Part shown: positions 1-34,926 of the stretch, one piece after another
Layout of the letters: the number at the start of each line of letters is the position of its first letter
How positions within the stretch are numbered: the stretch's first letter is position 1
NCBI GenBank assembly: GCA_013151345.1
Contig: JAADIM010000021.1
Coordinates: 1-34,926 of the forward strand
Direction: 5' to 3'
DNA from: Gammaproteobacteria bacterium
GTDB taxonomy: Bacteria > Pseudomonadota > Gammaproteobacteria > SG8-11
Length of the DNA stretch: 34,926 nucleotides
Program-made: the position numbers and the translations under genes
The notes under the pieces: model-generated
What the model was told of the DNA's origin: nothing
What the model saw: only the letters and a program-made list of their open reading frames with translations
The model's database searches: none

Positions 1-271
1 CACCTCCCATTTCTCACATTAATAATTCATGAATTAGAATTGATGCTTAAGTTATTAAGTTATCCCCAAGTATTCTGTTCAAAAAATAATACATGTGGGA
101 AGTGGGAGGCCTGACCCTCGAGATTTAGATCATGTGTAAAACTCGGTTACCTTTTTGGATCGTCGCCTGAGACAACAAGAGAAACCAACAACGACAGAAC
201 TCGATACGCGAACACCTTCTCAGGACCAAAGCAGACAATTTTTATTGACTTCCACCATAAAATGCCTAATA
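1..271. other. Non-coding DNA at window edge with inverted repeats
   Basis: I see no credible gene here. An imperfect inverted repeat of 17 bp pairs 3-19 with 93-109 (15 of 17 positions). A shorter perfect one pairs CCTGAGA (166-172) with TCTCAGG (218-224). The segment between the first pair is very A/T rich. These could be the end of a mobile element or a structured RNA; nothing decides between them. Confidence 0.4.
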
Positions 272-320
272 TGTCTTATATATAAGTCATATATGTCCGA
301 TATGACTTATATATAAGTCA
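272..320. promoter_or_regulatory. Two palindromic operators upstream of hipBA
   Basis: TGACTTATATATAAGTCA at 303-320 is a perfect 18-bp palindrome. TGTCTTATATATAAGTCA at 272-289 is the same site with one changed arm base. They are exactly 31 bp apart, about three helical turns, so bound dimers would lie on the same face of the DNA. HipB-type antitoxins repress their own operon by binding such paired sites, and the A/T core may overlap the promoter. The palindrome is seen; the role as HipB operator is inferred from position. Confidence 0.7.
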
Positions 321-335
321 TTGTGGAGGCTAGGA

Positions 336-674
336 ATGCCAAAAAAGTCAGTTACCCGTACATATTCACGCTATACCCGTGAAGCACTAAAGCTTCTTGG
401 GCAGATCATTAAGCTTGGGCGGGTTGAGCGTAAACTTACTGCTCAAGACCTAGCCGACCGAGCCGGTATATCACGCGACATGCTCCAGCGCATTGAAAAA
501 GGCGATCCCAAATGTGAGATCGGCGTGGCGTTTGAGCTTGCTGCGCTTGTCGGCTTTAAGCTGTTTGATGCCGATGCTTCGTCACTGACTGGACATATCA
601 GTCAAACAGAAGGGAAGCTGGCCCTTTTACCCAAACATGTACGTAAACCAAAGGCAGTAGATGATGAGTTCTAA
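336..674 (+). CDS. hipB: HipB-like antitoxin, helix-turn-helix repressor
   Basis: A 112-residue DNA-binding protein and probable antitoxin and autorepressor of the downstream HipA kinase. A Cro/CI-type HTH occupies about residues 35-58, with LTAQDLADRAGISRDML as the two helices and RIEKG after the recognition helix. The ATG at 336 is chosen because GGAGG (325-329) lies 6 nt upstream; an in-frame TTG at 321 would sit on top of that ribosome site. The tail is basic then acidic (KHVRKPKAVDDEF), suiting a flexible segment that contacts the toxin. The gene overlaps hipA, as in other hipBA operons, and follows twin operators. Codon composition looks richer in G+C than the surrounding non-coding DNA, consistent with acquisition. 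It could be an HTH protein of a related kinase-toxin system, but the neighbour makes HipB the best call. Confidence 0.85.
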   Translation: MPKKSVTRTYSRYTREALKLLGQIIKLGRVERKLTAQDLADRAGISRDMLQRIEKGDPKCEIGVAFELAALVGFKLFDADASSLTGHISQTEGKLALLPKHVRKPKAVDDEF

Positions 675-1938
675 GCCCCCATATACCCAAGCCTTTGCCT
701 GGATTTGGCTCCCAGGCGAGACGCAGCCTGTTGTTGCGGGCAAATTGAACCTTGATGGCGACAATTTGCTTTTTAACTACGGCAAGAGCTATCTGGAACG
801 GGATAATGCCATAGCGATTTATGATGTTGAGCTGCCTCTCAAGCCGGGCGCACAAGGGCTATTGGCTGGCTTAAGTATGCCGAACTGTATTCGGGACGCC
901 GCACCCGATGCTTGGGGTCGGCGCGTATTAATCAACCGCCTTTTGGGCTTATTAAAAGGTGCTGATGCAAATAATACCACTCAACTAGATGAGCTAACGT
1001 ACTTACTGGAATCTGGCTCTGACCGTATTGGAGCACTGGATTTTCAGCACTCAGCGACTGAATACGTGCCACGCTCCCCGGTCAATGCCTCGCTGGAGGA
1101 GTTACTGGATGCTGCTGCCCTCGTTGAAAAGGGCATCCCACTCACGCCAGAGCTAGACCAAGCCCTTCACCATGGTAGTTCCATCGGTGGGGCGCGGCCC
1201 AAGGCGCTTATTGAGAACGACGATAAGAAATACATCGCCAAGTTTTCATCTTCGACCGATCTATACAGCGTGGTAAAGGCTGAGTTTATCGCCATGCGCC
1301 TGGCCACACTGATGGGGCTAGATGTTGCGTGCGTGTCAATGGAACAGGCCGCTAATAAGGATGTATTGCTGATCGAACGTTTTGACCGTGTTTATGCGCA
1401 TGACGGTTGGCAACGCAAGGCCATGGTCTCCGGCCTAACCTTACTTGGTCTAGATGAGATGATGGCCCGCTATGCCAGTTATGAAGACCTGGCCGAGATC
1501 ATTCGTCACCACTTTAGAGATGCGCCCGGAACACTGAAAGAACTGTTTTCTCGTCTTGTGTTTAATATTTTGTGCGGCAATACAGACGACCATGCCCGCA
1601 ATCATGCGGCCTTTTGGGATGGGACAATGCTCTCGCTAACACCTGCCTATGACATTTGCCCGCAAGGAAGGACCGGCAATGAGGCCACGCAAGCGATGCT
1701 GATTTCCGGTGAAAACCGGATGAGTCAGTTCACAGTTTGTTTGGATGCGGCGCAGCATTTCCTGCTATCTCGTGAAGAGGCCAGCACCATTATCAAGCAT
1801 CAAATTGCGGTGATTGAGAGCAACTGGGATGCTGTTTGCGATGAGGCAAACCTAAGTGAAACGGATCGCACCCTGTTCTGGCGGCGGCAATTCTTGAATC
1901 CGTTTGCGCTGGAAGGGTTTGCTAAAGCCAAAGAATAA
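661..1938 (+). CDS. hipA: HipA-family serine/threonine kinase toxin
   Basis: A 425-residue HipA-like kinase. In characterised systems HipA phosphorylates a tRNA synthetase (GltX in E. coli) and induces dormancy; the target here is unknown. Residues about 10-110 are the N-subdomain (Couple_hipA) with the typical DAWGRR segment. The glycine-rich loop is SSIGGARPKAL (173-183). The kinase core has IERFDR (238-243), the catalytic NTDDHARN (307-314) and metal-binding YDI (330-332). All residues expected of an active kinase are present, including serines at 173-174 where HipA autophosphorylates. ATG codons at 661 and 664 are both possible; either overlaps hipB, implying coupled translation. Length is close to the family norm of about 440. 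It lies in a mobile-element-rich region beside tRNA genes, a usual setting for acquired toxin-antitoxin pairs. Confidence 0.9.
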   Translation: MMSSKPPYTQAFAWIWLPGETQPVVAGKLNLDGDNLLFNYGKSYLERDNAIAIYDVELPLKPGAQGLLAGLSMPNCIRDAAPDAWGRRVLINRLLGLLKGADANNTTQLDELTYLLESGSDRIGALDFQHSATEYVPRSPVNASLEELLDAAALVEKGIPLTPELDQALHHGSSIGGARPKALIENDDKKYIAKFSSSTDLYSVVKAEFIAMRLATLMGLDVACVSMEQAANKDVLLIERFDRVYAHDGWQRKAMVSGLTLLGLDEMMARYASYEDLAEIIRHHFRDAPGTLKELFSRLVFNILCGNTDDHARNHAAFWDGTMLSLTPAYDICPQGRTGNEATQAMLISGENRMSQFTVCLDAAQHFLLSREEASTIIKHQIAVIESNWDAVCDEANLSETDRTLFWRRQFLNPFALEGFAKAKE

Positions 1939-2348
1939 TACCACATCCAAGGATGCCCCTTGGTCGTCATCCACTGGCGAAACAGTGGTCGTGTTTGAGC
2001 GGCGGTACGGTCACGGCATCCAACTCGGCGTACGGTTGGTCTTAATGAAATTATCGATGGGATTCCAAAGGGAGATATGAAATTCTCCCTTGCCCATGGG
2101 GGTTTTGGGGGTAGCCTGGAAGCTCCCCCGAATGGTGATTAAACGGCCAGACGTTTTGGGCATGGTTCGGTGCAGGTGGAAAAGGCCACTCTCCCAGTCC
2201 TGCGAGTGGTGAAACGGCGATACGTTTTAAGCCGGAGGGATGCAACGGGGACGCGCAGCGGGCCCCCTTGCCAAGATGGTTTTGTACGAAAATGACCACA
2301 TTTGTAGTACAAAACACATCTTGCGGTCATCCTTAATCGCACCAATAG
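1939..2348. other. Gene-free repeat-rich stretch after hipA
   Basis: Two hairpins follow the hipA stop: CCAAGG/CCTTGG (1947-1963) and CCACTG/CAGTGG (1971-1988). Neither has a T-run, so they may be mRNA-stabilising or weak terminators. The rest (about 1990-2340) has short open frames on both strands that I do not recognise. It is richer in G+C than the DNA on either side, so it probably derives from another source. I see no convincing gene. Confidence 0.4.
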
Positions 2349-2450
2349 CATGGCTATGCTGCAACCGCTCACTTCACTACCAAAGTAGATCGTGAGATTA
2401 CAGAGCGGATGACGGTGACTTTGATTTGCAATGCACTAGAGAAAATAAAT
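2349..2450 (+). pseudogene. Possible IS3-type transposase scrap
   Basis: The plus-strand frame reads KVDREITERMTVTLICNALEK (part of 2382-2444). This resembles the segment after the second catalytic Asp of IS3-family OrfB transposases, where (S/T)(E/D)RMTADLVxxAL is typical. The frame is closed by a stop at 2346 and loses similarity after about 2450, so only about 30 codons survive. No terminal inverted repeats or target duplication are visible. Recognition rests on a short motif, so the call is tentative. Confidence 0.35.
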
Positions 2451-2532
2451 CATAACGTCCAAAACACCATATTTTCCACGGGCTACTCACTGGGCTACTC
2501 AGAAGTAAAAAAATACGGACGAAAAAATATTT

Positions 2533-3147
2533 CTAAACCGGAAGCCCCAACCGTTTGAATCCGCGGATTAATGTGTCGTGGGAGACGCTGAGTTGGGTTG
2601 CTACGTGAGAGATGGGAATGTTGTTTTGTGTTACTTTTTTATGGGCGGCGTGTACGTGGTCGTCTGATAATAAGTACGGTCGTCCGAGATGTTGTCCGCG
2701 GCGTTTGGCGCTGGCCATTTTTTCTTTTGTCCGTCGGGAAATTATGGCGCGTTCGTACTCGGCCCAACTTGCGGTATCGATGAACCATTTTCGGCCTTCG
2801 GGTGTTGTTGTATCGATACATTGCGTTATTGATCTGAATTCGATGCCGTCTTTCATAAGTTCATCGAGGAATAAAATCGCTTCAATGGTTGAACGGAACG
2901 CCCGGTCGATAGCCCAGACCATAAAGACATCGCCGGTTCGTAATTTCTTGCGGGCCTTTTCCAGCCCCGGCCTGTTCTTCGCTACGGCAATGCCTTCATC
3001 CATGAAAATCCTTACGCACCCTGCGGCTTCAAGGGCATCGGTTTGAGGATCGACACTTTGCTCATCTGTAGACACACGGGCATAGCCGATTTTTTGCGAT
3101 TTTCTTGACGACACTAGGCACTGACTCTTCAAAAATGAACTCCGCAT
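2533..3147 (-). CDS. Serine resolvase/invertase, Tn3-type
   Basis: A 204-residue small serine recombinase. The catalytic domain opens with IGYARVSTDEQS, with the nucleophilic Ser at about residue 26. It continues with the conserved VWAIDRAFRS and then the E-helix segment EYERAIISRRTKEKMASAKR, followed by the hinge RGQHLGRP and a C-terminal HTH (ISHVATQLSVSHDTLIRGFKRLG). All core catalytic residues I would look for are present. Start: the ATG at 3147 has AAAAGGG upstream; a TTG at 3174 is less likely. Even so, about 18 residues precede IGYARVST, where most resolvases have one or two, so the original start may have been lost or replaced. Palindromic sites over and upstream of its start look like res subsites. 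No transposase partner is left, so it is probably a transposon leftover or a multimer-resolution gene of the island. Confidence 0.88.
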   Translation of the reverse strand: MRSSFLKSQCLVSSRKSQKIGYARVSTDEQSVDPQTDALEAAGCVRIFMDEGIAVAKNRPGLEKARKKLRTGDVFMVWAIDRAFRSTIEAILFLDELMKDGIEFRSITQCIDTTTPEGRKWFIDTASWAEYERAIISRRTKEKMASAKRRGQHLGRPYLLSDDHVHAAHKKVTQNNIPISHVATQLSVSHDTLIRGFKRLGLPV

Positions 3148-3288
3148 AAGGGAACCCTTTTGCGTACCCACCAATAAGCAGGTTTTCGCACAGATTCGCT
3201 TCCATAGTGATCATTTTTGCCGTCTTTTCAATAGATTTTGCCCTTTTTTCACCCTTATGACAATATCCGCATAACGGTTCCCTTATCC
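3141..3288. promoter_or_regulatory. Candidate res site of the adjacent resolvase
   Basis: Two related palindromes flank the resolvase start. GCATAAGGGAACCCTTTTGC (3144-3163) is a near-perfect 20-bp palindrome covering the ATG. ATAACGGTTCCCTTAT (3271-3286) is a 16-bp version, and both are preceded by TCCGC. A possible third, half-conserved copy lies around 3240-3258 (CCCTTTTTTCACCCTTATG). Tn3-family res sites have two or three such inverted subsites within about 120 bp, usually just upstream of the resolvase gene and also serving autoregulation. The repeats are seen; the function is inferred. Confidence 0.5.
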
Positions 3289-3423
3289 ATAGGTCATTGA
3301 ATATTTTGATTTTAATGGAGATTTGGGAATGACAATGTTCGTGAAACAGAGCCTTATGGCTTGTGTGACCGCCACTATATGGCGGCGGTGTTAAGCGGAT
3401 TAAGAATATTGAAGAAATCCTGA

Positions 3424-3625
3424 ATGAAAACAGTTCGAACCGCGATGGACTTTCTCGTAAGCCCTTGTAATTTATGGTATTCTGACCGGTTAGAGGACAA
3501 ACATGCAATACTGAAACTCGCTTTTACCGACCGTCTTGAGTATGTCCGAAATGAAGGACTTCGAACCGCAAATACCACCCTACCTTTCAAGGTGTTAGGA
3601 GGTCTTGCAACCTCCCAAAACAAAA
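3424..3625 (+). pseudogene. C-terminal remnant of a large serine recombinase
   Basis: An open frame of about 60 codons reads FRTAMDFL-like text (TVRTAMDFLVSPCNLWYSD), then LEDKHAILKLAFTDRLEYV and TTLPFKVLGG. This matches the C-terminal end of the large serine recombinases common in proteobacterial integrative elements, where (V/I)LKLAFADRL..R.EGxRT..T.LPFK is characteristic. The catalytic and recombinase domains are absent. The frame has no stop before running into the antisense strand of tRNA-Arg, as often happens with elements inserted at the 3' end of this tRNA. It is therefore the scar of an element once integrated beside tRNA-Arg(ACG). Identification is from remembered family patterns, not a search. 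Confidence 0.6.
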
Positions 3626-3702
3626 TGGCGCGCCCGGAGAGATTCGAACTCCCGACCGCCCGGTTCGTAGCCGGGTACTCTATCCAGCTGAGCTACGGGC
3701 GC
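3626..3702 (-). tRNA. tRNA-Arg (anticodon ACG)
   Basis: A complete 77-nt cloverleaf on the minus strand with encoded CCA. The acceptor GCGCCCG pairs with CGGGCGC, with discriminator G and then CCA at 3628-3626. The anticodon stem CCCGG/CCGGG encloses loop CTACGAA, giving ACG. The T-loop TTCGAAT and the D-arm are regular. The A at position 34 is expected to be edited to inosine by TadA, encoded at 18175-18687. The gene lies downstream of csrA and tRNA-Ser in the ancestral order, as serV-argV follows csrA in E. coli. Confidence 0.97.
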
Positions 3703-3722
3703 GCTGTTTTTAACTCTTTATC

Positions 3723-3784
3723 TATCCATGGCATTACTTTGGAGGTTCTATTTAACCCCGGCTCAAGCATCCCAGGTTGAGCGT
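3723..3784. repeat. Hairpin repeat upstream of tRNA-Arg, copy 1
   Basis: This segment is related to 6961-7020, upstream of tRNA-Ser. Both share ATCCATGGC at one end and, about 30 bp on, TAACCCC.GCTCAA..ATCC followed by GGTTGAGCG. Here the stem GCTCAA (3761-3766) / TTGAGC (3777-3782) is weaker than in the other copy. The pair may be an intergenic palindromic repeat family or a processing/termination signal between csrA and the tRNAs. Twenty bases separate it from the tRNA 5' end. Confidence 0.6.
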
Positions 3785-4056
3785 TCGCGGTATTTTACCG
3801 CTACGCAAATAAATATGGCGGAGAGAGAGAGAGGCCGTGTTTTGCCCACTTTCATCCACTCTCAGGGCCTCTTATATTCTGTCACAACCCCTTGTATTGC
3901 TAACTCTTTTTTCCAATTAGGGCTGTTAGCTGCTATCATAAATTATCAGCGATTCTCAGACTTAAACGTACCCCCACGCGTGCTCTCAAAATGCCCTAAA
4001 AAGCAGGTTTTGGGGTTTTTCGCCAAGTTCGCGATCATACACTATCAGGTAGATTT
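3785..4056. other. Gap holding left attachment repeat, no gene
   Basis: From the hairpin repeat to the integrase start I see only the left copy of the tRNA-Ser 3' end (3812-3829) and a following GA run. A short frame across the region shows no recognisable protein. Confidence 0.5.
3812..3829. repeat. Left attachment-site copy (18-bp direct repeat)
   Basis: AATATGGCGGAGAGAGAG is identical to 6756-6773, which is the CCA end and acceptor strand of tRNA-Ser(GCT) plus 4 flanking bases. After the match, the copies diverge. An orphan fragment of a tRNA 3' end about 2.9 kb from the intact tRNA, with an integrase gene between, is the usual signature of tRNA-targeted integration. Confidence 0.8.
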
Positions 4057-5398
4057 ATGGTAACACTGAGTAACAAACCGAATTCCAGCAACAAGTCTAT
4101 TAAAACAGATATGCAAATAAGGCACCTATCCAAAGTGGGCCAATTTCGCATTGACCACGGTGTCTATATTTGCATCAAAAAAAAACCGAACCGGCACCCT
4201 CTCCAAATCGTTTAAATTTCGATACGGCTTCCAAGGCGTTGATCGTTGGGAATGGCTTGGCACGTATCCCGGTTTGAGGCTTGCCGAGGCGTTGGCAGAT
4301 GGGCAAGCCCGGCGCATAAAGTATAAAAAATGGACACGTGACGGACTGGACCCTAAGCGACAAAACGAGATGACCATTGAGGCCAAGCAAAAAGCGGAAC
4401 GGCTCAATGGAGAGGGAAACAAAACATTCGCAGAATGCGCAGTAATATACCGCTGGCGCAATCGTCGCCGCTGGACCAATTGGAAAAATAAAGCACAGTG
4501 GCGAACAACACTTGCAACGTATGCCAATCCCGTTATCGGTGACATGCCTGTTAGAAACATCTCTACTAAAGACATTATCGAAGTGTTGACTCCGATCTGG
4601 AATAAAATTCCAGAAACCGCCGATCGAGTGCGCGGCAGAGTTGAGAGCGTGTTGGCGTTGGCTGGAATTCTAGGATACCGTGATGTGGACATACCGAACC
4701 CAGCTAGAAAAAGAAAACATTTAGATCAACTTTTTGCGTCTAAAGAAACGATACAGCCAACTAAAGGCCACCATGCCATTGACGGCGACGACATCCCAAA
4801 ATTTTATCAAGCAGTCCGGTCAACGCAAAGCATGCCCGTTAAGGTTCTTGCATTTGTCACAGCAGCAAATCTCCACTTAAGCGAGGCCCGATTGGCAACG
4901 TGGAACGAATTTGATTTTGAACAAGATGTTTGGGTAGTGTCAGCCAGTAGACATAAAGCAAGAAAAAATTTTGTTATACCCCTTACCGTTGAACTGAAAA
5001 ATATTTTGAATGAAGCACGACAATTGAAATACTCAGGAGCCTATATTTTCCCAGGGGAAAAACGAAACCGGCCGGTAAGCGACAGCGCTGTGTTGAGTTT
5101 AGCAAAGGAGATCAACGACGCCGAAACAACAGTCCACGGCCTGCGTAGCAGTTTTCGAGATTGGGCCGCTGACCAGACGAGCATGCCCGACAGTTTGGCG
5201 GAATTGTTGTTGTCGCACCGTGCAAAAGATAAAGTTATTCGAGCCTATTTTCGCAGCAGCATGATGGCAAAGCGTCGACTTGCATTGGAAACGTGGCAAG
5301 CCTTTTGCCGAGGTGAATCATTCGATAGTGATTTTCTAAGTAGTAAAAATGTGATATCAATTGAAGCAGTTCGCGGGACGAGCCCACAATCAGGCTAA
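4057..5398 (+). pseudogene. P4-type tyrosine integrase, frameshifted, Arg lost
   Basis: The long frame 4151-5398 (from a TTG) encodes most of a P4-family integrase: the DUF4102-like arm-binding end (FKFRYGFQG..W..LGTYPGL), core-binding domain, and catalytic domain with HGLR (329-332), LLSHR (H356) and nucleophile Tyr366. The missing N-terminus lies one frame over: an ATG at 4057 opens a frame ending DHGVYICIKKK, the expected text before the long frame. The two join at an A9 run (4177-4185), so one extra A disrupts the gene. In addition, the first catalytic Arg (RxGE in the family) is His242 (HLSE; codon CAC at 4874-4876), one transition from CGC. Either change alone would probably stop recombination. 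Counted from 4057, about 446 codons, a normal family length. The gene lies just inside the left attachment repeat. Confidence 0.85.
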
Positions 5399-5541
5399 CA
5401 ATAATTAACACTTCCAAATTATTTTCAATATTTTTTTTGTGCAAAGTGGTATCAAAAACTGAAAATAATCACACGTTATGTACTCTTGTTTAATCCCTTG
5501 TATTACTTCGTAAAGTAAGCGGTCAAACTAGGACGTTAATA

Positions 5542-5966
5542 TTAGCTAGGCAGTTGCAAGTCAGATCGAAGTGGATTATCAGCAAATTTCTGTTTCCAAA
5601 CTCTCGGTGTTAATTCAATGACTTTTTTTGCAGGATGTTGGCTGACCCGCTGCAATACATCCACTAGATACGTGTAAGGGTCGACGCCCTGCAACTTGCA
5701 AGTCACCAGTAAGCTTTGAATAATGCCGACTTGCTTCGCGCCGATCTCCGTCCAACAAAATAACCAGTTGCGCCGCCCCATTGTTGTGCGTGCGTGACGC
5801 CCGCATGCTGGGCAGCATAACGCTCATACGCCGCGTAACCATCCGATAGCAATGTACCGGTATAGTCGCCAATGATCTCCTTCACACAACCATGGCGGCG
5901 ATTCGATGTATAGGCGATTAGTTTGTGTGATGATCGTGCTTTCATTACTGTTTCCTCGTCTGGGTG
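5542..5966 (-). pseudogene. IS66-family transposase (TnpC) remnant
   Basis: Two transposase pieces are fused on the minus strand. The upstream piece (about 5966-5772) reads EIIGDYTGTLLSDGYAAYERY, the central IS66 DDE region. The downstream piece (5781-5542) reads GRRNWLFCWTEIGAKQVG, then VDPYTYLVDVLQRV and FADNPLRSDL, the C-terminal end. The middle of the catalytic domain, on the order of 150 residues, is deleted at about 5775 and the two pieces are in different frames. The N-terminal half and the partner genes tnpA/tnpB are missing, and no terminal repeats are visible. It sits inside the decayed tRNA-Ser element, so it inserted after or travelled with it. Confidence 0.85.
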
Positions 5967-6303
5967 CGAGAAAATAGCTTAGAGGATTCTTCCAGGAAGG
6001 AAATAACGGTCTAGTTTAACCGCTTACCCTTCTAGCGCCTTTGAGTCTGGAACACAAAAAGAATCACTATTCTCTACTAACTCTTTATTAATGGCCCCAC
6101 TCGACAACCGAAACAAACTTATATAATACCCTCGCCACAAGAAACCTTGATAATGATTAGTTCTGTATGTCAGAAACAAGGCTGGAAACAATATAGCGCC
6201 AAACAACGTGCCATATACAGTAGTAGATAATTTATATCGACACGGCCGTACGCGGCAAGGAACGCCGCTTCATTAATACACGGAACCACCGGGAGACAAC
6301 GCA
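5967..6303. other. Non-coding stretch in the tRNA-Ser element
   Basis: There is no recognisable gene. A minus-strand frame at 6024-6206 has no familiar content or convincing ribosome site. The region probably holds the promoter for the two small ORFs that follow. Confidence 0.4.
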
Positions 6304-6435
6304 ATGCGGAATCCAGAAACAAAGCAAGCCCGCTATAAGACTAAAACGATCGAACTCGGTTTTATAATCCACCCTGAAGACAGGCCTGCCATTCAAAAGC
6401 TGACCGTTAAACTAAAGAAGAAGCGGAGGTTATGA
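6304..6435 (+). CDS. Small basic protein of unknown function
   Basis: A 43-codon frame starting at ATG with GGGAG (6291-6295) 8 nt upstream. The product is very basic, with a KLTVKLKKKRRL end and a central IELGFIIHPEDRPAIQKL segment that could form a short strand-helix-helix unit as in ribbon-helix-helix DNA-binding proteins. It overlaps the next tiny ORF by 4 nt (TTATGA arrangement), as in an operon. It lies in the decayed element, where small DNA-binding regulators are common. It may equally be a truncated gene. Function not recognised. Confidence 0.4.
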   Translation: MRNPETKQARYKTKTIELGFIIHPEDRPAIQKLTVKLKKKRRL

Positions 6436-6524
6436 CGGACAACCAAAACGCGCTATACGAACAGCCACAGGCTTACACATATCAATTCATCCACGTCTCG
6501 ACCGAGGCGTTGAGCTGTTTGTAA
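6432..6524 (+). CDS. Tiny ORF overlapping the preceding small gene
   Basis: Thirty codons starting with an ATG that overlaps the preceding stop; GGAGG (6425-6429) is close upstream. The product (MTDNQNALYEQPQAYTYQFI then HVSTEALSCL) is not recognised and may be a truncated start of a lost gene. Only the overlap and the good ribosome site support it. Confidence 0.25.
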   Translation: MTDNQNALYEQPQAYTYQFIHVSTEALSCL

Positions 6525-6755
6525 TTTAAGTGGGGTTGGTACTTTTTAGGTGACAATGTTTACCCTTTTGGCAGCAATGTCAGTGCGTATTCTAGGCGTT
6601 TGATAAGTTTTTATTCGTGATGCAGTTGAGGACACGTTTTGAGCACTGATTTCCAGGTCTCTGTTTTTCAAGCACTTTCAAAAACGTACCCTTGAACCGT
6701 GCCTTCAGCTATATCTCGCCATATAAGCCACTGATTAATAACGAGAAACACCATT

Positions 6756-6773
6756 AATATGGCGGAGAGAGAG
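6756..6773. repeat. Right attachment site within tRNA-Ser 3' end
   Basis: The copy of AATATGGCGGAGAGAGAG that forms the CCA, discriminator and acceptor 3' strand of tRNA-Ser(GCT). Its partner is at 3812-3829. Integration here leaves the tRNA intact. Confidence 0.8.
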
Positions 6774-6849
6774 GGATTCGAACCCTCGATGGGGGTTAAC
6801 CCATACTCCCTTAGCAGGGGAGCGCCTTCAGCCGCTCGGCCATCTCTCC
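6760..6849 (-). tRNA. tRNA-Ser (anticodon GCT)
   Basis: A 90-nt class II tRNA on the minus strand with encoded CCA (6762-6760). The acceptor GGAGAGA pairs with TCTCTCC, with discriminator G. The anticodon stem CTCCC/GGGAG has loop CTGCTAA, giving GCT. A long variable arm (TATGGGTTAACCCCCAT) is typical of tRNA-Ser. Its 3' end served as attachment site for the element at 3812-6773. In E. coli the equivalent serV also follows csrA. Confidence 0.97.
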
Positions 6850-6960
6850 AATTTATTGCTATGCAAACCTTTCTACATTTGTTCCGGTCGTAATCTTGCT
6901 AAATTCTATCAGTCGCTTGTAGCAATCCTGCATTTGCTAATACTTAACTTATTACTTGCC

Positions 6961-7020
6961 ATCCATGGCGCAACACTAAGGATTCTCAATAACCCCAGCT
7001 CAACCATCCTTGGTTGAGCG
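6961..7020. repeat. Hairpin repeat upstream of tRNA-Ser, copy 2
   Basis: Contains a perfect 9-bp stem GCTCAACCA (6998-7006) / TGGTTGAGC (7011-7019) with a 4-nt loop, and ATCCATGGC at the left end, as in 3723-3784. The pairing stays possible despite sequence drift between the copies, suggesting that structure matters. No T-run follows on either strand. Confidence 0.6.
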
Positions 7021-7031
7021 CTCATCGCGCT

Positions 7032-7056
7032 GCTCAGTGACATTAGGTCACTGAGC
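7032..7056. repeat. Perfect 10-bp stem downstream of csrA
   Basis: GCTCAGTGAC and GTCACTGAGC are separated by five bases. Together with the adjacent repeat hairpin it forms a double hairpin between csrA and tRNA-Ser. A clear T-run is missing, so factor-independent termination is not certain; RNase processing is an alternative. Confidence 0.6.
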
Positions 7057-7391
7057 TCGTAACTCACTCTACGGGGTCGGTATTCTCCCAAATATGCAAT
7101 CTAATTAAAACAATTAATAATAAAAATCAGTATTTAGATAGCCAGGGAAAATTACTAGTATATTTATTAGCCAAAGGGCTTCTTCTATGAAACCCTTGAT
7201 TTACATTGAAATATAATATAAATCCGATGGGAGATGTATAAAAAATGGCTGTGTTAGGTATTTTTTATTTTTTATAAATAGTTATATTTTTTATAAACAG
7301 TTCATTGTTCATAATGTTCATTGTTAAGAGAATATCAAAACACTGTAATGAATGAAGGTTTGATCAATCAAAAACACAATATTATTAATCT

Positions 7392-7625
7392 TTATGAACC
7401 GGCATTTTCTATAATAGTTGGAGATTTAGGGGCATCACCGCCTGCTGCTGCTGCTGCTTGCTTTTCACGCTGAATACGTTCATATATTTCTTCTCGGTGT
7501 ACCGAAACACTTTTTGGTGCATCCACCCCTATGCGCACCTGATTTCCTTTTACACCAAGTACGGTAACGGTCACATCATCACCGATTATCAGGGTTTCAC
7601 CAACTCGCCTAGTCAAAATTAGCAT
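7392..7625 (-). CDS. csrA: Carbon storage regulator CsrA
   Basis: A homodimeric RNA-binding regulator that binds GGA-containing hairpins in 5' leaders and controls translation and decay of carbon-metabolism, motility and biofilm mRNAs. The whole core is present: [18 protein letters not shown], then [12 protein letters not shown] with RNA-contacting Arg44. At 77 residues it is longer than the 61-residue E. coli protein. The extra C-terminal tail has five alanines (57-61) coded by repeated GCA/GCT triplets, then a Gly/Pro-rich end. The start is firm: AAGGAGAT lies just upstream of the ATG. It lies between lysC and tRNA-Ser, the usual position in gammaproteobacteria (alaS-csrA-serV in E. coli). 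I saw no CsrB-like sRNA in this window. Confidence 0.97.
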
Positions 7626-7821
7626 TCTACTTATCTCCTTAAATATCTATAAGCTCCTGATCTGAAACAGCTCAAAGTGAGAACTTCACTATAACTATAT
7701 CGACCAGATCTATAAAAACTGCAACTTACATCAAAAAGTCGCAAAAATGACACCACCCAACTTTGATATGACGCCCCAAAAATAGATACCAAAGACCTTA
7801 ATATTATTATAATAATACTGC

Positions 7822-9066
7822 TTAGTGTTTTGTTTTTTCTACATTTTCTGAACTTTTTTCCAACTCAAATGCAGTATGCAATGCCCTGACCGCCAATTCC
7901 AGATATTTTTCATCGACAACCACCGAAATTTTTATTTCGGATGTCGAAATCATCCTGATGTTAATGCCTTCTCCAGCCAACGTTTTAAACATTGTGCTGG
8001 CGATCCCGGCATGCGATCGCATACCTACACCCACGATTGACACTTTGACTATTTTATCGTCGCCCAATATTTCGCGTGCGCCCAGCTCCTTAGCCGTGCT
8101 TTGTAATAGAGATAACGCTTTTTGATAATCATTCCGGTGCACTGTGAAAGTAAAATCAGTGGTCGCATCAGCACCTACATTCTGAATAATCATATCTACC
8201 TCAATATTTGCTTCGCCGATCGGGCCCAGGATACGATAAGCAACACCGGGTTGATCTGGAACACCGAGTATAGTGAGTTTAGCCTCATCTCGGTTAAATG
8301 CTATGCCAGATATCAGCGCTTGTTCCATACCATCTTCCTCGTAGGTAATTAATGTACCCTCACTCTCTTCGAAACTGGATACAACCCTTAACGGTACATT
8401 GTATTTTCCAGCAAATTCAACTGCCCTAATTTGTAACACCTTAGAGCCTAAACTCGCCATTTCCAGCATTTCCTCAAATGTGATCCGCTCTAACCGGCGT
8501 GCGTCGGACACCACACGCGGATCAGTTGTATAAACACCATCTACATCAGTAAAAATTTGACACTCATCGGCTTTCAATGCCGCTGCAAGCGCCACCGCAG
8601 TGGTATCAGAACCACCTCTACCTAATGTAGTAATATTTCCTAATTTGTCTACGCCCTGAAATCCAGCAACAACAACAATGAAACCATCTGCCAGATCCCG
8701 TTTAGCCCGTTCACCGTCAATATCCAGGATTCGCGCTTTACTGTGTGCAGCATCAGTTAAAATATGTACTTGCGCCCCAGTGTAAGATCTTGCCTTAGCG
8801 CCTAGCTTTTGCAGCGCCATTGTCAGTAATGCGATAGTTATTTGTTCCCCAGTCGATAGCAATACATCAAGCTCCCTTTCACTCGGGTCCGGTGTAATAC
8901 CATTTGCCAGCCCAATCAAGCGGTTTGTTTCACCACTCATGGCCGAGACAACGACAATCAAGTCATGACCGCTCTTTTTATAATTCAAGACCTTGTTCGC
9001 AACAGCATTTATGCGTTCCAGGCTACCGACAGATGTGCCTCCATATTTCTGTACATAAAAAGCCAT
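7822..9066 (-). CDS. lysC: Aspartate kinase
   Basis: Phosphorylates L-aspartate, the first step to lysine, threonine, methionine and diaminopimelate. The 414-residue protein has the kinase signature KYGGTSVG (7-14) and FTDVDGVYTTDPR in the amino-acid kinase domain. Two ACT domains follow, at about 270-340 (ILGVPDQPGVAYRI...) and 345-405 (VSIVGVGMRSHAGIA...). This is the monofunctional type found in Pseudomonas and relatives, normally feedback-inhibited by lysine plus threonine. The ribosome site before the ATG is weak. About 160 bp separate it from alaS; no lysine-riboswitch-like fold is evident there. The position between alaS and csrA is typical of many gammaproteobacteria. Confidence 0.97.
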   Translation of the reverse strand: MAFYVQKYGGTSVGSLERINAVANKVLNYKKSGHDLIVVVSAMSGETNRLIGLANGITPDPSERELDVLLSTGEQITIALLTMALQKLGAKARSYTGAQVHILTDAAHSKARILDIDGERAKRDLADGFIVVVAGFQGVDKLGNITTLGRGGSDTTAVALAAALKADECQIFTDVDGVYTTDPRVVSDARRLERITFEEMLEMASLGSKVLQIRAVEFAGKYNVPLRVVSSFEESEGTLITYEEDGMEQALISGIAFNRDEAKLTILGVPDQPGVAYRILGPIGEANIEVDMIIQNVGADATTDFTFTVHRNDYQKALSLLQSTAKELGAREILGDDKIVKVSIVGVGMRSHAGIASTMFKTLAGEGINIRMISTSEIKISVVVDEKYLELAVRALHTAFELEKSSENVEKTKH

Positions 9067-9228
9067 TATTTAGAATCTGTCCAAAAAAGGTAAATTTAAC
9101 ACTATTCTTATTCTTAATGTAAAATTAATTGCGGTAAGTTTAAGTTAAGCGAAATGATGTTACTAGCGGATAAAGTACTTGAATTGAAAAATATTTTTTA
9201 CAATGACGGAAAATCGATTAAAACGATA

Positions 9229-11850
9229 TTAGTCTCCCAATTGACTTTCGACCCAAATAGACACTGATTTTAGCGCTGCATCGAGTTCAGCAGGATTATC
9301 ACCACCTGCCTGAGCCATATCCGGCCTGCCCCCCCCTTTTCCACCCACATGTTGGGCAACCACATTGACTAGATCACCGGCTTTAATTTTTGACGTGAAA
9401 TCTTTAGTTACACCGGCAACCAAACTCACTTTCGACCCTTTTACGGTTGCCAGAACCACTGCTGCAGAACCAAGTTTATTCTTTAATTGATCGACTGTAT
9501 CACGTAGCGATTTGGGGTCCGCCCCTTCCAGGTGTGCAGCTAACACCTTTATTCCCTTAATATCGATAGCCTGATTCACAAGATCACTGCCTTGATGACT
9601 CGCAAGTTTCGCTTTTAATTGATCGAGCTCTTTTTCAAGTTTTCGATTGCGTTCTACGAGAGCGCCTACTTTTTCATCTACGTTATCCCGGACACCCTTA
9701 ACCAGTTCAACCACATTAGAAAGTTGTAGCTCATTTTTCGCTACCCAATCCAAAGCGAGCTGACTGGAGACTGCCTCGATTCTTCGCACCCCAGCCGCTA
9801 TACCTGTTTCCGACACGATTTTAAATAAACCGATATCACCTGTTCTTGTAACGTGGGTGCCGCCGCATAGTTCAACAGAAAAATCTCCCATGCCAAGCAC
9901 ACGTACGGTATCGCCATACTTTTCGCCAAACAACGCCATTGCACCACTTTTCCTGGCGTCTTCTAACGACATAAGCTGAGTAACAACTTCATTATTTGCA
10001 CGTATTTGTTTGTTTACAATATTTTCTATTTGCTTTAATTGGTCTTCGGTAACCGGTTCAAAATGTGAAAAATCGAACCGCGCCCGCTGCGAATCGACTA
10101 AAGAACCTTTTTGTGAAATATGCTCACCAAGCACCTCACGTAACGCGGCGTGCAACAAGTGGGTAGCGGAATGGTTATAGGCTGTTTTCTGCCTCGCTTC
10201 TACATTAATTCTCGCTTCTACAACACTTTCCAGTTTTAGTTCACCTCTTTTAACAACCCCATAATGCGCGATAACATCTGTTCCTTGTTTGCGCGTATCT
10301 TGTACTTCGAACTCAAATTTATTGCTGTCGCTATCTTTGCTTAAAATAATTCCCGTATCACCGACCTGCCCACCCGACTCTGCATAAAAAGGCGAACGAT
10401 CCAGAACAACAATGCCACTGTCACCCACACTCAAGCGCTCAACGGGTTTACTATCGACAAACATATTTAAAATGACGGCCTGATCTATCATGTGATCATA
10501 GCCGGTAAACTCCGAATGGCCTTTTATCTCCAGCGCTTGATCATACTCGCTACCAAACTGACTCGCCGAGCGCGCGCGCGCGCGTTGATCTTCCATAGCG
10601 TTTTCATAGCCGGCCATATCTATTTTCAAATTGCGCTCACGTGCAATGTCTGCCGTTAAATCAACTGGAAAACCGTATGTATCATACAACTTGAAAGCAA
10701 CCTCGCCTGGAATAATCGATCCATCAAGGCACTGAATGGATTCTTCAAGTATTTTCATACCCTGTTCCAACGTCTCTGCAAAGCGCTCTTCTTCCTGTAA
10801 TAATATTTTTTCGACCTGCAACTTTGCATGTACTAATTCAGGATAAGCTTCGCCCATTTCATCTACTAATGGCTTAACAAGCTGATTAAAAAACACTCCA
10901 GCTACGCCTAAACGATCTCCATGCCGGGCTGCACGACGAATTATGCGCCTCAAAACATAGCCCCTTCCCTCATTGGAAGGCACAACACCATCGACAATTA
11001 AAAATGCACATGCACGAATATGGTCGGCAATAACTTTAAGTGAGTTATCAGATAGATCTTTGGCTTTTGTTAATTTTGCAGTGGCCTTAATCAAGTTCTG
11101 AAACAAATCAATATCATAGTTACTGTGTACACCCTGTAGCGCGGCTGCCAATCGCTCCAGCCCCATACCTGTGTCAACTGACGGTTTAGGTAACGGTGTT
11201 AACTTACCTTTTGCTGATCGATCGTATTGCATAAATACCAGGTTCCATATTTCCACATAACGATCACCGTCTTCTTCGGGCGTGCCTGGGGGGCCACCGG
11301 CTATATCTGGTCCATGGTCATAAAATATTTCGCTGCACGGGCCACACGGCCCCGTTTCTCCCATAGACCAAAAATTATCTTTATCACCTATGCGCGAAAA
11401 TTGTTTTGGGTTAACATTGACTTCCTTTAGCCAGATATCCGCCGCTTCATCATCCTTATCATAAACAGTCACCCACAAACGATCTGCGGGCAGCTTTAAT
11501 ACAACCGTCAAAAAATCCCACGCAAAGTTGATTGCTTCACGTTTAAAGTAATCACCAAAACTAAAATTGCCCAACATTTCAAAAAAGGTATGGTGACGAG
11601 CGGTGTAACCTACGTTTTCCAGGTCGTTATGCTTGCCACCAGCACGCACACAACGTTGGCTTGACGCAGCACGTGAATAAGAGCGTTTTTCTAGTCCAAG
11701 AAAAAGGTCTTTAAATTGCACCATGCCCGCGTTGGTGAATAAAAGGGTAGGATCATTTGCAGGCACAAGCGGGCTACTGGGAACCACTTCGTGTCCGCGT
11801 TCCTGGAAATACTGTAAAAAAAGGCGTCGAAGATCAGCGCTACTGGTCAT
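9229..11850 (-). CDS. alaS: Alanyl-tRNA synthetase
   Basis: Charges tRNA-Ala with alanine and edits mischarged Ser and Gly. The 873 residues match the usual 870-880. The class II catalytic domain comes first ([18 protein letters not shown], then [25 protein letters not shown]). The editing domain has the zinc ligands HSATHLLH (around 565) and CGGTH (around 668). A coiled-coil linker ([16 protein letters not shown]) and the C-Ala domain ending in [17 protein letters not shown] complete it. The segment encoding RARARSASQ contains an unbroken CG alternation at 10570-10584. It lies directly downstream of recX, as in E. coli (recA-recX-alaS). Confidence 0.98.
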
Positions 11851-11957
11851 GCGTGGTTAATAATTAATAATACGAGAAAAGTAAACAATGTTGAATTCTG
11901 AATCGACAAACAATAAGAAACCTGAGAACAGCAAACAATAATAACTAGGTAACTAAA

Positions 11958-12428
11958 CTATTCCCCATCTCCGATTAAGTGCCATATTTGGTCGCTGGTA
12001 AACCCTCGACTTTGTAGAAAACGGGCTTGTTTTGCCCGTTCTTCAATATTTTCCGGCAGTAGATCACCAAATCGCTTTTTTTGTACCGCTTTTACGAGTA
12101 CTTTCCAGACATCATCACTCGCATCAACGTACTTATTTATTAATCCTTCGCTTACGCCACGCTCTCGTAGTTCTTTTTGTATATGCAGCGAACCAAACCC
12201 TTTGCCTTTGCGATAACGTACGTAATTTTCTGTAAAGCGCTCATCACTCAATAGACTCTGAGACTTAAGATCATTTAAAACATTACTGATAGCAACCTCA
12301 TCGAACTGTTTATCCAGCAGTTTACGCGTCAATTCAAGGGTAGAATGCTCACGTATTGCCAAATATTTCGTCGCAGCTTGTCGTATATCACGTGCTTCAG
12401 TCACTGCACTCTCTTCAGACATTCTCAT
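11958..12428 (-). CDS. recX: Regulatory protein RecX
   Basis: A small modulator that binds RecA filaments and blocks their extension. The 156 residues carry three-helix RecX repeats with the family motifs LSDERFTENYVRYRKGKGFGS and LRERGVSEGLI. Translation can start at either of two ATGs, 12428 or 12422 (MRMSEE); neither has a strong ribosome site. It begins 33 nt after the recA stop, so it is probably made by readthrough from recA, keeping it scarce relative to RecA. Length is normal for the family. Confidence 0.95.
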   Translation of the reverse strand: MRMSEESAVTEARDIRQAATKYLAIREHSTLELTRKLLDKQFDEVAISNVLNDLKSQSLLSDERFTENYVRYRKGKGFGSLHIQKELRERGVSEGLINKYVDASDDVWKVLVKAVQKKRFGDLLPENIEERAKQARFLQSRGFTSDQIWHLIGDGE

Positions 12429-12461
12429 AATAAACAGTCATCACTCAAAAAGTCACGAGTT

Positions 12462-13496
12462 CTATACTTCGACAGCTTCTTCTGCTTCTTTTTCAGGAAG
12501 TGCGTCAAATTTTGGAAGTAATTGTGCACGTATGTTACTTTCGATTTCTGCAGCAATTTCCGGGTTTTCCTTTAGAAAATTTCGGCAATTATCTTTGCCT
12601 TGCCCAATCCTGTCACCATTATAGCTATACCAGGCGCCGGATTTATCCACAAGTCCTTGTTCCACACCGATATCAAGAATTTCACCTTCACGGGAGATAC
12701 CTTCGCCATACAATATATCGAATTCGGCTTTTTTGAACGGTGGTGCAACCTTGTTCTTAACCACTTTAACGCGTGTATCGTTCCCGATTACTTCTTCACC
12801 TTTCTTTATACTGCCAATTCGACGGATATCAAGGCGAACCGAAGAGTAAAATTTTAATGCATTTCCACCTGTCGTTGTTTCCGGATTACCAAACATAACA
12901 CCAATTTTCATACGAATCTGATTAATAAAAACCACCATTGTATTTGAGCGCTTAATGTTCGCCGTTAATTTACGTAGCGCCTGAGACATGAGACGAGCCT
13001 GCAAACCCATATGATGGTCACCCATATCGCCTTCTATTTCTGCCTTTGGCGTAAGTGCCGCAACAGAGTCGATCACAACAACATCTACAGCGCTGGATCG
13101 AACTAACATATCGACGATTTCCAGTGCTTGTTCACCCGTATCTGGTTGCGACATTAATAATTCTTCGGTGTTAACACCCAATTTTTCAGCATAGCCTAAA
13201 TCAAGCGCGTGCTCTGCGTCTATGAATGCTGCAGTCCCACCTAGCTTTTGTGCCTCGGCGATCACTTGCAAGGTTAATGTAGTTTTACCGGAAGATTCAG
13301 GACCATAAATTTCAATAACGCGGCCTCTAGGCAAACCACCAATACCCAAAGCAATATCAAGCCCTAATGAGCCGGTCGAAACAGACTCGAGGGGAACTAT
13401 TTCCTTGTCGCCCATTCGCATTATAGAACCTTTACCGAATTGACGTTCAATTTGAGTTAATGCCGCAGATAACGCTTTGCTTTTGTTCTGATCCAC
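12462..13496 (-). CDS. recA: Recombinase RecA
   Basis: The ATP-dependent strand-exchange protein and SOS co-protease. It shows the Walker A GPESSGKT (65-72), the Walker B region [12 protein letters not shown], loop L1 around [10 protein letters not shown], and loop L2 around [20 protein letters not shown]. The tail is acidic ([10 protein letters not shown]). I prefer the GTG at 13496 (344 residues, starting with a DQNKSKAL-type N-terminus like E. coli): GGGAG lies 8 nt upstream, and the ATG at 13511 overlaps that site and lacks its own. Upstream there is no canonical LexA box; instead four ACTAG units occupy 13536-13572. pncC lies upstream and recX downstream, the standard gammaproteobacterial order. 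Confidence 0.98.
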
Positions 13497-13535
13497 TATG
13501 AGATCTCCCATTTTTTAGTCTTGACTACTATTTGG

Positions 13536-13572
13536 ACTAGATTGTACTAGAAATATACGTACTAGAAACTAG
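13536..13572. promoter_or_regulatory. ACTAG repeat cluster upstream of recA
   Basis: ACTAG occurs at 13536, 13546, 13561 and 13568; the 10-mer GTACTAGAAA is repeated at 13544 and 13559. It lies 40-75 bp before the recA start, where the SOS operator is expected. It does not match CTG-N10-CAG. It could be a non-standard LexA site or a neutral repeat. Confidence 0.4.
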
Positions 13573-13982
13573 AAAAAAGTTACTTGTAAAAATGGCCTAC
13601 TGTCCCGTTTCCCAGAACACCACATAAGCGGCCATTATTCCACAGATCACATCGCCTGGACTACCCTTATTTTATTCATAAATTCAATATTTAACGGGCA
13701 AAATTTGCCAATGGAAGATGGCGCCTGTGTCTGACTATTCATGAAGTCTGAATCCATGAAAAACACACTAGCCCACGATGATAATATCTTTCTCATCATT
13801 GTCTTGCAATTTGTTGTTAATCTTCTTTCTATATTTATTATCAAATCAAAATACACGTCTTTCTGAAACAAAAGCGTCGGCATTCAAAAGAACAAAAAAC
13901 AAGCGGCGCATTTTGACGAGCATTTTAACGAATAAAGTGTTTGATGAATCGAGTATAAAAAAATAGAATTTTACATATCTCC
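13573..13982. other. Gene-free spacer between recA and pncC
   Basis: Short frames exist on both strands (for example 13647-13883 minus), but none has a familiar product or good ribosome site. The first part is presumably recA promoter DNA. Nothing else identified. Confidence 0.4.
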
Positions 13983-14474
13983 TCAACGTTTCGCTGCCTT
14001 AATAACACCCAGAAGCCCTGTTAATGCATGTTCGACCGCTTGTCGTCTGATTTGTTCTCGATCACCATCAAGAAATTGCGTATTGCTTAGCAAACCAAAA
14101 AAAGACCCACTCCAGGCAAAGCACACCATACCGACCGGTTTCTCGTCCGTCCCCCCGCTCGGTCCAGCCACACCACTCACAGCAAGGCTAACTTGTGCGT
14201 TACTTAGCGCAAGCGCGCCCTCGGCCATTTCTTGAACAGTTTGTTCACTAACAGCACCGAATGACAACAATGTTTCTGGTTTAACAGCAAGCATTTCCTG
14301 TTTGGCTTGATTGGTATAAGTGACAAATCCCCGATCAAACCAACCTGAACTTCCTGGAACATCTGTAACCACTTTGGCAATCCAACCACCTGTGCACGAT
14401 TCCGCGGTTGATAATACCAACGCATTTTTTTTCAACACTGCGCCAGCTTCTTCTGCCAATTTTTTTAGCTCCAT
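13983..14474 (-). CDS. pncC: Nicotinamide-nucleotide amidohydrolase PncC
   Basis: A CinA C-terminal-domain protein of 163 residues that deamidates NMN to NaMN in the pyridine nucleotide salvage cycle. Motifs: LSTAESCTGGWIA (22-34), VTYTNQAK, GAVSEQTV and the loop AVSGVAGPSGGTDEKPVG, all characteristic. It lacks the N-terminal COG1058 domain of full CinA, as in E. coli YgaD. A stand-alone pncC next to recA is the usual gammaproteobacterial order. A GGGGC about 9 nt upstream supports the ATG. Confidence 0.95.
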   Translation of the reverse strand: MELKKLAEEAGAVLKKNALVLSTAESCTGGWIAKVVTDVPGSSGWFDRGFVTYTNQAKQEMLAVKPETLLSFGAVSEQTVQEMAEGALALSNAQVSLAVSGVAGPSGGTDEKPVGMVCFAWSGSFFGLLSNTQFLDGDREQIRRQAVEHALTGLLGVIKAAKR

Positions 14475-14725
14475 GTATTTAGCCCCATGGTAAGTACACT
14501 CCCAGATCCAGTGTTATATATTGGAGTATTGTAAGTTGGACTGCGGAACGAAGTCCAACAGCAATGATGACACAGCCCCGCTCGACTCGGATAACTGCTC
14601 CTGCGTTATTCTCGATTGCTGTTCCAGACGCAATTCTACCTCCGCCATGGAGTCGTACCTCCCCACATCCGTGTGGGTCGCAGTGCCAGTCTGCCCAATC
14701 TACGTCAACGTGACTGAATCGCTGC
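14475..14725. other. Spacer between HDOD gene and pncC
   Basis: Contains a perfect 8-bp stem GTTGGACT/AGTCCAAC (14535-14559, 9-nt loop). A minus-strand frame from an ATG near 14649 to 14517 (MAEVELRLEQQSRITQEQ...) looks protein-like but is closed upstream, has no recognised family and may be a decayed gene end. Confidence 0.35.
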
Positions 14726-15604
14726 TTACATTTGACATTGTTTTGTTATTTGAGAAACTAACGATTCATCAAGACACAGTAATTTAAAGCACCTATCGTA
14801 ATCAAAAGGTATCGTAGAAGTAAATAAATACTCCGAACCCACGATTTGCGATTCAAGATGGTGTGCAAGTGACAAAATATATATCATTCTGTCTACATCA
14901 GTTTTCACATGCTCCTTACTTTCAAAACCGATTTCAGGATCGGTTTCCGGATTAATGTCGAAATCAATTCCTGCATGATAACTGTCAATGACAAACCCTA
15001 CTTGTTCCACAAAGCGAAAATGATCACACACCCTGACAGTGACAACATCATGAGAAATACCGAATGCCTGCTCTTCAAGTAAGTCGAGCTTTTTACCTCG
15101 CATGTCACCCTGTTTTTCACTTAGCGTGCTTAGCTGAGCCTCTTTAATCAGACCTTCATATTTCTTGGCATCATAGTGATTTAACACTAACATGCCAATA
15201 TCGTGTATTAACCCAATAAACTGCATGTCGTCCGCAAGTTTCGGTGCACATACTTTTGCGATGTGCCGGCATAACATGGAAATAGATTCACAATGTTTCC
15301 AAATTAATTCATCAGTATTATTTTGCTTTGTCTTATCCGAACGCATTATGGCCATCACTACGGCACTTCGAATATTTTTAATTCCAAGCAACCCAAGCGC
15401 TGTTTGCACATTGCTTATCTTTGAATGTCGGTGATAGAGCGGTGAGTTCGCATATTTTATTATGGAACTTGCTAGCGTAGGGTCTTTGCTTATAATGACT
15501 TCCAAATCTTTAAAATCGATGTCATCTGTCGACAATGCTTCTAACAATTGCACACCCGAGGGTGAAACTTGAGGCAATGGCAATTGTAAAATATCGATCC
15601 CCAT
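14726..15604 (-). CDS. HDOD-domain signalling protein
   Basis: A 292-residue protein consisting essentially of one HDOD domain, a metal-free or degenerate HD relative used in bacterial signalling, motility and surface-behaviour control. The N-terminal helical part (LPQVSPSGVQLLEALST, YANSPLYHRHSKISNVQTAL, LGIKNIRSAVVMAI) and the central GLIHDIGMLVL are typical. The late helical region ends with SLAHHLESQ. No attached GGDEF, EAL or receiver domain is present. The ATG at 15604 is preferred, with AAAGG 6 nt upstream; an upstream TTG at 15610 is weaker. It is divergent from the response regulator at 15961, and the two may share the 356-bp control region. Specific function unknown. Confidence 0.85.
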   Translation of the reverse strand: MGIDILQLPLPQVSPSGVQLLEALSTDDIDFKDLEVIISKDPTLASSIIKYANSPLYHRHSKISNVQTALGLLGIKNIRSAVVMAIMRSDKTKQNNTDELIWKHCESISMLCRHIAKVCAPKLADDMQFIGLIHDIGMLVLNHYDAKKYEGLIKEAQLSTLSEKQGDMRGKKLDLLEEQAFGISHDVVTVRVCDHFRFVEQVGFVIDSYHAGIDFDINPETDPEIGFESKEHVKTDVDRMIYILSLAHHLESQIVGSEYLFTSTIPFDYDRCFKLLCLDESLVSQITKQCQM

Positions 15605-15960
15605 ACTCAACCTTTAATACTGTCATTAATAATGGTCGTTTCTGTCATACCGGCAAGCTCTAAAAGTTTTTCCATTTAGAGCCACCCTATGTGATAGTCG
15701 GTCGTTATTCAATCATTCTTTAAATTACTTTTTGACATGTAGAATTGACATGCAGAATTAATTGCACATAATAGGCTGTCGTTGACATTCCTTTATATAA
15801 GGCTTCTGGCAAAACTAAAGAATACCACAAGAAAAGCCAGTTAGAATCCTTTGCTGCTCTAAAGAATTTCTCGTACAATTATGAAGCTTTTGCATTTATT
15901 ATTTGCTTTGAATTGTTAAATTTCTGTAAACATTTAATTCTTAACTGAGGGTTTGCTTAC
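15605..15960. promoter_or_regulatory. Divergent control region, HDOD and response regulator
   Basis: The gene-free interval holds a near-perfect 13-bp tandem repeat, TTGACATGTAGAA (15732-15744) then TTGACATGCAGAA (15745-15757). The second unit starts a good promoter match: TTGACA, 16 nt, CATAAT. A third TTGACA lies near 15783. All read towards the response regulator. The repeat could also be a binding site for that regulator, since OmpR-family proteins favour direct repeats of about 10-11 bp. Promoter assignment is inference. Confidence 0.5.
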
Positions 15961-16644
15961 GTGTTTGTCGCTGTTTTAGAGGATGATGAATATCAAGCCA
16001 AAGTTATTTCGCTTTTCCTTGAATCGGCACAACATACTTTTGAAATATTTGGAAGTGGTGAAGCGTATATTGACAGTATTCAAAAAAAGAACTTTGATTT
16101 GCTCATTCTAGACTGGGAACTACCGGATACAACTGGAATTGAAATACTAAAATGGATACGCACCTATTTGGGATGGAATAAACCGGTTCTATTTATGACG
16201 GTACGTGATAGCAAAGAAGATATCGTTACCGCACTTGAACATGGCGCTGACGACTATATGGTGAAACCGGTAGATCGACATGAGTTTTTAGCACGTATAA
16301 ATACCTTGGTGAGGCGCGTTACCTCCAACAGAAAGCACGTCGATAAAATTGAATATGGTGGCTTTATTATCTACAAAAGCGAACGGAAAATTTCGCATAG
16401 TGGGTCAGTACTCAATTTGACGCCAAAAGAATATGAACTTGCCACGTTATTGTTTGAAAGCGAAGGGCGACTGCTGCCTAGACTAGAAATCCTTAAAACG
16501 GTCTGGGGCATCCAAGCTGAAATAAATACGCGCACGGTAGATACCCATATTAGCCGAATTCGAAAAAAGCTTGCACTTGAACCGAAAAATGGCTGGAAAT
16601 TATCCTCCATTTACCATCATGGTTACCGCTTGGAACGCGTGTGA
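15961..16644 (+). CDS. OmpR/PhoB-family response regulator
   Basis: A two-component transcription factor of 227 residues. The receiver domain (1-115) has the acidic pair Asp8/Asp9, phospho-acceptor Asp51 (LILDWELPD), switch Thr80 and Lys102 (VKP). The C-terminal winged helix (about 130-225) has LTPKEYELATLLFES and RTVDTHISRIRKKL. Start is GTG at 15961 with GAGGG upstream. No histidine kinase gene is adjacent, so it is an orphan in this window. The stop is 22 nt before mltF, indicating one transcript and a possible link to envelope stress or peptidoglycan sensing. An HDOD gene is divergent. Specific targets are not deducible. Confidence 0.92.
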   Translation: MFVAVLEDDEYQAKVISLFLESAQHTFEIFGSGEAYIDSIQKKNFDLLILDWELPDTTGIEILKWIRTYLGWNKPVLFMTVRDSKEDIVTALEHGADDYMVKPVDRHEFLARINTLVRRVTSNRKHVDKIEYGGFIIYKSERKISHSGSVLNLTPKEYELATLLFESEGRLLPRLEILKTVWGIQAEINTRTVDTHISRIRKKLALEPKNGWKLSSIYHHGYRLERV

Positions 16645-16666
16645 AAATAGCCTAGGAGCGCTTCTG

Positions 16667-18076
16667 ATGAGGATAATTCTATATTTACCGCTACTGGTAC
16701 TTATTATAAGTGCTTCCATTGCCGGATGCTCTGATAACACCCCTCTTCTCGAAAAAGTCAAAAAAGAAGGCGAACTGATTATTGTCACGCGCAATAGTCC
16801 TACTACTTACTACCTTAACGCTGACGGTCCTGCGGGCTTTGAATACGACCTGGCGAAATTATTTGCAGATGAACTAGGTGTTACGCTGAAAGTAACAACA
16901 CCAGATAGCCTTACTGATATTTTCCCAATTATTACCTCCGGAGAGGCACATTTTGCTGCCGCCGGATTAACGGTCACAGAAAAAAGAAAGGAATGGGTAC
17001 GATTTGGTCCTGTGTATCAAAATATTCATGAACAGGTCATCTATCATAAAGAAAATCCGCGGCCAAAAGATATAAATGAACTTGGTGACGGCTTGCTTGA
17101 GGTTGTATCGGGTAGCAGCCATGTTGAACAACTTGAAAAATTAAAAACCAGTTTTAAAAATCTCACCTGGTATGAAAATGATGAACTAGAAAGTGAAGAA
17201 TTACTGGCACTCGTTTGGGAACAAGTAATCGACTACACCATTGCTGATTCCAACGAAGTCGCATTAAACCAGCGATTTTATCCTGAACTAAAAATAGCAT
17301 TCGATTTGTCTAAACCACAATCACTTGCTTGGGCTTTCCCGCTTAGTAACGACACCTCGCTTTATGACGCTGCCACAGCTTTTTTTGAAAAAATCCAACA
17401 AAATGGCGAATTAAAAAATATCACCGCTCGATATTATGGAAGTGTCAAAACACTGAGCACCGGCAGCCGTCGATCGTTTGCGATACATTTTAACGAACGC
17501 TTTCCACGCTACCGTAAAATGTATGAAGCAGTCGCCGAAGAAAACGATTTAGACTGGCGCTTACTCGCAGCCATTGGCTATCAGGAATCGCACTGGAACC
17601 CCCTCGCAGTATCGCCAACAGGTGTCCGTGGAATTATGATGCTTACACGCGATACTGCAAAATACCTGGGTGTAAAAGATCGCGTCGACCCGATGCAAAG
17701 TATTGAAGGCGGTGCACGTTATTTTGCACAATTAAGAAATTCAATCGCCACGCATATCCAAGAACCGGCACGCACCTGGTTCGCTATTGCGTCCTACAAC
17801 ATTGGCCCTGGACACGTTATAGATGCTCAAATTATTACAGAAAAACGCGGCCTTGATCCTGATAAATGGCTTGACGTAAAACAAAGTTTGCCGCTTTTGC
17901 AAAAAGAGAAATGGTATAAAAATACTAAATATGGATATGCCCGTGGAAACGAGGCCATGCGATATGTCGCAAATGTGCGAACATACTACGATTTCCTCAC
18001 TTGGATAATAAGTCAGGAAGAAACTGACGAAGAAAAAAACAACGAAGCAATCAACCTCGATTCTCTGGCTTTATAG
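16667..18076 (+). CDS. mltF: Membrane-bound lytic transglycosylase F
   Basis: An outer-membrane lipoprotein that cleaves peptidoglycan to 1,6-anhydro-muropeptides. The signal MRIILYLPLLVLIISASIAGC has a lipobox ending at Cys21. Residues about 35-260 form an ABC-type solute-binding (SBP_bac_3) domain (IIVTRNSPTTYYL, FEYDLAKLFADELGV). The C-terminal SLT domain has catalytic Glu307 (IGYQESHWNP), then SPTGVRGIMMLT and GARYFAQL. AGGAG 8 nt before the ATG at 16667 fixes the start; an upstream in-frame ATG at 16571 lies inside the regulator gene and would bury the signal peptide. 469 residues is normal. It ends convergent with tadA; mltF beside tadA is conserved in gammaproteobacteria (yfhD-tadA in E. 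coli). Here it follows a response regulator, which is less usual. Confidence 0.94.
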   Translation: MRIILYLPLLVLIISASIAGCSDNTPLLEKVKKEGELIIVTRNSPTTYYLNADGPAGFEYDLAKLFADELGVTLKVTTPDSLTDIFPIITSGEAHFAAAGLTVTEKRKEWVRFGPVYQNIHEQVIYHKENPRPKDINELGDGLLEVVSGSSHVEQLEKLKTSFKNLTWYENDELESEELLALVWEQVIDYTIADSNEVALNQRFYPELKIAFDLSKPQSLAWAFPLSNDTSLYDAATAFFEKIQQNGELKNITARYYGSVKTLSTGSRRSFAIHFNERFPRYRKMYEAVAEENDLDWRLLAAIGYQESHWNPLAVSPTGVRGIMMLTRDTAKYLGVKDRVDPMQSIEGGARYFAQLRNSIATHIQEPARTWFAIASYNIGPGHVIDAQIITEKRGLDPDKWLDVKQSLPLLQKEKWYKNTKYGYARGNEAMRYVANVRTYYDFLTWIISQEETDEEKNNEAINLDSLAL

Positions 18077-18174
18077 ACACACTGACTGAAAAATTAATTA
18101 TACCCTTCGTTTTATCATCGTTTTCTAATGATAGTCGTAGCCTAGAAGGAACACAGCGCATTCCAGGACAAAGT

Positions 18175-20317
<2,143 letters not shown>

Positions 20318-20350
20318 CCATGTCCTTTTATTTGGGATTCTTGTCTGAAT

Positions 20351-20376
20351 ACTTGATATGAGTACTTGGTATGAGT
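20351..20376. repeat. 13-bp tandem repeat in guaB-guaA spacer
   Basis: ACTTGATATGAGT is followed immediately by ACTTGGTATGAGT, one mismatch. It lies just upstream of the guaA ribosome site on the minus strand, so it is in the leader of guaA mRNA. It may be a slippage duplication. It is similar in size to one upstream of the response regulator gene. Confidence 0.7.
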
Positions 20377-20393
20377 AGCTCTATGAATTATAT

Positions 20394-20420
20394 TTCTCCG
20401 GTTAACTGTTAACCGGAGAA
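20394..20420. terminator. Perfect palindrome between guaB and guaA
   Basis: TTCTCCGGTTAAC and GTTAACCGGAGAA are separated by a single T: 13-bp perfect arms. It lies 18 bp beyond the guaB stop. Only a weak A/T stretch follows on either strand, so it may be an attenuator or processing site lowering guaA relative to guaB rather than a full terminator. Confidence 0.55.
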
Positions 20421-20438
20421 TAATTTTAAAAAACTGCT

Positions 20439-21941
<1,503 letters not shown>

Positions 21942-22138
21942 TCATCGATAGCGGATTATAGGTATTGACGTTAATGGGGTAAACTGCTTAGCTACATATA
22001 GTGAAAATAAATACTTCATCGGGAGTGACTCCTTATCAGACCAACACCTAATTATGTCGAGATAAGTCGAATTAGCTGAATAAATAGTTTAAACACTTGA
22101 AATCACTGTAAATACAATATTAATTGGAGGGCTTTTAT

Positions 22139-22453
22139 ATGAGAAAGATTGCCATACTAACCGTACTACTTATGGCGAGCACCGCATGTACTACAATGAG
22201 CGAAGACGCCAGTATGGACGGAGATGTGGACTTAAGCGCACTTATTAAACAAGCCACAGAGGAAAATAAGAAAGCAGCAGCTGCCGGTGGGTTATGGCGA
22301 GATGCAAATAAAATAATCAAATCAGCCAAAAAAGCCTTGGAAAAAGGTGATGCCAAAAAAGCAGTTAAACTAGCCAAAATGGCATTAGCTCAAGGAAAAC
22401 TGGGTCAAGTACAAGCCAAGGCAGAAAAAAACGCTGGACCCTGGTTATTCTAA
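22139..22453 (+). CDS. Small lipoprotein, SoxXA-binding-protein-like
   Basis: A 104-residue exported protein. GGAGG (22126-22130) sits 8 nt before the ATG at 22139. The N-terminus MRKIAILTVLLMASTAC has a lipobox with Cys17. The mature part has a Thr/Ser/Asp-rich linker and a helical, Lys/Ala-rich domain with NKKAAAAGGLWRDANKIIKS and KKAVKLAKMALAQGKLGQVQ. This pattern resembles SoxXA-binding proteins (SoxK), where KKAA..GGEWRDTGK and GxxxQ are conserved. That family assists thiosulfate oxidation in sulfur bacteria, but relatives occur without sox genes, and none are in this window. It is monocistronic, closed by a strong terminator. The Sox link is a resemblance only. Confidence 0.7.
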   Translation: MRKIAILTVLLMASTACTTMSEDASMDGDVDLSALIKQATEENKKAAAAGGLWRDANKIIKSAKKALEKGDAKKAVKLAKMALAQGKLGQVQAKAEKNAGPWLF

Positions 22454-22499
22454 GTATTTATTTCCAAAAATACTGACTATTTTTAATATTTCGATTTAA

Positions 22500-22530
22500 A
22501 ACAGGTTACCACTGGCAACCTGTTTTTTTT
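22500..22530 (+). terminator. Rho-independent terminator after small lipoprotein gene
   Basis: AACAGGTT (22500-22507) and AACCTGTT (22517-22524) form an 8-bp stem with a 9-nt loop, followed by a T-run to 22530. It is the cleanest factor-independent terminator in the window. It stands 47 bp after the lipoprotein stop and 27 bp before the xseA start. Confidence 0.92.
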
Positions 22531-22556
22531 TGCCAAATTTAAACACTGTATACACA

Positions 22557-23924
22557 ATGTCAACGCAATCTGACCATATTGGTACATCGACGCCGGAAAG
22601 AGAAATATATAGTGTTTCCGGGCTCACTCAAATTGTTCGAGAAATACTTGAAGACAATTTTCCGCTTATTTGGCTTGAGGGCGAGATATCAAATCTCGCC
22701 AAACCTTCTTCAGGTCATATCTACTTTTCCCTGAAAGACGAATCATCGCAAGTCCGCTGTGCCATGTTTCGAATGCGTAATCGAATACTGAATTTTACAC
22801 CTGAGAATGGCATGCAGGTCTTGGTGCGCGCACGCGTAAGTTTGTACGAAGCTCGAGGCGAGTTTCAGCTCATTATTGAGCATATGGAGGAATCAGGTGA
22901 TGGTGCGTTAAGACGCGCCTTTGAAAAACTAAAACTAAAATTAGCAAATGAAGGCTTGTTTGACGAGGAAAATAAACAAGCGCTCCCGCAATTACCAAAG
23001 TCACTTGGTGTTATCACCTCACCTAGCGGCGCCGCTATACAGGATATTCTGAGCATCTTAGAAAGGCGTTTCCCATCTATTCCGGTTAAAATTTACCCTG
23101 TTCCAGTCCAGGGAAAGGAGGCCGCTAAAAACATTTCGTCAATGATCCAATATGCCTGCCAACAAAAGCAGTGCGATGTTTTGATACTTTCTCGAGGAGG
23201 TGGTTCACTGGAAGATTTATGGGCATTTAATGATGAGTCAGTCGCCCGTGCCATTTACAAATGCACCATACCGGTTGTTACCGGTATTGGACATGAAATT
23301 GATTTTACTATCGCCGATTTTGTAGCAGATCAACGTGCGGCAACACCTTCGGCTGCTGCCGAACTTGTCAGCCCCGATCGCTTGGAATGGTTACAAGGTC
23401 TTAATCATCTTGAAAAACAGTTACATAAAATAATACTACAATTGTTAAATCAAAAATCTCAAATACTTGACTATTTGCAAAAACGCTTGCAGCATCCCGG
23501 GCGTCGATTGCAGATGCAAGCCCAACGTATTGATGAATTGGAACAACGCTTAAGTAATGCACAGTTTGTGCAATTAAGACATATCAATTCACATTTAAAT
23601 ACCGTTTTTGCTCGTTTAAATCAACACACACCGATTCACAAATTAAGGCACTATAAATCTCAACACGATAATATTAGCCATCGTCTGAAAATTGCAATAA
23701 AACAATCAATATATGCAAAAAAACAACTTATAGCGAACACCAGCCGCGCACTGGATGCAGTTAGTCCACTTGCGACCCTGGGTCGTGGTTACGCCATTGT
23801 CAGAAAATGGCCAGATCAAACTTTAATTCAAACTTCTCGTAACGTCTCTCTAGGGGACAAAATCGAGGCCCGCCTGAAAAATGGCCGGTTAATATGTAAT
23901 GTAGAAAAAACACTAGATGACTGA
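22557..23924 (+). CDS. xseA: Exodeoxyribonuclease VII large subunit
   Basis: The large subunit of a single-strand-specific exonuclease acting in both directions in mismatch repair. The N-terminal OB fold starts EIYSVSGLTQIVREIL..FPLIWLEGEISNL and includes GHIYFSLKDESSQVRCAMF. The catalytic domain has LGVITSPSGAAIQDIL, LSRGGGSLEDLWAFN and GIGHEIDFTIADFVADQRAATPSAAAE. A long coiled coil (about 280-390) and the C-terminal PLATLGRGYAI follow. The ATG at 22557 is chosen because it gives a family-like N-terminus; an upstream start at 22530 would overlap the terminator. 455 residues is normal. The small subunit gene xseB is not next to it. The M23 peptidase gene starts 5 nt after its stop. Confidence 0.97.
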   Translation: MSTQSDHIGTSTPEREIYSVSGLTQIVREILEDNFPLIWLEGEISNLAKPSSGHIYFSLKDESSQVRCAMFRMRNRILNFTPENGMQVLVRARVSLYEARGEFQLIIEHMEESGDGALRRAFEKLKLKLANEGLFDEENKQALPQLPKSLGVITSPSGAAIQDILSILERRFPSIPVKIYPVPVQGKEAAKNISSMIQYACQQKQCDVLILSRGGGSLEDLWAFNDESVARAIYKCTIPVVTGIGHEIDFTIADFVADQRAATPSAAAELVSPDRLEWLQGLNHLEKQLHKIILQLLNQKSQILDYLQKRLQHPGRRLQMQAQRIDELEQRLSNAQFVQLRHINSHLNTVFARLNQHTPIHKLRHYKSQHDNISHRLKIAIKQSIYAKKQLIANTSRALDAVSPLATLGRGYAIVRKWPDQTLIQTSRNVSLGDKIEARLKNGRLICNVEKTLDD

Positions 23925-23929
23925 GTAAG

Positions 23930-24895
23930 ATGACTAAGCAAACTGAACACACACTAAGTAGCAAACATCTTTTTATACAAAAAATTATACAAAAAAAGTG
24001 TATGCGTATTTTTTGTATGCACGTTTTCTCCATGAGTTGCCTGGCAATATTGCTGTTCGCCGCAACTAGCCATAATGCACTAGCGACAACAGATCCTCCA
24101 CGGGAAAATCTCGTGCCTGGAGGTATTGCCGTTGTCCCTATCAGTAAAGTACATACGATCTTGACACCCCACGTCACCTATAATAACCGACGCGTTATGG
24201 TACTCGATGGCAAGTTTATCTGGTATGCCGTTGTTGGTATTTCACTTGCCGCCAAACCGGGCCAACACGAATTACGTATTGATCGTGCTGATGGTAAAAT
24301 AAAAATAAAAACATTTACTGTGAAACCAAAAAAATATGAAGCTCAACATATTACATTAAAAGACAAACGAAAAGTGAACCCGTATAAAAAGGATTTAACA
24401 CGCATTAAAAAAGAAAAAAAACTCATCTCAAGCGCTTTTCAAAGCTGGCGCAACGATGTACCAAGCGAAACACTTTTCACACTGCCAGTAGAAGGAAGAT
24501 TAAGCAGTCCCTTCGGCTTACGACGATTCTTCAATAAACAAGCACGCAAACCTCATAGCGGTATTGATATTGCTGCACCCAAAGGTGCGCCCATCAAGGC
24601 TCCTGCTGGCGGCGAAATACTCAGAACAGGTAATTATTTCTTCAATGGTAATTCTGTTTTTATCGATCATGGCCAGGGCTTGGTTACCATGTACTGCCAC
24701 ATGGATAAAATTGACGTTAAGGTCGGCCAACAAGTAAAGCAGGGCGAAGCCATCGGCAAAGTGGGCATGACCGGGCGCGTCACTGGACCGCATGTTCATT
24801 GGAGTGTTAGCATCAACGATACTCGAGTTGATCCTAATTTGTTCTTTCCTGAAACGATCGAAACCGCACTAGCAAAAAAAGCTAAACTGAATTAG
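23930..24895 (+). CDS. M23-family metallopeptidase, exported
   Basis: A 321-residue LytM-type endopeptidase, likely acting on peptidoglycan crosslinks in the periplasm. The N-terminus contains a signal sequence (residues about 25-52, ending HNALA). An ATG at 24002 would start right at the signal, so the 24 residues before it may not be translated; the ATG at 23930 is kept because it lies 5 nt after the xseA stop. A beta-rich domain (60-140) precedes the linker. The catalytic domain has HSGIDIAAPKGAPIKAPAGG with His209 and Asp213, CHMD (His257) and GPHVHWSV (His288, His290), a complete zinc and catalytic set. The N-terminal domain resembles that of M23 proteins next to xseA in other gammaproteobacteria. 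The exact substrate is unknown. Confidence 0.9.
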   Translation: MTKQTEHTLSSKHLFIQKIIQKKCMRIFCMHVFSMSCLAILLFAATSHNALATTDPPRENLVPGGIAVVPISKVHTILTPHVTYNNRRVMVLDGKFIWYAVVGISLAAKPGQHELRIDRADGKIKIKTFTVKPKKYEAQHITLKDKRKVNPYKKDLTRIKKEKKLISSAFQSWRNDVPSETLFTLPVEGRLSSPFGLRRFFNKQARKPHSGIDIAAPKGAPIKAPAGGEILRTGNYFFNGNSVFIDHGQGLVTMYCHMDKIDVKVGQQVKQGEAIGKVGMTGRVTGPHVHWSVSINDTRVDPNLFFPETIETALAKKAKLN

Positions 24896-24958
24896 TACCT
24901 GGACCTGTCTCTTAAGCCTGGGCAAAGGCAATGTTCTACGTAAGAACTCTTACATAAG

Positions 24959-25837
24959 CTACGTACTTTTTTCCACAAGATGACGCAACGGGGTCGCCAG
25001 CGAGATATTCATCTGTTTTGAGGTTTTTAATATCTCCTCCCTGAAGTATTGCCGTGTTGCGATTATGCCCTTAACATTTTTTGTATAATAATAAACGCAC
25101 CATTCAACCGCATGATCACCGGTTTCAACGATGCCGATCTCGATTGGGTATTGAGATTCAATATCGGTATTTTCTATTTTTGTCGCAATTTCAAAAGCCG
25201 CCTGAAACATCTTCCTGACGTTCGTCTCATCTTCAGCATAATCTATTTTAAAATGTAACTGCTCACGCAAGCCTTTTGCTGATGCAAATTTTGAAAGATT
25301 ATGAATTGTTTGTTCGCGCAAACGCGCATTTTTGATCATTATTCGATGATTATTTATCAAATTCAGGATTTCGGTATGAAACACTTTAGTTTTATATACC
25401 ACACCGAGCGTTCTATCTCCGTCGTTAAATTCGATTACATCGCCCACTTCCACCATGCTGCTATTGAGAATAATAAGCCCACTAAACATATCCGGCGCCC
25501 AGGTATTTTGTGTTAACGCCAGAAAAACGCCCACAATACCCACTGCACCACCCACCTCAAGCAAACTATCAAACCCAAGGAATCGAATAATTGAAACAAA
25601 CGCAATTATGAATACAAACGCAGAGGCAAAAATACTGAACAAACGCGAATTATACGTCTCGATCGGTTGACTTACGCCTTCGATCTCACGCGTTTTTCCA
25701 TAACGCCGTCGAATGAAATACTGTAACAAGTGCAATCCGGCATAACTGAGATACAGAACCACAATGATTGCCATAACCGTGTAGCCCAAGCCTTTACTAC
25801 TTTCCACCGTGTACATGTGGTAATACGTAAACGCCAC
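24959..25837 (-). CDS. MscS-type mechanosensitive channel, N-terminus frameshifted
   Basis: A 292-residue channel protein, start GTG at 25837 by default. Membrane segments: GYTVMAIIVVLYLSYAGLHL, LFSIFASAFVFIIAFVSII, and the pore helix GGAVGIVGVFLALTQNTWA. The MscS beta domain (VGDVIEFNDGDRTLGVVYKT) and the C-terminal alpha/beta domain follow. The frame stays open upstream to about 25887 with another hydrophobic segment (VFRAFNLLIIVAFTYYH). A further membrane helix lies in a second frame up to about 26031, joinable by one extra base near 25880. The real gene was therefore probably 24959 to about 26001. If the frameshift is real, the channel lacks its first helices. It is convergent with the M23 gene and divergent from the redox operon. 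MscS-like channels usually relieve osmotic stress; ion selectivity cannot be read. Confidence 0.82.
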   Translation of the reverse strand: MAFTYYHMYTVESSKGLGYTVMAIIVVLYLSYAGLHLLQYFIRRRYGKTREIEGVSQPIETYNSRLFSIFASAFVFIIAFVSIIRFLGFDSLLEVGGAVGIVGVFLALTQNTWAPDMFSGLIILNSSMVEVGDVIEFNDGDRTLGVVYKTKVFHTEILNLINNHRIMIKNARLREQTIHNLSKFASAKGLREQLHFKIDYAEDETNVRKMFQAAFEIATKIENTDIESQYPIEIGIVETGDHAVEWCVYYYTKNVKGIIATRQYFREEILKTSKQMNISLATPLRHLVEKST

Positions 25838-26001
25838 AATAATAAGCAGGTTAAAAGCACGAAATACACTTACACGAAATTTGGACTCGTCTCAGGTTCA
25901 TGATAAATGACACGCATAATTCGACGGGCAAATATCATTAATAAGACATTGACCGAAATAACTATTCCTTCAGCTATGTCAAATAGCCCAATAAATGACA
26001 A
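25838..26001 (-). pseudogene. Detached N-terminal part of the MscS-type gene
   Basis: The minus-strand frame reading SFIGLFDIAEGIVISVNVLL then MIFARRIMRVIYHEPETS is a membrane helix plus amphipathic loop that fits directly before the channel ORF. It ends at a TAA a few codons past the point (about 25880) where the channel frame should begin. Adding one A to the AAA at 25880-25882 (minus strand) joins the two. Possible starts are TTG 26001 or ATG 25938; neither has a clear ribosome site. Confidence 0.6.
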
Positions 26002-26231
26002 AATATTGTTATAGAGTTTTGTAGCATTATTTCATTTAGCTGCTTGTATTAACTGTTCTTTGTACTGCCGAGGCTCTATTTGCTTCCAGATCCTTTGTGG
26101 CAAGATATTTGTTGCAAGATAATTTTTGCGTGCCGTATTATATATGACCCACAGCGACGATACGACTATATCCTTACCCTTATTTCGTCTAAAATATGCA
26201 ACTTGCTTGAATCAAGACCGATGGTCTTAAT
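26002..26231. other. Divergent spacer before the redox operon
   Basis: There is no gene. GCAAGATA occurs at about 26100 and 26114, and A/T-rich promoter-like segments are present. It should carry the promoters for the channel gene (minus) and the redox operon (plus). Confidence 0.4.
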
Positions 26232-27839
26232 TTGGAAATACCAGACTTGAAAATACCGAACTTAGTACCAAACATATCACCAAACAGATCACCAAACATA
26301 GAGTTGGGCACGTTGCCCCCCTGCCCGGTCGCACCCGATGCGCTGCAGGGAATTCCCCGACAACAAACAAATCCGGCTCGCTGGCAGGGTGAGAATTGGA
26401 ATGAATTCGTATCTACATTGCAAGCAGATAATATTGACGTCATAGAAGACCGCGGAACACGAGGAATATATAGCACAGATGCAGGTGGGCTCGCTTATGG
26501 CATGCCTAATGGTGTCATCATAGCCCGGGATGCCCAACAAATATCAACTCTGTTGCGAAATGCCCAGCGATACCATATCCCCGTCACAGTGCGCGGTGGT
26601 GGCTTAACAACAGAAGGCGAATCAGTCGCATTTGGCGGTGTTCTGTTAGACATGACTGGCATGAGTCGAGTTCTACATATCGATAAAGATACGTTGACTG
26701 TGCGCACTGAAGCTGGCATTTTTTGGCACAGCCTGGCAGAAGAACTTCGGCGACATAATTTCGACTATCTATCTGCGCCACTCAACCTGACGTCATCCGT
26801 TGGCGGCACGCTGGGCGTCGGTGGTATCGATGTCAATTCAGCAAAACTGGGTTGCAGCGCTGACCAGGCGCTTTGCTTACAAGTCGTTACCCCAACGGGG
26901 GACATTATTGAATGTTCGGATGAACAAAATGCTGAATTATTTCAACGCGTCATTCTAGGGTACGGTCAATTCGGCATTATTACCGAAGCAACACTAAAGA
27001 TACGTCCCTTTACGCCTATGCGTATGCATTATTTTTATTATCGTTCACTGCGTAGCGCAATCAATGACTTGATCCTGCTTGATCAAAATGGTGTACCTGA
27101 TTACAGCGGCATTCTCACTATGATGGACAAAGCTGTCACATTACTCATCGCTTTTGATTCAGCGGAACGTGAAAAAACATTCTTTGAACAGTGGCACAAA
27201 CAATTACATGGTTATGGTGAACTGGGTTTTGGAATCCGGCTGGCAAGCTACTATGCTTTGCATCCCTGGCGCTTGAATGAATTGTTTTTCTTATTACGAC
27301 GCAAACACACTCTCTTTCCTGACTTGCAGCCTGCTCAACATATGCGTAACGGTGAAATCATTGACCGTACTGTAGTATTTTCCCGTGCCGTGTGGAAACA
27401 CTGGGGACACAAAAATATGGTCATCCCGGATCTTGCTACCAGCGTTGACAAATTTATCGATGCCGTCGAAAAAGGCAACGCAGTTTGCAAACATTATTTC
27501 CCGCGCTACACGTTATATTGCGTTGGCATCAAGCTGCGCGCTGAACACAAGGCACATTATGAATTATCCAGTATACCTCATGATGCCAAAGACTTTAGCT
27601 ACGGTTGTGAATTTGAGCCGATACTCGAGGAAAATAATTATAGCCGCGATTATCTGCAGTCATTTAAAAATGCGATCTACGACATTGGTGTTGACATGGA
27701 TACCAGTTATTATCGTTTTGGGGGCATGATGAAAGCTTACATTCGCCGTGCGCTGGGCGACGAAGTAGTGGAAAAGCATTTAGCGTTGAAACGTATCGCA
27801 GACCCTGCCATGATATTAAATCGAAATGTCATATTCTGA
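26232..27839 (+). CDS. FAD-linked oxidoreductase, cytokinin-oxidase-like
   Basis: About 535 residues with a PCMH-type FAD domain: GIYSTDAGG, PNGVIIARDAQQISTLLRNA, VTVRGGGLTTEGESV, then SSVGGTLGVGGID and GYGQFGIITEATLKIRP. The last two are close to plant cytokinin dehydrogenases (VGGTLS..GI, GGLGQFGIIT). The C-terminal substrate domain ends LALKRIADPAMILNRNVIF, as in alditol and DHCR24-type oxidases. At the usual covalent-FAD site (GxGHS) it has GGGLT, so the His is Leu and FAD is probably non-covalent. The start is unsure: TTG 26232 is first, but the following codons include a 12-bp tandem repeat, and TTG 26304 is possible. It overlaps the next gene by 14 nt. By analogy with GlcD-GlcF it may pass electrons to the neighbouring Fe-S protein. 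Substrate unknown. Confidence 0.85.
   Translation: MEIPDLKIPNLVPNISPNRSPNIELGTLPPCPVAPDALQGIPRQQTNPARWQGENWNEFVSTLQADNIDVIEDRGTRGIYSTDAGGLAYGMPNGVIIARDAQQISTLLRNAQRYHIPVTVRGGGLTTEGESVAFGGVLLDMTGMSRVLHIDKDTLTVRTEAGIFWHSLAEELRRHNFDYLSAPLNLTSSVGGTLGVGGIDVNSAKLGCSADQALCLQVVTPTGDIIECSDEQNAELFQRVILGYGQFGIITEATLKIRPFTPMRMHYFYYRSLRSAINDLILLDQNGVPDYSGILTMMDKAVTLLIAFDSAEREKTFFEQWHKQLHGYGELGFGIRLASYYALHPWRLNELFFLLRRKHTLFPDLQPAQHMRNGEIIDRTVVFSRAVWKHWGHKNMVIPDLATSVDKFIDAVEKGNAVCKHYFPRYTLYCVGIKLRAEHKAHYELSSIPHDAKDFSYGCEFEPILEENNYSRDYLQSFKNAIYDIGVDMDTSYYRFGGMMKAYIRRALGDEVVEKHLALKRIADPAMILNRNVIF
26267..26302. repeat. 12-bp tandem repeat at start of flavoprotein gene
   Basis: ACCAAACATATC, ACCAAACAGATC and ACCAAACATAGA run head to tail, giving PNIS-PNRS-PNIE if translated. 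This low-complexity run precedes the first conserved protein text, so it may be leader RNA rather than coding. Confidence 0.75.
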
Positions 27840-28812
27840 TAATATTAATAATTCGAATAAAAACTTCAATTATTGCCACGGTTGTGGTTTGTGTACTCTG
27901 GTCTGCCCCGCATGGCAACAACAAAAAGACGTCCGTGTTTCCCCCCAGGGTCATGCAAAAGCACTACAATACGGTGGCAAAATCAAAGCTGAAGCATTAT
28001 TTAGTTGTATTCTCTGCGGCGCCTGTTCAGCAATTTGTCCGGAAAATATTGATTTAACAACGATGTTGCTTGACTTGAGACAACAATCAGAAAAAACGCC
28101 TGCTCAACAAACAATTGAAAACGATTTGCTGCAATTAATAAAATTAAAACACGAACAGAAATTCAGCCAACCTCCTATCAACAAAACCGTATTTCTGCCA
28201 GGCCCAGAGTTACGTAGCAACCAGTCTTACCTGTCTCACATCATGCAACTTTTAAACAATCGCTACGATATCGCTATCGCAGGCGATGATGGCTACGATA
28301 TAAGTATGGCACTGGAAGCCGGTGTTGAAATACCTGCGCACAGACTTGATAGTTTTTTGCAACCAATACGATTTAGTATCAAACTTATTGTTAGCGATGG
28401 TTTATTAATACAAAAACTGCATCACTGGTTACCGTATACCAAGATCAACTCGACAGGATACGAACTCAGTCAATTGCCGCAGATACGTGAGCACATTAAA
28501 GATTCTGATTTTTATGTAATTGAAAGCCGCGCATACCATTGCAACTTTGAGAAAAATGTTTCTCACTACGACAAGCTGCAACGAGAACAATTTTGCCAAT
28601 TCAATCTAGATTTAAATCGATTGGCTATTCCCACAGGGGCTGTCAGCAATGAAAAATTACGTACAGCCGAATGTTTCAACACAACTAAACAGGCCGAATG
28701 GATGTTGTCAAATAAACAGTTCGCTCGTATCATTGTAGAAGATATGAAAGATCTCGCCTTATTATCCAAAATAAGTGACAAACCGGTCTTGCACCTCGCG
28801 GAACTAAATTAA
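27826..28812 (+). CDS. Two-cluster 4Fe-4S protein with degenerate C-terminus
   Basis: A 328-residue electron-transfer protein. Two ferredoxin motifs lie near the N-terminus: CHGCGLCTLVCP (17-28) and CILCGACSAICP (about 61-72), each CxxCxxCxxxCP, predicted to bind two 4Fe-4S clusters. This layout matches GlcF/GlpC/HdrD-type proteins, which continue with cysteine-rich CCG domains. Here the remainder (about 110-328) has the length and strand-helix look of that region (KTVFLPGPELRSN) but lacks the CCG cysteines; only scattered Cys remain. It should therefore work as a plain electron carrier. Its ATG lies inside the end of the flavoprotein gene and its TAA shares a base with the next ATG, so the three genes are translationally coupled. 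The protein as a whole is not recognised. Confidence 0.85.
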   Translation: MSYSDNINNSNKNFNYCHGCGLCTLVCPAWQQQKDVRVSPQGHAKALQYGGKIKAEALFSCILCGACSAICPENIDLTTMLLDLRQQSEKTPAQQTIENDLLQLIKLKHEQKFSQPPINKTVFLPGPELRSNQSYLSHIMQLLNNRYDIAIAGDDGYDISMALEAGVEIPAHRLDSFLQPIRFSIKLIVSDGLLIQKLHHWLPYTKINSTGYELSQLPQIREHIKDSDFYVIESRAYHCNFEKNVSHYDKLQREQFCQFNLDLNRLAIPTGAVSNEKLRTAECFNTTKQAEWMLSNKQFARIIVEDMKDLALLSKISDKPVLHLAELN

Positions 28813-30026
28813 TGCGATCAGTCGATGTTATCATTGTTGGCGCCAGCCTTGCTGCAGCCGCTGCTGCAAAACGCCTAGTCGATGCTGGGCTTGAAACCGT
28901 CATACTTGAAAGACAGGAATTACCTCGCCATAAAATTTGCAGCGGTATTTTATCGCCGCGCGGTTATCGTTTTTTAATTGAAAACTTTGGCCCGCTTCCG
29001 AAAAAAGCACTACACGATCCAACTTGGTGTCGCGGCGTCACATTTCATTTTCCATGTTTGATTCCCATGCCGATGGATTTTTTTGGTGGCACCACACCCC
29101 ATTTACACCGTAAATATTCCGACTATTGGGCGATTAAACGTAGCGCAGCGGAAGTAATGGATAAAACGTCACTGGTAGGATTGGATGACCAGGGAACACG
29201 CGTGGTCGTAACAGCACGCCAACAAAGCGGTGAAACAATAAAAATGGCGGCACGCTACGTTATTGGTGCAGATGGGCCCAGTTCTGCAGTACGCAAGGCA
29301 ATCTACCCGGAATACACCAAGCAAATTCCTTGGTTTTTCGTTGGGCAAAAATTTCATGAAATCATTGATTGCCCGCTTGATGAAGAATATTTTCATTTCT
29401 GGTTTCATCCAGAGTTAGGACATTACACATGGAGCCATGCGCGTGATGGACGACAAATAGTCGGTGTGGGCTTCAAACAGGGTGATAATTTTAATCAACG
29501 CCATCTTCATGTGACCGCTTACCTTGAAGAAAAACATGGCGTTAAACTCAAACCGGCTGACCCGGACCATGAAGGCTGCGCAGAAAATTTTGGGCCATCG
29601 TTAATAAACAAATATATTTTTGGAAAAGATAATGTATTACTCACCGGCCAAAGCACTGGATTTCTCAACATGATCGGTGAGGGCATGAGTTGCGCACTAC
29701 ACTCCGGTGCGATCGCAGGTGAATCCATCGTTGAATCAATTTGCCGAAACCAGCCAGTACAAACTGTTTATCGACAAATGATTTCATCCGAAGTTCGCCG
29801 TACTACGGATCAATGGAACCCGCTAATGATTGCATTTGGACGCCCGCACGAAGCCGATTTTCCCAAAGCACTTATGGCACTATCAAGACAAGACCGCATA
29901 AAAGTATTAAAAGATATCTGGCGATTTTTACTACTCTACAAAGAATTTCGCTGGGGAAGACAACTCGCTTATAGTAGTCTACAACGTATTCTCCGTGGAA
30001 AATACCTGAGCCAGCGCTGGTTGTAA
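28812..30026 (+). CDS. Geranylgeranyl-reductase-family FAD oxidoreductase
   Basis: A 404-residue flavoprotein. Family signs: N-terminal Rossmann fold (VDVIIVGASLAAAAAAKRL), then PRHKICSGILSPRG where GGR proteins have P..K.CGG, YVIGADGPSSAVRK, and the FAD-ribityl region LLTGQSTGFLNMIGEGMSCA. Two FAD motifs deviate: the dinucleotide loop GxGxxG reads GASLAA, and the usual GD(A/S)AG reads GQSTG. It may hold FAD unusually or be repurposed. GGR enzymes reduce isoprenoid double bonds with ferredoxin or NADPH; some relatives are hydroxylases or halogenases. The upstream Fe-S protein is a natural electron donor, and the ATG overlaps its stop. Substrate cannot be told; a prenyl, quinone or sterol-like lipid is a guess. 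Confidence 0.82.
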   Translation: MRSVDVIIVGASLAAAAAAKRLVDAGLETVILERQELPRHKICSGILSPRGYRFLIENFGPLPKKALHDPTWCRGVTFHFPCLIPMPMDFFGGTTPHLHRKYSDYWAIKRSAAEVMDKTSLVGLDDQGTRVVVTARQQSGETIKMAARYVIGADGPSSAVRKAIYPEYTKQIPWFFVGQKFHEIIDCPLDEEYFHFWFHPELGHYTWSHARDGRQIVGVGFKQGDNFNQRHLHVTAYLEEKHGVKLKPADPDHEGCAENFGPSLINKYIFGKDNVLLTGQSTGFLNMIGEGMSCALHSGAIAGESIVESICRNQPVQTVYRQMISSEVRRTTDQWNPLMIAFGRPHEADFPKALMALSRQDRIKVLKDIWRFLLLYKEFRWGRQLAYSSLQRILRGKYLSQRWL

Positions 30027-30038
30027 TTACACATCAAA

Positions 30039-30120
30039 GTAGCCTGGATGCGGCGCAGCGAAATTCGGGGCTAGTTGTGGCACTGTTCTCCTTGATGTCG
30101 CTGCGCTGCATACAGGCAAC
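30039..30120. repeat. Inverted repeat of the GTAGCC-GGATG-GCGCAGCG type
   Basis: Arms of 23 bp, 30039-30061 and 30098-30120, pair at 20 positions, with cores GGCGCAGCGA and TCGCTGCGCTG. The GTAGCC.GGATG..GCGCAGCGA motif is a widespread intergenic palindromic repeat in gammaproteobacteria. It fills the gap between the convergent GGR-family gene and ygiQ, so it may stop or stabilise both transcripts. Confidence 0.75.
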
Positions 30121-30135
30121 TTCTGATTCAAAACC

Positions 30136-32373
30136 CTAGCGACGCTTTCCTTGTCCGGATGGGCTTCCTGGTTTTTGAATTTGCACAGATTTAGCTGCTA
30201 TTTTCTTTGACGATTTCTTTTTTGTATCGTCACTTGCTACGGATTTAAATTGATGTGTACGTTGCGTTCTAAAAATGCGCTTTTTAGCTGTGGCGTCTCC
30301 TTTTGCATATTTACCCGTGTCTGCTGGCTGCCATGCCGGAATCAGGTGTTTTTTACCATTGCCGATTAAATCTTCTCGCCCCATGCGTTTTAACGCCTCT
30401 CGCAATAGTGGCCAGTTTTCTGCATCGTGGTATCGTAAAAATGCCTTGTGCAAACGTCTCACTTTAATACCTTTCGGTATTGTAACATTTTCACTTTCGC
30501 GTGTTACTTTTCGTAATGGATTTTTTCCGCTGTGATACATCGCCGTTGCGGTCGCCATAGGTGATGGTAAAAAAGCCTGTACCTGGTCAGCACGAAAGCC
30601 ATTTTTCTTTAACCACAATGCAAGTTCCAACATATCTTCATCCGTGGTGCCCGGGTGCGCCGCGATAAAATAGGGGATCAAATACTGTTCTTTCCCTGCT
30701 TCTTTTGAATACTTTTCAAATAACTCTTTGAATTTATCGTAAACACCAATGCCTGGCTTCATCATTTTACCCAGAACACCAGGTTGCACATGTTCCGGTG
30801 CAATTTTAAGATAACCACCTACATGATGGGTCACCAACTCTTTTACATAGCTTGGCGACGTAACGGCTAAATCATAACGTAACCCTGACGCGACCAGCAC
30901 TTTCTTAACGCCTTTAAGTTCTCGCGCCCGGCGATAAAGTTTAATGAGTGATGAATGGTCGGTATTGAGATTCTTACAAATACCTGGATATACGCATGAC
31001 AAAAGACGACACGCACTTTCTATTTCAGGGCTCTTACAGGCTAGCCGGTACATATTCGCCGTTGGCCCACCTAAGTCGGATATGATGCCGGTAAAACCGG
31101 GAACTTCATCGCGAATAGTTTCTATTTCACGAATAATCGAATCTTCAGAACGGTTTTGTATAACCCGCCCTTCATGTTCGGTAATAGAGCAAAACGTGCA
31201 GCCACCAAAACAACCCCGCATTATCGTTATTGAAAAACGAATCATTTCATACGCTGGAATGTTCGCACCACCATAAACCGGATGTGGTACACGCGTATAA
31301 GGTAATTCATAAACGCCATCCATTTCTTTTGTGGTTAATGGAATGGGTGGCGGATTAATCCATATATCACGCTTTCCATGGCGCTGTCTTAACGCTCTTG
31401 CATTACCCGGGTTAGACTCTACATGCAGTATCCGTGAAGCATGCGCATACAGCACTTCGTCAGATTTTATTTGTTCGTATGAAGGTAGTCGAATAACTGT
31501 TCGAGTTCGATCTAACTTTGCTGCTCGTTGATTTTTTCCGCGAAAAAAAGGCACAACTACTTCACCTGCCTTTGAATTTATTTCTTTATTGCATGACTGA
31601 CTTTTATCGCTGTTAGTACTTTCATCACCCATAGAATAGGGGTCAACTTTCGGCTCAATATGTCCGGGAGAATCTACATCGGTCGAATCAATTTCACTCC
31701 AGCCTTCAGGCAAACCTTCTCTGAAAAAAGCAGTTCCGCGCACGTCCGTGATATCCGTCGGTTTTTCACCCGCTGCCAAGCGATGTGCAATTTCTACGAT
31801 TTGGCGCTCCGCATTTCCGTAAACCAACATATCCGCTTTGCTATCAATCAATATCGACCGACGAACTTTATCGGACCAATAGTCGTAATGTGCGATGCGA
31901 CGTAAACTTGCTTCGATACCGCCTACAATAATTGGTACGTCTTTAAATGCTTCTCTAGCACGTTGCACATAAACAATAACGGAACGATCAGGTCGCTGCC
32001 CCCCGGCTCCGTCTGCCGTATACGCATCATTACTACGAATTCGTCGATCTGCCGTGTAACGATTCACCATTGAATCCATGTTACCCGCAGTCACACCCAT
32101 AAATAAATTCGGCCTGCCCAAAACAGTAAAAGCCTCAGCGCTTTGCCAGTCTGGTTGGGAAATAATTCCAACACGAAAACCTTGTGCCTCAAGTAATCGA
32201 CCGACCAACGCCATACCAAAACTTGGGTGATCCACGTAGGCATCGCCTGTGACCAGAATGATGTCACAGCTATCCCACCCCAGATCATCCATTTCTGCAC
32301 GAGACATGGGTAATACTGGGGTAGTACCAAAACGCTTGGCCCAGTAAGGCTTATAAGAGAAAAGTGTTTGCAT
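30136..32373 (-). CDS. ygiQ: YgiQ family radical SAM protein
   Basis: 745 residues, the normal length of this UPF0313 family. The N-terminal domain ([53 protein letters not shown]) precedes the radical SAM core with the cluster motif [18 protein letters not shown] (CxxxCxxC). It continues with [35 protein letters not shown] and [19 protein letters not shown]. The C-terminal tail (about 690-745) is Lys/Ser-rich and disordered. The reaction is unknown although the protein is widely conserved. A poorly conserved, Ser/Asn-rich insert lies around 240-275. It is convergent with the redox operon and divergent from the small gene at 32721. Confidence 0.96.
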
Positions 32374-32720
32374 GTTTAATCTATGAAATAAAATTAGAAT
32401 TCACTGAGCAACTTAATTGAAATAAAAAAATACTGTCGTCAAAAAGTACGTATGATCGTCGCTATCGAGGAAATTGTCCATTTAGCTTGCGGCATGAGAA
32501 AACGTCGTTGATCAACAACAACTGCGCATTTACAAATAACACACTATTAAATTAGGGTTTGTTAATTTACCTTGGTTAATTCGCTAAAAGTATACATAGC
32601 TTAATTTATTGTAGTATAAACAATATTTCGGCGATTATCCCATAATGCCGAAGCCAGTAATACCAGCGATCTGTTACACTGGCCAATAAATACTTGATTT
32701 TCTACCAATTAGGCAAATAT
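32374..32720. other. Divergent spacer between ygiQ and small gene
   Basis: A/T rich and without a gene. It contains GTTGATCAAC, a 10-bp palindrome near 32508, and runs suitable for promoters of both divergent genes. No operator or RNA gene recognised. Confidence 0.4.
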
Positions 32721-33014
32721 ATGAGTAATAATAAACTATCCAATGAAGAGCGTATTCTGCGCATCATGCGTAAAGTGCTGACTGACGTAGCCAAAGACAC
32801 TTATACTAAACCAGGACTTAAACATCCTTTGACGGAAGATACAATTATAAGCATTCGGGATTGCTTATCGCTAATTAGTGCCCGTGAACAGGAAATATTA
32901 AAAGAGACGGGAAGAAGTCCCGATAAACGCCCTCGTTTTGTGGATGAACCACAAACTTCCGTGGTCGTTCCATTACATAGAACAGATTTAGGTAAAAAAC
33001 CAACGGATAGATAA
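32721..33014 (+). CDS. Conserved small protein of unknown function
   Basis: Ninety-seven residues from the ATG at 32721 (MSNNKLSNEERILRIMRKVL); a longer version from 32694 adds nine residues without support. The text TYTKPGLKHPLTEDTI..IRDCLSLISAREQE..E..G..PDKRPRFVDEP recalls a small conserved gammaproteobacterial family, some members of which I recall annotated, probably by over-transfer, as segregation and condensation protein A. The predicted fold is two helices followed by an extended proline-rich tail. No catalytic motif, signal or membrane segment. It is monocistronic and divergent from ygiQ. Function unknown. Confidence 0.75.
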   Translation: MSNNKLSNEERILRIMRKVLTDVAKDTYTKPGLKHPLTEDTIISIRDCLSLISAREQEILKETGRSPDKRPRFVDEPQTSVVVPLHRTDLGKKPTDR

Positions 33015-33424
33015 TGAATCACCCAATTAAATGAAAGTGTAAGTGACAGAAACTCCTTAATCGTTTTTGTGAACTCTTATAATTAGTTGAAGTTTAATTA
33101 TCCAAAAAACGCTATATTTTATAGAAAATTGTATTAGGAGCACTGTGTATTATTTGGACGCGACTTTCAATCGCGATTAAACAACCTATGGACTTTCAGT
33201 CCATAGTCGTTGAGTTAGAGTCAAGTTTTTCTATATCCATCTCTGCCCTTATATTTTTATGATCTTCGCAATATTTTCGATCCATATCTGGCGCCGCCAT
33301 TTTACGAAAGTGCTGGGCGCGAGAATATTTCGTTCACAAAATAACTTTTGACTCAGGCCGATGGCATCATAGGTAGCCATGAAGTGACGCCCAAGAATGG
33401 CAGGTTACGTCCCAAAAACCCTTA
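33015..33424. other. Gene-free stretch with paired CTTTCA hairpins
   Basis: Two consecutive hairpins share the core GACTTTCA, 29 bp apart: CGCGA/TCGCG (33159-33175) and CTATGGACT/AGTCCATAG (33186-33206). The second extends through CAAC (33182-33185) and GTTG (33209-33212). A further weak stem ATGGC/GCCAT lies near 33362. I see no gene. The hairpins may be REP-like repeats or part of an unannotated RNA. Confidence 0.5.
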
Positions 33425-33602
33425 AACCTAAATAAATCAGTTGGATCTACTGCGGGTGCCTAATGTGCTGAAGATAGCGTGTTTTTCCATTTTTTAAGAC
33501 TCACCCGTAGAGTGACTACGCGATCGCCTTAAAAAATGAAAAAACACGCTATCTTCAGCACATTAGACCCCCTCGTGACGATCCAACTGATTTATTTAGG
33601 TT
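33425..33602. repeat. 178-bp nested palindrome
   Basis: Three nested inverted repeats share one centre at about 33513: outer 23-bp perfect arms (33425-33447 with 33580-33602), inner 39-bp arms with one mismatch (33460-33498 with 33528-33566), and an apical 5-bp stem CGTAG/CTACG (33506-33520). Interior loops are about 12-13 bp and 7 bp. The right outer arm contains the subtilase stop codon (33596-33598). The inner arms carry T6/A6 runs. It lies between convergent genes, so it could end both transcripts, but it is far longer than any normal terminator. Confidence 0.95.
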
Positions 33603-34843
33603 AAACGGGCTGTCAACATAGCAATAAGAAACGTCAATAAAGACAATAGGTCAAGCATTCCACCACCACCAACCTGACTTGAGTCGTTAACAATAATTCT
33701 ATCGACGTCTCCAATCGATGATTCAGGTGGCGTAGACGCTGGGTAATCCTGTGATAGACCAATAGCCGCTTCCGCGTCAATTAAGCCATATCCACTATCA
33801 AAATCGAAGTCGGTACCGGTGTCAGTTTTTGCATCATCGTTACGCTGCAAAATATCAATGGATGTACGATGCAGTATCTGCTGGATATCAACTGCTTGTA
33901 ATTCAGGGTTGATTTCTAATAATAGAGCCACCACGCCCGCAGCATGTGGGGCGGCAGCTGAAGTACCTGAAATATTAGGCATACCGTCATCGTCTGTATC
34001 CACTCCAAAAAATGTCGTATTGACATCGTCAGGAGCAACAACATCAGGTTTTTTTGCAACAAATGGATTGCTTAGAACGGCTCCATTCAAATCGAACACC
34101 AAGGGGGTCCCACCTGCGGAGGAGAAAATTTCTAGCAAGGGTGGGGACGTGCCAAATACAGGTGTTTCAACATAATTTGCCGCACCTACCGTCAAAGCAG
34201 ATTCTGAATTCGCATGCCCAAATAGCGCGCTGCTGTCTGTCTGAAATTCCTGAATAATGCCCTCGAAACTGTTAAGGATGATGTATTTCAACAAATCAGG
34301 TGATTTTCCACTTGATTTTGTAATCATAAGGTCAAATTTGGTTTGGCCTGAGTTTTCCGGATTGAAAAATAAAAGAACTTCAACCGGGTCTCTGCCAATA
34401 TTTCCAAATGTGGATGATGCCAGAATTTTCGTATGCGTTTCATTAAAAATAAAAATATCAAGGTCAGTTTGTGTTCCTGGCGGCCCGCTTATTGAATAGG
34501 CCGGGGAATCCCATTGAAGTAGCAGTTGAAACCCGAGTCCTTCCGGGACAGCAATACGCTGGTAAATATCAATACCGGGACCACGATCAAAATCATGCGC
34601 ACTAAGTTGGAAAGCTGTATTGATATATTCGCTATAGGGGCTTTGGTATGAATCTCGCCCACTGTTACCCGCTGCGGTCACGTAGACAACACCTGCACGA
34701 ACAACTCTGTCTACAGCTTGTGAAATAGCATCTTTTTGAAAAAAATTTGCAGAGAGGAATTTAACATCGTCAACGATAATATCGACTTTATATTTAAATG
34801 GCAGTTCCAAGATGGCATTTGCTGCATTCGCAAGACAGGGCAA
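33596..34843 (-). pseudogene. Subtilisin-family peptidase, 5'-truncated, GlyGly-CTERM-like tail
   Basis: 415 codons of an S8 peptidase. It has the oxyanion Asn60 (VTAAGNSG) and catalytic Ser295 (ISGTSAAAPHAAGVVALL) but begins after the Asp and His regions. Just upstream the frame hits a stop (TAA near 34850), and none of the three frames to the window end reads as subtilase, so the 5' part is deleted or displaced. VDIIVDDVKFL and QKDAISQAVDRVVRAG are normal text for the segment after the catalytic His. A beta domain (about 85-200) is inserted between Asn and Ser. The C-terminus has GGGG (392-395), a hydrophobic stretch (MLDLLSLLTFLIAML) and TAR, a GlyGly-CTERM-like signal handled by rhombosortase in related bacteria. 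As read, the product cannot be an active protease. Confidence 0.85.
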
Positions 34844-34926
34844 TCGGGCTTAGATTTAACCACTTATGACGAGTATGATTTTTAACAGGTGACAATTATT
34901 GATATTTTGAGATGATTGATGTTTTA
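34844..34926. other. A/T-rich sequence upstream of truncated subtilase
   Basis: Eighty bases with stops in every minus-strand frame and no subtilase-like text. The expected catalytic His region is missing. The junction with coding sequence lies at about 34844-34852. Confidence 0.45.

Follow-up and report, generated by a model that had tools for sequence, protein, structure and literature searches.

A three-gene operon encoding a PCMH flavoprotein, a two-cubane iron-sulphur protein and a GGR-family flavoprotein, conserved in three proteobacterial classes

Three overlapping genes of a gammaproteobacterial contig, hereafter g1, g2, and g3, form a true functional unit that is evolutionarily fixed and otherwise stand-alone. 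As judged from sequence and models, two flavoprotein folds flank a two-cubane iron-sulphur protein. The trio may constitute one dedicated redox module, in which electrons passing from g1 to g2 to g3 would reduce a C=C bond in a prenyl chain, a tentative reading that we hold at slightly less than even confidence. Its role seems to be undescribed so far: the first-pass annotation knew the combination as no described system, and the literature search likewise returned no paper describing the trio. It is also unmentioned in the passages retrieved from the twisted-stalk and Gallionellaceae pan-genome papers.

Operon layout and conservation

The operon occupies positions 26232-30026 of the window, the whole stretch of 34,926 nucleotides that was analyzed, and the ORF list places all three genes on the plus strand:

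g1, 26232..27839, plus strand: PCMH/VAO-type FAD flavoprotein of 535 residues with a TTG start and a non-covalent FAD site
g2, 27826..28812, plus strand: two-[4Fe-4S] protein of 328 residues with a cluster-less CCG/HdrB-like tail
g3, 28812..30026, plus strand: GGR-family (CbrA-like) flavoprotein of 404 residues

The ORF coordinates agree with the overlaps reported at first reading, of 14 nt between g1 and g2 (27826-27839) and of 1 nt between g2 and g3 (TAATG at 28810-28814). The TTG start of g1 is backed by a conserved E-I-P just after it in several homologues. Among homologous loci, the g2 start commonly lies at -1 relative to the g1 stop, and g2 and g3 often overlap.

This operon is no chance assembly, because g1, g2, and g3 occur in the same order and on the same strand in 70/80 orthologous loci, drawn from 80 genomes retrieved across the Gamma-, Beta-, and Zetaproteobacteria. 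In 369 Gammaproteobacteria genomes, g2 and g3 are found in an identical set of nine (Fisher p 3e-18). Out of 78 Zetaproteobacteria, 17 carry both g1 and g3, 57 carry neither, and 2+2 carry only one of them (p 4e-13), the latter all being incomplete MAGs. Some Thiotrichaceae keep all three genes though scattered, on different contigs in two genomes (G036 and G180). The first-pass annotation had held that homologues usually lying apart in other genomes would speak against a coupled system; linkage across distant taxa, near-perfect co-occurrence, and retention when unlinked are found instead.

The distance matrices of the g1, g2, and g3 proteins are correlated pairwise with r 0.86-0.90, a congruence also expected from ordinary vertical co-inheritance. 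It would fit three functionally unrelated genes inherited together as a stable genomic block, an explanation that appears highly improbable: the presence of the trio is patchy even inside genera, yet its genes are gained or lost jointly, they are retained when unlinked, and the flanking genes are not conserved. Indeed, the flanks of the orthologous loci contain no recurrent neighbor beyond the trio, other clusters being shadow ORFs or rare, and no isoprenoid, cell-wall, ETF, ferredoxin reductase, or sterol gene recurs there. The plasmid search returned no close g1 or g3.

Folds and motifs of the three proteins

The g1 protein, whose orthologues are 65-77% identical, possesses a PCMH domain (PF01565 FAD_binding_4, 96.3 bits against a cut-off of 26.4 bits, 1.6e-27). 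As anticipated at first reading, its flavin-attachment site is devoid of the covalent His and reads GGGLTTEGE in 47/47 homologues. Such a loss is not unusual, GlcD-type enzymes normally lacking this residue. The top PDB profile matches are LctD and cytokinin dehydrogenases, and Foldseek analysis of the AF2 model reports CKX and D-lactate dehydrogenases as leading hits (TM about 0.6) within a mixed set of folds. A GlcD-type (2-hydroxyacid) substrate is unlikely for g1, as judged from its sequence, since the HxGDGNxH-type metal/substrate motif is absent (H.GDG in 0/47 homologues) and the C-terminal domain is not assigned to FAD-oxidase_C (PF02913, 13.7 bits, below the cut-off of 21.2). Oxidation by g1 is no more than putative, given the moderate confidence of its model (pLDDT 74.5) and the variety of its nearest folds; the PCMH fold is also found in MurB, a reductase, and in AGPS, a redox-neutral enzyme. 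A Delta-24 steroid desaturase of Sterolibacterium was considered and set aside, being a limonene-dehydrogenase-like enzyme of another type that carries FMN covalently bound to a His.

The g2 protein matches the Fer4 dicluster in the Pfam profile search and comprises two cluster-binding motifs:

27874..27906, plus strand: first [4Fe-4S] motif CxxCxxCxxxC (C17, C20, C23, C27), invariant in 45/45 homologues
28006..28038, plus strand: second [4Fe-4S] motif CxxCxxCxxxC (C61, C64, C67, C71), invariant in 45/45 homologues

The loss of the CCG cysteines noticed at first reading extends to the family, in which the tail conserves none of them among 45 homologues and retains only C257 (41/45). Pfam returns no CCG domain for g2, and its tail alone has no significant sequence match to CCG. 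The assignment of a CCG-fold tail comes instead from the predicted fold (AF2 model, pLDDT 94) and from end-to-end colinearity with GlcF-type proteins (HHalign, prob 99, 318 columns). Foldseek analysis reports EtfD 9ojn as the best match (E 1.9e-6, TMq 0.63), while the resemblance to HdrB is weaker (TM about 0.4, weak E-value). Both sequence and model thus depict g2 as a GlcF/EtfD/HdrBC plan stripped of its CCG clusters. Having kept all eight ferredoxin cysteines but none of the CCG cluster cysteines, g2 would suit electron relay between flavoproteins better than quinone reduction of the GlcF type.

The g3 protein, whose orthologues are 71-80% identical, was described at first reading as a GGR-family flavoprotein with changed FAD motifs, and both parts of this description hold. 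It covers positions 2-297 out of 297 of the TIGR02032 GG-red profile with 92.9 bits, which is under the curated cut-off of 158.8, and it aligns to 3oz2 over 1-324 in the PDB profile search. It scores 76 bits with PRK11445 (CbrA). Two segments relate it to these enzymes:

28923..28964, plus strand: active-site-type segment P38-RHKICSGILSPR-G51, with C43 at the position of the catalytic Cys (CGG) in GGR and CbrA
29421..29441, plus strand: H204-Y-T-W-S-H-A210, in place of the GGR YxWxFP motif and aligned to YSWSISKDG of CbrA

C43, aligned to KPCGGLL of CbrA, is invariant (59/59 homologues), as are Y205, W207, and H209, while FP is replaced by HA in all 59. The GxGxxG motif has become GASLAA (GxGxxG in 0/59 homologues) and LxGD has become LTGQ, with Gln in place of Asp in 59/59. 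Given these three altered motifs and a TIGR02032 score below the cut-off, activity of g3 cannot be assumed.

The g3 protein also returns an FAD_binding_3 match in the Pfam search, and its best PDB profile matches include the halogenases PltA and ChlB4, as would be expected of a hydroxylating, epoxidising, or halogenating flavoprotein that uses the electrons of g2 for something other than C=C reduction. Such an activity is improbable: the halogenase WxWxIP motif (searched as WxWxI) is found in 0/59 homologues, the Cys of CbrA and GGR is invariant, and g3 scores higher with the GGR and CbrA models than with those of monooxygenases.

Alternatively, the trio might be a respiratory dehydrogenase in which g1 oxidises, g2 relays, and a FixC/ETF-QO-like g3 reduces a membrane quinone, with no lipid being saturated. 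The g1-g2 pair resembles GlcD-GlcF and EtfD-type chains, many hosts look lithotrophic, and g3 belongs to a wider flavoprotein clan with FixC, a weak and partial hit in the PDB profile search (E 4e-4). We nevertheless consider this explanation unlikely. A closer kinship of g3 with FixC/ETF-QO than with the GGR family is not supported by the family HMM (75 bits for CbrA versus 27 for FixC), g3 retains both the GGR Cys and Y-x-W and is devoid of the ETF-QO [4Fe-4S] domain, and g2 no longer has the CCG clusters that EtfD employs. No ETF gene recurs nearby, and a membrane quinone reductase is further argued against because none of g1, g2, and g3 contains a 19-residue segment above 1.7 on the Kyte-Doolittle scale.

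A candidate electron path and related systems

If we assume instead that the trio is a prenyl-saturating module, g1 (PCMH/VAO type) would oxidise an organic compound, probably a hydrophobic one resembling an alcohol or amine. The electrons released would travel via the two cubanes of g2, which would act as a wire of two clusters lodged between the flavins of g1 and g3, to the FAD of g3, and this CbrA-like GGR-family reductase would then saturate the double bond. The absence of an isoprenoid or cell-wall gene beside the trio speaks against this reading. Such a path had been put forward in the first-pass annotation; its conserved operon has been borne out, and the path is plausible, although we infer its direction and both substrates. 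The accompanying analogy with GlcD-GlcF stands for the GlcF/EtfD-like architecture of g2 and fails for a GlcD-like substrate of g1. In GlcD-GlcF/LutB/EtfD-type chains, a PCMH flavoprotein (GlcD) similarly adjoins a protein made of an N-terminal dicluster and a CCG fold (GlcF). In contrast, the ligands of the CCG clusters are missing from g2, g1 has neither the metal/substrate motif nor the C-terminal domain of GlcD, and the last gene of the operon encodes a GGR-family protein.

Regarding the substrate of g3, a polyprenyl carrier lipid or similar isoprenoid is the likeliest type by analogy, because its best-scoring named relative, E. coli CbrA, is reported in the review PMC8469651 to saturate the alpha-isoprene of undecaprenyl phosphate (C55-P). 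The two proteins align over ~300 residues, though they are only distant relatives, and share the catalytic-type Cys, the Y-x-W-S motif, and an altered LxGD (GE in CbrA, GQ in g3). However, CbrA comprises 354 residues and its gene has no g1/g2-like partners beside it, whereas g3 has a further conserved stretch at its C-terminus and comes with two redox partners of its own. To our knowledge, CbrA does not need such partners. A variant that appears quite unlikely is a redox-neutral lipid saturation, in which a lipid alcohol oxidised by g1, possibly the same molecule, would pay via g2 for the prenyl saturation by g3. If true, lithotrophic Proteobacteria could convert an allylic polyprenol into a saturated dolichol-like form without drawing on NADPH or free ferredoxin.

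A general cellular ferredoxin could also feed g2, with g1 and g3 both acting as reductases, one after the other, in a single pathway of lipids or isoprenoids. GGR enzymes can accept electrons from ferredoxin, and PCMH-fold reductases such as MurB exist. This reading is nonetheless fairly unlikely, as g2 is no small free ferredoxin and its GlcF/EtfD-like scaffold is the one seen in proteins that partner PCMH or ETF dehydrogenases, and no ferredoxin reductase gene recurs nearby. In its favor, archaeal GGR paralogues often adjoin ferredoxin genes; in loci such as those of Saci_0316 and Ta0326, the adjacent genes encode ferredoxin or ETF (PMC10821996). As in the trio, a GGR-family flavoprotein is there genetically tied to an electron-supply protein; these loci differ in belonging to another sequence subfamily, in having no PCMH flavoprotein reported in the text consulted, and in that g2 is no simple ferredoxin. 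Saci_0316 was rejected as an instance of the same trio, being described as a FixC-superfamily protein with no PCMH partner shown. Another related system is Bsr, a bacterial sterol C-24 reductase of the GGR family with an active-site Cys and YxWxFP that reduces an isoprenoid side-chain double bond (PMC12004948). Bsr resides in sterol clusters, whereas the trio has no recurrent sterol neighbors and g3 carries YTWSHA in place of YxWxFP.

Hosts and biological meaning

The trio is hosted by scores of sulphur- and iron-oxidising bacteria, e.g., Mariprofundus, Gallionella, Sulfuritalea, and Thiotrichaceae. A dsrA gene is present in 20/36 sampled Beta/Gamma hosts but in none of the Zeta hosts, which rules it out as a shared host trait, and RuBisCO is enriched (27/36 sampled Beta/Gamma hosts versus 15/44, p 3e-4) but falls short of universal. 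This patchy mix therefore indicates no single pathway. Squalene/phytoene synthase is uninformative as a marker in Zetaproteobacteria, since it is nearly universal there (68/78).

As a rule, enzymes of the GGR family require electrons of low potential, and their bacterial donor is mostly unknown. Here the GGR-family protein is invariably tied to a putative iron-sulphur wire and to another flavoprotein, so that co-expressing the three genes would put the donor question to the test. The operon also marks a trait common to iron and sulphur oxidisers of environmental importance.

The three-gene unit and its distribution

The trio genes (g1, g2, and g3) and their neighbours are arranged as follows:
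24959-25837, upstream, divergent: MS-channel family gene
26232-27839, + strand: g1, PCMH flavoprotein
27826-28812, + strand: g2, two-[4Fe-4S] protein with a tail
28812-30026, + strand: g3, GGR-family flavoprotein
30136-32373, downstream, convergent: radical-SAM protein gene

ORF calls in the window bear out the three positions of the first-pass annotation, together with its overlaps of 14 nt (g1/g2) and 1 nt (g2/g3). Since the upstream gene is divergent and the downstream one convergent, the transcription unit can hold only g1, g2, and g3. Promoter-like matches around the trio do not exceed chance and terminator-like matches in its region lie inside genes; therefore, neither was used as evidence.

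Four features, named by reading the sequence without a family search, likely form a mobile region (661-5398):
661-1938: HipA-like kinase ORF
2533-3174: serine recombinase
3626-3702: tRNA-Arg
4151-5398: phage-type integrase

Also named by eye are a response regulator overlapping a solute-binding and lytic transglycosylase (MltF-like) ORF (15961-18076), and an S8 subtilisin-like protease ORF whose C terminus may carry a membrane anchor (33596-34843).

A g3 profile scan of GTDB genomes returned 137 relatives, the best 80 of which (~71-80% identical, in Gamma-, Beta-, and Zetaproteobacteria) were used for loci. The persistence of the trio across distant taxa, proposed earlier as a check, is observed: g1-g2-g3 occur in order and on the same strand at 70 of these 80 loci, the others being contig ends or split sets. 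In a 13-genome set made up of controls and most exceptions, 11 genomes encode g1 and 12 encode g2, on a separate contig in some cases; two Thiotrichaceae genomes (G036 and G180) each carry the genes on three contigs. Within 369 Gammaproteobacteria, g2 and g3 occupy the identical 9 genomes, and of 78 Zetaproteobacteria, 17 possess both g1 and g3, 57 neither, and 2+2 a single one, the latter all being incomplete MAGs (Fisher p of 3e-18 and 4e-13, respectively, both overstated as genomes are non-independent). No recurrent neighbour gene accompanies the trio in the fetched loci. Mean identity reaches 77% for g1 and 82% for g3 and drops to 50% for g2, the pattern one would predict if g1 and g3 are enzymes that bind substrates and g2 links them.

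The g1 and g2 proteins

Pfam profile search assigns g1 a PCMH FAD domain (PF01565, 96 bits). The flavin-attachment histidine, already reported missing, is absent from all 47 aligned homologues (GGGLTTEGE). The closest solved structures by profile are LctD and cytokinin dehydrogenases, and the AF2 model (pLDDT 74.5) matches the same mixture (TM ~0.6). A glycolate- or lactate-like substrate is unlikely from these profiles and motifs, because FAD-oxidase_C falls below the Pfam cut-off in the C-terminal half and none of the 47 homologues has the 2-hydroxyacid dehydrogenase metal motif H.GDG.

The g2 protein contains two CxxCxxCxxxC motifs, invariant in 45/45 homologues. Its AF2 model, graded excellent (pLDDT 94), returns mycobacterial EtfD as the sole PDB match below E 0.001 (TMq 0.63), HdrB following further down with a weak E-value. 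HHalign matches g2 over its whole length to GlcF-type proteins encoded in related genomes (probability 99, 318 columns); the tail alone gives no significant match. In EtfD, nine cysteines and one histidine of the CCG domains ligate two clusters, one a linear [3Fe-4S] and the other a noncubane [4Fe-4S] (PMC13083937), whereas g2 has kept two cubane motifs and lost the CCG ligands: as first noticed, no CCG cysteine is conserved among the 45 homologues, C257 (41/45) being the sole conserved tail cysteine. In Mariprofundus-type g2 (~210-236 aa; loci L037, L040, L044, L048, L066, L079, and L087), the tail has lost its first CCG-like half and keeps the second (FH...HYD.LR...GCxMNLDL), so that only the second half seems indispensable. 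Therefore, g2 is a GlcF/EtfD-type scaffold reduced to two cubanes. As this reduction removes what such proteins have beyond cubanes, g3 is favoured over quinone as acceptor, and a quinone-linked chain, to which the GlcF/EtfD kinship might point, is unlikely, although it is one of the two main rival readings.

The g3 protein and a proposed electron relay

The g3 protein scores 92.9 bits against the GGR family model TIGR02032, under its curated 158.8, 76 against the CbrA model, and 68.5 against BchP-ChlP; a profile of 59 orthologues gives 75 bits to E. coli CbrA and 27 to FixC. CbrA is described as acting on undecaprenyl phosphate and on lipids I and II, whose alpha-isoprene unit it saturates (PMC8469651). 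C43, at the GGR catalytic cysteine position, and Y205-x-W207 are invariant in orthologues. The altered FAD motifs seen at first reading (LxGD to LTGQ, GxGxxG to GASLAA) recur in all or nearly all of them, as does HA in place of FP in YxWxFP; being fixed in the family, these changes do not reflect decay of a single copy.

A distant relative (27.6% identity, 5e-25), the better of just two plasmid matches, lies on the Subdoligranulum variabile plasmid OY725846.1 (locus L204, 5935-6972; gut Clostridium). It shares similar KSCSGIL and GEAAGFLNPMGEG motifs and stands alone, flanked by carboxylesterase and beta-glucosidase.

In the best-supported reading, the g1 substrate would give electrons to the g1 FAD, from which they would pass to the two g2 cubanes, then to the g3 FAD, and finally to a prenyl-type double bond; the three proteins may form a complex. 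Established here are the three-gene unit, its protein folds, both cluster motifs, the missing CCG ligands, and the relationship to CbrA, whereas complex formation, electron direction, and the two substrates are inferred. The closest context seen in the literature, archaeal GGR paralogues adjoining ferredoxin or ETF genes (PMC10821996), recalls a ferredoxin-fed pair of reductases, the other main rival reading, which we consider unlikely. A text search restricted to 5.39 million open-access papers, and thus weak evidence of absence, returned no description of the g1-g2-g3 combination. Each component is of a known kind; what is new is that the three are combined in a fixed unit and that g2 is stripped of its CCG ligands.

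Hosts of the trio

RuBisCO is encoded by 27/36 Beta/Gamma hosts versus 15/44 non-hosts, and dsrA by 20/36 hosts, neither being universal; hosts are mostly lithotrophs. One of two RuBisCO large-subunit copies in one scanned genome (G209:C65:74276-75199) has two in-frame stops (one TGA, one TAG). The window's genome is among those encoding dsrA, over the family cut-off (G000:C5:17669-18871), hence its host is probably a sulphur oxidiser. Since presence of the trio is patchy even within genera, the trait it encodes is accessory.
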